From Aequorivita lipolytica (GTDB taxonomy: Bacteria; Bacteroidota; Bacteroidia; Flavobacteriales; Flavobacteriaceae), in the NCBI RefSeq assembly GCF_007997135.1, contig NZ_VORU01000001.1, positions 124,001 through 188,000 of the forward strand: a stretch of DNA of 64,000 nt, written 5' to 3'. The notes beneath the pieces are model-generated. The model did not search any database, had not been told where the DNA came from, and worked only from the letters and a program-made list of their open reading frames with translations. Positions 1 through 64,000 of the stretch are shown here, piece after piece (the stretch's first letter is position 1; each line of letters begins with the position of its first letter). A program made the position numbers and the translations under genes.

Positions 1-2
1 TA

Positions 3-1085
3 GTTGAAAATATTTCTAAAGGCATTTCGGGGCTTGAAAAATATGAAGACACTTCGTTGTTGCCCGAACCTTTTTGTGCTTCCTTAATTTCTTCGGAAAA
101 AATAGAGAGCGAATTCAATAAAATTGGAGATACTTCAAAATTTACGAAGCTGGAGCAAATGATGATCCTTTCGTTGAAAAAAGTAATAACTGCTTCAAAT
201 ATTCCTTTAAATGAAAGAGTAGGATTGCTGATTTCAACAACAAAAGGAAATATCGATGTACTTGAAAAAGATAGCAATTTTCCCGAAAGCCGCGCCTATC
301 TAAGTGAACTTGGGAAAACAATCCAAAACTTTTTCGGCTTTAATAATGAAGCAATTGTACTCTCAAACGCCTGTGTTTCGGGTGTTTTGGTAATTTCAGT
401 AGCGAAGCGATTTATTTCTGAAGGAAAATACGATCACGTTTTTATAACCAGCGGCGATTTGGTGACCCAGTTTATACTTTCGGGTTTCAATTCATTTCAA
501 GCTTTATCGGCAGAACCTTGCAAACCGTACGATAAAAATAGGATTGGAATAAATCTCGGGGAAGTTGCTGCCAGTGTACTGGTTACTTCTTCAAAAGAAA
601 ACCTTTCGAAAGAAGCCGTTGAAATTTTGGGTGATGCAACCTGCAACGACGCGAACCACATTTCAGGGCCATCCCGAACGGGCGAAGGACTTTTCCGAAG
701 CGTAAAAGCTGCGTTGAAAGAGGCAAATATCACTTCTGCAGAAATAGATTATATTTCGGCACACGGCACCGCCACGCCATTTAATGATGAAATGGAGGCA
801 ATAGCGTTCAACAGATTGGGAATGGAAAATGTGCCGCTCAATAGTTTAAAAGGGTTTTTTGGGCATACTTTGGGCGCTTCAGGATTGTTGGAAACCATTG
901 TGGGAATGCATTCTATGGAAAAAAACACGCTTTTTATATCCAAAGGATTTGACGAACTTGGCGTTTCTAAAAAAATTAATATCGTCAAAACCAATACGCC
1001 AAAAAAGTTGAACATATTCCTTAAAACTGCATCGGGTTTTGGAGGCTGCAACTCGGCTGTGATTTTTAGCAAAACAACCAACTAA
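3..1085 (+). CDS. beta-ketoacyl-ACP synthase, 5'-truncated by the window edge
   Basis: The reading frame is open to the left edge, so the true start lies outside; the first possible internal start (TTG at 57) is not the real one. The protein is a thiolase-fold condensing enzyme. It keeps the catalytic cysteine in SNACVSG (TGT at 372-374) and both catalytic histidines, in ISAHGTAT and in FFGHTLGASG, so it should be an active C-C bond forming ketosynthase. It is the first visible gene of an aryl-polyene/flexirubin type cluster and would elongate the polyene chain on the acyl carrier protein at 2830. The downstream methyltransferase follows after 10 bases, which suggests one transcript. Assignment as a ketosynthase is firm; its exact chain-length role is inferred. 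Confidence 0.9.
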   Translation, partial: VENISKGISGLEKYEDTSLLPEPFCASLISSEKIESEFNKIGDTSKFTKLEQMMILSLKKVITASNIPLNERVGLLISTTKGNIDVLEKDSNFPESRAYLSELGKTIQNFFGFNNEAIVLSNACVSGVLVISVAKRFISEGKYDHVFITSGDLVTQFILSGFNSFQALSAEPCKPYDKNRIGINLGEVAASVLVTSSKENLSKEAVEILGDATCNDANHISGPSRTGEGLFRSVKAALKEANITSAEIDYISAHGTATPFNDEMEAIAFNRLGMENVPLNSLKGFFGHTLGASGLLETIVGMHSMEKNTLFISKGFDELGVSKKINIVKTNTPKKLNIFLKTASGFGGCNSAVIFSKTTN

Positions 1086-1095
1086 CCAACCATAA

Positions 1096-2190
1096 ATGCA
1101 AACAACAACCAAAAAAATGAGTGCTATTGAGGCTTTGGAAGAAGCGCATCGGATTGCTTTTGCGCCATTTGTTTTTCAGGCATCAGTGTCACTTCGGAAA
1201 CTTGGGATTCTCGATTATATTTTCGATAACCGGGAAACGGGCGGTCCTACAATTGCAGAGATTTCCGAAAAATTAATGTTAAGCCCATATGGCGTTGGCG
1301 TATTATTGGAAATTGCGGAAACCTCGAATATCATCTCTAAAAATGAGGATGAACAGTACGAGCTGACCAAAGTGGGTTATTTTCTCAACTACAATACCAC
1401 GGCTAGCGTGAACCTGAATTTTACAAATGATGTTTGTTATAAAGGTTTGTTCTATTTAAATGACTCAATTAAAAGCGGGAAACCCGAAGGGCTTAAAGAA
1501 CTTGGGCAGTGGCCAACTATTTATGAAGGACTTTCACAGTTAAAACCTGCGGAACAAAAATCTTGGTTTGATTTTGACCACCACTATTCTGACGGTATTT
1601 TTGAGGATGCACTTGAAAAAATATTTCAGAAGAAGCCAAAAACACTCTTTGATATTGGCGGAAACACTGGCAAATTTTCTATTAAATGCTGTAATTTCAA
1701 TGACGAAGTTAATGTGAAAATCGTCGATTTGCCTGGCCAACTGAATATTGCGTTGGCAAATGCTGAAAGCAATGGATTTAAAGATAGAATTACGGGCCAT
1801 CCCATAGATTGGCTCTCTGAAAATCCACAGATTCCAAAAGATGCTGATACTATATGGATGTGCCAATTTTTAGACTGCTTTTCGGAAGATGAAATATTGA
1901 AAGTCTTGAGCACTTGCGCCGAATCAATGGATGAAAATGCTGAGTTGATTATCGTTGAAACCTTTACCGATAGACAAAATTTTAAATCAACACAATTTAT
2001 TTTGGAAGCTACTTCGCTGTATTTTACGGTACTTGCTAACGGAAACAGCAAAATGTATCCGTCAAGTGTATTTTTAAAATTGATTGAAAAAGCAGGACTG
2101 CAAGTTCAGGAAGACATAAAACTTGGGGAATACCACACTATGTTAGTTTGCAAAAAGAATGTCTTAAGATCCCCCAAGGAGACTTTATGA
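1096..2190 (+). CDS. SAM-dependent methyltransferase of the pigment cluster
   Basis: A 364-residue class I methyltransferase of the O-methyltransferase type. The N-terminal roughly 110 residues look like the helical dimerisation/winged-helix domain (FAPFVFQASVSLRKLGILDY). The SAM-binding glycine motif DIGGNTGKFS follows near residue 190, and the acidic motif IVDLPGQL closes the Rossmann core. It probably methylates the aromatic head group or another position of the aryl polyene; this follows from its place between ketosynthase genes and is not shown by the sequence. ATG at 1096 is chosen; an in-frame ATG at 1117 is an alternative start. Confidence 0.85.
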   Translation: MQTTTKKMSAIEALEEAHRIAFAPFVFQASVSLRKLGILDYIFDNRETGGPTIAEISEKLMLSPYGVGVLLEIAETSNIISKNEDEQYELTKVGYFLNYNTTASVNLNFTNDVCYKGLFYLNDSIKSGKPEGLKELGQWPTIYEGLSQLKPAEQKSWFDFDHHYSDGIFEDALEKIFQKKPKTLFDIGGNTGKFSIKCCNFNDEVNVKIVDLPGQLNIALANAESNGFKDRITGHPIDWLSENPQIPKDADTIWMCQFLDCFSEDEILKVLSTCAESMDENAELIIVETFTDRQNFKSTQFILEATSLYFTVLANGNSKMYPSSVFLKLIEKAGLQVQEDIKLGEYHTMLVCKKNVLRSPKETL

Positions 2191-2212
2191 AAAATTTGAA
2201 TAAATAATATTC

Positions 2213-2833
2213 GTGTTGCTTCAAGAATTTCACATAAAAAGCTATTGTCATATAAAAAGCCAAACTGTTTCGGTCAATGGGCAAACTATTTTTAATGATG
2301 ATTCCGAAGATTTTTCAGCTTTTATAAAGAATGCATACAAGTTTTTGAAAACGGATTATCCCAAGTTTTTTAAAATGGACAACCTAAGCAAATTGGCTTT
2401 TTTAGCGGCAGATGTATTGTTGAAAAATGAAAACCTGAACGAAGAAGAAAACAACATCGCACTCATTTTTTCAAACAAAGCTTCCAGTTTGGACACAGAC
2501 CGAAAGCACCAAGCAGCGATTGAAAACGATGCTGAATATTTTCCCAGTCCTGCACTTTTTGTTTACACTTTGCCCAATATTTGTTTGGGAGAGATAAGTA
2601 TAAAACACAGACTGCATTCTGAAAATAGTTTTTTTATCTTTGACCGCTTTAACGCAGAGCATTTGCAACTTTACGCCAATAGTTTATTGCGAAGTGGAAA
2701 GGCCGAAAAAGTACTCTGCGGCTGGGTAGATTTAGATGAAAACAGCTACGATGCTTTTCTCTATTTAGTTGAAAATGAAGGCGAAATTGAACATAACACT
2801 GAAGAAATAAACAGATTATATAACATATTATGA
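2213..2833 (+). CDS. ketosynthase-like N-terminal-domain protein of the pigment cluster
   Basis: A 206-residue protein resembling the short ketoacyl-synthase-like proteins found in aryl-polyene clusters (Ketoacyl-synt_2 type). The segment SPALFVYTLPNICLGEI is typical of these proteins. It is only half the length of a real ketosynthase and shows neither a TACSS motif nor an HGTAT motif, so it is probably a non-catalytic partner or initiation factor. The start is a GTG at 2213 (or TTG at 2216), because a TAA lies in frame at 2201. Its stop overlaps the start of the acyl carrier protein gene in an ATGA, a sign of translational coupling. The family assignment comes from recalled similarity and is moderately sure. 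Confidence 0.65.
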   Translation: MLLQEFHIKSYCHIKSQTVSVNGQTIFNDDSEDFSAFIKNAYKFLKTDYPKFFKMDNLSKLAFLAADVLLKNENLNEEENNIALIFSNKASSLDTDRKHQAAIENDAEYFPSPALFVYTLPNICLGEISIKHRLHSENSFFIFDRFNAEHLQLYANSLLRSGKAEKVLCGWVDLDENSYDAFLYLVENEGEIEHNTEEINRLYNIL

Positions 2834-3087
2834 GCGACTTAAAACTAGAATTGAAAGAAAAAATCATTGAACAATTAAATCTCGAAGATGTTTCAGTTGC
2901 AGAGATTGCAGACGACGATTCGCTTTTTGGTGACGGTCTAGGCTTAGATTCCATTGACGCATTGGAACTTATTGTGATGCTGGACAAAGATTACGGCATC
3001 CGCTTGAGCGACCCAAAAGAGGGTAGAAAGATTTTTGAATCTGTACAGGTAATGGCAGATTATATTGAAGAACACCGCACGAAGTAA
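2830..3087 (+). CDS. acyl carrier protein
   Basis: An 85-residue carrier protein with the phosphopantetheine attachment serine at residue 41 in GLGLDSIDALEL. The rest is an acidic helical bundle of normal ACP length. It would carry the growing polyene between the cluster ketosynthases and the dehydratase at 8313. It starts inside the stop codon of the preceding gene (ATGA). It lies in a secondary-metabolite locus without fab neighbours, so it is most likely a dedicated ACP and not the housekeeping AcpP. Confidence 0.92.
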   Translation: MSDLKLELKEKIIEQLNLEDVSVAEIADDDSLFGDGLGLDSIDALELIVMLDKDYGIRLSDPKEGRKIFESVQVMADYIEEHRTK

Positions 3088-3093
3088 TTTTGA

Positions 3094-3119
3094 ATGTCAG
3101 GCTGAGCGCAGTCGAAGCC
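3094..3119. repeat. probable dispersed intergenic repeat (tgtcaggctgagcgcagtcg type)
   Basis: The 63-base gap between the ACP and the next ketosynthase holds an element reading tgtcaggctgagcgcagtcg followed by aagcc. Its ends (ggct and agcc) are complementary, so it can form an imperfect hairpin. I recall closely similar elements scattered between genes in many Flavobacteriia genomes. Only one copy is visible here, so its repeat status is inference. Confidence 0.45.
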
Positions 3120-3150
3120 TATTTAACTTTTACAAAACCTCTTATTTTAA

Positions 3151-4353
3151 ATGAGCAAAGGCGTAGCCATAACCGGAATGGGCATTATTTCTGCCATTGG
3201 CAACAATGTTGAAGAAAACTATAACGCGCTCATAAATGGCAAAAAAGGCATCACCCGAGTTGACAATATTGAAACCATCCAGCGCAGTGAAATTATGGTG
3301 GGTGAAGTAAAATTCACCAATGATGAATTGATTGCCCAATTAAATCTTCCGCCAGAAAATAACTATTCCCGAACCGCAATGCTCGGCGCCATAGCCGCAA
3401 AGGAAGCATTTGCAGATGCTGGAATTACCGATATAAAAAAATACAAAACAGGCATCGTTTCCGGCACCAGCGTGGGCGGAATGGATATGACCGAAAAATA
3501 TTATTACGAATATCTTACCGAAAAAGCTCCCCAAAAATACATTGAAAGCCACCACGCAGGCGATTCCACACAGAAAATTGCTGAGCAATTAGGGATTGAA
3601 GAAAGCCTGGTGACAACAATTAGTACTGCTTGTTCTTCCGCAGCAAATGCAATAATGTTGGGCGCACGTTTGATTAAATCTGGAAAGCTGGACAGAGTTT
3701 TGGTCGGGGGTGCAGACTGTCTTTCAAAATTTACAATCAATGGTTTCAAAACATTAATGATTTTAAGTGATACCTACAACACTCCTTTTGATGAAAACCG
3801 AAAAGGTTTGAATTTGGGTGAAGCAGCAGCGTTTTTGGTTTTGGAAAGTGACAAAGTGGTTAAAGCCGAAAACAGAAAAGTACTTGCCTACGTAAAAGGC
3901 TACGGAAATGCCAACGACGCCTTTCATCAAACCGCTTCTTCGGATAACGGTGATGGTGCAACTTTGGCGATGGAAAAAGCATTGAAAGTTGCAGGTTTAA
4001 AAGCTTCGGAAATTGACTATATAAATGCCCACGGCACTGCGACTGGCAATAATGACCTCTCGGAAGGCAGAGCGATACTTCGCGTTTTTGGCGAAGATTT
4101 GCTGGAATTCAGTTCAACAAAAGCGTATACAGGTCACACGTTGGCTGCTGCTGGAGCCATTGAAGCGGTCTATTCAGTTTTGGCATTACAGCACAATGTT
4201 ATTTTCCCAAACCTGAATTTTAAAACTCCGATGAAGGAATTTTCAATAATTCCGCAAACGGAATTGAAGCAAAAAGAATTGAATACGGTCCTTTCAAATT
4301 CGCTTGGTTTTGGGGGGAATTGTTCCACTGTAATATTTTCGAAGAAATCTTAG
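3151..4353 (+). CDS. beta-ketoacyl-ACP synthase (FabF-like) of the pigment cluster
   Basis: A full-length 400-residue condensing enzyme. The catalytic triad is intact: Cys161 in STACSSA, His294 in NAHGTATG and His329 in TGHTLAAAG. It would perform decarboxylative chain elongation with malonyl-ACP. Together with the degenerate ketosynthase at 5251 it may form a KS/chain-length-factor heterodimer of the kind known from aryl-polyene synthesis; that pairing is inferred from the locus. ATG at 3151 gives the usual FabF N-terminus (GVAITGMGIISAIG). A zeta-toxin-like gene, not a pigment gene, follows after 49 bases. Confidence 0.93.
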   Translation: MSKGVAITGMGIISAIGNNVEENYNALINGKKGITRVDNIETIQRSEIMVGEVKFTNDELIAQLNLPPENNYSRTAMLGAIAAKEAFADAGITDIKKYKTGIVSGTSVGGMDMTEKYYYEYLTEKAPQKYIESHHAGDSTQKIAEQLGIEESLVTTISTACSSAANAIMLGARLIKSGKLDRVLVGGADCLSKFTINGFKTLMILSDTYNTPFDENRKGLNLGEAAAFLVLESDKVVKAENRKVLAYVKGYGNANDAFHQTASSDNGDGATLAMEKALKVAGLKASEIDYINAHGTATGNNDLSEGRAILRVFGEDLLEFSSTKAYTGHTLAAAGAIEAVYSVLALQHNVIFPNLNFKTPMKEFSIIPQTELKQKELNTVLSNSLGFGGNCSTVIFSKKS

Positions 4354-4402
4354 CTAAAAAAAAACTTGACATTAGTCTATCTTTATAGTCCAGCAATTTC
4401 CG

Positions 4403-4987
4403 ATGAAAAGACTTTTTATTATTGCGGGTTGCAACGGAGCCGGAAAAACAACGGCATCTTATACAATTTTGCCCGACATCTTAGATTGCAACGAGTTTGT
4501 AAATGCAGATGAAATAGCAAAAGGCTTATCTCCATTCAATCCCGATAAAAGTTCATTTCAAGCTGGTAGGCTTATGTTGGAAAGAATTAGGGAGTTGATA
4601 AAAACACGAGGTAATTTCGCCTTCGAAACCACCCTGTCAACCAAAAGTTATAAAAATTTTGTCATTGAAGCTCAAAAAAGCGGATTTGAAGTAACCTTGC
4701 TTTTTTTCTATTTGCAGTCGCCAGAATTAGCCCTTAAAAGAGTTAAAACCCGGGTTGAGGAAGGTGGGCACAATATTCCTCCAAACGTAATTAAAAGACG
4801 CTATGAAAACGGTTTGAAAAACTTTTTCGGTATCTTTAAACCGATTGTTGATAAATGGATTTTTATCGATAATTCGGAGAACGGATTTAAAAAAACGATT
4901 GCAAAAGGAGATATAAAAGAAGAGCGAATCGAGAATTTAGAAACGTGGAATTTTTTAAAAGAAAAATATGATGAAGGAAAAAGATGA
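4403..4987 (+). CDS. zeta-toxin-like P-loop kinase
   Basis: A 194-residue P-loop protein. The Walker A motif is GCNGAGKTT at residues 9-17. It is followed by the NADEIAKGLSPFNP segment and a FETTLSTKSY motif, a pattern typical of chromosomal zeta-toxin/PezT-like kinases of Bacteroidota. Characterised zeta toxins phosphorylate UDP-N-acetylglucosamine; whether this one does is unknown, and many family members are not proven toxins. Its last 20 bases overlap the small gene at 4968, so the two form a unit. It interrupts the pigment cluster between two ketosynthase-type genes, which suggests insertion. Confidence 0.8.
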   Translation: MKRLFIIAGCNGAGKTTASYTILPDILDCNEFVNADEIAKGLSPFNPDKSSFQAGRLMLERIRELIKTRGNFAFETTLSTKSYKNFVIEAQKSGFEVTLLFFYLQSPELALKRVKTRVEEGGHNIPPNVIKRRYENGLKNFFGIFKPIVDKWIFIDNSENGFKKTIAKGDIKEERIENLETWNFLKEKYDEGKR

Positions 4988-5234
4988 ATTGACCGAACTG
5001 AGCCAAAAAATAGAAAAAGGTTTGAAAATTTCTTTTCAAAAGCTCATCGCATTCAAAAAATACAAAAACACACCATTTGTTTTTCAGCGAAAGGGTAAAA
5101 TCGTGGAAATATCTGCTGATGAAGTGGAAAGAGAACTGAAGGAATCAAAAAAAGCCAAGTCGTATAAAACAGAAGAAAAAATCCAATTGGTAAACGAACC
5201 CGCCGAAAAAACCCACAAGAAAGAAAAAAAATAG
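4968..5234 (+). CDS. small basic protein paired with the zeta-like kinase (possible antitoxin)
   Basis: An 88-residue Lys/Glu-rich protein with a predicted helical N-terminus (LTELSQKIEKGLKISFQKLI), a short beta-like stretch (TPFVFQRKGKIVEI) and a charged, probably disordered tail. It starts inside the 3' end of the kinase gene; either ATG at 4968 or ATG at 4971 could be used. I do not recognise a family with certainty. The overlap suggests a co-produced partner, for example an antitoxin or adaptor. In classical epsilon/zeta and PezA/T modules the antitoxin gene comes first, so the order here is reversed. Confidence 0.6.
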   Translation: MMKEKDELTELSQKIEKGLKISFQKLIAFKKYKNTPFVFQRKGKIVEISADEVERELKESKKAKSYKTEEKIQLVNEPAEKTHKKEKK

Positions 5235-5250
5235 AGATGTAAAAATAAGA

Positions 5251-6315
5251 ATGAAGAAAGTATACATAAACAGCATCGCTTCCATTTCGCCCCAAAAAAC
5301 TTTTGATAACAGTACATTTTTGGATGAAATAACCCATTACAACGATACAGTTATTTTCGCAGTTGATCCAGATTACAAACAATACATTCCGCCCGCCGCT
5401 GCCCGCCGAATGGCAAAAGGCATAAAAATGGGCGTGGTTGCTTCAAAAATCGCGATGAATGAAGCAGGAATTGAAACCGTTGACGCTATTATTACAGGTA
5501 CTGGAATGGGCTGTATGATAGATTCCGAAAAATTTGTCGGCGCCATTATTGACAACAACGAACAATATTTAACGCCAACCTCTTTTATCCAAAGTACGCA
5601 CAACACTGTTGCAGGACAGATTGCTTTGGGGATGGAATGCAAAGCTTACAACTTTACATACGTGCATTCGGCCATTTCCTTTGAATCTGCTTTGTTGGAT
5701 GCAAAAATGCAACTTGAAACCAACGAAGCGCAGCATATTTTGGTTGGAGGTGTTGAAGAATTGGGAGAACATACTACAAAGGTTCACCGAGTAATCAATC
5801 ACATAAAACCTGAGCCAGTTACTATTTCTGAAGTGTTAAATTCAAAAACCGAAGGTGCCGTTTTTAGCGAAGGAGCCAATTTTTTTGTTGTTTCCAACGA
5901 AAAAAAGCAAAGTTGTTATGCAGAATTAGTTGCTTTGGAAACATTCAATACCCTGAAAAAAGAAAGGGTTTCCAAGACCATTGAAAACTTTTTGGAAGAA
6001 AACAATTTGATGATTAGCGATATTGATGTTGTTGTTTTTGGAAACAACGGCGATGTGGATTTTGACAATTATTACAACCAACTTTCTGAAGGAATATTCA
6101 GTAAAACCCAACAGGTTTTTTACAAACATTTGGTTGGCGAAAACAATACTATTTCTGCTTTTGGGGTTTGGTTGGCATCAAAAATGCTGAAGACCCAAAC
6201 CATTCCAAAAATTGTAAAAATCAACGAAATAGATTCTACAAAAATAAAAATGGTTCTTTGCTACAATCAATACCGAGGTCAAAACCACAGCCTAGTTTTA
6301 CTAAAAAAATGTTGA
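5251..6315 (+). CDS. degenerate ketosynthase, probable chain-length-factor-like subunit
   Basis: A 354-residue protein with a ketosynthase fold: MKKVYINSIASISPQ N-terminus, IITGTGMGCM, FIQSTHNTVAGQIAL and a KHLVGENNTISAFG segment that replaces the usual GHTLGAAG. At the place of the catalytic cysteine it reads YVHSAISFES, so no active-site Cys is present, and the HGTAT motif is missing too. By analogy with type II PKS and aryl-polyene systems it probably pairs with an active ketosynthase (3151 or 1-1085) and shapes chain length. It starts 16 bases after the kinase-partner gene and ends overlapping the deacetylase-like gene. Confidence 0.78.
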   Translation: MKKVYINSIASISPQKTFDNSTFLDEITHYNDTVIFAVDPDYKQYIPPAAARRMAKGIKMGVVASKIAMNEAGIETVDAIITGTGMGCMIDSEKFVGAIIDNNEQYLTPTSFIQSTHNTVAGQIALGMECKAYNFTYVHSAISFESALLDAKMQLETNEAQHILVGGVEELGEHTTKVHRVINHIKPEPVTISEVLNSKTEGAVFSEGANFFVVSNEKKQSCYAELVALETFNTLKKERVSKTIENFLEENNLMISDIDVVVFGNNGDVDFDNYYNQLSEGIFSKTQQVFYKHLVGENNTISAFGVWLASKMLKTQTIPKIVKINEIDSTKIKMVLCYNQYRGQNHSLVLLKKC

Positions 6316-7085
6316 GATTTTATACCATAAACGCCCTGGCTTTAGTAGTCTTTTTTGGACTACTGCTCGCAGGTTTCTTCGGCGATGTTCCTGCTTGGCT
6401 TTACATTCTGTTTGTTTTTATTTGGGTTTTGATTACTGTAATTGGTTCTTTTCAAATTAAATTGAACTATCACTTTAATTCTTTTAATCACAATTATAAA
6501 ATTTCTGAAGACCACATTTCAATCACTTTTGACGATGGCCCACACCTAGATTTTACACCAAAAGTTTTATCACTTTTAAAAACTCACAACGCCAAAGCAA
6601 CTTTTTTCTTGATTGGAAAAAACGCCGAAAAGAATCCGGAAATAGTTCGCCAAATTATTGAGGAAGGCCATACTATCGGGAACCATTCGTATTCACATTC
6701 CAAGAATTTCGGATTTTTTTCTTCCGAAAAAGTAGTTGCTGAATTGAACCGAACAAATTCAGTTTTGAAAGAAATTACTGGAAAGGAATTGAAAATGTTT
6801 CGTCCACCTTTCGGTGTAACCAATCCAAATATTAAAAAAGCGTTGAAAAACACGGAACATTTTTCAATTGGTTGGAGCAAACGTAGCTTGGACACGACAA
6901 ACCTTTCCGAAGAAAAAATTTTCAAACGAATTACTTCCAACTTAAAAAAGGGAGATATAATTTTACTTCACGACAGCAGCGCAAAAACCGTTGCCGTATT
7001 GGAACAGTTATTGTTAACTTTGCCCTCGCACAAACTGCAGTCGGTTCCGGTGGACCGCTTACTAGAAATTGAAGCTTATGCGTAA
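6309..7085 (+). CDS. membrane-anchored polysaccharide deacetylase (NodB-like) of the pigment cluster
   Basis: A 258-residue protein. Two hydrophobic segments (about residues 8-22 and 30-50) anchor it. The NodB homology domain follows, with motif 1 TFDDGP at 73-78, the metal-binding HSYSH at 126-130, RPPFG at 165-169 and LLHD at 219-222, so all main carbohydrate-esterase-4 residues are present. The start is ATG at 6309, 7 bases inside the preceding gene; the longer open frame from 6168 runs through that gene and is not used. Its substrate in pigment synthesis is unknown; it may act on an envelope glycan or on the pigment glycoconjugate. Confidence 0.82.
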   Translation: MLRFYTINALALVVFFGLLLAGFFGDVPAWLYILFVFIWVLITVIGSFQIKLNYHFNSFNHNYKISEDHISITFDDGPHLDFTPKVLSLLKTHNAKATFFLIGKNAEKNPEIVRQIIEEGHTIGNHSYSHSKNFGFFSSEKVVAELNRTNSVLKEITGKELKMFRPPFGVTNPNIKKALKNTEHFSIGWSKRSLDTTNLSEEKIFKRITSNLKKGDIILLHDSSAKTVAVLEQLLLTLPSHKLQSVPVDRLLEIEAYA

Positions 7086-7707
7086 TTATTTTTTATTTTT
7101 ATTTTTTATTTTTATTGGCAGCTCAATTCAAGCGCAGGAAACTGCAATGAGTGCTTCTGAAATTACCTCTTTCAAAGAAAAAGTAATCGCTTCCGCGAAA
7201 ACAACCCAAACCATTAAAACTGATTTTACACAATACAAGCACCTCGATTTTTTGGCGGATGATGTGAAAACTTCTGGAAAAATGGTTTTTAAAGCACCTA
7301 ATTTAGTAAAATGGGAATACACAAATCCCTACCAATACAGCGTGATTTTTAAGGAAGACCAACTGCTCATTAACGATGGAGGCACAAAAAGTAAAGTAGA
7401 TATTGGAAACAGCAAACTTTTCAAAAAACTGAACCAATTAATTGTGAGCAGTGTGAAAGGAAATATGTTTAACGATGCAGATTTTACGGTTTCGTTTTTT
7501 AAATCTTCAAAATATTATAAAGCTGTTTTTATACCGAAAGACAAGAAAATAGCGGGTTATATAGCTTCGTTTGAGTTACTTTTCAATAAAGATGACGCAC
7601 AAGTTTATGAAGTGAAAATGGTAGAACCATCGCAGGATTTCACCAAAATAGTCTTCAATAATCGCACATTAAATACAGCAGTAAATGATTCGATTTTTAG
7701 CAATTAG
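7078..7707 (+). CDS. LolA-like periplasmic carrier protein of the pigment cluster
   Basis: A 209-residue secreted protein with a signal peptide (about residues 1-19, ending SSIQA). The body has the LolA-type pattern: IKTDFTQYKHLDFLADD, SGKMVFKAPNLVKWEYTNPY, and LLINDGGTKSKVDIG. LolA shuttles lipoproteins; homologues in aryl-polyene clusters are thought to carry the lipid-like product across the periplasm. ATG at 7078 overlaps the previous stop by 8 bases. It overlaps the following lipoprotein gene by 23 bases, supporting joint expression. Confidence 0.8.
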   Translation: MRNYFLFLFFIFIGSSIQAQETAMSASEITSFKEKVIASAKTTQTIKTDFTQYKHLDFLADDVKTSGKMVFKAPNLVKWEYTNPYQYSVIFKEDQLLINDGGTKSKVDIGNSKLFKKLNQLIVSSVKGNMFNDADFTVSFFKSSKYYKAVFIPKDKKIAGYIASFELLFNKDDAQVYEVKMVEPSQDFTKIVFNNRTLNTAVNDSIFSN

Positions 7708-8311
7708 TCTTTTAATTATAGCTGTTCTGACTTCATGTTCACTTAAAACAACTGAGGGATTAAGACAGGTACACTTCAATCGAATGGAGGTTGAAAACCC
7801 TTATTTTTCGAATGCCAATATTGATTATGTGTACAAGGCGAAAATTGAAGTTTATAAAAAGAATTTTGGCGGAATATTAATCATAAAAAAAATTGGACCA
7901 GCAAACCATCGTGTTGTTTTTACTACTGAATTCGGCAGCAAGCTGTTTGATTTTGAGTTTGAAGGTGAAACTTTTACGAAGCATTTTATAGTAGAAGATT
8001 TAGACAAAAAACTAATTATCGATATTTTGCAGGATGATTTTAGGGTATTGGTAAACGAAAGCGCTAAGGTTTTGTCGGTTTATGAATCGAAAAATCAAAG
8101 GATATACAAAACAGAATCTAATGAAAGATTCAATTTTTATTTCTTGGAAGACGAGTCCGAAAAATTGGAAAAGATTGTAAATACGACAGAATCAAGGGAA
8201 AAAGTAACAATAGATTTTACTTCTGCCGAAGCGGGTATAGCCCAAACTATTGCTATAAAACACAACAATATCAAGCTAACAATTGACTTGGAAAAATTCA
8301 AAAAAGAATAA
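7685..8311 (+). CDS. lipoprotein of the pigment cluster (possibly LolB-like)
   Basis: A 208-residue lipoprotein. The signal peptide IRFLAISLLIIAVLTSC ends in a lipobox with cysteine at residue 18. The remaining sequence is beta-rich (alternating hydrophobic strands such as HRVVFTTEFGSKLFDFEFEG). It directly follows and overlaps the LolA-like gene, so a LolB-like outer-membrane receptor role is plausible, but I see no diagnostic motif. No catalytic residues can be recognised. Confidence 0.65.
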   Translation: MIRFLAISLLIIAVLTSCSLKTTEGLRQVHFNRMEVENPYFSNANIDYVYKAKIEVYKKNFGGILIIKKIGPANHRVVFTTEFGSKLFDFEFEGETFTKHFIVEDLDKKLIIDILQDDFRVLVNESAKVLSVYESKNQRIYKTESNERFNFYFLEDESEKLEKIVNTTESREKVTIDFTSAEAGIAQTIAIKHNNIKLTIDLEKFKKE

Positions 8312-8312
8312 T

Positions 8313-8678
8313 ATGCTCATCGAAGGATTATATAAAGTTATTTCCACCGAAAAGACAGCCGAAGGCATTTTGGTAAAAGTCCATTTAAACAAAGATCACG
8401 CTATTTTTAAAGGGCATTTCCCCGGAAACCCTGTAATGCCAGGTGTTTGTATGATTCAAATTATAAAGGAACTGACTGAGGAAGCAACGGGAAAAAATTT
8501 GTTTTTGTCCGTTTCTTCAAACATAAAATTTATGGCGATTATCAACCCTGAAAAAAATCCCGATTTGCAGATTGTTATTGATATTACTGAAGAAAATGGC
8601 GAAGTGAAAGTAAAAAACACATCTTCTTTCGATGAAACCGTAGCGCTTAAGTTGAGCGCTACTTTTGAAATTGTTTAA
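8313..8678 (+). CDS. 3-hydroxyacyl-ACP dehydratase (hotdog fold) of the pigment cluster
   Basis: A 121-residue single hotdog domain with the FabZ/FabA-type motif GHFPGNPVMPG (residues 34-44) containing the catalytic His35. It would remove water from 3-hydroxyacyl-ACP intermediates to create the conjugated double bonds of the polyene. The start is ATG at 8313, one base after the upstream stop. It resembles the ApeI/ApeP-type dehydratases of aryl-polyene loci, a comparison from family knowledge. Confidence 0.85.
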   Translation: MLIEGLYKVISTEKTAEGILVKVHLNKDHAIFKGHFPGNPVMPGVCMIQIIKELTEEATGKNLFLSVSSNIKFMAIINPEKNPDLQIVIDITEENGEVKVKNTSSFDETVALKLSATFEIV

Positions 8679-8694
8679 GAAATAAACGGCTTCT

Positions 8695-8727
8695 AAACCT
8701 GACGGGTTTTTAAAACCTGTCAGGTTT
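8695..8727. repeat. intergenic palindrome, possible terminator or repeat element
   Basis: A nearly perfect inverted repeat: AAACCTGA and TCAGGTTT form the outer arms and GGTTTT/AAAACC the inner arms, around a TA centre. It lies between the dehydratase and the next secreted-protein gene. No U-tract follows, so it looks more like a mobile palindromic repeat than an intrinsic terminator. Confidence 0.6.
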
Positions 8728-8746
8728 GGGTTAAAAGATAAAATGT

Positions 8747-9241
8747 ATGTTTAAGGAATTATTTATTTTCTGTGCGCTTTTATTTTCAATTATAGGAAGC
8801 GCGCAAGAGTTAAAAGAAATCCGCACGCTATATCCAAAAGCAGTGGAAAGTACTGAAATCACTAATAAACTTGATGGAGAGCTTGCAAAAGTAACTTCTT
8901 CAAACAAATCCGTTTTGCTGGCTTATAAAGGCGCGGTTTTAACGCTGAAAGCAAAATTTGCCAAATCAAAAAAAGACAAAAAAGAGTTTTTTAAAGAAGG
9001 AGTTTTTTTAATTGAAAGTGCAGTAAAAGCGGAGTCTTCAAATATTGAAATCCGTTACCTTCGTTTAAGTGTGCAAGAAAATTCGCCTCGGTTTTTGGGT
9101 TATCATAAAAATATTGAGGATGACAAACAGTTTGTTTTGAAAAATTACGCATCAATTTCTTCCGCGGAATTAAAGCAAATTGTGAAAGATTTTGTGATGA
9201 CGTCTGAAAATTTTGATGAATCTGAAAAAAATTTGCAATAA
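8747..9241 (+). CDS. secreted protein of the pigment cluster, function unknown
   Basis: A 164-residue protein with a signal peptide (FKELFIFCALLFSIIGSAQ, cleavage after about residue 19). The mature part is helical and lysine-rich and includes YKGAVLTLKAKFAKSKKDKK and RYLRLSVQENSPRFLGY. I recognise the general type as one that recurs in flexirubin-type clusters, but no domain function. No catalytic motif is visible. ATG at 8747 is preferred over ATG at 8743, which is in another frame. Confidence 0.65.
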   Translation: MFKELFIFCALLFSIIGSAQELKEIRTLYPKAVESTEITNKLDGELAKVTSSNKSVLLAYKGAVLTLKAKFAKSKKDKKEFFKEGVFLIESAVKAESSNIEIRYLRLSVQENSPRFLGYHKNIEDDKQFVLKNYASISSAELKQIVKDFVMTSENFDESEKNLQ

Positions 9242-9244
9242 ATC

Positions 9245-9859
9245 ATGAAATATTTTTACATTATTTTTTTATTATTCTTTACAAATGCATTTTCCCAAGA
9301 TATAATTGTAATGAATGATGGAGATAAAATAGAAGCAAAAGTTAAAGAAATTACGGATTCCGAAATATCTTATCTACGATTCGATAATCTCGAAGGACCT
9401 GTTTTTATTGCAAAAATCAACAAACTAAAAGAGGTCGTTTTTGAAAATGGTACTTCTCTTAATTTTTCAGATAAAGAAAATATAGAAGCAATGTCAATAG
9501 AAGAAACGAAAACTTTTATTGTTCAAAGCATAAATGATTTTGCATTCGAAAGAGACGGTGATAATGCATATCAATCAAGTTTTGAAGATAAATATTTAAA
9601 ATTATCGCGTAGAGATATTGAGACAAATGAAATATCAGAGAAGTATAGATTGTTTGATTTTACAGCCGAATGTGAATTCCACAATCTATCAAAAAGAGGA
9701 AATGAAATATGCTATATTAATGTATATGTTCCGCGAGTCTTATATGGAGAAAATAGAGATGGAATAAAATTAGTTATACTTGTAAAAGGCCATGACAATG
9801 GACGATTATTGTTGGATGCTTTAAAGAGATACAATCAATTTTTCCAAAAAGATAAATAA
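9245..9859 (+). CDS. secreted protein of unknown function with a short N-terminal beta domain
   Basis: A 204-residue protein with a signal peptide (KYFYIIFLLFFTNAFSQ). The first 60 mature residues (DIIVMNDGDKIEAKVKEI, then a KLKEVVFENGT strand) match a beta motif common at the N-terminus of secreted Bacteroidota proteins of unknown function. The C-terminal part carries two cysteines and no known motif. It is AT-richer than the pigment genes around it, and an inverted repeat follows it, so it may be a later arrival in the cluster. Confidence 0.6.
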   Translation: MKYFYIIFLLFFTNAFSQDIIVMNDGDKIEAKVKEITDSEISYLRFDNLEGPVFIAKINKLKEVVFENGTSLNFSDKENIEAMSIEETKTFIVQSINDFAFERDGDNAYQSSFEDKYLKLSRRDIETNEISEKYRLFDFTAECEFHNLSKRGNEICYINVYVPRVLYGENRDGIKLVILVKGHDNGRLLLDALKRYNQFFQKDK

Positions 9860-9867
9860 TATATTTG

Positions 9868-9928
9868 CTCTGTACCCTCTTTGCCTCTGTGGTGCAAATT
9901 TAACCACAGAGGCACAGAGAACACAGAG
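9868..9928. repeat. long imperfect inverted repeat, copy 1 (tgcctctgtggt family)
   Basis: TGCCTCTGTGGT at 9882-9893 is the exact reverse complement of ACCACAGAGGCA at 9903-9914. The symmetry extends outward, less perfectly, to 9868 and 9928 (ctctgt... and ...acagag). A second copy with the same core lies at 18926-18977. It may act as a transcription boundary or be a mobile palindromic element; it fills the gap before the glycosyltransferase gene. Confidence 0.75.
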
Positions 9929-9942
9929 AACCAAATTCCCAA

Positions 9943-11136
9943 ATGAACCAAAAACTAATTTCAGAAAAATTCAAAACCCTGAAATGTTGCGTAATTATTC
10001 CTACCTATAATAATTACAAGACCTTGCAGCAGGTAATTGAAGGCGTTTTGGTTTACACCGAAAATGTGATTGTGGTGAACGATGGTTCCACAGATTCCAC
10101 TGCTGAAATTCTAGTTCGGTTTCCACAAATTCAGCAAATTCATCTTTCAAAAAATAAAGGCAAGGGCAACGCCCTACGACAAGGTTTTCAGCACGCCGAT
10201 AGTCTGGGCTATCACTATGCAATCACGATTGATAGCGATGGGCAGCATTTTCCTGAAGATATTCCCATTTTTATTGAAGTTTTGGAGAATGATGCAAACA
10301 GGGAAATTTTACTTATTGGTGCACGTAACATGACGCAATTGGGTGTTCCAAAAAAAAGTAGCTTTGGCAACAAGTTTTCCAACTTTTGGTTTTGGGTAGA
10401 AACTGGAACGCGCTTGCAGGACACACAATCTGGTTTTCGATTGTATCCGCTTTTTGCTATGAAAAGGTTAAAATTTTACACTAGCAAATTTGAATTTGAA
10501 ATAGAAGCTATCGTAAAAGCTGCTTGGAGTGGCATTGAAGTGAAAAACATTCCAATCCAAGTTCATTACGAAATGGAAAATCGAGTTTCACATTTCCGCC
10601 CGTTTAAGGATTTCACGCGTATTAGCATTTTAAATACTTGGTTCGTTTTCGTCACTTTTCTATACATAAAACCTCGAAATCTTTTCAGAAAACTAAAAAA
10701 AAAAGGTCTCAAGCGGTTTATAATGGAAGACTTTTTGGGCAGTGATGATTCTGTCGAAAAGAAGGCTTTCTCCATTGCTTTGGGCGTATTTATTGGTCTT
10801 TCGCCAATTTGGGGTTTTCATACCATAGCAGTTATTTTTTTGGCATTGCTCTTAAATTTGAACAAAGTAATTGCTTTTGCTTTTTCAAACGTAAGCCTTC
10901 CGCCTTTTATACCCCTAATCCTATATTTCAGCTTAAAATTGGGAAGTTGGATTTTGGGCGAGAATTTTGTACTCTCCGTGAGCGAAATTGATCCAAGTAT
11001 GGAGCTCGTGAAATATTTAAAATCCTATATTGTCGGTAGTTTAGCACTTTCGGTCACCGCAGCGGTTTTTTGCGGGTTATTTGGCTACGTTTTCTTGACG
11101 TTGTTTGAACGGAAAAAGATTCTCGATAATGGGTAA
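9943..11136 (+). CDS. family 2 glycosyltransferase fused to DUF2062
   Basis: A 397-residue protein. Residues 14-240 form a GT-A glycosyltransferase with the nucleotide-sugar motif IPTYNN, VVNDGSTDST and the metal-binding DSD at 97-99. The C-terminal part (about 255-390) is a DUF2062-type membrane domain (FIGLSPIWGFHTIAVIFLALLL, NVSLPPFIPLILYFS). DPM/DPG-type synthases share the first domain. In pigment loci such a protein might glycosylate a lipid or the polyene; the acceptor is unknown. Its 3' end overlaps the exporter gene by 8 bases. Confidence 0.85.
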   Translation: MNQKLISEKFKTLKCCVIIPTYNNYKTLQQVIEGVLVYTENVIVVNDGSTDSTAEILVRFPQIQQIHLSKNKGKGNALRQGFQHADSLGYHYAITIDSDGQHFPEDIPIFIEVLENDANREILLIGARNMTQLGVPKKSSFGNKFSNFWFWVETGTRLQDTQSGFRLYPLFAMKRLKFYTSKFEFEIEAIVKAAWSGIEVKNIPIQVHYEMENRVSHFRPFKDFTRISILNTWFVFVTFLYIKPRNLFRKLKKKGLKRFIMEDFLGSDDSVEKKAFSIALGVFIGLSPIWGFHTIAVIFLALLLNLNKVIAFAFSNVSLPPFIPLILYFSLKLGSWILGENFVLSVSEIDPSMELVKYLKSYIVGSLALSVTAAVFCGLFGYVFLTLFERKKILDNG

Positions 11137-14100
11137 CTGGTTTTTTAAAACGCATCAATTTCTTCTGAAGAATAAAATAGGCAGTGCATTGTTACTGCTT
11201 TTGGTGCTTTTGGGGCTTGTGTTTTTGGTTTCAAAAATTCGTTTTGAAGAAGATATTTCTAAATTGATACCTATAAACGAGGATTCTCAAGATCTTCAAA
11301 AGGTGCTCAAAACTGTCAATTTCACAGATAAAATTATTGTAAACATTCACCGAAGCGATTCCGCTGAAGCTGATAATCTTACCGAATACGCAACGGAATT
11401 TTTAGATAGTCTGGAAGTCAATTCTGGAGAATATATCAAAAACATTCGCGGAAAGGTAAACGAGGATGATTTACAGCGAACGATGAATTTTGTGTATGAA
11501 AACTTGCCGCTGTTTTTAGACAAACAAGATTATAAAATCATTTCGGGAAAACTTCAAAAAGATAGTATTTCTGCAATTACCGAAACAAATTACCGAACGC
11601 TTATTTCACCATCGGGCATTGTTTCAAAAGAGGTTATTCTGAAAGATCCGTTGGGACTCTCTTTCATCGCTTTGAAGAAACTGCGGCAACTCGGCGTTGC
11701 AGATGACTTTATTTTGAAAGACGGTTTTTTGGTGAGTAAGAACGAAAAAAACATTCTACTTTTCATAAGTCCGAAATTTGCAAGTAGTGAAACTGCTGAA
11801 AACAGTGATTTCGCTGAAAAGCTCTATTCCCTTCAAAATTCACTGAATCAAAAGTATTCCGGAAAAGTAAGCAGCGAGTATTTTGGTGCGGCACTCATTG
11901 CCGTTGCCAATGCGCAACAGATAAAGAGTGATATTCAGTTTACCGTGGGCATTGCAATGTCGCTACTCATTTTAGTTTTCATCTTTTTCTATCGAAAACT
12001 TTACGTACCTATAATTCTGTTTGTGCCTACTGTTTTTGGCGGGCTGCTTGCCGTTGCCTTGCTTTATTTAATTCGCGCAGAAATTTCGGCTATTTCTTTG
12101 GGTATCGGCTCGGTTTTATTGGGCGTGACGCTGGATTATTCACTTCATATTTTAACGCACATCCGTAACAATGAAACGCTGGAAAGTCTTTATAAAGACG
12201 TAACCGAGCCTATTTTGATGAGCAGTCTAACCACGGCTTTGGCATTTTTATGCCTGCTGTTTTTAGATTCACAAGCCTTACAGGATTTGGGAATTTTTGC
12301 TGCGGTGAGCGTTTTGGGAGCTTCGGTTTTTGCACTTTTCTTTATTCCGTTAGTTTACAAAAATCCGCTTTCGCGGAAACAGCAAATCAACGTTTTGGAC
12401 AAAGTTGCGGACTATCCCTTTCATAAAAATAAATGGCTGCTGATTGGCTTAGCGGCAGTTTTAGTTGTTAGTATTTTTACCTATCAAAAAGTGGAATTCA
12501 ATAAAGATATTTCAAAATTAAATTATGAACCTGCGGAAATAAAGGCCGCGATGCAGCATTTGGATGAATTGACTGATATTTCTTCCAAATCTGTTTATTT
12601 GGCAACCTACGGAAAATCTGTGGAAGGTACACTTCAGCTCAACGATTCCATCCACGAAACCTTGCAATTGCTTAAAGAAGAAGGAAAAATAAGCAGTTTT
12701 AGTTCTATTGGCGCTTTGGTGCATTCGCAAAAAGACCAACGTGAAAAAATTGCAGTGTGGAAACAATTTTGGAATGAAACCCGAAAGGACAGCACAAAAA
12801 ATAGTTTAATTGAAAGCGGAGAAATCCGTGGTTTTAAGCCAACGACTTTCGAGAGGTTTTTTACTTTTTTAAATAAAGATTTTGAAACCCTAAAACCCGA
12901 AGATTATCAGCAAATCCCATCAGTGCTTTTAGAAGATTACATCACGACGGAAGCCGATTTCACTACAATTACAACGCTTATAAAGCTGGAAGATGACAAT
13001 GCTTCACAAATAAAAGATGTCTTCAAGGAAATTCCGAACACGCTCGTAATAGACCGTCAAGAAATGAACGAAACTTTTTTGGGCAATCTTAAAAACGATT
13101 TCAATAGCCTAATTGGGTATTGTTTAATAGTGGTTTTATTAATACTTTTTCTCTTCTTCCGAAGCTTTTCACTCACACTGGTTACCGCCGTTCCTATATT
13201 TCTTACTTTCTTTTTGACGCTCGGAATTATGGGGCTTTTCCATATTCAGTTTAATATTTTCAATATAATTATTTCCACGTTCATCTTTGGTTTGGGCATT
13301 GATTACAGCATTTTTATGACCAAAGGTTTATTAAAGGAATTGCGCACGGGCCAAAAAGTAATGGTGACGCACAAAACCTCCATTATGCTTTCAGTTTTGA
13401 CTACAATTTTGGGCGTTGGCGTTTTGGTTTTCGCTAAACATCCTGCGTTGTATTCAATCTCTATTGTTTCCATCATTGGAATTTTTTCAGCAATGATTAC
13501 AGCTTTTACTGTACAGCCGCTTTTATTCAAACTTTTTATCGGCAGCAGTAAAAAACGCCCTATAACCCCTAGAATGTTTGTGCATTCGTTGTTTTCATTT
13601 GGTTACTTCGGATTGGGCGGAATTTGTCTTTCACTTTACAGCGTTACATTAATGCCTTTACTGCCAATCAGCAGAAAAATTAAAATGGGCTGGTTTCATA
13701 AAGTGATTTCAAAATTTATGAAATCGGTACTTTACACAAACCCGTTTGTAAAGAAAAAGGTCATTAATGAAACTAATGAGGATTTCTCAAAACCTGCCGT
13801 GATTATTGCGAATCACACGTCGTTTCTCGATATTCTTGCAGTTGGAATGTTGCACCCAAAAATTTGTTTTTTGGTGAACGATTGGGTTTATAATTCGCCA
13901 GTTTTTGGAAAAGCCGTGCAGCGCGCAGATTTTTATCCAGTTTCCAGCGGGATAGAGAATAGTTTGGAACCACTAAAGAAAAAAATAAAACAGGGCTATT
14001 CGCTCATGGCTTTTCCCGAAGGAACGCGGAGCGAAAGCAACAAGATAAAACGTTTTCATAAGGGTGCATTTTATTTAGCGAATGAATTCAACTTAGATAT

Positions 14101-14827
14101 TCTGCCAGTATTAATTCACGGAAACAGCGACGTGAATCCCAAAGGAAGCCCCATTATTAAAGACGGAAGCATAACCGTTAAAATTTTACCGCGGATAAAA
14201 GCTGAAGATAATTCTCTTGGTAAAAATCATACACAACAGGCAAAGCAAATAGGAGCATATTTTAAAAGTGAATTTGTTAAACTGCGCGACGAGATGGAGG
14301 GTCCTAAATATTTCCACAGAATTGTTTTGGAGGAATACCGTTATAAAGGCGATGCGCTTTACAGAAACGTAAAAACGGATTTACGGGAAAATCCTGAAAG
14401 TTACTTTGAAATCATGCGTCGCGCTGATAAAAGAGGGAATATTGTCCACATTTCGGAAGATTCTGGACAGTTGGATTTCCTTTTGGCACTCGATGGTCCA
14501 GAAAGGCAAATTTTCAGTTTCATTGAAGATGTAGAAATGCGAACCATACTTCAAAATAGTTATATAACCCAAACATACGGAAGACTTCATTTTAAAGATT
14601 CTGTTTCTGAAACTTTACCTCCGAGCATCGAAACCTTGATTATTTCTTCCGAAAAAAAGGTTTTGGAGCTGCTTGAACAACTGCCAAATCTTTCCGTAAA
14701 AACAATTGTTTTATTAAAAGAATGTGTTTCTTCACAAACTGAAAATATTAGTACCTTAGGCTATCAAAACGTGTATGCAAATACTAATATTAGTATCTTT
14801 AAACAATCGGGAAACCCAGCCAAATGA
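11129..14827 (+). CDS. trifunctional MMPL-family transporter / lysophospholipid acyltransferase / methyltransferase-like protein
   Basis: A 1232-residue fusion. The N-terminal about 840 residues are an RND/MMPL-type exporter: a first TM helix at about 14-36, a periplasmic loop starting FEEDISKLIP, a TM cluster at about 272-430, a second loop with FNKDISKLNY, and a second TM cluster at about 660-835. A PlsC-type acyltransferase follows, with the H-x4-D motif NHTSFLD (His896, Asp901) and FPEGTR ending at Arg967. The last about 200 residues match the extra methyltransferase-like domain of this architecture but show no clear SAM glycine loop. It likely acylates and exports the pigment or its precursor. 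ATG at 11129 is chosen. Confidence 0.88.
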   Translation: MGNWFFKTHQFLLKNKIGSALLLLLVLLGLVFLVSKIRFEEDISKLIPINEDSQDLQKVLKTVNFTDKIIVNIHRSDSAEADNLTEYATEFLDSLEVNSGEYIKNIRGKVNEDDLQRTMNFVYENLPLFLDKQDYKIISGKLQKDSISAITETNYRTLISPSGIVSKEVILKDPLGLSFIALKKLRQLGVADDFILKDGFLVSKNEKNILLFISPKFASSETAENSDFAEKLYSLQNSLNQKYSGKVSSEYFGAALIAVANAQQIKSDIQFTVGIAMSLLILVFIFFYRKLYVPIILFVPTVFGGLLAVALLYLIRAEISAISLGIGSVLLGVTLDYSLHILTHIRNNETLESLYKDVTEPILMSSLTTALAFLCLLFLDSQALQDLGIFAAVSVLGASVFALFFIPLVYKNPLSRKQQINVLDKVADYPFHKNKWLLIGLAAVLVVSIFTYQKVEFNKDISKLNYEPAEIKAAMQHLDELTDISSKSVYLATYGKSVEGTLQLNDSIHETLQLLKEEGKISSFSSIGALVHSQKDQREKIAVWKQFWNETRKDSTKNSLIESGEIRGFKPTTFERFFTFLNKDFETLKPEDYQQIPSVLLEDYITTEADFTTITTLIKLEDDNASQIKDVFKEIPNTLVIDRQEMNETFLGNLKNDFNSLIGYCLIVVLLILFLFFRSFSLTLVTAVPIFLTFFLTLGIMGLFHIQFNIFNIIISTFIFGLGIDYSIFMTKGLLKELRTGQKVMVTHKTSIMLSVLTTILGVGVLVFAKHPALYSISIVSIIGIFSAMITAFTVQPLLFKLFIGSSKKRPITPRMFVHSLFSFGYFGLGGICLSLYSVTLMPLLPISRKIKMGWFHKVISKFMKSVLYTNPFVKKKVINETNEDFSKPAVIIANHTSFLDILAVGMLHPKICFLVNDWVYNSPVFGKAVQRADFYPVSSGIENSLEPLKKKIKQGYSLMAFPEGTRSESNKIKRFHKGAFYLANEFNLDILPVLIHGNSDVNPKGSPIIKDGSITVKILPRIKAEDNSLGKNHTQQAKQIGAYFKSEFVKLRDEMEGPKYFHRIVLEEYRYKGDALYRNVKTDLRENPESYFEIMRRADKRGNIVHISEDSGQLDFLLALDGPERQIFSFIEDVEMRTILQNSYITQTYGRLHFKDSVSETLPPSIETLIISSEKKVLELLEQLPNLSVKTIVLLKECVSSQTENISTLGYQNVYANTNISIFKQSGNPAK

Positions 14828-16362
14828 GTGAAAAATATGATGTAGTTATCATCGGTAGCGGCCTTGGCGGGCTGGTGTCGGCGATTATTCTTGCCAGGGA
14901 AGGTTACAGCGTTTGTGTGCTTGAAAAAAACCAACAGTTTGGCGGTAACCTCCAAACTTTTGTGCGGGACAAGACTATTTTTGACACCGGCGTTCACTAC
15001 ATTGGCGGTCTTTCTGAAGGACAAAACCTTTACAGATATTTCAAGTATTTGGATATTCTAGATGATATCACTCTCAAAAAGATGGACGAGGATGGTTTTG
15101 ACAGAATTACTTTTGACAACGATCCAAAAGAATACAGACACGCTCAAGGCTACGAAAATTTCAAAAAAACACTGCTTGAAGAATTTCCCGAAGAGGAAAA
15201 AGCTATTGATGCCTATTGCCAAAAAATGAAGGATACCTGTAGTTTTTTTCCACTTTATGGACTAAAACTTGGAAAGCCATATTACGAAAACACATCGCTT
15301 TTTGAATTAGGAGCAAAGGATTTTATAGATTCCATAACCGAAAACGAAAAGCTGAAAGCTGTTATGGGCGGTAGCAATTTGCTTTATGCGGGTGAAGGGG
15401 AGCGCACACCGTTTTATATGCACGCACTTTCGGTAAACTCATATATTGAAAGCTCGTACCGCTGTATTAATGGCGGAAGCCAAATAACAAAAGCCTTGCT
15501 GGCCCGACTTCGTGAAAAGGGCGGAAAGGCATACAAACGCCACGAAGTAACAAAATTTGAAACTGAAAATGGTGTAGTTACGGCCGTTCAAACCGCGAAT
15601 GGAAAAACTATATATGGCGACATATTTATATCAAATGTAGACCCGAAGATGACGCTCGAAATGATTGGCCATGAAAATTTCAGAAAGTCATATGCAAGCC
15701 GCATCGATAATATAGAAAGTACAGTGGCAGCGTTTAGCCTTTATTTAGTATTAAAGCCAAATACCTTTAAATATCGAAATCACAATTATTATCATTTCAA
15801 AGATTACCGCACTATTTGGGATGTTCATAATTATTCCCAAGAAAGTTGGCCCGAGGCCTATATGTTTTCCATGGGCATAAAAAAAGATATGGAGGAATAT
15901 GGCGACAATATTACGGTGATGACCTATATGCATTTTGATGAAGTGGAACCATGGGCGAATACCTTCAACACCGCAGCACAAAAAAACGATAGGGGCCAAA
16001 CCTATGAAGAATTCAAAGCCTATAAATCTGAGATTATAATTAAAGAACTCGAGAAAAAATTTCCAGATCTTCGCAATTGCATAGAGTCGGTTTATGCCTC
16101 TACACCTTTGTCCTACCGAGATTACATAGGCTGTAATAAAGGTTCAATGTACGGTTATGTGAAGGATGCTAACAATCCTTTGAAGTCCTTTGTTTCACCA
16201 CGTACCAAAATCAAAAACTTATATTTTACTGGGCAGAGTTTAAATATGCATGGTATTTTGGGCGTTACAATTAGTGGCGTGGTAACGTGTTCAGAAATTT
16301 TGGGCGGCGAATATTTACTGGATAAAATATTGAAAACCACGGAAGAGGAAAAAATCACTTAA
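14824..16362 (+). CDS. FAD-dependent oxidoreductase, phytoene-desaturase/retinol-saturase-like
   Basis: A 512-residue flavoprotein. The dinucleotide-binding motif GSGLGG is at residues 11-16, followed by VCVLEKNQQFGGNLQTF, as in CrtI/RetSat proteins. The C-terminus has the second FAD-contact region NLYFTGQSLNMHGILGVTISG. It would oxidise, reduce or isomerise a polyene or aromatic intermediate; the precise reaction cannot be read from sequence. It overlaps the exporter gene by 4 bases (ATGA). No other carotenoid genes are nearby, so a pigment-cluster role is preferred over carotenoid synthesis. Confidence 0.85.
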   Translation: MSEKYDVVIIGSGLGGLVSAIILAREGYSVCVLEKNQQFGGNLQTFVRDKTIFDTGVHYIGGLSEGQNLYRYFKYLDILDDITLKKMDEDGFDRITFDNDPKEYRHAQGYENFKKTLLEEFPEEEKAIDAYCQKMKDTCSFFPLYGLKLGKPYYENTSLFELGAKDFIDSITENEKLKAVMGGSNLLYAGEGERTPFYMHALSVNSYIESSYRCINGGSQITKALLARLREKGGKAYKRHEVTKFETENGVVTAVQTANGKTIYGDIFISNVDPKMTLEMIGHENFRKSYASRIDNIESTVAAFSLYLVLKPNTFKYRNHNYYHFKDYRTIWDVHNYSQESWPEAYMFSMGIKKDMEEYGDNITVMTYMHFDEVEPWANTFNTAAQKNDRGQTYEEFKAYKSEIIIKELEKKFPDLRNCIESVYASTPLSYRDYIGCNKGSMYGYVKDANNPLKSFVSPRTKIKNLYFTGQSLNMHGILGVTISGVVTCSEILGGEYLLDKILKTTEEEKIT

Positions 16363-16374
16363 TATCTTTGAAAC

Positions 16375-17262
16375 ATGGGGCAAATCAAAACATCACCTAT
16401 TGAAAAGGTTCGGAATATTTCAAAAAAGGATTTTGTTGAAAATTATTATAAGCCCCAAAAGCCCGTTTTAATTGAAGGGTTGACAGAAAATTGGGCAGCA
16501 TTTCAAAAGTGGAATTTGGACTATATTCAGCAACAAGCCGGCGACCAAACCGTTCCACTTTACAACAATGAGCCCACGAAAGGCAAACAAAATTCCGCAG
16601 AGCCTGCCACCAAAATGAAAATGGCAGATTATATTGAATTGATTAAAACAAAACCAACCGACCTGCGCATTTTCTTTTACGATCTAAAAGTGAAATTGCC
16701 CGAACTTTTAAAGGATTTTGAATATCCAGACATCGGCTTGAAATTTTTCAAACGGCTTCCGGTACTTTTTTTCGGCGGCGAGGGGTCTAAAGTATTGCCG
16801 CACTACGATATGGATTTGGCAGATTTAGTGCATTTTCACTTTCACGGCACAAAAAGCGTGATGCTTTTTTCTCCAAAACAGACAAAATATTTATACAAAA
16901 TACCGTTCGCTGTCCACAATTTGGAAACTATAGATTTGGACAATCCAGATTTTAAAAAATATCCCGCGCTGCAATATCTGGAAGGCTTACAAGTAACGAT
17001 GAAACACGGCGATGCGCTTTATATGCCAAGCGGCTATTGGCATTTTATTAAATATCTGGATGGTGGTTTTTCAATGACGCTTCGTGCTTTTCCGCGCCAG
17101 CTTGACCGCTTGGGAAATATGCTTTACAACGTATTTTTTATGCGAAATTTTGAAAATGTAATGCGGAAATCTTTTGGTCAGAGATGGATAGATTATAAGG
17201 AAAACAAAACTTTTAGAAAGACCAATGAACGTGCTGCAAAACTGAATAAACAAAATAGTTAA
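16375..17262 (+). CDS. cupin-like (JmjC-type) putative Fe(II)/2-oxoglutarate oxygenase
   Basis: A 295-residue cupin_8/JmjC-type protein. The iron ligands are visible as an H-x-D pair (His143 and Asp145 in LPHYDMD) and the distal His223 in SGYWHFIKYL, spaced as in FIH-like hydroxylases. The N-terminal segment KPVLIEGLTENWAAFQKW is the usual entry of this family. Possible roles are hydroxylation of a small molecule or of a protein side chain. It lies 12 bases after the flavoprotein and 1 base before the C45 lipoprotein gene, so it is co-transcribed with them. Confidence 0.8.
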   Translation: MGQIKTSPIEKVRNISKKDFVENYYKPQKPVLIEGLTENWAAFQKWNLDYIQQQAGDQTVPLYNNEPTKGKQNSAEPATKMKMADYIELIKTKPTDLRIFFYDLKVKLPELLKDFEYPDIGLKFFKRLPVLFFGGEGSKVLPHYDMDLADLVHFHFHGTKSVMLFSPKQTKYLYKIPFAVHNLETIDLDNPDFKKYPALQYLEGLQVTMKHGDALYMPSGYWHFIKYLDGGFSMTLRAFPRQLDRLGNMLYNVFFMRNFENVMRKSFGQRWIDYKENKTFRKTNERAAKLNKQNS

Positions 17263-17263
17263 A

Positions 17264-18925
17264 ATGAAATATTTGGAAAGGTTTTTTGCATTTACGCTGC
17301 TTATAATTTTTCTGAATTCATGCGGCGTTTCAAAATTCCTTTATAATCGACCCGATGTTAGTAGTTATGATGCTACAATTCCTCAAAAAATAAAAATAAA
17401 CGATTCCACTTTTGTTGCTGGAAATAATTTTCTTTCAAAAAATAAACAGGGCCAATGGGAACTCTATGTGGAAGGAAATCCGTTACAGATTGGTAAAATA
17501 ACAGGGAGCCTCACACAGGATTTGATGCAAAAACAGGAAGCCATTTTTTTCAATAAAGTGGAAGATTTGGTGCCTTCAAAAGCGCAACAGTATTTGCTCC
17601 GAAAGTTTTTGGCGTATTATAATCGAAAAATGCACCTCCATATTCCAGAAGAATACAAAGCTGAAATCTACGGACTTTCGCAATATTCTTCTTCAAGCTT
17701 CGGCGAAATTGGCGAACCATATTTACGCTTGCTATATCTGCACGGCGCGCACGATATTGGACACGCATTGAAGGATTTGATGCTCGTGGGCTGTTCTTCT
17801 TTTGCGGTTTGGGGCGATAAAACTCTGGATGGAGAATTATTAATTGGAAGAAATTTCGACTTTTATGCGGGAGATGATTTTGCCAAAGAAAAAATAATAG
17901 CATTCGTAAATCCTTCTGAAGGCCACAAATTTATGTCGGTTACTTGGGGAGGAATGATGGGTGTGGTTTCCGGAATGAACGATCAAGGCTTGACGGTAAC
18001 TATTAATGCGGGAAAATCTGAAATTCCGCTGGTTGCAAAAACACCAATTTCTATTGTAACCCGCGAAATCTTGCAATATGCTTCAACCATTGAAGAAGCC
18101 GTTGCCATTGCAAAAAAGCGCGAAGTTTTTGTTTCCGAAGCCATTTTTGTGGGCAGCGCGAAAGATAAAAAAGCTGCAATTATAGAAGTTGCACCGGATA
18201 ATTTCGGTGTTTATGAAGTTGAAAATATGGATGAACTGATTTGCAGCAATCATTTTCAAAGTGAAGCGTATAAAAACGACGAACGAAATTTAAAGTGGAT
18301 TGCCGAAAGCCATTCGATGTATCGTTTTGAAAGAATGGAAGAACTTATTTCGGAAGACACAAAGATGAATGCTCTTGATGCCGTTGCGATACTTCGGAAT
18401 AAGGGGGGATTAAATAATAAAGAAATTGGGTTTGGAAATGAAAAAGCCTTGAACCAGCTTTTGGCGCATCACGGCATTATCTTTAGACCTGAAAGCAAAG
18501 AGGTTTGGGTTTCTTCAAATCCGTATCAGCTTGGTGAATTTATTTCGTATAATTTAGATGACATTTTCAGAAATAGAGAAGGAAACCCTGCAAAAACTTC
18601 CCTTTCAAATCCAAAACGAAACATTCCCGAAGATCCTTTTGTGCATTCCAAAGAATACAAAGATTACGAAGAATACCGAATTTTGGAGCGGGAAGTGGAA
18701 ACGGCAATTGAAAGCGGAGAAACTATTTCCACAGAAAAACTTTCCGCTTTGCAACAAAAAAATTCTGAGTATTGGAAACCCTATTATTTAACAGGAAAGT
18801 ATTACTTTGAAAAAAAGTATGATGCAGCGGCCAAAAAAGCTTTTGAAACAGCTCTGAGTAAGGAAATAACCACCGTTCCGGATAAAGAACAGATTGAAAA
18901 CTACATTCATAAATTAAGAAAATAA
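17264..18925 (+). CDS. C45-type acyltransferase/hydrolase lipoprotein
   Basis: A 553-residue lipoprotein (lipobox FLNSC, Cys20). The central domain resembles peptidase C45/acyl-CoA:6-aminopenicillanate acyltransferase, an Ntn hydrolase: Cys177 in VGCSSFAVWG is the probable nucleophile, followed by LLIGRNFDF and WGGMMGVVSGMNDQGL. Family members process themselves before the cysteine; whether that occurs here is unknown. The last about 80 residues look like a TPR-type helical tail. Location in the envelope and co-occurrence with the exporter suggest a late acylation or deacylation step on the pigment. Confidence 0.78.
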   Translation: MKYLERFFAFTLLIIFLNSCGVSKFLYNRPDVSSYDATIPQKIKINDSTFVAGNNFLSKNKQGQWELYVEGNPLQIGKITGSLTQDLMQKQEAIFFNKVEDLVPSKAQQYLLRKFLAYYNRKMHLHIPEEYKAEIYGLSQYSSSSFGEIGEPYLRLLYLHGAHDIGHALKDLMLVGCSSFAVWGDKTLDGELLIGRNFDFYAGDDFAKEKIIAFVNPSEGHKFMSVTWGGMMGVVSGMNDQGLTVTINAGKSEIPLVAKTPISIVTREILQYASTIEEAVAIAKKREVFVSEAIFVGSAKDKKAAIIEVAPDNFGVYEVENMDELICSNHFQSEAYKNDERNLKWIAESHSMYRFERMEELISEDTKMNALDAVAILRNKGGLNNKEIGFGNEKALNQLLAHHGIIFRPESKEVWVSSNPYQLGEFISYNLDDIFRNREGNPAKTSLSNPKRNIPEDPFVHSKEYKDYEEYRILEREVETAIESGETISTEKLSALQQKNSEYWKPYYLTGKYYFEKKYDAAAKKAFETALSKEITTVPDKEQIENYIHKLRK

Positions 18926-18977
18926 CTCTGTGCCTCTGTGGTTTATAATCCACCACGAAGGCACAGAAAATACAGAG
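18926..18977. repeat. long imperfect inverted repeat, copy 2 (tgcctctgtggt family)
   Basis: The element reads ctctgtgcctctgtggt at its left side and ends in gaaggcacagaaaatacagag, a mirror with a few mismatches. The core TGCCTCTGTGGT is identical to that of the copy at 9868-9928. It starts immediately after the stop codon of the C45 gene and ends 13 bases before the ligase gene, so it may affect read-through into that gene. Confidence 0.75.
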
Positions 18978-18990
18978 AAAACAAATAGAA

Positions 18991-20280
18991 ATGACCCCAG
19001 AAATAGAAAAAGCATCCAAAGAAGAAATAAAAACTTTTCAGGAAGAAAAACTGAAGGAAATGCTTCGATATTTGGAGAATAATTCACCATTTTACCAGCG
19101 CTTTTTCAAAGAGAACAGCATTCATATTTCTGAAATAAAGACGTTGGAAGACCTTAAGAAAATTCCTGTAACCACAAAAGACCATCTTCAGCAATTCAAC
19201 AATGATTTTATCTGTGTTCCCAAATCTGAAATCATAGATTATGTAACAACTTCGGGCACTTTGGGTGATCCTGTAACTTTTGCTTTGACCGATAATGATT
19301 TAGAACGTTTGGCTTACAACGAAGCAATTTCGTTTGCTTGTTGCGGGGTTGGCAAAGAAGATACTTTGCAGTTAATGACTACAATGGACCGCCGTTTTAT
19401 GGCCGGGTTGGCGTATTTTTTGGGTGCGCGAAAACTGGGCTCGGGTATCATTCGCGTGGGTTCGGGTATTCCGGAGCTTCAGTGGGATACCATTTTGAAG
19501 TTTAAACCAACGTATTTAATCACCGTTCCGTCCTTTCTTTTGAAATTGATTGAATACGCGCAACAGCACGAAATCGATTTAAAAAACACGGGCGTTAAAG
19601 CTGTTATCTGCATCGGCGAGCCTATCCGCGAGCAGGATTTTTCATTGAACATTTTGGCGAAAAAGATAAAAAAGGATTGGGATATTGAACTTTTTTCAAC
19701 TTACGCTTCCACCGAAATGAGTACGGCTTTCAACGAATGTGAAATACACAATGGCGGCCACCATCACCCGGAACTTATAATTGCTGAAATTCTGGATGAA
19801 AATAATTTACCGGTTTCCGAAGGAGAAGTAGGTGAGTTGACAATAACAACTTTGGGCGTTGAAGCTATGCCGTTGTTAAGATTTAAAACTGGCGATATGG
19901 TTCAGGCTTACAATGAACCGTGCAAATGTGGCAGAAACACTTTGCGTTTGGGCCCCGTTGTGGGTCGTAAAAAGCAGATGATAAAATACAAAGGGACGAC
20001 GCTCTATCCGCCTGCTATGTATAATATTCTCAATGATTTTTCTGGAATTGAAAACTATGTAATTGAGATTTTCCACAATGAATTGGGCACCGATGAAATA
20101 TTGATAAAGATTGCTGCCGACTCTATTTCAGAAGAATTATTGTTGGAAATAAAAGATCATTTCCGAGCAAAATTACGCGTAGCACCGAAGATTGAATATG
20201 CTACTTTAGAAGAAATTCAGGCGCTTCGTAACCCGCCATTAAGTCGCAAACCGATTGAGTTGATTGATAGAAGAAAATAA
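18991..20280 (+). CDS. PaaK-like adenylate-forming ligase of the pigment cluster
   Basis: A 429-residue ANL-superfamily enzyme of the phenylacetate-CoA ligase type. The phosphate-binding loop is TTSGTLGDP at 86-94; FSTYASTEM is the adenine/acyl motif, LLRFKTGDM the ATP-ribose contact, and the CKCGRN stretch is typical of PaaK proteins. It would activate an aromatic acid, such as a cinnamate-type starter, as adenylate for transfer to CoA or ACP. That is the expected priming step of aryl-polyene/flexirubin synthesis. It is the last gene of the cluster and ends 2 bases from a convergent gene. Confidence 0.87.
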   Translation: MTPEIEKASKEEIKTFQEEKLKEMLRYLENNSPFYQRFFKENSIHISEIKTLEDLKKIPVTTKDHLQQFNNDFICVPKSEIIDYVTTSGTLGDPVTFALTDNDLERLAYNEAISFACCGVGKEDTLQLMTTMDRRFMAGLAYFLGARKLGSGIIRVGSGIPELQWDTILKFKPTYLITVPSFLLKLIEYAQQHEIDLKNTGVKAVICIGEPIREQDFSLNILAKKIKKDWDIELFSTYASTEMSTAFNECEIHNGGHHHPELIIAEILDENNLPVSEGEVGELTITTLGVEAMPLLRFKTGDMVQAYNEPCKCGRNTLRLGPVVGRKKQMIKYKGTTLYPPAMYNILNDFSGIENYVIEIFHNELGTDEILIKIAADSISEELLLEIKDHFRAKLRVAPKIEYATLEEIQALRNPPLSRKPIELIDRRK

Positions 20281-20282
20281 TA

Positions 20283-20864
20283 TTATTCTTCAATGGGAAC
20301 GCTTTCCTGCATGAGTTTCCAACTGTATTTTTTCTCGCTCTTTCTGTCCATATTAAAAACCGAATAATAACGAAGCAGTTGCGTACTGTCTTTTTGGTTA
20401 TTGATAATTGGCACTAAAGTATCCATCATATTGCTCTTATGGATTGCAAAGCGGTTTACTGGTTGTGTCCAGATAGAGTCATTCCAAACGAAAAGATAAT
20501 ATTCATTAAAATTTGTATCCTTAAGTTTTGCGTTTACCAACAGAACATCTTTTTTAAAATTCTTAAGCTTTATAACTTGCAGTTCGGCGCCAATACTCTC
20601 GGGAATGATTATTTCAGGCAATTTTTTTTGTTCAAATTGAACACGAGTAGTTTCATTAACCGTGTCAATATGCTTCACATAGGCATAAATAGAATCTTGG
20701 GTTCCAAAAAAATCTGCTTTCAGCGCACCCTTCGGAAGTACAGGGTGTTTATCTATAATAACGAGAGGCTTCTCTACAACAAAATCTGTTGCTGGTTCTT
20801 TTCTATCGTTAAGTTTTTTACAGCCTAGAAACAAGGAGAGTATTGATATAAGAAAATACTTCAT
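20283..20864 (-). CDS. lipoprotein of unknown function
   Basis: A 193-residue lipoprotein with a short signal peptide and the lipobox SLFLGC (Cys15). The mature part has predicted beta strands (FGTQDSIYAYVKHID, ELQVIKLKNFKKDVLLVNA) and a C-terminal YSWKLMQESVPIEE. No domain is recognised. It directly abuts the universal stress protein gene upstream and probably shares its transcript. The 3' ends of this gene and the ligase gene are separated by 2 bases in an AT-rich imperfect palindrome (about 20270-20292). Confidence 0.65.
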   Translation of the reverse strand: MKYFLISILSLFLGCKKLNDRKEPATDFVVEKPLVIIDKHPVLPKGALKADFFGTQDSIYAYVKHIDTVNETTRVQFEQKKLPEIIIPESIGAELQVIKLKNFKKDVLLVNAKLKDTNFNEYYLFVWNDSIWTQPVNRFAIHKSNMMDTLVPIINNQKDSTQLLRYYSVFNMDRKSEKKYSWKLMQESVPIEE

Positions 20865-21686
20865 TTAAATTTTAAAAGTAATGACCGGCATATTGGCGTG
20901 GTTTACCATGTCTTCACTGATGCTTCCATTAAAAAAATGTGAAATCCCTTTACGTCCGTGTGTGCCCATACCAATAAGTTGCGCGTTGATGTGTTTCGCA
21001 AAGTTCAAGATTCCTTTTTCCACGGCAGTATCATTGTAAATGTTAAGGGTGTAGTTTTCAACCGCCATTCCGCGAACAAAATTTTCCATAATTTCTTGGG
21101 CTTGAGCAGAGGTTTTAAATCCTGCAGGTGTGTTTACAAAAAGTAAGTGCATCCTGGCTCCAACCTTTTCAGCAAAACTTTGGGCTTTTCTCAATGCAAT
21201 ACGCCCTTCTTCAGAAAAATCTGTAGCGAAGACAAAATCCTTAATATCAAATTCCTGATGATTATTTTTAATTACAAGAACTGGTATTTTAGAAGTGCGA
21301 ACCACTTTTTCAGTATTACTGCCCACAAACATTTCCTTAAAACCGCTGGCGCCATTGGAACCCATCACTATAAGATCTATATTATTTTTCTTGCAGGCCT
21401 CTTCAATATCTTCGTAAATCTCGTTGTGGCCAATAGCTTCATTAAGTGTAATGCCATTTAAATAGGGTTTTTGCCTAAGATCAATGAACCTTTTTTCAGC
21501 GAGTTTTATAAAAAATAAAGATTCTGGAAGGCTGCCCGAATCACTTGAGGTAGCCAAATGCAGTGGCATTTCCATTGAGTGGAGTACGAAGATTTCACTG
21601 TTGTGTTTATTCGCAATTTTTAGAGCAACTTTCAGCGCGTTTTCAGCTTGTTCGGAAAAATCTGTTGGGACGAGGATACGTTTCAT
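20865..21686 (-). CDS. tandem-domain universal stress protein
   Basis: A 273-residue protein made of two UspA domains (about 1-145 and 146-273). Domain 1 starts KRILVPTDFSEQAENAL and ends with the nucleotide-binding motif GSNGASGFKEMFVGSNTE. Domain 2 starts DFVFATDFSEEGRIAL and ends GTHGRKGISHFFNGSISE. Both have the G-x2-G-x9-G(S/T) pattern of ATP-binding UspA proteins. It is likely a cytoplasmic stress-response protein; its targets are unknown. A TATTTTTG box lies upstream on the same strand. Confidence 0.9.
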   Translation of the reverse strand: MKRILVPTDFSEQAENALKVALKIANKHNSEIFVLHSMEMPLHLATSSDSGSLPESLFFIKLAEKRFIDLRQKPYLNGITLNEAIGHNEIYEDIEEACKKNNIDLIVMGSNGASGFKEMFVGSNTEKVVRTSKIPVLVIKNNHQEFDIKDFVFATDFSEEGRIALRKAQSFAEKVGARMHLLFVNTPAGFKTSAQAQEIMENFVRGMAVENYTLNIYNDTAVEKGILNFAKHINAQLIGMGTHGRKGISHFFNGSISEDMVNHANMPVITFKI

Positions 21687-21725
21687 AAATAATGGTTGTT
21701 TAGTTTTTTTTGAAGCATTAAATTA

Positions 21726-21733
21726 CAAAAATA
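21726..21733 (-). promoter_or_regulatory. candidate -7 box for the universal stress protein gene
   Basis: On the minus strand this reads TATTTTTG, matching the Bacteroidota -7 consensus TAnnTTTG. It lies 40 bases upstream of the start codon at 21686. I see no good -33 TTG element at the usual spacing, so support rests on the -7 box alone. Confidence 0.4.
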
Positions 21734-21773
21734 AATCGTTTGCCCTTGGTTTTTATAATATTAAAAAATATAG

Positions 21774-21781
21774 TATATTTG
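21774..21781 (+). promoter_or_regulatory. candidate -7 promoter box of the rimP-nusA-infB operon
   Basis: TATATTTG matches the TAnnTTTG consensus exactly, in an AT-rich tract. It would start transcription near 21788, giving a leader of about 55 bases that contains the hairpin at 21807-21831. The upstream -33 element is weak: the TTG at 21746 is about 25 bases away, more than the usual spacing of about 20. Confidence 0.6.
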
Positions 21782-21806
21782 CACCGAATTTGATACGAAA
21801 ATATCT

Positions 21807-21831
21807 GAGGGGACTAAAGTCCCCTCTTTTT
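21807..21831 (+). terminator. intrinsic-terminator-like hairpin in the rimP leader (candidate attenuator)
   Basis: GAGGGGAC (21807-21814) pairs perfectly with GTCCCCTC (21819-21826) across a TAAA loop and is followed by five Ts. It lies between the promoter box at 21774 and the rimP start at 21842, so it cannot end an upstream plus-strand gene. It would cut off the operon's own transcripts unless read-through is controlled. Confidence 0.8.
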
Positions 21832-21841
21832 ATAGCTAAAA

Positions 21842-22306
21842 ATGATGCGTGAAAAAGTAGCAGAACTGCTGAAAAATGCGCTGGAAGAGAACGAGTCACT
21901 GTTTTTGATCGACCTAAATATTTCTGAAGACAATCAAATAAGGGTCATTCTGGACGGCGATGAAGGCGTTACAGTGGAAGATTGTATTGGCGTAAGCCGT
22001 CAAATAGAGCATAATCTTGATAGAGAAGAATACGATTTTTCTTTAGAGGTTATGTCTGCCGGCGTTTCAGAACCATTGACTTTACCAAGGCAGTACAAAA
22101 AGAATTTGGGCAGAAACCTAAAGATAAAAACCAAGAACGGCGAAAAAATTGAAGGCGAATTAACCGCTGTAAACGACGAGGACTTTACCTTAAAATGGTC
22201 TGCGCGCGAGCCCAAACCAGTTGGTAAAGGAAAGATTACCGTTCAAAAAGAGGCAACCTTGCCTTATAAAGATATTATGGAAGCAAAAGTGATGATAACA
22301 TTTTAA
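21842..22306 (+). CDS. rimP: ribosome maturation factor RimP
   Basis: A 154-residue protein with the RimP pattern: an N-terminal alpha/beta domain ([25 protein letters not shown] cut into strands) containing [16 protein letters not shown], then [13 protein letters not shown] and the C-terminal Sm-like domain ([19 protein letters not shown]). RimP is needed for 30S subunit maturation. It heads the classical rimP-nusA-infB order. Start ATG at 21842 (or the adjacent ATG at 21845). Confidence 0.95.
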
Positions 22307-22316
22307 TTGGATTGAT

Positions 22317-23549
22317 ATGGAAAATTTAGCACTAATCGATTCTTTTTCAGAATTTAAGGACGACAAGCAAATAGACCGAGTAACGCTTATGGCGATACTG
22401 GAGGAAGTTTTCAGAAATGCACTGAAAAAAAAGTATGGAAGTGATGATAACTTTGATATAATTGTAAACCCAGATAAAGGCGATCTTGAAATTTGGAGAA
22501 ACCGTATTGTGGTTGCAGATGGAGAAGTGGAAGACCCGAATGAGGAAATATCCCTATCGGCCGCCCAAAAAATAGAGCCGGATTTTGAAATTGGCGAGGA
22601 CGTTTCTGAAGAAGTAAAACTTATTGACCTTGGCCGTCGTTCTATTTTGGCGCTGCGTCAAAATCTTATTTCGAAAATTCACGAGCACGACAATACCATT
22701 ATCTATAAGCAGTTTAAAGATTTGGAAGGTGAAATTTACACTGCCGAAGTACATCACATTCGTCATCGTGCCGTTATTCTTTTAGATGATGAAGGTAACG
22801 AGATAATTCTTCCGAAGGAAAAACAAATTCCTTCAGATTTTTTCAGAAAAGGAGATAACGTTCGCGGTATTATTGAAAGTGTAGATCTTAAAGGAAACAA
22901 GCCTACAATTATCATGAGCCGTGCCGCACCAGTTTTTCTTGAAAAATTATTTGAACAGGAAATCCCAGAAGTTTTTGACGGTTTGATTACTGTTAAAAAA
23001 GTAGTTCGTATTCCAGGCGAAAAAGCCAAAGTTGCTGTAGATTCTTACGATGATCGTATTGACCCAGTAGGCGCTTGTGTTGGGATGAAAGGATCTCGAA
23101 TTCACGGAATTGTTCGCGAACTAGGCAACGAGAACATAGACGTAATTAATTATACCAGTAACCTTACCTTGTATATAACGCGGGCGCTTAGCCCTGCAAA
23201 GGTTACTTCGGTTAAAATTGATGAAGTTAAAAAACGCGCTGAGGTAATTCTTCGCCCAGAAGAAGTAAGTAAAGCAATCGGTCGTGGCGGACACAATATA
23301 CGCTTGGCTGGACAGTTGACAGGTTATGAAATAGACGTGCTTCGTGAAGGCGCGGAAGAAGATGTGGAGTTGACTGAATTCTCTGACGAAATAGAAGGCT
23401 GGATTATTCAAGAATTCAGCAAAATAGGTTTAGACACCGCAAAAAGTGTATTGGAACATGACATCAACGATTTGGTAAAACGTACCGATCTTGAAGAAGA
23501 AACAATACGTGATGTAATAAATATATTAAAAGAAGAATTTGAAGAGTAG
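22317..23549 (+). CDS. nusA: transcription termination/antitermination factor NusA
   Basis: A 410-residue NusA. The N-terminal RNA-polymerase-binding domain (LIDSFSEFKDDKQIDRVTL) is followed by an S1 domain and KH1, which includes DPVGACVGMKGSRI. KH2 carries AIGRGGHNIRLAGQLTGY, and a short C-terminal helical region (FSKIGLDTAKSVLEHDINDL) closes the protein. It binds RNA polymerase and nascent RNA and affects pausing and termination. Its place behind a terminator-like leader makes feedback on its own operon possible. Confidence 0.97.
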   Translation: MENLALIDSFSEFKDDKQIDRVTLMAILEEVFRNALKKKYGSDDNFDIIVNPDKGDLEIWRNRIVVADGEVEDPNEEISLSAAQKIEPDFEIGEDVSEEVKLIDLGRRSILALRQNLISKIHEHDNTIIYKQFKDLEGEIYTAEVHHIRHRAVILLDDEGNEIILPKEKQIPSDFFRKGDNVRGIIESVDLKGNKPTIIMSRAAPVFLEKLFEQEIPEVFDGLITVKKVVRIPGEKAKVAVDSYDDRIDPVGACVGMKGSRIHGIVRELGNENIDVINYTSNLTLYITRALSPAKVTSVKIDEVKKRAEVILRPEEVSKAIGRGGHNIRLAGQLTGYEIDVLREGAEEDVELTEFSDEIEGWIIQEFSKIGLDTAKSVLEHDINDLVKRTDLEEETIRDVINILKEEFEE

Positions 23550-23608
23550 TTGAAACTTAACTACTTTTATACAAATTTTTTAAAAAGACAAAACAGGAAA
23601 AAGCATTT

Positions 23609-26395
23609 ATGGCTGAAGTAAAATCGATAAGGCTAAACAAGGTATTGCGCGAATTCAATATTTCGTTGGATCGTGCTGTGGAATTCTTAAAGGACCAGGG
23701 TTACGAAGTTGAAGCACGTCCTACCACAAAAATTTCCAACGAGGAATACGAAGTTCTTTTTGAAGAGTTTGAAACCGACAAGAGTAAAAAAGTAGCTTCC
23801 AAGGAAGTAGGTGAAGAAAAACGCAAGGAGAAAGAAGAATTGCGCTTGGAACGCGAGCGTGAGCTTGAAGAAAAGCAGAAGAAGGAGGAAGCTTCCCGCG
23901 TTATAAAAGCTGAAGCAAAACTGGATGGCCCAAAACAAGTAGGCAAAATCGACCTTGATGGCGGAAAGGCCAAAAAAGCAGAGCCGAAAACTGAAGAAAA
24001 ACTAGTTGAAGCCAAGAAAGAAGAAAAGCCTGAAGTTATAATTGAAAAGCCTAAGGTTGAGAAACCTGAGAAAGAGAAACCTGAGGAAGAGAAGAAAGAA
24101 ACCGAAGAAGCTAAAACAGTTGCTCCAGCTGCGAAAGAGGAAAAGGTTGAGAAACCTGCTGAAAAAGTGAAAGAAGCCCCTGTCGTAAAGGAAGAACCAA
24201 TAGAAGAGCCAAAAGCAGAAGCTTCCAAAGAATCAGATACGGTAACAACCCAATATCGCAAACTGAACGGCCCTAATTTTACGGGTCAAAAAATTGATCT
24301 TACCCAGTTTAAAAAACCAGAAAAGAAGAAGGATCCCAAGGCTGACGATAAAAAAGACAAAAAAGGGAAAAGACGTCGCATAAGTAAGGAAGCTCCGAAA
24401 AATGGGCCTCCAGGGGGCGCGAACACTAGAGATAATCGTGGTGGTGGTTTAGCCAGAAAAGGGCGTAGCAACACGCCTAAAGAAGAGCCTAGCGAAGAAG
24501 ATGTACAAAAACAAGTACGCGAAACCTTGGAAAAACTTCAAGGTAAATCCTCAAAAGGAAAAGGTGCAAAATACCGTCGTGATAAACGTGATACACACCG
24601 CCAAAAATCTGAAAGCGATTTAGCACAGCAAGAAGCAGACAGTAAACTCATTAAAGTTACTGAGTTTGTTACCGCGAGTGAAATGGCAACGATGATGGAT
24701 GTTCCCGTTACAAAAATTATTTCAGCTTGTATGAGTTTGGGAATGATGGTAACAATGAACCAGCGTCTAGATGCAGAAACCTTGAGTATAGTTGCTGATG
24801 AATTTGGTTACGAAGTAGAATTCGTCAATGCAGATATTGAAGAATCTATCGATCGAAATGTAGATGCTCCGGAAGATCTTAAGCCCCGTGCGCCAATTGT
24901 TACCGTAATGGGTCACGTTGACCACGGTAAAACATCGCTTTTGGACTACATACGGAAAGAAAACGTAATTGCTGGTGAATCCGGTGGAATCACACAGCAC
25001 ATCGGTGCTTATGGGGTTGAGCTGGAGGGCGGACAAAAAATAGCGTTCCTAGATACACCAGGTCACGAAGCGTTTACAGCGATGCGCGCACGTGGAGCAC
25101 AGGTTACTGACCTTGCAATTATCGTGGTTGCGGCAGATGATGATATCATGCCACAAACCAAGGAAGCCATAAGCCATGCGCAAGCGGCGGGTGTTCCAAT
25201 AGTTTTTGCTATAAACAAGATAGATAAGCCCAGTGCAAATCCGGAAAAAATAAAAGAAGGACTTGCCCAAATGAACCTATTGGTTGAAGATTGGGGCGGA
25301 AAAATACAATCGCACGATATTTCGGCTAAAACTGGAGATGGTGTAAAGGAGCTACTTGAAAAGGTATTGCTGGAAGCCGAATTGCTAGAGCTACAAGCAA
25401 ACCCTAATCGCCGAGCCAATGGCACCGTTGTGGAAGCATTCCTAGATAAAGGCCGTGGCTATGTTTCAACAGTATTGGTGCAGGGCGGAACCCTAAAAGT
25501 GGGTGATTACGTTCTTGCCGGTCAGCACAGCGGAAAGGTAAAAGCAATGCAGGATGAGCGCGGCAATAACGTGAAAGAAGCGGGTCCATCAACCCCGGTT
25601 TCAGTATTAGGTTTAGATGGAGCGCCACAAGCGGGTGATAAATTTAACGTGTTTGACGATGAACGCGAAGCAAAAACCATAGCTACAAAACGTACACAAC
25701 TTCAGCGTGAGCAGTCTGTGAGAACGCAGCGCCACATTACGCTTGATGAAATTGGAAGACGTATTGCACTTGGTGACTTTAAGGAATTGAACATCATCCT
25801 TAAAGGTGACGTTGATGGTTCTGTGGAGGCACTGACAGATTCATTATTGAAACTTTCAACCGAAGAGATTCAAGTGAACATAATTCACAAAGCAGTTGGT
25901 CCTATCACCGAAAGTGATGTGCTTCTCGCTTCAGCTTCAGATGCTATTATTATTGGCTTCAACGTTCGCCCTATGGGTAACGCACGCCAGATTGCAGATA
26001 AGGAAGAAATTGATATCCGCACCTATTCTATCATCTACGACGCTATAAACGACGTAAAAGATGCGATGGAAGGAATGCTTTCACCAGTAATGAAGGAGGA
26101 AATTACCGGAACTGCTGAAATTCGTGAAACATTCAAAATCTCTAAAGTGGGAACCATTGCGGGATGTATGGTCTTAAGCGGAAAAATATTCCGAAACTCT
26201 GGCATCCGTCTTATTCGAGAAGGTGTAGTAATTTATACAGGAGAACTTGCTTCATTGAAACGTTTTAAAGACGATGTGAAGGAAGTAGCAAAAGGATATG
26301 ATTGTGGTATTCAGGTTAAAAACTATAATGATATTTATCAGAACGATATTATTGAATCGTTCCAAGAAGTTGCGGTGAAGAAAAAGTTGAAATAA
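23609..26395 (+). CDS. infB: translation initiation factor IF-2
   Basis: A 928-residue IF-2. After an N-terminal IF2_N-like segment (VLREFNISLDRAVEFLKDQG) comes a long Lys/Glu/Pro-rich linker (about 55-330). A second IF2_N domain follows near 350-400. The GTPase domain has G1 GHVDHGKT at 435-442, G3 DTPGHEAF, G4 NKID and G5 SAKTGDG, and domains II-IV complete the protein. It delivers fMet-tRNA to the 30S subunit. The long charged linker is usual in Bacteroidota. It starts 59 bases after nusA and ends before a clear terminator. Confidence 0.97.
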   Translation: MAEVKSIRLNKVLREFNISLDRAVEFLKDQGYEVEARPTTKISNEEYEVLFEEFETDKSKKVASKEVGEEKRKEKEELRLERERELEEKQKKEEASRVIKAEAKLDGPKQVGKIDLDGGKAKKAEPKTEEKLVEAKKEEKPEVIIEKPKVEKPEKEKPEEEKKETEEAKTVAPAAKEEKVEKPAEKVKEAPVVKEEPIEEPKAEASKESDTVTTQYRKLNGPNFTGQKIDLTQFKKPEKKKDPKADDKKDKKGKRRRISKEAPKNGPPGGANTRDNRGGGLARKGRSNTPKEEPSEEDVQKQVRETLEKLQGKSSKGKGAKYRRDKRDTHRQKSESDLAQQEADSKLIKVTEFVTASEMATMMDVPVTKIISACMSLGMMVTMNQRLDAETLSIVADEFGYEVEFVNADIEESIDRNVDAPEDLKPRAPIVTVMGHVDHGKTSLLDYIRKENVIAGESGGITQHIGAYGVELEGGQKIAFLDTPGHEAFTAMRARGAQVTDLAIIVVAADDDIMPQTKEAISHAQAAGVPIVFAINKIDKPSANPEKIKEGLAQMNLLVEDWGGKIQSHDISAKTGDGVKELLEKVLLEAELLELQANPNRRANGTVVEAFLDKGRGYVSTVLVQGGTLKVGDYVLAGQHSGKVKAMQDERGNNVKEAGPSTPVSVLGLDGAPQAGDKFNVFDDEREAKTIATKRTQLQREQSVRTQRHITLDEIGRRIALGDFKELNIILKGDVDGSVEALTDSLLKLSTEEIQVNIIHKAVGPITESDVLLASASDAIIIGFNVRPMGNARQIADKEEIDIRTYSIIYDAINDVKDAMEGMLSPVMKEEITGTAEIRETFKISKVGTIAGCMVLSGKIFRNSGIRLIREGVVIYTGELASLKRFKDDVKEVAKGYDCGIQVKNYNDIYQNDIIESFQEVAVKKKLK

Positions 26396-26416
26396 TTCAA
26401 TCTTTTTTCAAAAGAT

Positions 26417-26453
26417 AAACGACCTAAAGAATTAATTTTTTAGGTCGTTTTTT
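26417..26453 (+). terminator. intrinsic terminator after infB
   Basis: AAACGACCTAAA (26417-26428) pairs with TTTAGGTCGTTT (26439-26450) and the T-tract continues beyond it. It ends the rimP-nusA-infB transcript 22 bases after the infB stop. Confidence 0.85.
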
Positions 26454-26497
26454 ATTTCATGCTTTTTCCGCATTTAGTTAAATGTAGAAAAAACTAC

Positions 26498-27196
26498 TCA
26501 TTCTTTTATAAACTTCTTTATTTCTACATTTCCACTTTCATCTTCAATATTTAAAAAATAAATACCGTTGACAAGGCTTGAAACATCAATGGAAACCTGC
26601 TTCTCAAATGTTGTATTTTGGGTGCTTAATAGTTTGCCTTCTATGTTGAAAATTTTGATGTTTAAGTTTCCTATATTTTCATCTGAACTTAAAAATAAGT
26701 TATTTTTTACCGGGTTGGGATATAGCAGAAATTCATTTTTTTGAAAGTTGGATGCGGATAGTGAGTAGCTTTTAAAAACTGCATGACCAAAAACGCCATT
26801 TTCAAGTGTAAGAACTTTACCTTGACCATCTTGGGTAATAGTATACCAGAACTTATCAGATATAAAACTAAAATATTCATTTTCGAAAAAATTATGCTGC
26901 TGTATGCCACAGTCAATTGTAGTTGCAGTAAAATTTATGGAACTTAACTCCTCTGGGGGTAAAAATTCATAAGTGCCGCTAAAAATATTGCAGGCACCTT
27001 CACCATTATAATTTAAATTTGGTGGTATGGTTAAAGATGGAGAAATGGGTGGATTTATAAGGGAAACATCATAAAAAGTGCCGAAATCTGAACTTTGTAC
27101 TTCATATAAATACCAAATATTATCAAATAGTTGCGGATCCTGTGCAAAAGAAATTGCGCTTATGTTAAATGCCAAAATATATAATAATGTTCTCAT
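26498..27196 (-). CDS. secreted T9SS cargo protein with META-like N-terminal part (paralogue 1)
   Basis: A 232-residue protein. The signal peptide is MRTLLYILAFNISAISFAQ; the ATG at 27196 that yields it is preferred over the longer open frame from 27268. The middle (LFDNIWYLYEV, GACNIFSGTYEF, IDCGIQQHNFFENEYFSFI) resembles META/HslJ-like lipocalin-type domains. The last about 75 residues, starting FLLYPNPVKNNLFL and ending IKKFIKE, are a type A T9SS C-terminal sorting domain, so the protein should pass the outer membrane and be surface-attached or released. Its closest relative is the next gene. Confidence 0.8.
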   Translation of the reverse strand: MRTLLYILAFNISAISFAQDPQLFDNIWYLYEVQSSDFGTFYDVSLINPPISPSLTIPPNLNYNGEGACNIFSGTYEFLPPEELSSINFTATTIDCGIQQHNFFENEYFSFISDKFWYTITQDGQGKVLTLENGVFGHAVFKSYSLSASNFQKNEFLLYPNPVKNNLFLSSDENIGNLNIKIFNIEGKLLSTQNTTFEKQVSIDVSSLVNGIYFLNIEDESGNVEIKKFIKE

Positions 27197-27334
27197 GATT
27201 ATAAAAATTAAGAGGTTGTTGTTTTGCAAGGTTTTATTGCGAGCCTGCCTGCCTTTTTGGTAGGGCACAAAGCAATTACCTTTTAGGTATTCTTATCAGC
27301 TTTAACCGCAAACTATTTTATAAAGCTTACCTTC

Positions 27335-28042
27335 TTATTCCTTAATAAATTTCTTAGTTTCCACTCTCCCATCATCTTCTTCAATATTTAAAAAATAAAT
27401 GCCGTTAGAAAGATTTGAAACATTTATGGAAACCTGCTTCTCAAATATTGTATTTTGAGTGCTTAAAAGTTTTCCTTCTATGTTTAGGATTTTTATTTTT
27501 AGATTAGCTGTAGGGTTTGTAGTGTTTATATACAATCTGTTTTTTGCGGGGTTGGGGTGGACTGAAAATTGAGAGGCGGAAAAATTTGGAGTGGCTAATG
27601 GTTGGTTGCCATAAAATGCTTTGTTTCCCAAATCGCTTGTTAAAACTAAAGACAAGTCACTGCCTTGACCTTCTATTATGTATGCGAAGGTTTTATTAGT
27701 TGATTGCCATTCAAAAAAGCCATTGTAATACAGATTTTCAAAATCATTATTTTCGGGTAAAACACAAGGATCATCGGGTAATATTATAAATTCAAATACG
27801 TTTATATCTGTATTTGAAATTGTTAATTGATAGCCAGATAGTCCCAAACAAACAATAGTATCAAAAACGTCTTGATATATGTTTAATTGAATAAAATCTA
27901 TTTCACTGTTTTGCGGTGCTTGGTAGTTTACACCATCAATATTTATCTTTTGTAGATACCAAGTGTTATCAAAAAGTTGTGGGTCTTGAGCAAAGGATAA
28001 AGCGCTGAGGCTAAATGCTAAAAAATATAGTAGAGTTTTCAT
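27335..28042 (-). CDS. secreted T9SS cargo protein (paralogue 2)
   Basis: A 235-residue paralogue of the gene at 26498. The signal peptide (MKTLLYFLAFSLSALSFAQ), the first mature residues (DPQLFDNTWYLQKI) and the C-terminal sorting domain (SVHPNPAKNRLYI to ETKKFIKE) are nearly the same in both. The central about 120 residues have little in common apart from a paired-cysteine pattern. That points to a local duplication with divergence of the exposed part. Function unknown. Confidence 0.8.
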   Translation of the reverse strand: MKTLLYFLAFSLSALSFAQDPQLFDNTWYLQKINIDGVNYQAPQNSEIDFIQLNIYQDVFDTIVCLGLSGYQLTISNTDINVFEFIILPDDPCVLPENNDFENLYYNGFFEWQSTNKTFAYIIEGQGSDLSLVLTSDLGNKAFYGNQPLATPNFSASQFSVHPNPAKNRLYINTTNPTANLKIKILNIEGKLLSTQNTIFEKQVSINVSNLSNGIYFLNIEEDDGRVETKKFIKE

Positions 28043-28061
28043 AATTTAATGATTTATGGGG

Positions 28062-28295
28062 TTATTGTTTTGCAAGGTTTTTGGAATCCACAATTTCGCC
28101 ATCACAGACAAGAGCTACGGAATAAAGGCCCGAAGTATATGTTGAGAGGTTTAGGTTAATTGCGGTGGCATTAACGTCCAGAATATAATTGTTTGATATT
28201 CCCGTAGCGGTACTAACCACCATTAGATATGCAGAAGTAGCCTCGTCTGTAATGTAGTTAACGGTAGCCTGGCTGGTTGCAGGGTTTGGTATCAT
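28062..28295 (-). pseudogene. C-terminal fragment of a broken S8 peptidase (sorting-type domain)
   Basis: A 77-residue frame beginning IPNPATSQATVNYITDEA and ending GEIVDSKNLAKQ. This is a C-terminal secretion/sorting-type beta domain that cannot stand alone, having no signal peptide. It overlaps the end of the 28292 frame by 4 bases. Adding one base to the AAA at about 28298-28300 would join the frames as HLKSMIPNP, so it is the detached tail of the subtilase. Confidence 0.75.
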
Positions 28296-30205
28296 GCTTT
28301 CAAGTGTTTATATGGATTCACAGTTACTTCTACCTCATCATAGTCCTTATAGCCATCAGTGTCCGTAATAATTTCCAGCCTATATAGCTGGGTAACGTTG
28401 GGTGATACCGTTAAGTCGGGCCCCGTGTAAATAAGATTACCATTGGGATCGTACCAATTATAGACGGCCGCCTCATTTATTTGGGCTGCGCTTATTGTTA
28501 CGCTCTCGCTTCTGTCTATAGATTCATCGTCACCCGCATCGGCACCAAAAACGGGTCGTGGTTTTTTTGAAACCTTATAGGTTTCGCCCCCAATTACGGC
28601 ATTAGTGGCAGCGTCATGCTGTATCACGTGGAACGTAAAATTATTTTTGGCGGTTAGCTGATTGGTCAAGAAGTTAAAACTTACGTATAAGGTGCCGATC
28701 TCATTGGGATATAACTGAATATTGTTTAAGGTTGCATTATTTGTCGCTACGATTTTCTTGTTCGGAACGTTTGTGGAATCTACATAGGTGGCACTGTTGC
28801 CACCCCGTACCCAAGCATCGTAAAGGATGTTGTCCATTTCAATACTTACTTCGGCCTCTTCATATATCGGTTTGCCCAGTTCGGCATCGCCTTTTTTGAA
28901 CTGAAGATCAAAAGTGTGGTTTGAGGCATAGGGATTGCCAACAGCCACAACGCCACCAATCTCTGATGTAATGTTGGGAACCATCTCTATAACGGTCATA
29001 TTTTTCCAAACAATATTATTGTTGTTCTTTACATTTTCCGTTATGATCATCCCTTCGGGAAAGGTCATTGGGTCATTTGGCGAGTCTATACGTGCAAGCA
29101 AGCAAAAATGCCAAGGGTTTGGATTGATGCCCACATAATCCTGTGGATTTGGGACCAACCATTGGAATTCAAGTATCTTGCTTTCGCCCGGACCCAAAAC
29201 GGGGATATCAAGTGTGCCTATTTCATCACCTGCCAATACGGGATTTGGATTTGATGGGTCTGGCATGTAGAGGGTGCCGTTCCAGTGGTCTGGCCAGTAG
29301 AGTGCAGTGCTTGCCTTGGCCCAATATAGTTTTAGGTCGTCCGTGCCGGAAGAGGTTTCGCAGCTATTGTTTGTTACGCGAACATATACAAAACTGGGGC
29401 TTACAGCATTATATATTGGATTTTGGTGGGTGTCTATATAACTGCCATCATTTTGGTTGCGTACCCAGATATCGTCACTTAGCCATTGTATTTCGGTATT
29501 TGTATCTGGCTCTACAAAATTATCCAAATCGGAATTTTGCATTGCAAGGTCCAAGCCGGGGATGGGGTTTAACATACATTGTGCCGTCTTTACCGCCCTA
29601 AAGGCGTTTATTCTTCCTGTGCCCAGCTGGCCAATATAAGACTGATTTTGGGGGATGGAATAAATATCATCGGCGGTGTTTTTTATAATATCCTTTACTT
29701 CATAAGCCGTCAAGTTAGGGTTTATCGCAAAAATCAAAGCTGCCAAACCCGACACGATTGGGGCTGATGCTGATGTGCCAATTCCTACTCTATATCCTAA
29801 AGGATGGCTTGCATAATCATCTTCTGCCATCATAACTAATTGTCCTGGGGCACAAACATCCACTTTATCATTGTGGGTATGGGATCCATATTCAGGATAG
29901 GGCGGATAAAAAGAATGGCAATCTTTCCAAGACCTATGCCAATATGGAGAATATGTGGAACCAATATCATACCTGCTGCCTACACTCGTAACCGAAAGTA
30001 CACTATCATATGATGCAGGGTACATATATCCATTCCCATCTGTCCCACAATGTGTTCCAGTTATCCCATTTCCTGCACTTGCTACAACCAAAATATTTCT
30101 TGAAGCGATTTCAGAATAGACCTCATTATCATATGGATTAGAACTACAACTACTTTTCCAACTGCAATTTATTACTTTACACCTTGAATTTGAGATACTT
30201 GCCAC
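28292..30205 (-). pseudogene. central and catalytic-serine fragment of a broken S8 (subtilisin-like) peptidase
   Basis: A 637-residue frame without a signal peptide. It starts inside a subtilase domain: CKVINCSWKSSC, LVVASAGNGITG, and the catalytic-serine motif GTSASAPIVSGLAALIF. About 400 residues of beta-rich accessory domains follow, with a final Ig-like repeat (TVSPNVTQLYRLEI). The catalytic Asp and His lie in the other frame (30172-30918). The frame is entered through a one-base shift near the CCC at 30220-30222. As sequenced this part would not be exported or active. Confidence 0.8.
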
Positions 30206-30918
30206 ACCCTGCTCGAATTCCCATATTGATCAGCTGTTACTAACTTGGTGTTGAACCCAATGCTGGGGATTCCAATTCCATTATTTGTTTTTGCTGCCAC
30301 CAAACTAGCTACACTTGTTCCGTGTGATACACCACCACTACTGTCATCTAAATCCAGTACAATTTGTCCTATCAAATCTTCATGATTTAAATCGAATTTG
30401 GAATCCACTACCCCTACCAGTATATTAGGATCTCCTTGGGTTATTGTCCAAGCAAGGGGTGCATTTATTAATTCCATTGCTGTATTGGGCAAATTTTCTA
30501 ATAATATTTCGGTATAATCATTTGGATAAAATCCTGCCAATTCTGGTTTTTCCAACAAAAGAATATTTTCAACTTCACTTCTAAGCATAAAATCCGTAAA
30601 AATTTCATTCTCTTCAAGTATTAATAAATAGACTTTCTGTAAAATAGAAGATACAGCACCGGGAAAAGCTTTATCAAAATGATATACTTCTTTGGTATTT
30701 ACAAAATTTGAAAAATTATTAATATTTGTAGTAATTGTAATAGTGCCATCAATGTTGTTAGTTTTTTGAATCGTGCCTAAATCATATCCAGTTTTTATTT
30801 CAAGATAGTATTCCGCTGTATTTTGCGCTGTTAGCAAAACAGAAGAAAAAGCAACTATAATCCAGATGATAACTTCGTGGGCGAGTGAATGCTTGGGAGT
30901 GTGGGCGTGTGTTTTCAT
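30172..30918 (-). pseudogene. N-terminal fragment of a broken S8 (subtilisin-like) peptidase
   Basis: A 248-residue frame with a signal/anchor segment (EVIIWIIVAFSSVLLTAQ), a propeptide-like region and the first half of a subtilase domain. The catalytic Asp is in VGVVDSKFDLNHEDL and the catalytic His in SHGTSVASLVAAKTNNG. The frame then leaves the family pattern after TADQYG and stops at QIQGVK. With one extra base the downstream frame continues as YGEFEQGVASISNS, which fits the family. The intact product would be about 950 residues and secreted. Confidence 0.8.
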
Positions 30919-31242
30919 AATTTCATCGATTAAAGTTAATTAATTTATTAAAATTATGCTAAAATATTTAAATAAAAAACAAGTTTTTCCCTGTTTTTGG
31001 AGGGGGTTTTCCCTGTTTTACAAAAGGGTTTTACCCTTTTTTAATGAAAATATCTATTAACAAAGAATAGGTTTTATAAATGATAAAAAATGTTTTCCTA
31101 CTCTGGAAGAAAGTTACAATAAAAAAGTAAAATTTTAAGGGAAAAATTTTATCGCAAAAAACAATTGCCGCAGAATTTCAAACCAAGGTCTTAAAAGAAA
31201 AAAAAATATGTTCCGGAAAAGAAAGCTAAAGTATTAAAGGCA
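30919..31242. promoter_or_regulatory. AT-rich intergenic region with three phased TTTTCCCTGTTTT-type repeats
   Basis: Three related blocks lie at 30984-30998 (TTTTTCCCTGTTTTT), 31007-31019 (TTTTCCCTGTTTT) and about 31030-31042 (TTTACCCTTTTTT). Their CCC cores are spaced 22 and 23 bases, about two helical turns. They precede the S8 peptidase start (minus strand, 30918) by 70-125 bases. The third block also belongs to a hairpin (AAAAGGGT/ACCCTTTT, 31022-31040) that could terminate the SPOR-gene transcript. I see no gene in the rest. Confidence 0.55.
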
Positions 31243-31638
31243 TCATTTCCGTCTTTCCGGTTTTAAAATAAACGCAGCAGAAAAACTCTTTTGAATTTCT
31301 ATTAGCGCACGCTCTGCTTCAATTCTCGCGGAAAAGTTTCCTGCCCAAACTTTATAGTTTGGTGTTTCATATTCAATAGATGCAGGCCAGTTGCCATAAC
31401 TGCCGCGGTACTTGCGAAGAGTTTGATTAGCTTTGTCCAATTCGCCGTAATAGAGTTGTATTGTATAACCGTCAGAAAGTTTGTTTTCCTTTTCCAAATC
31501 TTTCTTGAGGTCTAGGAGTTGGGTAATTTTAGAATCAACATTAACGGTCAATGTAGCGCTTTGGGCAAGACTTTTACCGGATAGCAAAGTGATTAAAATA
31601 CTGGTAATAAAAAGTTTAGAATACGTTTGTAGGCTCAT
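31243..31638 (-). CDS. SPOR-domain secreted protein
   Basis: A 131-residue protein with a signal peptide (SKLFITSILITLLSGKSLAQ) and a C-terminal SPOR domain: GYTIQLYYGELDKANQTL, YKVWAGNFSARIEAERAL and a final FSAAFILKPE strand. SPOR domains bind glycan strands lacking stem peptides and are often found at division sites; this one would be periplasmic. The start is ATG at 31638; the frame open from 31644 would need a TTG. A good -7 box lies just upstream. Confidence 0.85.
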   Translation of the reverse strand: MSLQTYSKLFITSILITLLSGKSLAQSATLTVNVDSKITQLLDLKKDLEKENKLSDGYTIQLYYGELDKANQTLRKYRGSYGNWPASIEYETPNYKVWAGNFSARIEAERALIEIQKSFSAAFILKPERRK

Positions 31639-31657
31639 AAGCAAATTTCTTTTAGTA

Positions 31658-31665
31658 CAAAGGTA
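31658..31665 (-). promoter_or_regulatory. candidate -7 box of the SPOR gene
   Basis: On the minus strand this reads TACCTTTG, an exact TAnnTTTG match, 20 bases upstream of the ATG at 31638. No clear -33 element is seen. Confidence 0.5.
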
Positions 31666-31734
31666 AAACTTAATAACTCTGTGTACACTCTAAATATTAT
31701 TTAGAACAAATATAAATTAATAGTTAACACTTTG

Positions 31735-31771
31735 TTTGCATTTTCAAAATCGACTTTATAATGTACTTTTG
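31735..31771 (+). promoter_or_regulatory. actA: candidate promoter of the alternative complex III operon
   Basis: TACTTTTG at 31764-31771 matches the -7 consensus TAnnTTTG. TTTG at 31735-31738 could be the -33 element, though the 25-base gap is longer than the usual 20. Transcription would start near 31778 and leave a leader of about 180 bases before the actA ATG at 31956. The leader holds two short open frames (31793-31825, 10 codons; 31871-31936, 21 codons). Confidence 0.5.
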
Positions 31772-31955
31772 TGCCTTTATTTGTGGTACGGAATGAGCAT
31801 TGAGATTTCAGAAATTCGTAATTAATTCTGTTCCAAATCTATCGATAATAAATTAATCATTAGCAATGAAATGAGCACTTCAAAAAGTTTCGAAAATAGC
31901 CGAAATGATTTTTATGCGAATTCCACTGATCAATAAAAAACAATATATTCAACAG

Positions 31956-33278
31956 ATGAAAAAGGTGAATTTTACACATCTACGCTCAAAATTGCCACTT
32001 CTTTTGTTAGTGTTTTTACTAACTTTTTCAACTTCTATACACTCTCAAGATGCACCAGTAGCAGATACTGCGGTTGCTTCTGATAGTGCTGGGGGTGATG
32101 TTGCAGCAGGTGAGTCTTTGTTTAAGGCCAATTGTGCGGCTTGCCATAAGATGGACAAAAAGGCTGTTGGGCCTGCTCTTAGAGGTGTCGGGGAAAAATA
32201 TGATCGTGACTGGTTATACAAATGGATCAACAATAGTCAAGCACTTATCGCTTCTGGTGATGCGCTAGCGGTAAAATTGTTTGAAGAGAATAATAAAGCC
32301 GTGATGACAGCTTTTCCAGCGCTTTCTGAAACTGATATTGACAATATTCTTGCTTATACTGATCAGCCTAAAGCTGAGCCTGTTGCCGCTGCGGGTGTAG
32401 AGACTACAACCACGGCTGCGTCAAATGACGGGGGGTCAGTTTCAAACACGCTCGTTATTGGCGCCTTATTGCTTATTTTCTTGTTGTTGGTTATTATGCT
32501 TTTCTTAGTTACCAATACACTTAAAAAAATTGCGGAGGCAAATGGCGTTGTTTATGAAGAAAAAGAAAAGCGCACTCCTATTTGGAAAGCCTTTATTCAA
32601 AACCAATTCTTGGTTTTGGTGTTTTCAATATTTCTTTTGCTCTCTGGCGCTTACTTCGGTTATGGTTATTTTATGCAAGTAGGCGTTGACCAAGGATATG
32701 CTCCAGTGCAACCTATTCATTATTCACATAGAATTCACGCTGGTGAGAACCAGATAGACTGTAATTTCTGCCACAGTTCAGCAAGAAAAAGCAAGCATTC
32801 AGGTATTCCTTCTTTGAATGTTTGTATGAATTGCCACAAAAATATTGCGGAAGTTGCTCCTGAAACGGCTACCGAAGAGTATTCAAAAGAATTTTACGAC
32901 GGCGAGATAGCAAAATTATACAAAGCCGTGGGTTGGGACGCAGAGAATCAAGAATATACTGGAAAGACTGAGCCCGTTAAATGGATTCGTATTCACAACT
33001 TACCAGATTTTGCTTATTTTAACCACTCACAGCACGTTACTGTTGCTGGAATTGCTTGCCAGACCTGTCATGGAGAAATACAGGAAATGGAAATTGTGGA
33101 GCAGTTTGCGCCACTTACAATGGGCTGGTGTATTAATTGCCACAGAGAGACCAACGTTAACTTGGCGACAAATGATTATTACGCAAAGATACATGAGGAG
33201 CTCTCCAAGAAATATGGAATTGAAAAGCTGACAATCGCCGAAATGGGTGGATTGGAATGTGGCAAATGTCACTATTAA
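31956..33278 (+). CDS. actA: alternative complex III subunit ActA, multiheme cytochrome c
   Basis: A 440-residue exported c-type cytochrome with six CxxCH motifs. One (CAACH, Cys60) is in an N-terminal monoheme domain. Five lie in the C-terminal half: CNFCH (Cys269), CMNCH (290), CQTCH (368), CINCH (392) and CGKCH (435). A TM helix (about 165-187) and a second hydrophobic segment (about 216-236) separate the parts. ActA passes electrons from the ActB iron-sulfur clusters to ActE and the oxidase. ATG at 31956 gives a clean signal peptide; upstream ATGs at 31905 and 31914 would add 17 or 14 residues before it. Confidence 0.93.
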   Translation: MKKVNFTHLRSKLPLLLLVFLLTFSTSIHSQDAPVADTAVASDSAGGDVAAGESLFKANCAACHKMDKKAVGPALRGVGEKYDRDWLYKWINNSQALIASGDALAVKLFEENNKAVMTAFPALSETDIDNILAYTDQPKAEPVAAAGVETTTTAASNDGGSVSNTLVIGALLLIFLLLVIMLFLVTNTLKKIAEANGVVYEEKEKRTPIWKAFIQNQFLVLVFSIFLLLSGAYFGYGYFMQVGVDQGYAPVQPIHYSHRIHAGENQIDCNFCHSSARKSKHSGIPSLNVCMNCHKNIAEVAPETATEEYSKEFYDGEIAKLYKAVGWDAENQEYTGKTEPVKWIRIHNLPDFAYFNHSQHVTVAGIACQTCHGEIQEMEIVEQFAPLTMGWCINCHRETNVNLATNDYYAKIHEELSKKYGIEKLTIAEMGGLECGKCHY

Positions 33279-33308
33279 TTAATTAAAAAGATTATTATAG
33301 ATACTAAT

Positions 33309-36300
33309 ATGGCATCAAACAAGAAATACTGGAAAAGTGTCGAACAGCTTAACGAAGACAGTGCCATTGTTAAGGCGCTTCAGGATAATGAGTTTGTAAA
33401 CGAAATACCTACGGACGACTTTCTTGGCAATAAAGAAGCGTTAGAGTCTTCTTCCACCACACGTCGTGATTTCTTAAAATATATGGGTTTCTCAACAGCT
33501 GCAGCAACTTTAGCAGCTTGCGAGGGTCCAGTGGTTAAATCAATCCCATACGTTGTTCAACCAAATGAGATTGTGCCAGGGGTAGCAAATTATTATGCTT
33601 CAACAATGGCAGATGGGTTTGATTTCGCAAACATTTTGGTAAAGACCCGCGAAGGTCGCCCAATCAAGGTAGAGAGAAACGATTTAGCGGTGAATGCTGG
33701 TGGTAGTGCCAATGCGCGCGTACACGCCTCAATACTTTCATTATACGATAAAAATAGAATGTCCGGACCAATGGTCGATGGAGCTGTGGTTAGCTGGCCA
33801 GAATTTGATACTGCCGTAGCGCAGCAGATGAATGAAATGGCTGGGAAAGATGTTGTGCTGCTTACTCAAACATTTGCCAGTCCATCTACTTCAAAATTAA
33901 TTGCTGAATTTACCGCAAAATATCCAAACGTACGTCACGTAGTTTATGATACTGTGTCCTATTCAGCGGCTTTGGACGCTTTTCAGACCAAATACGGAAC
34001 ACGTGCATTGCCAGACTATGATTTTTCAAAGGCCGATGTAATTGTTTCTGTGGGTGCAGATTTCTTGGGCGATTGGCAAGGTGGAAGTTACAGCAAGGGA
34101 TACGCCCAAGGCAGAATTCCAAAAAACGGAAAAATTTCTAGACACGTTCAGTTTGAAGCCAACCTAACTTTAAGTGGAGGGAAGGCAGATAAGCGCGTTC
34201 TTGCAACCCCTTCGCAACAAATGCAAATTGTGAAGGCGTTAACTGGTGGGAGTGCTTCTGGTCTGCCTGCTAATTTAGCAGACGCAGTAAATAAAGCAAA
34301 AGCACAACTTCAGAAAGCTGGAAGTAAAGCCTTGCTTGTAACAGGACTTCCAGATGTTGAATCGCAAACTGCTGCATTAAATTTTAATGCAAACAGTGAA
34401 GCTATGGATTCAAACAAACCGTTGCTTATAAGACAATCGAGCAATAGTGAAGTTATGAACGTTGTTAATGGCGTTGTTTCAGGTAGCATTAAAGGCATGA
34501 TCACAGTGGGTGTAGATCCTGTTTATTCTTTCCCAAATAGTAAGGAATTTACAGAAGGTTACAAAAAACTTGACATGACCCTTGCATTTGCAATGAAGCA
34601 GGATGCAACCGCTTCCCTTGCAAAATTGGTCGCTGCCACACCGCACTATCTTGAATCATGGGGTGATATGCAACTTAAAAAAGGGACATACAGCCTTGCG
34701 CAGCCTACCATTCGTCCAATGTTCAATACGCGTCAATTTCAAGACTGCTTATTGAAATGGACAGGTAATTCAAAAAATTATTACGATTATATAAAAGAAA
34801 GTTGGACTGCTTCTATACTGCAAGGAAGCTCTTGGAACAAAACTCTTGAGGCTGGCATTTTAATTAGCGATGTTGAAGTAAACATGGAAGAAGGTATGCC
34901 TGCAAAAGGTATAACCTTAATGGAAGATAGCACTTCAAATGGCGCTGTTTCTTCACCTTCACTAGAAGGCGATTTTGAGCTTACACTTTATACCTCTACA
35001 GGATTAGGTGATGGCCAACAAGCCAACAACCCTTGGTTGCAAGAATTTCCAGATCCAATAACTCGAGCTTCTTGGGATAATTACTTGACAATTTCTGCAG
35101 CCGATGCGGAAGCTTTGGAGCTAGAAAATTTTCACGTATCCAATGGTGCCTTGAACGGTAGTTATGTAAATGTGAAATTGGGTACTGTGGTAATTGAAAA
35201 CGTGCCTGTAATTGTCCAGCCCGGACAGGCTAAAGGATCGGTCGGTTTAGCTTTGGGGTATGGAAAAACGGCTGCCATACAAGAAGAAATGCAAACCGGT
35301 GTTAATGCCTACCCGCTCTACCAAAACTTTTCTGAGATCCAAAAAGTGAATTTAGAAAAGGCTAGTGGAATGCACGAGTTTGCTTGCGTACAGCTACAAA
35401 ACACAATGGCAGGGCGCAGTGACGATATTATCAAGGACACAACTTTAGAAATATTCAACACAAAAAATATTAGCCATTGGAACGCAGTTCCTGTGGTAGA
35501 TTACGATCATGCTCCTATTGAGGTGCGTGACAAAAAAGCAGATATCTGGACTCCTTTTGATGATACCATTGGGCATCATTTTAACCTTTCCATAGATCTT
35601 AATGCCTGTACCGGTTGCGGTGCTTGTGTTATTGCTTGCCACGCCGAAAATAATGTTCCTGTAGTTGGGAAAGAAGAGGTTAGAAAGTTCCGTGATATGC
35701 ATTGGTTGCGTATTGATAGATATTATTCAGCAGGTGAGACTTTCCAAGAAGAAATTGATACTCTCGAAAATCTTCCTGCATTTGACTTTTATGATGTTGT
35801 AGAAGAACCAGCTTATCTGAATCCACAAGTTGCCTTTCAACCGGTAATGTGCCAGCATTGTAATCACGCACCTTGTGAAACTGTTTGTCCCGTAGCGGCT
35901 ACATCTCACGGGCGGCAAGGCCAGAATCAAATGGCTTATAACCGTTGTGTAGGTACGCGTTACTGCGCAAACAACTGTCCATATAAAGTACGAAGATTCA
36001 ACTGGTTTTTATATAATGAAAACGATGAGTTTGACTATAATATGAACAATGACCTTGGAAGAATGGTACTTAACCCGGATGTTGTAGTGCGTTCACGTGG
36101 TGTTATGGAAAAATGCTCTATGTGTATCCAAATAACACAAAAAACAATTCTCGATGCTAAGCGTGATGGGAGACCTGTTAAAGATGGAGAGTTCCACACA
36201 GCCTGTTCAAGGGCTTGCCAAACAGAAGCTCTCGTTTTTGGAGATGTAAATGATAAAGAATCTGAAATTTTGAAGATGAAGGATAATGACCGTATGTATC

Positions 36301-36374
36301 ATTTGTTAGAGAATGTAGGAACACGGCCAAATGTTTTCTATCAAATGATTGTTAGAAATACATCCGAAGCATAA
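33309..36374 (+). CDS. actB: alternative complex III subunit ActB (molybdopterin-like and iron-sulfur domains)
   Basis: A 1021-residue protein. A twin-arginine signal (TTRRDFLKYMGFSTAA) precedes a cysteine in LAACEGP that may be lipidated. A long molybdopterin-oxidoreductase-like domain follows (about 60-730). In known ActB it holds no molybdenum cofactor. The C-terminal ferredoxin-like part carries the cluster ligands CTGCGACVIACH, CQHCNHAPCETVCP, CVGTRYCANNCPYK and CSMC. It links quinol oxidation to the ActA hemes on the periplasmic side. It follows actA after 30 bases. Confidence 0.95.
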   Translation: MASNKKYWKSVEQLNEDSAIVKALQDNEFVNEIPTDDFLGNKEALESSSTTRRDFLKYMGFSTAAATLAACEGPVVKSIPYVVQPNEIVPGVANYYASTMADGFDFANILVKTREGRPIKVERNDLAVNAGGSANARVHASILSLYDKNRMSGPMVDGAVVSWPEFDTAVAQQMNEMAGKDVVLLTQTFASPSTSKLIAEFTAKYPNVRHVVYDTVSYSAALDAFQTKYGTRALPDYDFSKADVIVSVGADFLGDWQGGSYSKGYAQGRIPKNGKISRHVQFEANLTLSGGKADKRVLATPSQQMQIVKALTGGSASGLPANLADAVNKAKAQLQKAGSKALLVTGLPDVESQTAALNFNANSEAMDSNKPLLIRQSSNSEVMNVVNGVVSGSIKGMITVGVDPVYSFPNSKEFTEGYKKLDMTLAFAMKQDATASLAKLVAATPHYLESWGDMQLKKGTYSLAQPTIRPMFNTRQFQDCLLKWTGNSKNYYDYIKESWTASILQGSSWNKTLEAGILISDVEVNMEEGMPAKGITLMEDSTSNGAVSSPSLEGDFELTLYTSTGLGDGQQANNPWLQEFPDPITRASWDNYLTISAADAEALELENFHVSNGALNGSYVNVKLGTVVIENVPVIVQPGQAKGSVGLALGYGKTAAIQEEMQTGVNAYPLYQNFSEIQKVNLEKASGMHEFACVQLQNTMAGRSDDIIKDTTLEIFNTKNISHWNAVPVVDYDHAPIEVRDKKADIWTPFDDTIGHHFNLSIDLNACTGCGACVIACHAENNVPVVGKEEVRKFRDMHWLRIDRYYSAGETFQEEIDTLENLPAFDFYDVVEEPAYLNPQVAFQPVMCQHCNHAPCETVCPVAATSHGRQGQNQMAYNRCVGTRYCANNCPYKVRRFNWFLYNENDEFDYNMNNDLGRMVLNPDVVVRSRGVMEKCSMCIQITQKTILDAKRDGRPVKDGEFHTACSRACQTEALVFGDVNDKESEILKMKDNDRMYHLLENVGTRPNVFYQMIVRNTSEA

Positions 36375-36410
36375 AAAATTTAATCAAGAACCAATTTTTA
36401 AGAATTATAT

Positions 36411-38213
36411 ATGTCGTCACATTACGAAGCACCTATTAGAGAGCCTTTGGTTCTGGGAGAAAAGTCCTATCATGACATTAGTGTAGATGTTGGGGCTCCC
36501 ATTCTAGGGAAGGCCAATAAATCTTGGTGGATAGTTTTTACCATTGCCCTAGTAGCATTTTTGTGGGGATTGGGATGTATTATCTATACAGTCTCAACCG
36601 GAATCGGAGTATGGGGATTGAACAAGACCATTGGATGGGCTTGGGATATTACTAACTTTGTTTGGTGGGTAGGTATTGGTCACGCAGGAACACTTATTTC
36701 TGCGGTATTGTTGCTTTTCCGTCAAAAATGGAGAATGGCAGTTAACCGTTCTGCGGAAGCGATGACAATTTTCGCTGTTGTTCAGGCAGGTCTTTTTCCA
36801 ATTATACACATGGGGCGTCCTTGGTTAGCATATTGGGTACTTCCAATTCCGAACCAATTCGGATCATTGTGGGTAAACTTCAACTCACCACTTCTTTGGG
36901 ATGTTTTTGCAATTTCAACCTATTTATCCATATCATTAGTATTCTGGTGGACGGGCCTGCTACCAGATTTCGCAATGATTCGTGATAGAACAAACAGCCC
37001 ATTTCAAAAGAAAATATACGGAATACTTAGTTTTGGATGGAGCGGTCGTGTAAAAGATTGGCAACGTTTTGAAGAAGTATCCCTTGTGTTAGCAGGTTTA
37101 GCAACGCCACTGGTACTTTCTGTACATACCATTGTATCTTTTGACTTTGCTACATCTGTTGTGCCGGGATGGCACAGTACAATCTATCCTCCCTATTTTG
37201 TGGCAGGTGCAATCTTCTCTGGCTTTGCGATGGTGCAAACACTACTCATAATTATGCGAAAAGTTTCGCATCTCGAAAGTTACATAACAGTACTACACAT
37301 TGAGTATATGAACAAGGTAATTCTACTAACGGGTGGAATTGTGACCGTGGCCTATGCCATAGAGTTCTTTATAGGTTGGTATTCTGGAGTACCTTATGAA
37401 AACTATACGTATTTATCCTTCGGCGCTGCTACAGGGCCCTACTGGTGGGCATTTTGGGCATTGATCATTTGTAACTTCGTGGTGCCACTTACCCTATGGG
37501 TTAAAAAGCTTAGAAGAAACATCGTGTATACATTCTTTGTGGCGTTAATAATAAACATCGGGATGTGGTTTGAACGTTTTGATATTATTGTGGTGAACGT
37601 TAGTAAAGATAGACTTACATCTTCTTGGGCTATGTTCCAGCCTACCTTTGTAGATATCGGTACTTTTATTGGAACTATCGGTTTCTTCTTTGTACTCTTT
37701 TTATTATACGCCCGTACATTCCCAGTAATTGCACAGGCAGAAGTAAAAACAATTTTGAAGTCATCTGGTGAGTCTTTTAAAAGATTGCGTGCGGAACATG
37801 GAGATGATTCCAGTCACATTCAAAAAGTAGAAGAATATCCAGCAGATGCGGGACCTGCCGCCAATGTGGAAGGAAAACATTTTGATACCGTCTTTGATGA
37901 TTCGGATGAAGAAGATTTAGAAAATAACAGCGTGGATTTAGAACTTCACAAAGGTAAAATTGATACTTTGCTTAGTGGGGTAGGTACTTTTAATCCTGAA
38001 GTTCAAAAGCAGGATGATCTTAAGAAAATTAATGGAATTGGGCCAGTTATGGAACAAAAACTTCATCAAATTGGAATTTTCACCTTTGACCAAGTAAGCC
38101 GAATGACCGACCGCGAATACGATTTACTGGATGAGATAATTAGTGAATTCCCTGGAAGAGCCAAACGCGACGATTGGGCTGGGCAGGCACTAATGCTAAA
38201 AAACAAGAACTAA
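36411..38213 (+). CDS. actC: alternative complex III subunit ActC (NrfD/PsrC type) with a C-terminal helix-hairpin-helix domain
   Basis: A 600-residue integral membrane subunit. About ten TM helices occupy residues 35-450 and include the quinone-site region NFVWWVGIGHAGTLISAV. The cytoplasmic tail is unusually long: an acidic linker (about 455-530) and then a helix-hairpin-helix domain (about 535-598) with KKINGIGPVMEQKL and FTFDQVSRMT. Such HhH modules are also attached to other Bacteroidota proteins. The role here is unknown. ActC oxidises menaquinol together with ActF. Confidence 0.93.
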   Translation: MSSHYEAPIREPLVLGEKSYHDISVDVGAPILGKANKSWWIVFTIALVAFLWGLGCIIYTVSTGIGVWGLNKTIGWAWDITNFVWWVGIGHAGTLISAVLLLFRQKWRMAVNRSAEAMTIFAVVQAGLFPIIHMGRPWLAYWVLPIPNQFGSLWVNFNSPLLWDVFAISTYLSISLVFWWTGLLPDFAMIRDRTNSPFQKKIYGILSFGWSGRVKDWQRFEEVSLVLAGLATPLVLSVHTIVSFDFATSVVPGWHSTIYPPYFVAGAIFSGFAMVQTLLIIMRKVSHLESYITVLHIEYMNKVILLTGGIVTVAYAIEFFIGWYSGVPYENYTYLSFGAATGPYWWAFWALIICNFVVPLTLWVKKLRRNIVYTFFVALIINIGMWFERFDIIVVNVSKDRLTSSWAMFQPTFVDIGTFIGTIGFFFVLFLLYARTFPVIAQAEVKTILKSSGESFKRLRAEHGDDSSHIQKVEEYPADAGPAANVEGKHFDTVFDDSDEEDLENNSVDLELHKGKIDTLLSGVGTFNPEVQKQDDLKKINGIGPVMEQKLHQIGIFTFDQVSRMTDREYDLLDEIISEFPGRAKRDDWAGQALMLKNKN

Positions 38214-38215
38214 TT

Positions 38216-38752
38216 ATGGCTTCAAGAAAGATACACGCAATTTATACAGATGATGACCTGTTGATGCAGGCCGTTAAACAAACCCGTGCGGCAAATTATC
38301 ATATTTCAGAGGTTTTTACACCCTTCCCAGTACACGGTCTAGACCATGCTGTAGGAATAGCCCCAACCCGAATAGCTATCACTTCATTCTTGTATGGTCT
38401 TCTGGGCTTATCTGTTGCCGTATTGATGATGAATTATATAATGATACAGGACTGGCCGCAGAATATAGGAGGCAAGCCAAGCTTTACATTTTATCAAAAC
38501 ATGCCTGCATTTATTCCTATTATGTTTGAGCTTACCGTATTTTTTGCTGGGCATTTAATGGTGATCACTTTCTATATGAGAAGTAAGTTATGGCCATTTA
38601 AAAAAGCTGAAAATCCAGATCTGCGCACAACAGATGATCATTTTCTTATGGAAGTTGATGCCGATAACCACGATGTTGAAAAGCTTACCAAGTTCTTATA
38701 TGATACGGGTGCATCGGAAATTAGTTTAATTGAAAACGAGCAAGACCATTAA
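38216..38752 (+). CDS. actD: alternative complex III subunit ActD (DUF3341)
   Basis: A 178-residue protein with the DUF3341 pattern: RKIHAIYTDDDLLMQAVKQT, ISEVFTPFPVHGLDHAVG, two TM helices (about 62-80 and 100-122) and a C-terminal DHFLMEVDADNHD segment. ActD is a structural membrane subunit. ATG at 38216 is 2 bases after the actC stop, and the longer open frame from 38174 lies inside actC. Confidence 0.93.
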   Translation: MASRKIHAIYTDDDLLMQAVKQTRAANYHISEVFTPFPVHGLDHAVGIAPTRIAITSFLYGLLGLSVAVLMMNYIMIQDWPQNIGGKPSFTFYQNMPAFIPIMFELTVFFAGHLMVITFYMRSKLWPFKKAENPDLRTTDDHFLMEVDADNHDVEKLTKFLYDTGASEISLIENEQDH

Positions 38753-38753
38753 T

Positions 38754-39413
38754 ATGAAAACATTAATAAACATAGTAATTGCCATTATTGCTTCTGCAAC
38801 CATGGTTTCTTGTTTTAACGATAAAAAACCGAATTATCAATATTTTCCCAACATGTACGAGCCAGTTGGCTATGAAACATACGGGGCTTATGAGATTTTT
38901 CCAGACCAACAAGAGGCAATGCGCCCGCCAGACAATACTGTACCTCGTAATTATTCGCCTTATGATTATGAAAACAGCACGGCGGGACTGGAGCTTGCTA
39001 AGGCGGAATTATCAAACCCATACCCAGTTACCGAAGAAAATTTGGCAGTAGGAAGCCAACTCTATACATACTACTGTGCCGTTTGTCATGGAGATAAAGG
39101 AGACGGTAAAGGAATTTTGGCAACACGAGAAAAATTTCTTGGTATCCCTAGTTATGCAGACGCTGGACGTAATATTGTACCGGGAGGTATTTATCACGTG
39201 CAAATGTACGGTTTGAATGCTATGGGCTCTTATGCTGGACAAGTGAGTGAAAAAGAGCGTTGGCAAATAGCCATGCATGTAATGAATCTGAAAGCCGCCC
39301 TTAACGGTGAGCCAGGAATTCTGGAAACTACAAGTGCAATGAAGGATTCAACAAATGTTTCAGAAGAAAAAAATACGGAAGCTGTTACTGCCTCCGAAGT
39401 AGAAAAAAAGTAA
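38754..39413 (+). CDS. actE: alternative complex III subunit ActE, monoheme cytochrome c lipoprotein
   Basis: A 219-residue lipoprotein (lipobox TMVSC, Cys20) with one heme-binding motif, CAVCH, followed by GDKGDGKGILATREKF and the axial-Met region VQMYGLNAMGSY. It carries electrons from ActA towards the oxidase. The N-terminal segment (YFPNMYEPVGYETYGAYEIF) is typical of ActE. The C-terminal 35 residues are acidic and probably flexible. ATG at 38754 is one base after the actD stop. Confidence 0.93.
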   Translation: MKTLINIVIAIIASATMVSCFNDKKPNYQYFPNMYEPVGYETYGAYEIFPDQQEAMRPPDNTVPRNYSPYDYENSTAGLELAKAELSNPYPVTEENLAVGSQLYTYYCAVCHGDKGDGKGILATREKFLGIPSYADAGRNIVPGGIYHVQMYGLNAMGSYAGQVSEKERWQIAMHVMNLKAALNGEPGILETTSAMKDSTNVSEEKNTEAVTASEVEKK

Positions 39414-39426
39414 GCAATTAAAGAGA

Positions 39427-40815
39427 ATGGCTAAAGATATGTACACGCTACCTAGTAAATTAAAACTGTTTTCTATCATTATAATGGTTCTTGGACTTGT
39501 AGGAATGACCTATGGTTTTCTCACGACCCCCAAGACTATTGAAGATGTTAAAGAGATAATGGCCGCGCAGGAAGGTCATCACAGTGAGGGGCACGAAGTT
39601 GCTGGAGACGGCGAAGAACATACTGCAAATTTTGTAGATACTGCCCGCGGCGAAGAGGGCTATTCGGAAAATGCCATGGAGCATGCAACCGATTTGAAGC
39701 CCGAAGGCCATGGAGTCGCTTCCCACGAAGAGCATCTTTTACACCAATTACAAACCAGACCTTGGTCGGCAACTCTTGTTGCTGCATTCTTCTTTATGAT
39801 GATTGCACTGGGTGTATTGGTATTTTATGCAATTCAATTCGCTTCTCAAGCTGGTTGGTCTCCTGTGCTCTATAGAATTATGGAAGGGATTACTTCCTAT
39901 TTATTGCCCGGTTCAATAATTGTCTTTTTGATTGTTGTATTTGCAGGAACCCATTTTTTTCCTTGGCAAAATGAAGAATTGGTAGCCGGAGATAAAATTC
40001 TACAGGGGAAAGCTGGATATTTAAATTTTCCCTTTTTTGTAATTCGTGGGGTTATATATTTACTGGGATGGAACCTATATCGTTATTTTTCGAGAAAAAA
40101 TTCGTTGGCACAGGCTGAGTCTAATAACTACGCATCATATAGAAAAAATTTCAAGGCTTCAGTATTTTTCCTTATATTCTTTTTAATAACGGAAGCAACA
40201 ATGTCGTGGGACTGGTTTATGTCTATGACGCCGCATTGGTACAGTACACTTTTTCCTTGGTATATTTTTGCAAGTATGTTCGTTTCGGCAATTACAGTTC
40301 TTGCTTTAACAACAATACATTTAAAGAGCCTTGGACTCATCCCTTTTGTAAGCGATAAACACTTGCATGATTTAGCTAAATATATGTTCGCCTTCAGTAT
40401 CTTTTGGACTTATTTATGGTTCAGTCAGTTTATGCTTATCTGGTACGCAAACATACCTGAGGAGGTAACCTATTTTATTATAAGAATACAAGAATATAAA
40501 TTGTTGTTTTTCGGTATGCTTATACTTAATTTTGTATTCCCTATTCTAGTTTTGATGAATAGTGATTATAAGAGAGTGCCTTGGTTTGTTGTTATTGCTG
40601 CTGTATTCATATTGGTGGGTCACTATATAGATATTTTCTTATTAGTGATGCCTTCCACAGTAGGCCATAATTGGTATTTCGGTATACCAGAGATTGCAGC
40701 ATTGTTGTTCTTTATGGGGTTATTCATTTTCGTTGTAGGTACAGGACTTGGGAAAGTTTCTTTAAGACCGAAAAATGATCCGTTCATTAAAGAAAGTGAA
40801 AACTACCATTTTTAA
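39427..40815 (+). CDS. actF: alternative complex III subunit ActF (quinone-associated membrane subunit)
   Basis: A 462-residue membrane protein with about ten TM helices. It is related to ActC but lacks its tail. After the first helix (about 14-32) comes a His/Glu-rich soluble loop (about 40-110). Conserved stretches include SWDWFMSMTPHWYSTLFPWY and FSQFMLIWYANIPEE. ActF pairs with ActC in the membrane core. It is the last act gene, 28 bases before coxB. Confidence 0.93.
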   Translation: MAKDMYTLPSKLKLFSIIIMVLGLVGMTYGFLTTPKTIEDVKEIMAAQEGHHSEGHEVAGDGEEHTANFVDTARGEEGYSENAMEHATDLKPEGHGVASHEEHLLHQLQTRPWSATLVAAFFFMMIALGVLVFYAIQFASQAGWSPVLYRIMEGITSYLLPGSIIVFLIVVFAGTHFFPWQNEELVAGDKILQGKAGYLNFPFFVIRGVIYLLGWNLYRYFSRKNSLAQAESNNYASYRKNFKASVFFLIFFLITEATMSWDWFMSMTPHWYSTLFPWYIFASMFVSAITVLALTTIHLKSLGLIPFVSDKHLHDLAKYMFAFSIFWTYLWFSQFMLIWYANIPEEVTYFIIRIQEYKLLFFGMLILNFVFPILVLMNSDYKRVPWFVVIAAVFILVGHYIDIFLLVMPSTVGHNWYFGIPEIAALLFFMGLFIFVVGTGLGKVSLRPKNDPFIKESENYHF

Positions 40816-40843
40816 TAATTTAGTTTAAAGAAGATATTTTAAG

Positions 40844-41905
40844 ATGACCGCATTTTTAGTTGTATTAGTAATTATTCTTTTTGGAATTTCTGTTTGGCAA
40901 ATGAGCAGGATATTTCAATTGGCGCAGGTTAAGCCTTCTGTTAATTCCGAAATAGCTTCGGATAAGGACAACAATACTCAAGGTTACTTGATGATGGGCT
41001 TTTTGGCATTTATTTACATTCTGACCATTGTTTCCTTTTGGTTGTGGTCAGACACCCTTTTGCCGGATTCTGCCTCTGAGCACGGATCGAGAATAGACAA
41101 TCTCATGTTGATCTCGATGATCCTCATTTTCTTTGTCGGAATTATAACCCAAGGAGTTCTGCATTACTTCGCTTTTATATATCGTGGCAATAAAGTGAAA
41201 AGAGCCACTTTTTATGCCGATAACGATAAATTGGAATTTATTTGGACTATTATTCCGGTAATTGTACTTGCTGGTCTCATTATTTATGGTCTTTTTACTT
41301 GGACCGACATAATGAACGTTGATAAAGATGACGATCCGTTAATTGTAGAGTTATATGCACAGCAGTTTAACTGGAAAGCACGTTACGGCGGAAATGACAA
41401 TACACTGGGCGAGGCGAACGTTCGATTAATTGAAGGTGTTAACCAACTAGGGGTTGACCCGGCAGATCCGAACGGGCAGGATGACAAAATAGTTACCGAA
41501 CTGCATTTGCCAGTGGGAAGAAAAGTTTTGTTCAAAATGCGCTCCCAGGATGTACTGCACTCCGCATATATGCCGCACTTTAGAGCACAGATGAACTGCG
41601 TTCCGGGGATGATAACCCAGTTTGCATTTACCCCTACAGTAACAACGGCTGAAATGAGACAAAATGATCATATTGTTGAAAAGGTTGCAAACATTAACAA
41701 CATCAGAAAAGAAAAAAGCGCAGCGCTTGCCGTTAACGGCGAAGAGCCTTTGGAAACTTATGAATTTGACTACGTACTTTTATGTAACAAGATTTGTGGT
41801 ATTAGCCACTACAATATGCAAATGAAGATAATAGTAGAGTCAGAAGAGGATTATAATTCTTGGTTGGCAGAACAGCCATCTCTTGCAGAACAACTTACAA
41901 AATAA
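40844..41905 (+). CDS. coxB: cytochrome c oxidase subunit II
   Basis: A 353-residue subunit II with a binuclear CuA site: His239 in LHSAYMPHF, and Cys314, Cys318, His322 and Met325 in CNKICGISHYNM. It has four hydrophobic segments (about 2-20, 48-70, 86-112 and 133-154), two more than the minimal subunit II. It takes electrons from the ACIII cytochromes. The neighbourhood actF-coxB-coxA matches the ACIII-aa3 supercomplex described for Flavobacterium johnsoniae. There is no C-terminal cytochrome c fusion. Confidence 0.95.
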   Translation: MTAFLVVLVIILFGISVWQMSRIFQLAQVKPSVNSEIASDKDNNTQGYLMMGFLAFIYILTIVSFWLWSDTLLPDSASEHGSRIDNLMLISMILIFFVGIITQGVLHYFAFIYRGNKVKRATFYADNDKLEFIWTIIPVIVLAGLIIYGLFTWTDIMNVDKDDDPLIVELYAQQFNWKARYGGNDNTLGEANVRLIEGVNQLGVDPADPNGQDDKIVTELHLPVGRKVLFKMRSQDVLHSAYMPHFRAQMNCVPGMITQFAFTPTVTTAEMRQNDHIVEKVANINNIRKEKSAALAVNGEEPLETYEFDYVLLCNKICGISHYNMQMKIIVESEEDYNSWLAEQPSLAEQLTK

Positions 41906-41926
41906 ATAATATTAGCTTAAAAAGAT

Positions 41927-43756
41927 ATGTCAGCACACGCACAGGTCCACGCAGTAGAAGATCACAACGACGATCACGGGCATCATCATAAACAAACCTT
42001 TGTAACTAAATATATATTTAGTACAGATCATAAAATGATCTCAAAGCAATATATGATTACCGGTATATTCATGGGTGTCGTCGGTATCTTGATGTCGTTA
42101 TTTTTCAGATTGCAGCTGGCTTGGCCAGATCACAAATTTACCATTTTTGAAATATTCTTGGGCAAATGGGGAACAGACGGAGTAATGGATCCAAGCGTTT
42201 ACTTGGCCTTGGTTACCATTCACGGAACTATAATGGTTTTCTTTGTATTGACTGCAGGACTGAGTGGAACATTCAGTAACCTATTAATTCCTTTACAGAT
42301 TGGAGCAAGGGATATGGCCTCAGGATTCCTGAATATGGTTTCTTATTGGTTGTTCTTTATCTCGAGTTTTATTATGATGTGCTCACTATTTGTTGAAGCA
42401 GGACCGGCATCTGCAGGTTGGACTATTTATCCGCCACTTAGTGCATTGCCCCAGGCTATTCCAGGATCTGGTGCTGGTATGACACTTTGGTTGATCTCTT
42501 TGGCAATTTTCATTGCATCTTCCTTGCTTGGCTCTCTTAACTTTATTGTTACTGTTATAAACTTGCGAACCAAAGGAATGTCTATGACGAGACTCCCCCT
42601 TACTATTTGGGCCTTCTTCATAACCGCAATGATTGGCGTTGTTTCTTTCCCTGTTCTCTTTTCAGCAGCTTTAATGTTGATAATGGATAGGAGTTTTGGT
42701 ACGTCATTTTTCCTATCAGATATTTATATAGCAGGTGAAGTCTTGCACCATCAAGGAGGTTCTCCTGTATTGTTTGAACATCTTTTCTGGTTTCTTGGCC
42801 ACCCGGAAGTTTATATCGTGATTCTTCCCGCAATGGGAATCGTTTCCGAAGTTATGGCAACCAACTCCCGAAAACCTATTTTTGGATATCGTGCCATGGT
42901 AGCCTCCCTTTTAGCCATTGCTTTCTTATCTACTATCGTTTGGGGTCACCACATGTTTATTTCAGGTATGAATCCATTTTTGGGATCGGTATTTACTTTT
43001 ACAACACTTTTGATTGCAATTCCTTCCGCAGTAAAATCTTTCAACTGGATCACTACACTGTGGCGCGGTAAACTGCAGATGAACGTAGCCATGCTTTGGT
43101 CCATTGCTTTCGTTTCTACGTTTATAACTGGAGGTCTAACAGGAATTATTATGGGTGATAGTGCATTAGACATTAACATTCACGATACTTATTTTATCGT
43201 GGCTCACTTTCACTTGGTAATGGGTATTTCGGCTGCTTATGGATTTTTGGCAGGTGTGTATCATTGGTTCCCAAAAATGTTCGAAGGAAGAATGATGAAC
43301 AAAAAATTGGGCTATATCCACTTTTGGGTAACAGCAATAGGTGCTTACGGAATTTTCTTCCCAATGCACTTTGTCGGATTAGCGGGACTTCCACGTAGAT
43401 ATTACAGTAACACGAGCTTCCCTTATTTTGATGACTTGGCAGATATAAATGTGGTTATGACTATTTTCGCCATCATTACGATTGCTGTTCAAGTGGTATT
43501 TCTTTACAATTTCATATACTCTATGTTCTATGGGAAAATGGGGTCTAAAAACCCTTGGAATGCAACAACTTTAGAATGGACAACCGAGTTGAAGCACATT
43601 CACGGAAACTGGGATGGTCCTATTCCACACGTTTATCGCTGGTCTTACGATTACAGTAAGTTGAATAAAGACGAAAGCGATTACGTAATTCCTGGTCAGG
43701 ATTTTATTCCACAGAACGTTCCGCTTCAGGATAATGAGGATGAACTGGATCATTAA
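41927..43756 (+). CDS. coxA: cytochrome c oxidase subunit I
   Basis: A 609-residue heme-copper oxidase subunit with 12 TM helices. The heme ligand regions are visible: TIHGTIMVFF, the CuB/Tyr motif WFLGHPEVYIVILP, WGHHMF, and the tandem His in HFHLVMG. The GHPEVY motif marks A-type (aa3) oxidases. The N-terminus is His-rich (AHAQVHAVEDHNDDHGHHH), perhaps metal-binding. Subunits III and IV are absent from this operon. Confidence 0.96.
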   Translation: MSAHAQVHAVEDHNDDHGHHHKQTFVTKYIFSTDHKMISKQYMITGIFMGVVGILMSLFFRLQLAWPDHKFTIFEIFLGKWGTDGVMDPSVYLALVTIHGTIMVFFVLTAGLSGTFSNLLIPLQIGARDMASGFLNMVSYWLFFISSFIMMCSLFVEAGPASAGWTIYPPLSALPQAIPGSGAGMTLWLISLAIFIASSLLGSLNFIVTVINLRTKGMSMTRLPLTIWAFFITAMIGVVSFPVLFSAALMLIMDRSFGTSFFLSDIYIAGEVLHHQGGSPVLFEHLFWFLGHPEVYIVILPAMGIVSEVMATNSRKPIFGYRAMVASLLAIAFLSTIVWGHHMFISGMNPFLGSVFTFTTLLIAIPSAVKSFNWITTLWRGKLQMNVAMLWSIAFVSTFITGGLTGIIMGDSALDINIHDTYFIVAHFHLVMGISAAYGFLAGVYHWFPKMFEGRMMNKKLGYIHFWVTAIGAYGIFFPMHFVGLAGLPRRYYSNTSFPYFDDLADINVVMTIFAIITIAVQVVFLYNFIYSMFYGKMGSKNPWNATTLEWTTELKHIHGNWDGPIPHVYRWSYDYSKLNKDESDYVIPGQDFIPQNVPLQDNEDELDH

Positions 43757-43780
43757 CAGTGCAAAAAATAGCTAGATTAC

Positions 43781-43809
43781 AAAGCCCTTTCAAAGTTGAA
43801 GGGGCTTTT
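43781..43809 (+). terminator. intrinsic terminator after coxA
   Basis: AAAGCCCTTTCAA (43781-43793) pairs with TTGAAGGGGCTTT (43796-43808) with one G-T pair, followed by a short T-run. It lies 25 bases after the coxA stop and should end the act-cox transcript. Confidence 0.8.
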
Positions 43810-43879
43810 ACTTTCTACGTATATATTGCGTAGTACTACGTAGTAAAATTTTACTCCATTTGCATTATCTTTACACTAT

Positions 43880-43958
43880 TGAGTTAATAATATGTAGGAA
43901 GTGAGGAATCTACAGTTTATTTCGAAAGCCGTACTGAAAAGTATGGCTTTCTTTTTTT
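43880..43958 (+). ncRNA. candidate short terminated transcript upstream of ruvB
   Basis: Between two terminators the sequence holds palindromes (CGTAGTACTACG at about 43829-43840), a TTTG (43859-43862) and a TATCTTTA box (43866-43873). Two hairpins follow: TGTAG/CTACA (from 43892) and then GAAAGCC-G-TACT with AGTA-T-GGCTTTC (43924-43951), trailed by seven Ts (43952-43958). The second is a strong intrinsic terminator only 33 bases before ruvB. A transcript from about 43880 to 43958 would be a roughly 80-nt RNA or a ruvB attenuator. The promoter part is weak. Confidence 0.45.
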
Positions 43959-43991
43959 AATAGCAATCCTTAGTATTGCTATATTTGTGAT

Positions 43992-45014
43992 ATGAACGAA
44001 AACCTTGATCCCACCGGAGAAAATCTATCACCACAGGAACTTGATATTGAAAAAAAACTACGTCCTCTTAGTTTTGATGATTTTACGGGGCAGGATCAGG
44101 CCTTGGAGAATCTTCAAATTTTTGTACAAGCAGCAAATCAGCGAAGTGAGGCGTTAGATCATACCTTATTTCACGGCCCTCCCGGATTGGGAAAAACAAC
44201 ACTTGCCTATATTCTTGCAAATGAGCTAGGTGTAAACATTCGCGTAACCTCAGGCCCAGTGCTAGATAAACCTGGAGATCTTGCAGGATTGCTGACTAAT
44301 CTTGAAGAGCGTGATGTATTGTTCATAGATGAAATACACAGACTAAGCCCCATTGTTGAAGAATACCTCTACTCCGCAATGGAAGATTATAAAATTGATA
44401 TTATGATTGAATCTGGACCCAATGCGCGTTCGGTTCAAATAAATCTAAATCCATTTACACTTATTGGAGCGACCACGCGTTCAGGTTTATTGACCGCACC
44501 CATGCGTGCTCGATTCGGAATTTCTTCAAGGTTACAATATTATACCACGGAATTGCTTACCACTATTTTGCAAAGAAGTGCAGGAATTTTAAATGTTCCC
44601 ATCACGATGGAGGCAGCAATTGAAATAGCTGGCAGGAGTCGTGGCACCCCTAGAATAGCCAACGCACTTTTACGCAGAATCAGAGACTTTGCCCAAATAA
44701 AAGGAAACGGAAAAATAGATATCCAAATTGCGAAATATGGTTTGGAAGCCTTACACGTGGATGCCCACGGTCTGGACGAAATGGACAACAGAATCCTCAG
44801 AACAATAATTGATAAATTCAAAGGCGGCCCAGTCGGGATTACAACGATAGCCACCGCAGTTTCCGAAAGTCCCGAAACTATTGAAGAAGTTTACGAGCCT
44901 TTTTTAATCCAGCAAGGTTTTATAATGCGCACGCCACGCGGGCGTGAAGTAACCGAAGCCGCATACAAGCACCTCGGCAAATTAAAAGGCCCAACCCAGG
45001 GCGGATTATTTTAA
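43992..45014 (+). CDS. ruvB: Holliday junction branch migration ATPase RuvB
   Basis: A 340-residue AAA+ ATPase of normal RuvB length. Walker A GPPGLGKT is at 62-69 and Walker [10 protein letters not shown] follows near 110. Sensor 1 lies in [20 protein letters not shown]. The C-terminal winged-helix domain ends [13 protein letters not shown]. It drives branch migration with RuvA, whose gene is 4.7 kb downstream here and not adjacent as in many bacteria. A terminator-like hairpin precedes it. Confidence 0.97.
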
Positions 45015-45022
45015 ATAAAAAT

Positions 45023-46354
45023 ATGGAAGCAAAGAAAATTCCCTCGGTGTCTGCTTTCCGGTTTCTGATTCACTCCACACAGATACTCAAAAACCCTTTA
45101 CCGTTTCACCATAAAAATTTTGAAACCAAAGGCGATACTTTTCGCTTAAAACTTGGTTTTGGAAAATCTGTTGTCTTTTCGCGCGATGCGGGTTTTGCCC
45201 AATATGCACTTCAGAAAAATCATAGAAATTATACAAAATCGCCTATACAAACTCGTGATCTAGTAAAGTATGTGGGTCGCGGACTTCTAACTTCGGAAGG
45301 TGAACTTTGGCAAAAACAGCGAAAACTTATCCAGCCGGCGTTTCATAAAAAACAATTGATAAATTTACTGGATACGCTACAGGATGCCATAAAGGCTGAG
45401 TTGGTTAAAATTGAAACTGGAAAGCCGAAGGATATTTTCCCCGTTTTCAACGACCTTGCTTTTCAAACGGTTGTAAAATCACTTTTTAGCAGTGCTGTAG
45501 ACCAAACTGAAATTAATAAACTTCAGCATATAACAGAGGCTGCGCAGCAAATGCTGGTTAAGGAATTGCGCCAGCCTTATTTAGGATGGTGGTTTAAACT
45601 AACCGGACAAATTAAAAAACACGTTTCTGAATCTGACGAGGCACGTAATATTCTGAAAAAACTTGTAAACGAAAGACGGAAATCCGGAAATCGCGAGGAT
45701 GATTTGCTGGATATGCTTTTGGACGCTAGATATGAGGATGGAAGCGCGATGGAAGACGGACAGCTTATTGATGAAATACTAATTCTATTCACAGCAGGTC
45801 ACGAAACAACTTCAAATGCGCTCACATTTACTTGCGAATTATTAGCCCGAAATCCTGAAATTCAAGAAACGCTTTTTGCTGAAGTAACAAAGGCGAAGAG
45901 CAATTCTGAATCTTTAATGGATTTTATAAAAAATTGTCCGTTTACGAAAAACGTGATAGAAGAATCACTTCGCCTTTATCCGCCAGCCTATTTTATAGAC
46001 CGCGTAAATATTGAGGAGGATGAATTTGGCGGTTTGTTTATACCGAAGAATTCCAGCCTTTTGTTTTCATTGAAAGAAATACATACAGATCCAAAAAATT
46101 GGGACGAACCCCAAAAGTTTAAGCCTGAACGTTTTTCCAAAGTAAACCCCAATCATTTTTCAGGTCAGTACTTTCCCTTTGGTGCGGGACCGCGAATGTG
46201 CATCGGCAATAATTTTGCGATGTACGAAATGATTTTAGCAATTGCAGAAATCACAAAAACCTATAAAATTTCTGAAAAGAAAACGCCAATTCAAATAAAA
46301 CCACTGATTACCCTTAAACCGAAAAACGCTATTTTGGAATTTAATTTCAGATAA
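45023..46354 (+). CDS. cytochrome P450
   Basis: A 443-residue P450. The oxygen-binding I-helix motif is AGHETT at 258-263, the ExxR motif is in EESLRLYP, and the heme-thiolate loop FGAGPRMCIG has Cys393. No TM anchor or fused reductase is visible, so it is a soluble class I type needing separate redox partners. It most resembles CYP102/CYP4-like bacterial fatty-acid or terpenoid hydroxylases in motif wording, but the substrate cannot be stated. It starts 8 bases after ruvB and ends 3 bases before queG. Confidence 0.92.
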   Translation: MEAKKIPSVSAFRFLIHSTQILKNPLPFHHKNFETKGDTFRLKLGFGKSVVFSRDAGFAQYALQKNHRNYTKSPIQTRDLVKYVGRGLLTSEGELWQKQRKLIQPAFHKKQLINLLDTLQDAIKAELVKIETGKPKDIFPVFNDLAFQTVVKSLFSSAVDQTEINKLQHITEAAQQMLVKELRQPYLGWWFKLTGQIKKHVSESDEARNILKKLVNERRKSGNREDDLLDMLLDARYEDGSAMEDGQLIDEILILFTAGHETTSNALTFTCELLARNPEIQETLFAEVTKAKSNSESLMDFIKNCPFTKNVIEESLRLYPPAYFIDRVNIEEDEFGGLFIPKNSSLLFSLKEIHTDPKNWDEPQKFKPERFSKVNPNHFSGQYFPFGAGPRMCIGNNFAMYEMILAIAEITKTYKISEKKTPIQIKPLITLKPKNAILEFNFR

Positions 46355-46357
46355 AAT

Positions 46358-47284
46358 TTGATTCAGAATACTTCAAAATATACACAATTGATAAAAGCCG
46401 AAGCAAAGCGTTTAGGCTTCCTTTCCTGCGGAATAAGCAAAGCCGAATTTTTGGAAGAAGAAGCGCCACGCCTGGAAAACTGGCTTAAAAAAAACATGAA
46501 TGGCGAAATGGCCTATATGGAAAACCATTTTGACAAAAGGCTAGATCCCACAATTTTAGTTCCCGATTCAAAAAGCGTTATTTCTTTATTGCTGAATTAT
46601 TTCCCTTCAGAAACGCAAACTTCAGAAACCTATAAAATTTCAAAATACGCGTACGGCACCGATTATCATTTAGTTATAAAAGACAAATTGAAGCAGTTGA
46701 TGAACTTCATTTCCGAAGAAATAGGCGAAGTCCACGGTCGTGCATTTGTAGATTCAGCGCCAGTTTTAGACAAGGCTTGGGCTGCAAAGAGCGGTTTGGG
46801 CTGGATTGGAAAACACAGCAATTTGCTCACCAAACAATTGGGCTCATTTTATTTTATTGCAGAATTGATACTAGATTTGGATTTGGAATATGACAGTCCC
46901 GTAACCGACCATTGCGGCAGCTGCAACGCTTGCATAGACGCTTGCCCAACAAATGCGATTGTTGCGGATAAGGTTGTTGATGGCAGCAAATGCATCTCCT
47001 ATTTTACGATTGAATTGAAAAACGAAATCCCCACATCGCAAAAAGGCAACTTTGAAGATTGGATGTTCGGTTGCGATATTTGTCAAGATGTATGTCCTTG
47101 GAACCGTTTCAGTAAACCTCACAACGAGCCGCTTTTTAATCCAAATCCCGAATTGCTTTCCATGAGTAAAAAAGACTGGGAAGAAATTACCGAGGATGTT
47201 TTTCAAAAACTATTTCAGAAAAGTGCGGTCAACAGAACTAAATTTTCAGGACTTAAAAGGAATATACAGTTTTTGAAAGATTAA
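46358..47284 (+). CDS. queG: epoxyqueuosine reductase QueG
   Basis: A 308-residue cobalamin/iron-sulfur enzyme that reduces epoxyqueuosine to queuosine in tRNA. The N-terminal domain includes [18 protein letters not shown], and [22 protein letters not shown] is the central family region in two parts. The two 4Fe-4S motifs are [12 protein letters not shown] and [15 protein letters not shown] start at 46358 is chosen because no ATG is placed well before the conserved N-terminus. The start lies just after the P450 stop. Confidence 0.93.
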
Positions 47285-47293
47285 CCATTAAAA

Positions 47294-47324
47294 TTGCTTC
47301 CTTTCGGTGAACCTACTAACTTTG
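47294..47324 (+). promoter_or_regulatory. maeB: promoter of maeB with an overlapping palindrome
   Basis: TTG at 47294-47296 and TAACTTTG at 47317-47324 are separated by exactly 20 bases, a strong fit to the Bacteroidota -33/-7 pattern. The -7 box is bracketed by AACCTAC (47310-47316) and its reverse complement GTAGGTT (47324-47330), an operator-like arrangement. The ATG at 47346 gives a leader of about 15 bases. Confidence 0.7.
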
Positions 47325-47345
47325 TAGGTTACAAAATTTAAATTT

Positions 47346-49628
47346 ATGAGCAATCAAAGCAAACGTCGCGAGGCCTTACTATATCACGCAAAACCAAAAC
47401 CTGGTAAAATTCAGGTTGTTCCCACAAAAAGTTATTCCACCCAACGTGATCTTTCTTTGGCATATTCGCCTGGGGTTGCAGTTCCCTGTTTGGAAATTGA
47501 AAAAGACGTGGAAAACGTCTATAAATATACCAACAAAGGAAATCTTGTAGCCGTAATTTCAAACGGAACCGCCGTTTTAGGCTTAGGAAACATTGGTCCC
47601 GAAGCCTCTAAACCTGTTATGGAAGGAAAGGCGTTGCTTTTTAAAATATTTGCAGATATTGACGTTTTCGATATTGAAGTAAATACAGAGAATATTGACG
47701 AATTTGTTGCAACAGTAAAAAATATTGCACCCACTTTTGGCGGAATAAATCTTGAAGATATAAAAGCGCCCGAAGCTTTCGAGATTGAAAGAAGACTGAA
47801 GGAAGAACTGGATATTCCAGTAATGCACGACGACCAGCACGGCACGGCAATTATTTCCGCGGCAGCATTACTCAATGCCTTGGAGATTTCTGAGAAAAAA
47901 ATTGAAGAAGTTAAAATTGTAATTAGTGGTGCCGGCGCTGCGGCAGTTTCGTGTACCCGACTTTACAAAGCCTTTGGCGCCAAGCCTGAAAATATTGTAA
48001 TGCTGGACAGTAAAGGAGTTATCAGAATAGACCGCGAAAGTCTTACCGATGAAAAAGCAGAGTTTGCTTCCCACAGAAAAATTGATACTCTGGACGAGGC
48101 CATGAAAAATGCTGATGTGTTTGTAGGCCTTTCGGTTAAAGATATTGTTACGCCCGAAATGCTGCTAAGCATGGCGCCAAACCCCATTGTATTCGCAATG
48201 GCAAATCCCGATCCAGAGATCGAGTACGATTTAGCTATTAGAACACGCGAAGATATCATTATGGCCACGGGCCGTAGCGACCATCCCAACCAAGTTAACA
48301 ATGTGTTGGGATTCCCTTTTATTTTCCGGGGAGCACTGGATGTTCGCGCAACAAAAATTAACGAAGCCATGAAAATGGCTGCCGTAAAGGCATTGGCAGA
48401 TCTCGCCAAAGAACCTGTACCAGAGCAGGTAAACATTGCCTATGGCGAAACAAAACTCAATTTTGGGAAGGATTATATTATTCCAAAACCTTTTGATCCA
48501 CGTTTGATTGCTACCGTTCCGCCCGCCGTTGCAAAAGCTGCGATGGAAAGTGGTGTTGCAACAACAAACATTACCGATTGGGAAAAATACCAAGATGAGC
48601 TTTACGAACGTATGGGCAGCGATAATAAAATTGTACGATTATTAATGAATCGCGCAAAATTAAAACCAAAGCGTATTGTTTTTGCAGAAGCAGACCATTT
48701 GGATGTTTTGAAAGCCGCTCAGATTGTTTTTGAAGAAGGCATCGGTACCCCTGTTTTATTGGGAAGAAAAGAAGTGATTCTTGAATTGATGGAGCAGATT
48801 GATTTTGAAGCTGAAATTGAAATCATAGATCCAAAAAACGATGAAAATTCAGAAAAACTTCAGCACTATGCCCAAAAACTTTGGGAAAAGCGAAGAAGAA
48901 GCGGGATCTCACTTTATACCGCTGAAAAGCTAGTTCGAGAAAGAAACTATTTTGCAGGAATGATGCTCAGTGAAGGTGATGTGGATTGTATGATTTCTGG
49001 TTACGCACGTTCGTACCCTTCTGTGGTTGTTCCAGTTTTTGAAACTGTTGGAAGATTCGAAGGTGTTACCAAAGTAGCTACAACAAACTTGATGCTTACC
49101 AAACGCGGTCCTTTGTTTATTTCGGATACTTCTATAAACATCGACCCAACTGCCAAGGAGCTTGCGAAGATTGCGCAAATGACGAATTATACAATGAAAA
49201 TGTTCGGCTTGCAACCTGTAATTGCAATGATTTCATATGCTAATTTTGGTTCTTCAAAAGATCCGCACGCAACAAAAGTACGCGAGGCTGTAGATTTGCT
49301 TCACAAAAGTAACCCAGACATGATAGTAGATGGTGAGCTACAAACCGATTTTGCGTTGAATCCAGAATTACTTCAGAAGAAATTTCCGTTTTCAAAACTT
49401 GCGGGCAAAAAAGTGAATGCACTTATTTTCCCGAACCTCGATTCTGCCAATAGCAATTACAAATTATTGAAAGAATTGAATGGTGTTGAATCCATTGGCC
49501 CAATTATGTTGGGGATGGCAAAACCTGTCCACATTTTGCAACTTGGCGCAAGTGTAGAAGAAATTGTAAATATGAGTGCTGTTGCGGTTGTAGATGCGCA
49601 GCAGAAAGAGAAGCGGGTGCGGGAGTAA
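47346..49628 (+). CDS. maeB: NADP-dependent malic enzyme with C-terminal phosphotransacetylase domain (MaeB type)
   Basis: A 760-residue two-domain protein. The N-terminal malic enzyme part (about 1-420) shows YSPGVAVPC, the catalytic region VMHDDQHGTAI and the nucleotide-binding VISGAGAAAVSCTRL. The C-terminal part (about 430-760) is homologous to phosphate acetyltransferase (PKRIVFAEADH to VDAQQKEKR); in MaeB proteins it is regulatory and binds acetyl-CoA. It converts malate to pyruvate, CO2 and NADPH. Confidence 0.94.
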   Translation: MSNQSKRREALLYHAKPKPGKIQVVPTKSYSTQRDLSLAYSPGVAVPCLEIEKDVENVYKYTNKGNLVAVISNGTAVLGLGNIGPEASKPVMEGKALLFKIFADIDVFDIEVNTENIDEFVATVKNIAPTFGGINLEDIKAPEAFEIERRLKEELDIPVMHDDQHGTAIISAAALLNALEISEKKIEEVKIVISGAGAAAVSCTRLYKAFGAKPENIVMLDSKGVIRIDRESLTDEKAEFASHRKIDTLDEAMKNADVFVGLSVKDIVTPEMLLSMAPNPIVFAMANPDPEIEYDLAIRTREDIIMATGRSDHPNQVNNVLGFPFIFRGALDVRATKINEAMKMAAVKALADLAKEPVPEQVNIAYGETKLNFGKDYIIPKPFDPRLIATVPPAVAKAAMESGVATTNITDWEKYQDELYERMGSDNKIVRLLMNRAKLKPKRIVFAEADHLDVLKAAQIVFEEGIGTPVLLGRKEVILELMEQIDFEAEIEIIDPKNDENSEKLQHYAQKLWEKRRRSGISLYTAEKLVRERNYFAGMMLSEGDVDCMISGYARSYPSVVVPVFETVGRFEGVTKVATTNLMLTKRGPLFISDTSINIDPTAKELAKIAQMTNYTMKMFGLQPVIAMISYANFGSSKDPHATKVREAVDLLHKSNPDMIVDGELQTDFALNPELLQKKFPFSKLAGKKVNALIFPNLDSANSNYKLLKELNGVESIGPIMLGMAKPVHILQLGASVEEIVNMSAVAVVDAQQKEKRVRE

Positions 49629-49702
49629 GGGAGCCAAGTAAAATGCAGCTTTTTCCCCAATATTTTCACAAAAACCCCAATGGCAGTTGCAAATAATTAT
49701 AC

Positions 49703-49710
49703 TATATTTG
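49703..49710 (+). promoter_or_regulatory. candidate -7 box for ruvA-sprA
   Basis: TATATTTG matches TAnnTTTG exactly. It lies 24 bases before the ruvA ATG at 49734. The nearest TTG (49687) is only 13 bases upstream, so no normally spaced -33 element is evident. Confidence 0.45.
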
Positions 49711-49733
49711 AGCCTTTAAGTTTTCGTTAACAT

Positions 49734-50315
49734 ATGATAACCCATATACAGGGCAGACTGGTTGAAAAAACCCCAACGGACGTAGTGATTGATTGCAATG
49801 GAGTAGGGTACTTTGTCAATATTTCTTTGCACACATTTTCCGAACTACCATCCAGTGAAAATGTTAAACTCTTTACGCATTTACTTGTTAAAGAAGATTC
49901 CCATACGTTGTACGGGTTTTCAGGCGTTGCGGAACGTGAAATATTTAGGTTGCTTATAAGCGTTTCTGGAGTAGGAGCGAGCATCGCCAGAACGATGCTG
50001 TCTTCACTAGCGCCAGATCAAGTTTTGGATGCTATTGCTACAAATGATATAGCAACCATACAGTCAGTAAAAGGAATAGGAGCCAAAACTGCACAACGTG
50101 TGGTTTTGGATTTAAAAGATAAGATTTTAAAAGTGTACGGTTTGTCGTCTATTTCTGCCGGAACAAGCAATACGAACAAAAATGAAGCGTTATCTGCTTT
50201 GGAGACGCTGGGCTTTGTTCGCAAACAGTCGGAGAAAGTGGTAGATGCCATTGTAATGGAAAATCCGCAGGCTTCGGTAGAAATGATCATTAAACAAGCT
50301 TTAAAAAATTTGTAA
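49734..50315 (+). CDS. ruvA: Holliday junction branch migration protein RuvA
   Basis: A 193-residue RuvA. The N-terminal OB fold begins MITHIQGRLVEKTPTDVVID. Two helix-hairpin-helix motifs are VSGVGASIARTMLSSL and VKGIGAKTAQRVVLDLKDK. A C-terminal RuvB-binding helix bundle follows (ALSALETLGFVRKQSEKVVD). It binds four-way junctions and positions RuvB. sprA starts 4 bases after its stop. Confidence 0.97.
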   Translation: MITHIQGRLVEKTPTDVVIDCNGVGYFVNISLHTFSELPSSENVKLFTHLLVKEDSHTLYGFSGVAEREIFRLLISVSGVGASIARTMLSSLAPDQVLDAIATNDIATIQSVKGIGAKTAQRVVLDLKDKILKVYGLSSISAGTSNTNKNEALSALETLGFVRKQSEKVVDAIVMENPQASVEMIIKQALKNL

Positions 50316-50318
50316 AAT

Positions 50319-53300
50319 TTGAAGGCAAAAAATTACGTTTACAAGGATGGCTTTTTCAAGCTTTTAGCAATTATAAGTTTCATATTGGTCAGCAATGCTT
50401 CGCTGGCTCAAGATTCTACGGCTGTAGGGAATGAAATGGGACGGATGGATCTCCCAAATCCAACCAGCATTCAGGATCTCTATACCTATGATCCCATTAC
50501 AGATAGATATATTTATACCCAAACCTTGGGTAGTTTTAATGTTACCTATCCTATTATTCTTACACCACAGGAATACCAGCGCCTTATTCAAGAGGAGCAG
50601 ATGAAGGCTTATTTTAAACAAAAGATAGATGCTGCAGATGGACGTAAGGCGGGTTCTGAAGAAGAACAGAAAAATTTACTTCCAACGTTTTATGTGAATT
50701 CAAACTTTTTTGAATCTATTTTCGGCGGAAATAGTATTGAAGTAATACCGCAAGGTTCTGTGGAAATGGATCTTGGCTTGCTTTATACAAAACAGGACAA
50801 CCCAGCCTTTTCACCCCGAAACCGCAGCAATTTTTCTTTCGACTTTGATCAAAGAATAAGTCTAAGTCTTTTGGCGAAAGTGGGAACCAGACTTCAGGTT
50901 ACTGCAAATTACGATACCGAAAGCACGTTCGATTTCCAGAACCAGATAAAGTTGGAATACACCCCAACTGAAGACGACATTATTCAGAAAATTGAAGTGG
51001 GTAACGTAAGTATGCCACTAAATAGCTCGCTTATTCAAGGAGCGCAAAGTCTTTTCGGTGTAAAAACACAGCTTCAGTTTGGGAAAACAACCATCACAGG
51101 AGTTTTCTCTGAGCAAAAATCTGAAACTCGTACTGTTTCCGCTGAAGGTGGCGCAACCATTACGGATTTTGAACTTTTCGCATTGGATTATGACGATAGC
51201 CGCCACTTCTTCTTGGCACATTATTTTAGGGACAATTATGATCGTGCGCTAGAGCTTTACCCTTTCATTAACAGTAACGTGCAGGTAACCCGAATGGAAG
51301 TTTGGATTACCAACCGCACCAGTAGAACTGAAAACGTTCGTAACATAGTTGCATTGCAGGATATTGGTGAATCAGATCCTACAAATATTGGGTTAAGTGT
51401 TCCACCGGGAGGGTTTATAAACGCGCCTAGAACCGCATATCCTGATAATGGTAACAACGATTTTAACCCCTTCGGAATAAATGGTGGTCCACAAACATTG
51501 CTTAATCCAGCAATCCGGGATGTTGCAACGGTTCGTCAAGGTTTTACTGGCGTGCAGGTAAGTGAAGGCACAGATTATGTGACACTGGAAAATGCCCGAA
51601 GGTTGGACCAGGGAGAATACACGTTGAACTCACAATTGGGTTATATATCCTTGAATCAACGTTTAAACAATGACGAAGTCTTGGCAGTTTCATATCAGTT
51701 TACTGTAAACGGAAAAGTATATCAAGTAGGAGAGTTCTCAAATGACGGGGTTGAGGCAAATGGAGGCGTACAAAATCCAGGAGGTGGAGGAAATCCTCCC
51801 GGTCAAGAAACAGGACTAGCGCAAAATCTTGTGGTAAAGCTTTTGAAAAGTAGTATTACCAATGTACAGGAGCCAGCTTGGGATTTGATGATGAAAAATA
51901 TCTACCCCATTGGAGCATACCAGCTTGAAAAAGAAGATTTTAAATTAAATATATTTTATACAGACCCATCACCGATCAACTATATAGAAAAGGCCCAAGG
52001 AGGTCCTGAACTTCCCGACGATGTTAAGGATGAAATTCTTTTAAAGGTATTCAATTTAGATAGGTTAAACTTTAATAATGACCCAGTTCAAGGCGGTGAT
52101 GGATTTTTCGATTTTCTCCCGGGAATAACGGTAGATCAACAAAACGGAAGAATCATTTTTACCACCGTGGAACCGTTTGGAAAGCATTTGTTTGATGAAC
52201 TTAACGTGCCTTCAGCTCCTGCTAATTATGACATTCCAACTACTTATAACCAAAATCAGGAGAAATACGTTTTCCGAACACTTTACACCGGAACAAAAAC
52301 CCAGGCGGAACAGCTTGAAAGTGAAAAGAATAAATTTCAGTTAAAAGGAAGTTATAAATCTACCGGTGCAGATGGAATCCCTATTGGAGCCTTCAATATT
52401 CCACAAGGTTCGGTTACCGTAACCGCAGGTGGAAGAACTTTAGTTGAAGGGGTGGATTACACCGTAAATTATCAATTGGGAAGAGTTCAGATTTTAGATC
52501 CCGGCTTGTTGAACAGCAATATTCCAATTTCTGTAAGTACCGAAAACAATTCCCTTTTTGGTCAGCAAAGCAAGCGTTTTACAGGCTTGAACGTAGAACA
52601 CAAATTCAGCGATAAATTTTTGGTGGGTGCAACTTATTTGAACCTGAACGAACGCCCATTGACCCAAAAATCCTCTTATGGTGTAGAGCCTATAAACAAC
52701 AGTGTTTTTGGAATAAATTTAAATTATTCAACAGAAGTTCCATTCCTTACCAGATTAGTAAATAAGCTTCCAAACATAGATACAGATGTAGAATCCAACG
52801 TTTCTTTACGTGGTGAATTTGCATACTTAAAACCAGGAGCACCAAAAGTTTCTGATTTTAACGGGAAGACCACAGTATATGTTGATGATTTTGAAGCTTC
52901 TCAAACGGGGAATGACATCAGCACTCCTTCCAGCTGGTCTTTAGCCAGTACACCGCTGGATTACGGAGGTGGAGAAGAATTTGCAAATGAAGATCTTCGA
53001 TACAATTATAGACGTGCTAAACTGGCTTGGTATACCATAGATCCTATTTTTTACAGCAGCCAGCGGCCTGAAGGAATTAATGATGAAGATCTTTCTTCGC
53101 CATTTACACGTCGTGTTTTTAGGGACGAAATTTTCCCTAACCAAGATATTATCCAGGGACAGACGCAGGCACTCTTCACATTAGATTTGGCGTATTATCC
53201 TTCCCAGCGCGGGGAATATAACTATAACCCCCAAGCCACAAATGGAACACTTCCAGCACCTGAAAATAATTTTGGTGGGATAATGAGATCATTGACTACA

Positions 53301-56300
53301 ACAGATTTTGAAAAATCAAATGTAGAGTATATTCAGTTTTGGGTAATGGATCCTTTCATTTATGAGGAAAATAACGGCAACCCGGGAGGAAATATCAACT
53401 TTAACCTTGGAAGCATTTCTGAAGATGTGTTAAAAGATGGCAGAAAGCAATATGAAAACGGCTTGCCTGAAGATGGCGGCAATTTAAATGTTTTGGAAAC
53501 CAACTGGGGTAAAGTACCATTAAACCAGTCTCTAGTTTACACTTTTGATACAGAAGGACAGCAGCGTACCAATCAAGATGTAGGATTTGATGGATTGAGC
53601 AATGCCGAGGAAGCATCCAAATATCCAGGTTTTGGCGATGACACCGCCAATGATGACTACCAATACTTTTTGCAGGCCGATGGCAATATTCTAGATCGCT
53701 ACTTAAAATATAACGGAACCCAAGGCAACTCACCTGTTGAGGTTACAAATACAAATCGCGGAAGCACTGCCCAACCCGATGTAGAAGATATAAATCGTGA
53801 TAATACAATGAACACGATTAACAGCTACTTTGAGTACAACGTGCCCATTTATTCCGGCATGAATCGCGAAAACAACGAGTATATTGCCGATGTTAAAGAA
53901 CTTGAAGTAACTACACAAGACAATAATGTAATCCCTGTGCGCTGGGTACAGTTTAAAATTCCAATCAGCAAGCCAGATCAGGCTAAAGGTGGAATTTCAG
54001 ATTATAGATCCATTCGTTTTATGCGTATGTACCTTTCCCAATTCACGGAAAACACCGTGTTGCGTTTTGGAACTATGGAATTGGTGCGCGGCGATTACCG
54101 AAGATTCCAACAAACATTAGATATTACAGGTGAAGACCCCACACAGGACAATACAATTTTTGAAGTAGAAGCTGTAAGTATTGAAGAAAACGAAAACCGA
54201 CAGCCAATACCCTATAGATTACCACCAGGACTGGATCGCGAAGAATTGAACAATAACAATAACATTATAAGAGAAAATGAGCAATCACTTTCTTTAAGAG
54301 TTTGTGGGCTAGAGCCAAATGATGGACGTTCTGTTTATAAGAATTTTAACGTTGACATGCGCCAGTACAAAAATCTGGAAATGTTTATTCACGCTGAATC
54401 ATTACAAAATGAAACGGCACTTTCTGATGGACAATTAGTAGCATTTATTCGTTTGGGGAACGACCTTACCAATAACTATTACGAAGTTCAAATTCCTTTA
54501 AACCCAACCAATTTTGGAGCAACCAGTGCCGAGGAAATTTGGCCGCTTGCAAATAGATTAAACCTGCGATTGGAATTACTTCAACAAATTAAAACAAGAG
54601 TTTTAGGAGATCCAACTATAGATCCTACCGAGGTAACATTCTTTAACCAATCTGAACTTGATGGTGGCTCTACCGGTGGCGAAAATGAGCTGAGAATTGG
54701 TATAAAAGGTAACCCAAGTTTTGGTAATGTTCGCAATATTATGTTAGGGGTTAGAAACACGACCAGCAATGATTTGTGCGGTGAGGTTTGGTTTAACGAA
54801 CTAAGAATGTCTGAACTAAATAATGACGGTGGTTGGGCAGCAGTTGTAAGTATGGATGCCAATCTTGCCGATTTTGCAACGATAAATGCTACGGGCAAAA
54901 GGAGTACAGTAGGTTTCGGGTCCATTGAGCAAGGACCTAACCAGAGAAGCCGGGAAGATTTACAACAGTACGACGTAGTTACAAACGTAAATCTAGGACA
55001 GTTGCTTCCTAAGAAATGGGGAATTCAATTACCCTTCAACTATGGGCGATCTGAAGAGTTGATTACCCCTCAATATGATCCAGAATTCCAAGACATAGAA
55101 CTAGAGACCCGTTTGGATAATACAGAAGATCAAGATGAAAAAGATGCTATAAAAGAGCAAGCTGTGGACTATACAAAAAGGCAGAGCGTAAACTTTATAG
55201 GGGTTCGAAAAGAACGTACTGGTGAAGCAAAGCCTCAAGTATACGATATAGAAAACTTTACGGGATCCTTTTCATATAACCAAACAGACCACCACGATTT
55301 TGAAGTAGAAGACGCGCTGGAACAAAACGTTCGCGTTGGCGCTACTTACAATTATAATTTCAAAGCAAAGCCGGTAGAACCTTTTAAGAAAAATGACTCC
55401 TTATTTACGGGTAAATATTGGCAATTTCTAAAAGATATCAACTTTAATTATTTGCCTACCAACATTTCGGTAAGTTCAAATATTACGCGACAATACAATG
55501 AGCAAAAGTTCAGAGAATTGAATTTGCTGCCGGGAAGTATTGGTCTCCCTAGATTATACCAACGTAATTTCCTTTTTGACTGGCAATATACTATAAACCA
55601 CAATTTGACTAAATCGTTGCGTTTCAATTTCACATCTTCAAACAACATGATCGTGAACAATTATGTAGACGATAATGGCTTTGTTAATAATGAAATAGGC
55701 GTTTGGGATGGATTCTTTGACGTTGGTGAACCAAACCAACATTTCCAGTCACTACAGCTCAATTATGATTTGCCCTTTAACAAATTCCCGTTTCTAAAAT
55801 TTATTCGAGCAACCTATTCCTACACTGGAGATTATCAATGGCAGGCCAGTAGTGATCTTTTCAATGAAATTCCAATTCAGTTAAGTGACGGAACTACAAA
55901 CACATATAATTTAGGAAACTCTATACAAAATGCGAGTACGCACCAAATCAACTCCAGTATAGATATGAATGGTTTTTACCGTTATGTTGGTCTAACCAAA
56001 ATAAAGAAAAGTAAAACTAGAAAATCTGCTGGAGGTAGTGATGATGGTTCTGGTGATGAAGCCCCTGGAAAAGAAGGAAAATCCGCGCGCGAAGGCAAGT
56101 TAGAAGAAGAAAAGAACGGGGAAGTTTCAACCGGAAAAAACAGTGCACCAAATGTTTTGAGTAGGGGCGCTGCTCCTGCGGGAAGTTTGAACGCTGGAGA
56201 TAAAGCGTTGAATACCGCTATTGGCTTTGCAACCATGCTTAAAAAAATTCAGTTTAATTATCAGGAAAATAACGGTATTTATTTACCGGGATATATACCT

Positions 56301-57551
56301 TCCATCGGTTTTATTGGTACGCTGAAACCTACCACAGGATTTGTTTTCGGAAGCCAGGCAGAGGTGAGGGAGCTGGCTGCACGCAAAGGTTGGCTAACGC
56401 TCTATCCAGAATTTAACGAACAATATACCGAGGTGGAAAGCCGCCAAATGGATATTCAGGCCAATTTAGAACCGATAAACGATTTGACCGTAGACATAAA
56501 TGGAAGTAGGATTTATTCTGAAAACTATTCTGAAAACTATATAGTTGAAGATGGATTATATAATTCGTTGACGCCAAACACCTTTGGAAACTTCAATATT
56601 TCAACAGTATTGATTCAAACGGCATTCAGCGCTAGCGATGAAAACAATTCTGCTGCTTTTGATGAGTTCCGCAGCAACAGACTAACAGTAGCAAACAGAC
56701 TGGCGGAGGAATATTACCAAGGGAGACCTTTTGAACGCACTGTAGATGGGTATCCAGTTGGTTTTGGTAAAAACAGTCAAGATGTTTTATTGCCATCATT
56801 TCTGGCTGCATATAAGGGGAGTAATGCTTCAAAAGAAAAAACAGGAATATTGAGAGACATTCCACTTCCTAATTGGGATGTGAAATATACTGGACTTATG
56901 AATATTGCTTGGTTTAAGAAAAACTTCAAGCGCTTTTCGCTTACCCACGGGTATCGGGCTTCGTACACGGTAAACCAATTTCAATCGAACCTTGATTACG
57001 ATGCAAACGACCCTGAGGCAGTGGACCAGGCCGGAAACTTTAAAGTAAAAACTTTACTTACAAATGTAAACTTGACCGAACAGTTCTCACCGCTACTCCG
57101 TATGGATTTTGAAATGAACAACTCAGTAAAAATTCTTGCTGAAATGCGTAAGGACCGTGCACTGTCGTTGAGCTTTGCAAATAATCTTCTTACGGAAATA
57201 AAAGGAAATGAATATATTATCGGGCTTGGATACCGAGTTAAGGATCTTCGTATTGCTACAAATTTTGGCGGTAAAAAATCCGTCATTGCGAGCGATTTAA
57301 ATTTTAAGGTAGATCTTTCAAGAAGAGACAATATAACTATTGTGAGATACTTAGATATTATTGATAATAATCAAACTACCGCTGGGCAAACTATCTATGG
57401 TGCGCAATTGTCTATAGATTATGCCTTGAGCAAGAACCTTACGGCTTTATTCTATTACGATCACACATTCTCAGAATATGCCATCTCAACCGCATTCCCG
57501 CAAACAACTATTAGAAGTGGATTTACACTTCGTTATAACTTTGGAAATTAA
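50319..57551 (+). CDS. sprA: cell surface protein SprA, T9SS outer-membrane translocon
   Basis: A 2410-residue outer-membrane protein of the size and sequence type of SprA (Sov). SprA forms the giant 36-strand beta-barrel pore of the type IX secretion system and is needed for gliding. The signal peptide is FKLLAIISFILVSNASLAQ. Typical repeats such as GSVEMDLGLLYTKQDNP, YVDDFEASQTG and RFMRMYLSQFTENTVLRFG are present. A Gly-rich loop lies near 485-500 and a Lys/Glu/Ser-rich insertion near 1893-1960. The start is TTG at 50319. It is likely co-transcribed with ruvA. Confidence 0.95.
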   Translation: MKAKNYVYKDGFFKLLAIISFILVSNASLAQDSTAVGNEMGRMDLPNPTSIQDLYTYDPITDRYIYTQTLGSFNVTYPIILTPQEYQRLIQEEQMKAYFKQKIDAADGRKAGSEEEQKNLLPTFYVNSNFFESIFGGNSIEVIPQGSVEMDLGLLYTKQDNPAFSPRNRSNFSFDFDQRISLSLLAKVGTRLQVTANYDTESTFDFQNQIKLEYTPTEDDIIQKIEVGNVSMPLNSSLIQGAQSLFGVKTQLQFGKTTITGVFSEQKSETRTVSAEGGATITDFELFALDYDDSRHFFLAHYFRDNYDRALELYPFINSNVQVTRMEVWITNRTSRTENVRNIVALQDIGESDPTNIGLSVPPGGFINAPRTAYPDNGNNDFNPFGINGGPQTLLNPAIRDVATVRQGFTGVQVSEGTDYVTLENARRLDQGEYTLNSQLGYISLNQRLNNDEVLAVSYQFTVNGKVYQVGEFSNDGVEANGGVQNPGGGGNPPGQETGLAQNLVVKLLKSSITNVQEPAWDLMMKNIYPIGAYQLEKEDFKLNIFYTDPSPINYIEKAQGGPELPDDVKDEILLKVFNLDRLNFNNDPVQGGDGFFDFLPGITVDQQNGRIIFTTVEPFGKHLFDELNVPSAPANYDIPTTYNQNQEKYVFRTLYTGTKTQAEQLESEKNKFQLKGSYKSTGADGIPIGAFNIPQGSVTVTAGGRTLVEGVDYTVNYQLGRVQILDPGLLNSNIPISVSTENNSLFGQQSKRFTGLNVEHKFSDKFLVGATYLNLNERPLTQKSSYGVEPINNSVFGINLNYSTEVPFLTRLVNKLPNIDTDVESNVSLRGEFAYLKPGAPKVSDFNGKTTVYVDDFEASQTGNDISTPSSWSLASTPLDYGGGEEFANEDLRYNYRRAKLAWYTIDPIFYSSQRPEGINDEDLSSPFTRRVFRDEIFPNQDIIQGQTQALFTLDLAYYPSQRGEYNYNPQATNGTLPAPENNFGGIMRSLTTTDFEKSNVEYIQFWVMDPFIYEENNGNPGGNINFNLGSISEDVLKDGRKQYENGLPEDGGNLNVLETNWGKVPLNQSLVYTFDTEGQQRTNQDVGFDGLSNAEEASKYPGFGDDTANDDYQYFLQADGNILDRYLKYNGTQGNSPVEVTNTNRGSTAQPDVEDINRDNTMNTINSYFEYNVPIYSGMNRENNEYIADVKELEVTTQDNNVIPVRWVQFKIPISKPDQAKGGISDYRSIRFMRMYLSQFTENTVLRFGTMELVRGDYRRFQQTLDITGEDPTQDNTIFEVEAVSIEENENRQPIPYRLPPGLDREELNNNNNIIRENEQSLSLRVCGLEPNDGRSVYKNFNVDMRQYKNLEMFIHAESLQNETALSDGQLVAFIRLGNDLTNNYYEVQIPLNPTNFGATSAEEIWPLANRLNLRLELLQQIKTRVLGDPTIDPTEVTFFNQSELDGGSTGGENELRIGIKGNPSFGNVRNIMLGVRNTTSNDLCGEVWFNELRMSELNNDGGWAAVVSMDANLADFATINATGKRSTVGFGSIEQGPNQRSREDLQQYDVVTNVNLGQLLPKKWGIQLPFNYGRSEELITPQYDPEFQDIELETRLDNTEDQDEKDAIKEQAVDYTKRQSVNFIGVRKERTGEAKPQVYDIENFTGSFSYNQTDHHDFEVEDALEQNVRVGATYNYNFKAKPVEPFKKNDSLFTGKYWQFLKDINFNYLPTNISVSSNITRQYNEQKFRELNLLPGSIGLPRLYQRNFLFDWQYTINHNLTKSLRFNFTSSNNMIVNNYVDDNGFVNNEIGVWDGFFDVGEPNQHFQSLQLNYDLPFNKFPFLKFIRATYSYTGDYQWQASSDLFNEIPIQLSDGTTNTYNLGNSIQNASTHQINSSIDMNGFYRYVGLTKIKKSKTRKSAGGSDDGSGDEAPGKEGKSAREGKLEEEKNGEVSTGKNSAPNVLSRGAAPAGSLNAGDKALNTAIGFATMLKKIQFNYQENNGIYLPGYIPSIGFIGTLKPTTGFVFGSQAEVRELAARKGWLTLYPEFNEQYTEVESRQMDIQANLEPINDLTVDINGSRIYSENYSENYIVEDGLYNSLTPNTFGNFNISTVLIQTAFSASDENNSAAFDEFRSNRLTVANRLAEEYYQGRPFERTVDGYPVGFGKNSQDVLLPSFLAAYKGSNASKEKTGILRDIPLPNWDVKYTGLMNIAWFKKNFKRFSLTHGYRASYTVNQFQSNLDYDANDPEAVDQAGNFKVKTLLTNVNLTEQFSPLLRMDFEMNNSVKILAEMRKDRALSLSFANNLLTEIKGNEYIIGLGYRVKDLRIATNFGGKKSVIASDLNFKVDLSRRDNITIVRYLDIIDNNQTTAGQTIYGAQLSIDYALSKNLTALFYYDHTFSEYAISTAFPQTTIRSGFTLRYNFGN

Positions 57552-57571
57552 GAACCCTTATATTTAATGAT

Positions 57572-57952
57572 ATGAATGTACCATCTAATTTAAAATATAC
57601 AAAAGACCACGAGTGGATAAAAATTGAAGGCGATATAGCCACTATCGGTGTAACCGATTTTGCCCAAAGCGAGCTTGGCGACATTGTATATGTAGAAGTT
57701 GAAACCGTAGGCGACACTATGGAAAAAGAAGAAGTGTTTGGAACCGTTGAAGCAGTAAAGACTGTTTCAGATCTTTTTTTACCACTCTCTGGAGAAATCA
57801 TTGAATTCAACGAAAATCTTGAATCTGAGCCCGAAAAAGTAAATACGGACGCCTACGGAGAGGGTTGGATGATAAAAATGAAAATTTCAAATCCAGATGA
57901 AATAGCTGAACTCTTGGACGATGCCGAATATAAAGCGCTTATTGAAGGCTAA
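57572..57952 (+). CDS. gcvH: glycine cleavage system H protein
   Basis: A 126-residue GcvH. The lipoyl-lysine is Lys63 in GTVEAVKTVSDL. The fold pattern KYTKDHEWIKIEG, GVTDFAQSELGDIVYVE and LSGEIIEFNENLE is complete. It shuttles the aminomethyl group between GcvP, GcvT and GcvL, which are not in this window. Location between sprA and a VanZ-like gene is conserved in Flavobacterium as far as I recall. Confidence 0.96.
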   Translation: MNVPSNLKYTKDHEWIKIEGDIATIGVTDFAQSELGDIVYVEVETVGDTMEKEEVFGTVEAVKTVSDLFLPLSGEIIEFNENLESEPEKVNTDAYGEGWMIKMKISNPDEIAELLDDAEYKALIEG

Positions 57953-58316
57953 AAACCTATTGCTTTTTGCAATACTTTATAGTTGCCTAATATCCGTACT
58001 TTTTTTTGTTCCAAGTCCACAGTTACCGGAAATAGAAGTTTCTGGGACCGATAAAATTGTTCACGGATTGATCTATTTCGTCCTTATTAATCTTTGGATG
58101 TTTTATTTTTACACAAAAAACGGATTCAGTCTAAAGCTTAAATGCATTTTAGTTCTGATTATTCTATTGTTGCTATACGGCATAATAGTTGAGATATTAC
58201 AACATCTATTAACGGTTTCTCGTCAGGCAGACATTTATGATATAGCTGCAAACTTAATAGGTTCATTACTTGGAATCTTTTTTTTCCAAAACATAAAAAA
58301 ATATTTAAATACTTAA
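57921..58316 (+). CDS. VanZ-like membrane protein
   Basis: A 131-residue protein with four TM helices (about 12-30, 49-64, 76-97 and 108-125) and the VanZ-family pattern: TDKIVHGLIYFVL, VEILQHLLTVSRQADIYDIAANLIGS in two parts. VanZ itself raises teicoplanin resistance; most relatives have no known role. ATG at 57921 overlaps gcvH by 32 bases; a TTG at 57942 is a less overlapping alternative. Co-transcription with gcvH is likely. Confidence 0.8.
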   Translation: MPNIKRLLKAKNLLLFAILYSCLISVLFFVPSPQLPEIEVSGTDKIVHGLIYFVLINLWMFYFYTKNGFSLKLKCILVLIILLLLYGIIVEILQHLLTVSRQADIYDIAANLIGSLLGIFFFQNIKKYLNT

Positions 58317-58382
58317 AATTTCAATTAAGTTTTAAATTGAATGATAATTTCTATATTTTAGCAACACTTTAAACCCACTATT

Positions 58383-59105
58383 ATGGAACCCAAAAAAAAT
58401 CCAAAAGCAGATGTAACCCGAAGAAGCATGCTTTTCTTCCAGCTCGGAATGGTTTTAATGCTCTTCCTTGCCTGGCAGGCAATTGAATGGAAGACCTATG
58501 ATAAGTCTGATTCCGACTTCGGAAAACTTGACGTAGGCGATGAGCTTGAAGAGGAAATCCCAATTACCCAGCAATTAACGCCACCACCGCCACCACCACC
58601 GCCGCCACCAGCCCCTGAAGTTATTGAGGTAATGGAGGATGAAGTGGAAGAGGAAGAAACTGTAATAAAATCTACCGAAGTGAAACAAGATGAAAAAATT
58701 GTTGAGGTTAAGGAGATTAAGGAAGAAGTGGTTGAAGAAGAAATTGCCGACGTACCTTTTGCTGTAATTGAAAATGTGCCTATCTATCCAGGCTGCGAAA
58801 AGGAAAGTGGGAACGATGCCAAAAAGAAGTGCATGTCTTCTAAAATAAGTGAGTTTATTAATAAGAAATTTGATAGTAATCTTGCGTCAGACTTAGGTTT
58901 GGAAGGAAGACAACGTATAGCGGTTCAATTTAAAATTGACAAAAACGGAAAAGTTGTAGACGTGCGCGCACGTGCACCACACCCAAGACTTGAAAAAGAA
59001 GCGATGGATGTAGTGAATTCGCTGCCTAATATGACTCCAGGAAAACAAAGAGGAAAACCAGTTGGGGTGCTTTATTCACTTCCGATTGTGTTTGATATTC
59101 AATAG
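58383..59105 (+). CDS. TonB-family energy transducer (paralogue 1)
   Basis: A 240-residue protein. A cytoplasmic basic start is followed by one TM helix (about 18-36), a run of ten prolines (about 67-76), an acidic Val/Glu-rich linker, and a TonB C-terminal domain (about 150-240). That domain includes NVPIYPGCE and KKKCMSSKISEFINKKF, then IAVQFKIDKNGKVVDVRA. TonB transmits proton-motive force from ExbBD to outer-membrane receptors; no exbBD genes are here. It lies directly in front of a second tonB-like gene. Confidence 0.9.
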   Translation: MEPKKNPKADVTRRSMLFFQLGMVLMLFLAWQAIEWKTYDKSDSDFGKLDVGDELEEEIPITQQLTPPPPPPPPPPAPEVIEVMEDEVEEEETVIKSTEVKQDEKIVEVKEIKEEVVEEEIADVPFAVIENVPIYPGCEKESGNDAKKKCMSSKISEFINKKFDSNLASDLGLEGRQRIAVQFKIDKNGKVVDVRARAPHPRLEKEAMDVVNSLPNMTPGKQRGKPVGVLYSLPIVFDIQ

Positions 59106-59120
59106 AAATTATATTATTTC

Positions 59121-59159
59121 AAAAACCCCGTCCTTACATCAGTAATGACGGGGTTTTTT
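59121..59159 (+). terminator. intrinsic terminator after the first tonB-like gene
   Basis: AAAAACCCCGTC (59121-59132) pairs with GACGGGGTTTTT (59147-59158), ending in a T-run. It separates the two tonB-like genes into different transcripts. Confidence 0.88.
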
Positions 59160-59217
59160 GCGTTTTGGCATAACAGTTGTGTTTTCATAAAAGTATTAAC
59201 GTTTAAATCACTTCATT

Positions 59218-59997
59218 ATGAAAACAACAGGAAAAAATGCTCAAAACAAAAGAGACGAAAAAAAACAGACAAACATTAAATGGAATTCACGTTTGTTCTT
59301 TCAACTAGGAATTGTTCTTAGTCTGCTTGTAGTTTTTTTTATAATGCAGACTGATTTTAAAATTAAAACCTATCAAGCTACTTCTACTACATCTCATAGT
59401 TTAGAAGAACCACCGATGTTTGATTATGTGATTGATGTGGATAAACCCAAACCTATTGAACCTATAAAAAAGGTTCCTCAAAAACGTGAGCCAATTAAAA
59501 GAGTGGTAAAAAGTACTACGTTTGATGTAAAGCCGAATACAGACCCAACAATTGAAACGCCCATTGCACCTACGGATGGGCCAGTGGTAGAAGCTCCCCA
59601 AGAGCCTGTAACTGTTGAGCCCAATTCGGGATCAGATAAACCTAGAATACTTGCCAGTGTTGAGTTTGTACCAGTATTTCCAGGTTGTGAAGTCTTGAAT
59701 ACTAATAAAGAAAAAGTAGATTGCATGTCCTCAAAAATTAATTCGTTCATTAATAAAAATTTCAAAAAAGAATTGTTGGAAGATCTTAAACCGAACGAAG
59801 ACTACAGAATTTACGTAAGTTTTAAAATAGATCTCAATGGTTATGTAACTGATGTGGTTGCAAATTCTAGAAATGCTAATTTAAAAAATGAAGCCCAACG
59901 CGTTATAAAAAAGTTGCCCGCTATGAAACCAGGAAAACAGGGGGATAAAAACGTGGAAGTACTGTATAACCTTCCAATTATTTTCAATATTCAATAA
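59218..59997 (+). CDS. TonB-family energy transducer (paralogue 2)
   Basis: A 259-residue paralogue of the preceding gene: TM helix (about 24-43), a Lys/Pro-rich linker (KPKPIEPIKKVPQKREPIK) and a C-terminal TonB domain with FVPVFPGCE, DCMSSKINSFINKNF and VSFKIDLNGYVTDVV. The TM region starts with the same SRLFFQLGIVL wording as paralogue 1 (RSMLFFQLGMVL), so the pair arose by duplication. The linkers differ: proline-acidic in one, basic in the other, which may tune the reach or partner. Confidence 0.9.
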   Translation: MKTTGKNAQNKRDEKKQTNIKWNSRLFFQLGIVLSLLVVFFIMQTDFKIKTYQATSTTSHSLEEPPMFDYVIDVDKPKPIEPIKKVPQKREPIKRVVKSTTFDVKPNTDPTIETPIAPTDGPVVEAPQEPVTVEPNSGSDKPRILASVEFVPVFPGCEVLNTNKEKVDCMSSKINSFINKNFKKELLEDLKPNEDYRIYVSFKIDLNGYVTDVVANSRNANLKNEAQRVIKKLPAMKPGKQGDKNVEVLYNLPIIFNIQ

Positions 59998-60020
59998 CAA
60001 GATTTTCATTGATTATTGAT

Positions 60021-60049
60021 AGCTCCCCTTAAAAAAGGGAGCTTTTTTT
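60021..60049 (+). terminator. intrinsic terminator after the second tonB-like gene
   Basis: AGCTCCCCTT (60021-60030) pairs with AAGGGAGCT (about 60034-60042) and seven Ts follow. It ends the transcript of the second tonB-like gene before remB. Confidence 0.88.
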
Positions 60050-60105
60050 GATTTCGGTCATTACAAAAAAACTGTATCTTTCGGAATTAAACAATCAACC
60101 CCCCG

Positions 60106-62196
60106 ATGAAGCATCTTCTCACTCTTTTTATTCTTAATTTTTCAGTAATATCTTTGGCTCAGATCCCTTCGGCCCAATATGAGAAATATCCCGTTTTTGA
60201 AGATTGCGAGAGTGCAGAAGTTCAAGCGCTGCAAAATTGTTTTAATGATAATTTGCAACGGTTCATTTTTCAAAATTTTAAAGTACCAGAAAAAGTTTTT
60301 GCCGAAAACTATAAAGGAAATGTAAATGTGCTTTTTGAAGTTACCAAGAAAGGAGAATTCAAGGTCCTCTATGTGGATGCAATTTATGAAGAATTAAAAG
60401 CGGAGGCGCAACGTGTTTTTGAATCACTTCCTGCAGTAGCGCCAGCAACTTACAATGGCAAGCCCGCTTATGTGCAGTTTACACTCCCCATTGCCATTCC
60501 GTTGGTGAAACCGGGACAAAGCATTGTTCAGTCCACCGAAATAATTAAAAAGAATGAGAGGGAAAAATTTGTTGAAGAGTATGATGCAATTGAGAATCTT
60601 CCCTACGGAAATGAAGAATATCGCAGCAATATCAATATTCCCCTTTCACACCATAATTACAGTTTGTTTGATCCCGCGATGAACCGTGTGGGCTTAAACA
60701 ATCACACTGCCCAAAAGCCGTATATCTATTCTGAGGTGAATAAATATTATGATTTTGAAGATGCAAATAAAGAAATTTTAAAAAATAAATCCTCTTGGTT
60801 TGGTCGTAAATTGTGGAACGAACATTTTATCACCATAAAAGGGAAAGACTATTGGCTCACCCTGGATCCCGGAGTAGACCTGCAGCTAGGAAAGGATATT
60901 GATGCAGATATAGATACTTACAACAATACTCGGTTGATTTATACACAGGGCGGTATTGGTAAACAGATTGGTTTCTTCGGTGTTATTTATGAGAGTCAGG
61001 GACGCTTCGCAGACTACTTCAACAGATATGCAGAATCCATTCGGCCCGACGGAGGAAATCCCGCAATCATTCCAGGCCGCGGTATAGCAAAGGGCTTTAA
61101 GACGGATTCTTATGATTATCCCATCGCAACTGGGCATCTATCGTACACGCCTTCAAAATATTTCAACATTCAGCTTGGGCACGGTAAAACTTTTTTGGGT
61201 GATGGTTATCGCTCTTTGCTTACCAGCGACAATGCAAGTTCATATCCTTTCTTTAAAATAAATACCACTTTCTGGAAGCTGAAATATACCAATACATGGA
61301 TGTCCCTCCGCGATGTGCGCCCAGATGTTACCGAGGATGGCTCGTTCCGCACAAAATATATAGCAAATCACTATTTAAGCTATAACATTACCAAACGTTT
61401 AAACATAGGCCTTTTTGAATCTGTTATTTGGCAAAATGACAACGGCCGTGGTTTTGACGTTAATTACTTAAATCCAATTATTTTTTATCGTGCCATAGAA
61501 TTCTCAACAGGATCTCGCGGCGGTAATGCTTTGATTGGGATCACCACAAAATACAAAGTGAACGATCAAATTAATTTTTACGGACAATTTATTATTGACG
61601 AATTTTCCTCCAGCGACGTTTTTGGCGGAGAGGGAAGTTATAAAAATAAAACCGGCTACCAGCTCGGTCTGAAATACTACAATGCTTTTGGATTTAAAAA
61701 CTTGTACTTACAGACCGAATACAACAGGGTTCGGCCATATACCTATTCGCACAATACTATAGTTTTAAATTATGGACACAACAACCAGTCTATGGCGCAT
61801 ACACTGGGAGCAAATTTTTCCGAATTTATTGCCATTGCGCGTTACCAAAACGGAAGACTCTATGGCGATGCTAAGTTTATTTTCGCAAAACGCGGTTTTG
61901 AGTTCAACACTCCAGAAGATTCGTTTTTTTACGGAGGCGATATTTATGGAACTGAAGACGATCGTATTTCTGACAAGGGCAACGATTTGGCACAAGGAAA
62001 TACAACAGATTTTTTCCACGCTGAAATTCAGGCAGGATATGTAATAAATCCTGCTACCAATTTAAAAATATACGGAAGCTTTATTTTTAGGAAATTTGAA
62101 CCCAAAGTGGAAACTGAAACCGTGTTTACAAATCAGACATCTTGGGTAAATTTTGGTATCAGGACAGACCTCTTTAATTGGTACTATGATTTTTAA
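60106..62196 (+). CDS. remB: gliding motility protein RemB, with N-terminal TonB-CTD-like domain
   Basis: A 696-residue outer-membrane protein. The signal peptide is KHLLTLFILNFSVISLAQ. Residues about 24-145 have the same pattern as the TonB C-terminal domains next door: YPVFEDCE, LQNCFNDNLQRFIFQNF, VNVLFEVTKKGEFKVL and AEAQRVFESLPAVAPATYNG. The remaining about 550 residues are rich in amphipathic strands and end in F (FNWYYDF), as in outer-membrane barrels. RemB is a mobile gliding protein in F. johnsoniae, where it is close to sprA. Its own start follows a TATCTTTC box at 60075. Confidence 0.82.
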   Translation: MKHLLTLFILNFSVISLAQIPSAQYEKYPVFEDCESAEVQALQNCFNDNLQRFIFQNFKVPEKVFAENYKGNVNVLFEVTKKGEFKVLYVDAIYEELKAEAQRVFESLPAVAPATYNGKPAYVQFTLPIAIPLVKPGQSIVQSTEIIKKNEREKFVEEYDAIENLPYGNEEYRSNINIPLSHHNYSLFDPAMNRVGLNNHTAQKPYIYSEVNKYYDFEDANKEILKNKSSWFGRKLWNEHFITIKGKDYWLTLDPGVDLQLGKDIDADIDTYNNTRLIYTQGGIGKQIGFFGVIYESQGRFADYFNRYAESIRPDGGNPAIIPGRGIAKGFKTDSYDYPIATGHLSYTPSKYFNIQLGHGKTFLGDGYRSLLTSDNASSYPFFKINTTFWKLKYTNTWMSLRDVRPDVTEDGSFRTKYIANHYLSYNITKRLNIGLFESVIWQNDNGRGFDVNYLNPIIFYRAIEFSTGSRGGNALIGITTKYKVNDQINFYGQFIIDEFSSSDVFGGEGSYKNKTGYQLGLKYYNAFGFKNLYLQTEYNRVRPYTYSHNTIVLNYGHNNQSMAHTLGANFSEFIAIARYQNGRLYGDAKFIFAKRGFEFNTPEDSFFYGGDIYGTEDDRISDKGNDLAQGNTTDFFHAEIQAGYVINPATNLKIYGSFIFRKFEPKVETETVFTNQTSWVNFGIRTDLFNWYYDF

Positions 62197-62233
62197 CCGA
62201 TTATACTTTCATGAGAAAACAATCATGAATCGG
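62197..62233. terminator. possible bidirectional hairpin between remB and the MBL gene
   Basis: CCGATT (62197-62202) and AATCGG (62228-62233) are complementary, with CATGA/TCATG inside. The stem is interrupted by a bulge and lacks a strong T-run, so a terminator role for the two convergent genes is only possible. Confidence 0.3.
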
Positions 62234-62253
62234 CATTCCTTTTATGTGCGGCT

Positions 62254-63237
62254 TTAGTTTTTTTGTTTTTCGCTTCTCTCCTTTTTCATTTGCTCAATTT
62301 TCTCAAGCGCTTTACGGTTCTTTTCATCGTTGCTGTCAATAGAACTTCTCTCTTTGGCAACCTCGCCATAAAGCATTTTTATGAATGCTTCAGTAGTTAT
62401 AAAACCATCGCCATATCCCTCGGCATCGTAGGCTTTGGTAAGATCCGTCATTTTCATCACTTCTTCTTCAGTATTTTTATTAATGTAGCTTCTTGCTACT
62501 CTTTTGTAAGTGTTTGATAGCATATCTATGGTTTTTTGAAGGTCGCTATAACTCCCTACGTTACCGTGTCCGGGAATAATTTTAGTATCTTCATTAATGA
62601 TCAATTTTGCCTTTGAAAGTCCTTCTATTACTCCCTTTACGCTACCGCCATTTTCAGTGTCAATGAAAGGATATTTTCCATTAAAAAACACATCGCCCGT
62701 ATGAAGTACGTTGCTGTTGGTAAAATAAACCATTGCATCACCATCAGTATGAGCGTTGTGCACGTGGAAAACATAAATCTTTTCACCGTTGTAATGAAAA
62801 GTCATGTCTTCAGAAAAAGTAATCATAGGAAGCATTTCACTAGGTATTTTTTTCTTTTCGCTTTCCCGCATTTCTTCCAGTCTGGTACGTACGTTGTTCT
62901 GAGAAAAAATAATCGTTCCAGTTTGTGCCATTACCGCGTTTGCGCCGGTATGGTCTCCGTGGAAATGTGTGTTTACCAAAAACTGAACAGGCTTATCGCT
63001 GATAGTTTTAATGTCATCTTGAATTTGTTCAATATGTTCGGCAAATTGATCATCTATCATAAACACACCATCATTGCCAAAACTCAATCCAATATTCCCT
63101 CCCTTGCCCTGCAACATGTATATTTTATTATCTACTTTGATCAATTTTGTACTTAGTTTTCTTCCGTCATCGGTTTGTGAAAATGCTATTGAAACAGTAA
63201 ATAAAAAGACCGCGCTGAAAATTAATTTGGACAACAT
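62254..63237 (-). CDS. secreted MBL-fold metallo-hydrolase
   Basis: A 327-residue protein with a signal peptide (SKLIFSAVFLFTVSIAFS) and a metallo-beta-lactamase fold. The zinc motif is HFHGDH at 91-96; further ligands are in HVHNAHTDGD, LHTGDVFF and IIPGHG. This arrangement resembles periplasmic subclass B3-like or quinoprotein-relay-like hydrolases, not proven lactamases. The C-terminal 60 residues are helical and very Lys/Glu-rich. It is convergent with remB and divergent from ctaB. The substrate is unknown. Confidence 0.88.
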   Translation of the reverse strand: MLSKLIFSAVFLFTVSIAFSQTDDGRKLSTKLIKVDNKIYMLQGKGGNIGLSFGNDGVFMIDDQFAEHIEQIQDDIKTISDKPVQFLVNTHFHGDHTGANAVMAQTGTIIFSQNNVRTRLEEMRESEKKKIPSEMLPMITFSEDMTFHYNGEKIYVFHVHNAHTDGDAMVYFTNSNVLHTGDVFFNGKYPFIDTENGGSVKGVIEGLSKAKLIINEDTKIIPGHGNVGSYSDLQKTIDMLSNTYKRVARSYINKNTEEEVMKMTDLTKAYDAEGYGDGFITTEAFIKMLYGEVAKERSSIDSNDEKNRKALEKIEQMKKERSEKQKN

Positions 63238-63311
63238 ATTTTTTTGAGTTTTAAATTTGGTTGAAAATACTAAAAATGCTGAAATAAAAGCATAAGATTA
63301 TTGATATTATA

Positions 63312-63342
63312 TTGCAAAAAAAATACAGGAAGCGTATCTTTG
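63312..63342 (+). promoter_or_regulatory. ctaB: promoter of ctaB
   Basis: TTG (63312-63314) and TATCTTTG (63335-63342) are 20 bases apart, the best-spaced -33/-7 pair in the window together with that of maeB. Transcription would start near 63349, about 14 bases before the proposed TTG start. Confidence 0.7.
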
Positions 63343-63362
63343 CACAGCCTAAAAAAAAGAGC

Positions 63363-64000
63363 TTGTCCGTTTCTCAATCACAATCAATTAACCCGTCAGT
63401 TATCAGGAATTTTACCGAAATAACCAAGCTTCGCCTTTCGGTGAGTGTGGTTTTTTCTTCGGTGGCAGGTTATTTATTGGGAGCTGAAACAATTGACTTT
63501 TTCGTGCTTTTTTTATTGTGTGTTGGTGGCTATTGTATGGTTGGCGCTTCAAATGTTTACAACCAGATCATTGAAAAAGATTTGGACTCGCTAATGGACC
63601 GCACAAAAAACAGGCCGTTGCCCGCAGGACATATGAATGTTCGTTCAGCGTTTATACTTGCAAGTATATTGACCGTTCTAGGTGTTGTTGTACTTTATAC
63701 CATCAATCCTATTACGGCAATGTTTGGCGCCATTTCCATCTTTATGTACGTGAGCCTTTACACGCCCTTAAAAACCAAGACTCCGCTTTCGGTATTTGTG
63801 GGTGCATTTCCTGGGGCCATACCGTTTATGCTGGGTTGGGTTGCGGCAACGGGCCAATTCGGCATTGAATCTGGCACCTTATTTATGGTTCAGTTTTTTT
63901 GGCAGTTTCCACACTTTTGGGCCATTGGCTGGTTCCTTTTTGATGATTATAAGAAAGCGGGATTTTTTATGCTTCCTAACGGAAAACGTGACAAAGGAAC
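63363..64000 (+). CDS. ctaB: heme O synthase (protoheme IX farnesyltransferase), 3' end beyond the window
   Basis: An open frame of 212 codons runs off the right edge. The product has the UbiA/CtaB signature N-x3-E-x-D-x3-D-x2-M-x-R-T (NQIIEKDLDSLMDRT) with the second loop YTPLKTKT, and several TM helices (FVLFLLCVGGYCMVGAS, SAFILASILTVLGVVVL). It farnesylates heme b to heme O on the way to heme A for the aa3 oxidase at 40844-43756. No ATG precedes the family N-terminus (ITKLRLSVSVVFSS), so TTG at 63363 is taken as start. The subunit III genes often found after ctaB would be outside the window. Confidence 0.9.
   Translation, partial: MSVSQSQSINPSVIRNFTEITKLRLSVSVVFSSVAGYLLGAETIDFFVLFLLCVGGYCMVGASNVYNQIIEKDLDSLMDRTKNRPLPAGHMNVRSAFILASILTVLGVVVLYTINPITAMFGAISIFMYVSLYTPLKTKTPLSVFVGAFPGAIPFMLGWVAATGQFGIESGTLFMVQFFWQFPHFWAIGWFLFDDYKKAGFFMLPNGKRDKG

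Follow-up and report, generated by a model that had tools for sequence, protein, structure and literature searches.

Wzi of E. coli (2YNK; PF14052) is a lectin of the outer membrane that acts in the assembly of group 1 capsules; it binds surface polysaccharide and is built as an 18-stranded barrel with a pre-barrel helical bundle on its periplasmic side. TonB energy transducers have an uncleaved N-terminal inner-membrane anchor in contact with ExbB/ExbD, a Pro-rich linker and a C-terminal domain of the TonB/TolA type (PF03544); they energise TonB-dependent receptors by way of the receptors' TonB box, and TonB domains can dimerise. Among gliding proteins, RemB has been grouped with RemA and SprB as 'adhesin-like' (PMC4891872, PMC6801697), and RemA, another rem adhesin, was reported to bind galactose-containing EPS (PMC8481357). 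SprF and PorG, outer-membrane proteins of the gliding/T9SS context with two periplasmic cysteines, use donor disulfides linked to the GldK track (PMC12635249).

We analyzed remB of Aequorivita lipolytica in a 64,000-nucleotide stretch of DNA (the window; contig NZ_VORU01000001.1, positions 124,001 to 188,000). RemB was found to consist of a TonB C-terminal-type domain followed by a Wzi-type barrel. This architecture is well supported; a ligand and a periplasmic partner of RemB are inferred. Our best explanation, held with about even confidence, is that RemB is a Wzi-like barrel that binds polysaccharide and carries a lineage-specific periplasmic adaptor of TonB/TolA fold.

The sprA-remB locus

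The three ORFs tonB1, tonB2 and remB were confirmed where the preliminary description had located them, all on the plus strand. The features of the locus were as follows:

50319..57551, +, sprA, type 9 secretion translocon (ORF, PF14349 SprA_N), a neighbour across the family
57572..57952, +, gcvH, glycine cleavage H protein (PF01597)
57921..58316, +, VanZ-like membrane protein (PF04892, E 4.1e-6, 27.9 bits, slightly under the Pfam cut-off of 30.1)
58383..59105, +, tonB1 (ORF; PF03544, 39.3 bits; hydropathy)
58428-58484, +, tonB1 hydrophobic anchor, aa 16-34 (hydropathy)
58884-59099, +, tonB1 TonB_C domain (PF03544), with a Pro-rich linker after the anchor
59121..59158, +, hairpin with T-run resembling an intrinsic terminator, in the tonB1/tonB2 gap (fold -21.9 kcal/mol, z -5.7)
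59218..59997, +, tonB2 (ORF; PF03544, 29.0 bits)
59293-59349, +, tonB2 hydrophobic anchor, aa 26-44 (hydropathy)
59809-59991, +, tonB2 TonB_C domain (PF03544)
60021..60043, +, hairpin with T-run resembling an intrinsic terminator, in the tonB2/remB gap
60106..62196, +, remB, outer-membrane protein of 696 aa (ORF, orthologues, alignment)
60106..60159, +, RemB signal peptide, aa 1-18 (alignment; the conserved Q19 follows)
60181..60504, +, RemB periplasmic domain of TonB_C fold, aa 26-133 (profiles, predicted model)
60205..60207, +, RemB Cys34, invariant (RemB has two cysteines in all)
60238..60240, +, RemB Cys45, invariant, probably paired with Cys34 in a disulfide within the domain (putative bond)
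60505..60615, +, RemB low-confidence linker, aa 134-170 (pLDDT 41-49 across aa 141-160)
60613..60825, +, RemB pre-barrel helical segment, aa 170-240, within the Wzi-matching part (match from aa 174)
60850..62166, +, RemB predicted 18-stranded Wzi-like beta-barrel, aa 249-687 (predicted model, fold comparison, bridging homologues)
63312..63998, +, UbiA-family prenyltransferase, gene start (PF01040)

In both TonB1 and TonB2, a single N-terminal hydrophobic segment and a proline-rich stretch were seen besides the C-terminal match to PF03544, and both proteins possess an N-terminal inner-membrane anchor. RemB has neither such an anchor nor a Pro-rich linker; its order is signal peptide, TonB_C domain, barrel, and Q19 was invariant or more than 90% conserved in the orthologue alignment. 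In the predicted model, the domain was tied to the barrel by a flexible linker and was not packed beneath it. The strong predicted terminators would set tonB1, tonB2 and remB apart as separate transcription units. In other families, too, a UbiA gene was observed downstream of remB homologues that encode the barrel only (loci L237 and L244).

The N-terminal domain of RemB

The isolated RemB domain scored 26.2 bits against PF03544 (cut-off 24.6) and 26.7 bits in a PF03544 profile search of the source genome, in which five places exceeded the cut-off, three of them being tonB1, tonB2 and remB. Full-length RemB scored 22.1 bits (E 2.1e-4), under the whole-protein cut-off, and 43 of 59 orthologous RemB domains were matched at E <= 0.01. 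With hhalign, the RemB N-domain (180 sequences) was aligned to the C-terminal domain of TonB1 (probability 99.5, E 6.5e-23, 109 columns) and to TonB2 (probability 99.3, E 1.3e-20). These sequence and profile matches indicate that the resemblance is true homology and not chance. The isolated domain was modelled with a pLDDT of 91.9, and the model matched the TonB C-terminal domain 6i97_D (Z 8.4, 87/90 residues), 1lr0 (Z 8.1) and 5lw8 (Z 7.6); all fold matches with Z >= 4 were of TonB/TolA type except a weak match to DUF5043. The homology of RemB residues 26-133 to the TonB C-terminal domain, with a predicted TonB/TolA fold, is well supported, in agreement with the preliminary description, which had recognized a TonB-C-type domain at the RemB N-terminus; a periplasmic location is predicted for it.

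Phylogenetically, the RemB domains formed a single, long-stemmed clade (100/99) separate from TonB1 and TonB2, which fell among other TonBs. Tandem duplication as the origin of the three domains was rejected on the basis of this tree, in which the RemB domain appears as an old, separate clade. The residues common to the RemB domain and TonB_C were the Cys pair, P29, G83, E100, P109 and P113. In the RemB clade, residues characteristic of TonB had been substituted on the PGKQRGK loop and in the last strand, and the clade carried near-invariant residues of its own (F46, P61, E78, Y89, Y94, F105, Y116, N117, Q124 and P132).

Both cysteines were present in all three proteins, as first described, and in essentially all orthologues. 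In RemB they lie 11 residues apart inside the folded domain. Essentially every flavobacterial TonB_C domain examined had the same pair, those of TonBs and of M56 fusions among them, and the pair thus indicates no special tie between the three genes; since the TonB_C domains in the sampled genomes all have it, a special meaning of the RemB cysteines is weakened. This bears on the very improbable reading that makes RemB a client of the moving gliding track, in which Cys34 and Cys45 would trade the disulfide within RemB for one with GldK Cys343. That reading draws on the donor disulfides of this type in SprF and PorG (PMC12635249) and on the invariance of the only two cysteines of RemB within a predicted periplasmic domain, but the TonBs and M56 fusions have no reason to bind GldK, the cysteines of SprF and PorG lie in C-terminal tails and not in a folded N-terminal domain, and the barrel-only RemB of one genome inside the family (G112) lacks the pair.

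The barrel and the distribution of the domain

The rest of RemB was modelled as a barrel of 18 strands with pre-barrel helices, as in the Wzi family. The model matched E. coli Wzi 2YNK with Z 25.4 and rmsd 3.3 over 375/441 residues, including the pre-barrel helices, and the second-best fold match of the barrel was 18.4. Foldseek alone, run with the whole RemB model, placed OprD/Occ-type porins first; with VIA-align, Wzi came clearly first. No direct PF14052 match of RemB was found at E <= 1, and the homology to Wzi therefore rests on fold and on intermediates: four bridging ORFs (G541, G409, G526 and G362) exceeded the PF14052 cut-off and also matched the RemB profile (E 1e-45 to 1e-57). Searching solved structures by sequence, either with RemB itself or with profiles built on it, returned nothing relevant; the Wzi and TonB matches came through fold comparison and profiles. 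The assignment of the predicted barrel to the Wzi type is well supported. RemB as a TonB-dependent receptor was rejected, as no receptor plug or barrel family was found in Pfam at E <= 1 and the Wzi-like model has 18 strands, compared with 22 in the receptor barrel.

Barrel-only RemB homologues occurred throughout the phylum, and most of those examined lay amid polysaccharide-synthesis genes (Polysacc_synt_2, glycosyltransferases, acetyltransferase or exosortase genes). In Flavobacteriaceae, by contrast, remB adjoins sprA and not a capsule locus. The TonB_C domain was present in 179/180 RemB loci of this family, consistent with the earlier expectation that most family orthologues would carry it, and in none of the homologues from outside the family in the searched samples. 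The gain of the TonB/TolA-fold domain in one family, Flavobacteriaceae, was shown computationally. The barrel-only RemB of G112 indicates that the domain is dispensable there.

The domain was kept in nearly all family RemBs whatever their neighbours, TonB_C domains also occurred in other flavobacterial settings (a stand-alone secreted protein, an M56 peptidase fusion), and the barrel exists by itself across the phylum. These observations favor a passive structural module. Such a module would gate or stabilise the barrel, or fasten RemB to peptidoglycan or the assembly machinery, and would have no partner dedicated to transmitting force. We consider a passive module rather unlikely: several near-invariant RemB-specific residues go beyond the needs of a mere spacer, and the domain hangs on a flexible linker instead of packing under the barrel.

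Genes for TonB were adjacent to remB in 176 of the 180 sampled family loci. This linkage, near universal across genera, is not strict, and it breaks in one genus (g111, probably Flavobacterium), where 18 of 20 loci had no tonB between sprA and remB and the RemB domain was nevertheless kept; conversely, tonB remained beside sprA/gcvH in genomes without RemB. The preliminary description had proposed that the RemB domain docks onto the adjacent TonBs, or mimics them, and so couples proton-motive force to RemB. The g111 loci argue against this, as do the strong terminators between the three genes, the altered PGKQRGK loop and last strand, and the barrel, which is Wzi-like and not that of a receptor. 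On the same grounds, together with the tonB genes of RemB-less genomes, it is improbable that the domain pairs or competes with any TonB C-terminal domain, these two or another, for proton-motive coupling or TonB regulation, even with the shared fold and family, the frequent adjacency and the capacity of TonB domains to dimerise.

Polysaccharide, gliding and the proposed role of RemB

A Wza-type export gene (PF02563) was detected in 103/103 genomes with RemB and 36/46 without (raw p 3.7e-6), with 2.0 and 1.0 OPX copies, respectively. This association is confounded by phylogeny: after tree correction only five independent contrasts were well supported, none of them ran the opposite way, and the association was not significant. 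GldJ was uninformative as a gliding marker, as it exceeded the cut-off in 148/149 genomes.

In the literature examined, RemB was listed with RemA and SprB as 'adhesin-like' only, and the mobile surface protein of the preliminary description was not confirmed (PMC4891872, PMC6801697). Unlike RemA and SprB, RemB lacked a T9SS C-terminal sorting domain (none in Pfam/NCBIfam at E <= 1) and was predicted to form a barrel with an aromatic final residue; a T9SS-secreted adhesin is therefore unlikely.

By analogy with E. coli Wzi, the outer face of the RemB barrel would most likely bind polysaccharide, whether surface or secreted. RemB differs from Wzi in its extra N-terminal domain and its position beside sprA. 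In Flavobacteriaceae, this TonB/TolA-fold domain was added before the barrel and is predicted to hang in the periplasm on a linker of about 35 residues. Most likely it would serve as an adaptor whose free edge strand grips a periplasmic or envelope partner, as TonB/TolA domains do, and may thereby tether the polysaccharide-binding barrel to envelope machinery beside the gliding/T9SS apparatus. In a powered version, the domain would connect the barrel with an envelope machine that generates force, either TonB/ExbBD or the gliding track, and surface polysaccharide would thereby be moved or passed on to gliding adhesins; this version seems a long shot.

The literature examined tabulates RemB as a gliding 'adhesin' and describes no mechanism for it; the Wzi-type reading makes its role testable. 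This reading would bring surface polysaccharide and adhesins, two elements of gliding, together. With RemB, a TonB-type domain is also seen at the outer-membrane side of the periplasm, and one may ask what domains of this kind bind outside TonB.

The TonB_C domain of RemB and its distribution

The three open reading frames of the preliminary description, tonB1, tonB2 and remB, were all found at the positions given; sprA, gcvH and a vanZ-like gene precede them. A profile search of the same genome placed PF03544 (TonB_C) above cut-off at five places.

Matches to PF03544 in the genome of A. lipolytica
tonB1 (58383-59105, + strand): 41.7 bits
Stand-alone 147-aa secreted protein: 40.8 bits
M56-peptidase fusion: 34.6 bits
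tonB2 (59218-59997, + strand): 31.2 bits
N-terminal domain of RemB (remB, 60106-62196, + strand): 26.7 bits

Scanned as a whole protein, RemB scored 22.1 bits (E = 2.1e-4), slightly under the curated cut-off of 24.6, and the domain in isolation scored 26.2 bits, above it. PF03544 was matched by 43 of 59 orthologous RemB domains, and practically no other family was matched. Profile-profile comparison yielded E-values of 6.5e-23 against the TonB1 domain and 1.3e-20 against that of TonB2. The predicted model of the isolated domain (pLDDT 91.9) matched Pseudomonas aeruginosa TonB bound to FoxA best among solved structures (Z 8.4, 87/90 residues), and all matches with Z ≥ 4 were TonB- or TolA-type C-terminal domains except a weak match (Z 4.4) to DUF5043 of Bacteroides uniformis (PDB 4qe0), which may represent a remote TonB_C-like family within Bacteroidota. 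The profile, profile-profile and fold matches thus bear out the earlier claim that RemB carries a TonB-C-type domain, with significant HMM support.

The same claim held across Flavobacteriaceae, with the domain present in 179 of 180 RemB loci from two source collections that possibly overlap in some genomes; P29, C34, C45, G83 and F105 were among its (near-)invariant residues. Neither outcome that the preliminary description named as refuting it was thus observed. In the samples searched, homologues from other families of the order and from elsewhere in the phylum were barrel-only, starting at profile position ~175 or later, and a barrel-only family (f2) was sister to Flavobacteriaceae RemB in the barrel tree; together these indicate a single gain at the base of Flavobacteriaceae RemB. 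The barrel-only RemB of one member, G112 (541 aa), formed a long branch amid domain-bearing proteins, a placement suggesting loss.

Other TonB_C proteins were also observed. In the genome of A. lipolytica, a secreted stand-alone protein of ~144 aa (contig C27, locus L002, 1309-1740) has a signal peptide but lacks a membrane anchor. RemB aside, it matches the RemB domain best in that genome (35% identity), and it has orthologues in G039, G069 and other genomes. On contig C36 of the same genome (L003, 1495-2910 and 892-1380), a fusion of an M56 (BlaR1-type) peptidase to a TonB_C domain adjoins a small lipoprotein whose divergent TonB_C-like domain is missed by Pfam. Single proteins elsewhere carry three (L218, G054:C1:1130092-1131072) or two (L216, G001:C6:117584-118255) consecutive TonB_C domains.

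The neighboring tonB genes and the two cysteines

Between vanZ and remB, most genera carry a single tonB gene or a pair of them, and the preliminary description suggested that the RemB domain could dock onto or mimic TonB. Three lines of evidence argue against physical pairing with these gene products. In genus g111, probably Flavobacterium given its size and the published tags sprA Fjoh_1653 and remB Fjoh_1657, 18 of 20 loci lack tonB, and their RemBs retain both the domain and its cysteine pair. Each tonB gene is followed by a stable hairpin with a T-run (tonB1: -21.9 kcal/mol, z -5.7; tonB2: -14.0 kcal/mol, z -2.5), so the three genes are probably transcribed separately. In the domain tree, RemB domains formed their own clade on a long stem, and TonB1 and TonB2 clustered with other TonBs and M56 fusions. 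In two RemB-less genomes, tonB nevertheless adjoins gcvH and sprA or vanZ. The tonB-less g111 loci (L083, L260-L268, L270, L271, L273-L278) instead have a 247-259-aa aldolase gene between vanZ and remB, of the DeoC/LacD family by a Pfam check covering L265. F46, P61, E78, Y89, Y94, F105, Y116, N117, Q124 and P132 are conserved in RemB where TonBs have other residues, which suggests a binding surface distinct from that of TonB.

C34 and C45 are the only cysteines in this RemB. Liu et al. (2025; PMC12635249) showed that twin cysteines join SprF and PorG by disulfides to the moving-track protein GldK, and a GldK-linked role was therefore weighed for RemB. However, the RemB pair recurs in essentially all flavobacterial TonB_C domains examined, TonBs and fusions alike, and a family-general intradomain disulfide is the simpler reading.

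The barrel, Wzi and polysaccharide genes

The full-length RemB model (pLDDT 81.8) has 18 strands. VIA-align ranked Escherichia coli Wzi (2YNK) first (Z 25.4, rmsd 3.3, 375/441 residues), followed by AlgE (Z 18.4); Foldseek by itself placed OprD-type porins at the top. The Wzi alignment spans RemB residues 174-687 and hence the pre-barrel helices, which Wzi, likewise an 18-stranded barrel, shares with the predicted model. RemB itself did not match PF14052 (Wzi) in the Pfam protein scan; sequence support comes from intermediates in four genomes (G541, G409, G526, G362), which match both the RemB profile and, above cut-off, PF14052. RemB is not the sole Wzi-type protein of its genome, because a separate PF14052 gene lies <4 kb from a Wza-type gene.

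Separate Wzi/Wza-type pair in the same genome (G000, contig C8)
39488-40138: PF14052, Wzi
43387-43683: PF02563, Wza-type

Most barrel-only relatives examined in other families adjoin polysaccharide-type genes (Polysacc_synt_2, glycosyltransferase families 1 and 4, hexapeptide acetyltransferase or exosortase-like), and this context points to a polysaccharide-related ancestral role for the barrel. Orthology of these homologues with remB is supported by a UbiA-family prenyltransferase gene 3' of the barrel gene in two other families and in the window. Among order relatives (L232-L241), the homologue often lies immediately 3' of a 630-660-aa Polysacc_synt_2 gene; the next gene is exosortase-like in L232 and of similar size in L233, L238 and L241. 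Within Flavobacteriaceae, a Wza-type exporter was present in 103/103 RemB-positive versus 36/46 RemB-negative genomes, at about twice the copy number in the former. The association is suggestive only, because correction on the GldJ tree left five well-supported contrasts, all same-direction or neutral.

Genome-paper tables label RemB a T9SS-secreted adhesin (PMC4891872, PMC6801697). The sequence does not support this label, since no T9SS sorting domain was detected with Pfam and NCBIfam (E ≤ 1) and a barrel is predicted. The literature searched, which covered few subscription journals, contained no description of the TonB_C domain or the Wzi relation. On the homology, predicted fold and distribution computed here, the best description of RemB is that of a Wzi-type barrel joined to a Flavobacteriaceae-specific periplasmic adaptor of TonB/TolA fold. 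We infer that the barrel may bind sugar, that the adaptor may engage a partner and that RemB might be coupled to gliding or to TonB.
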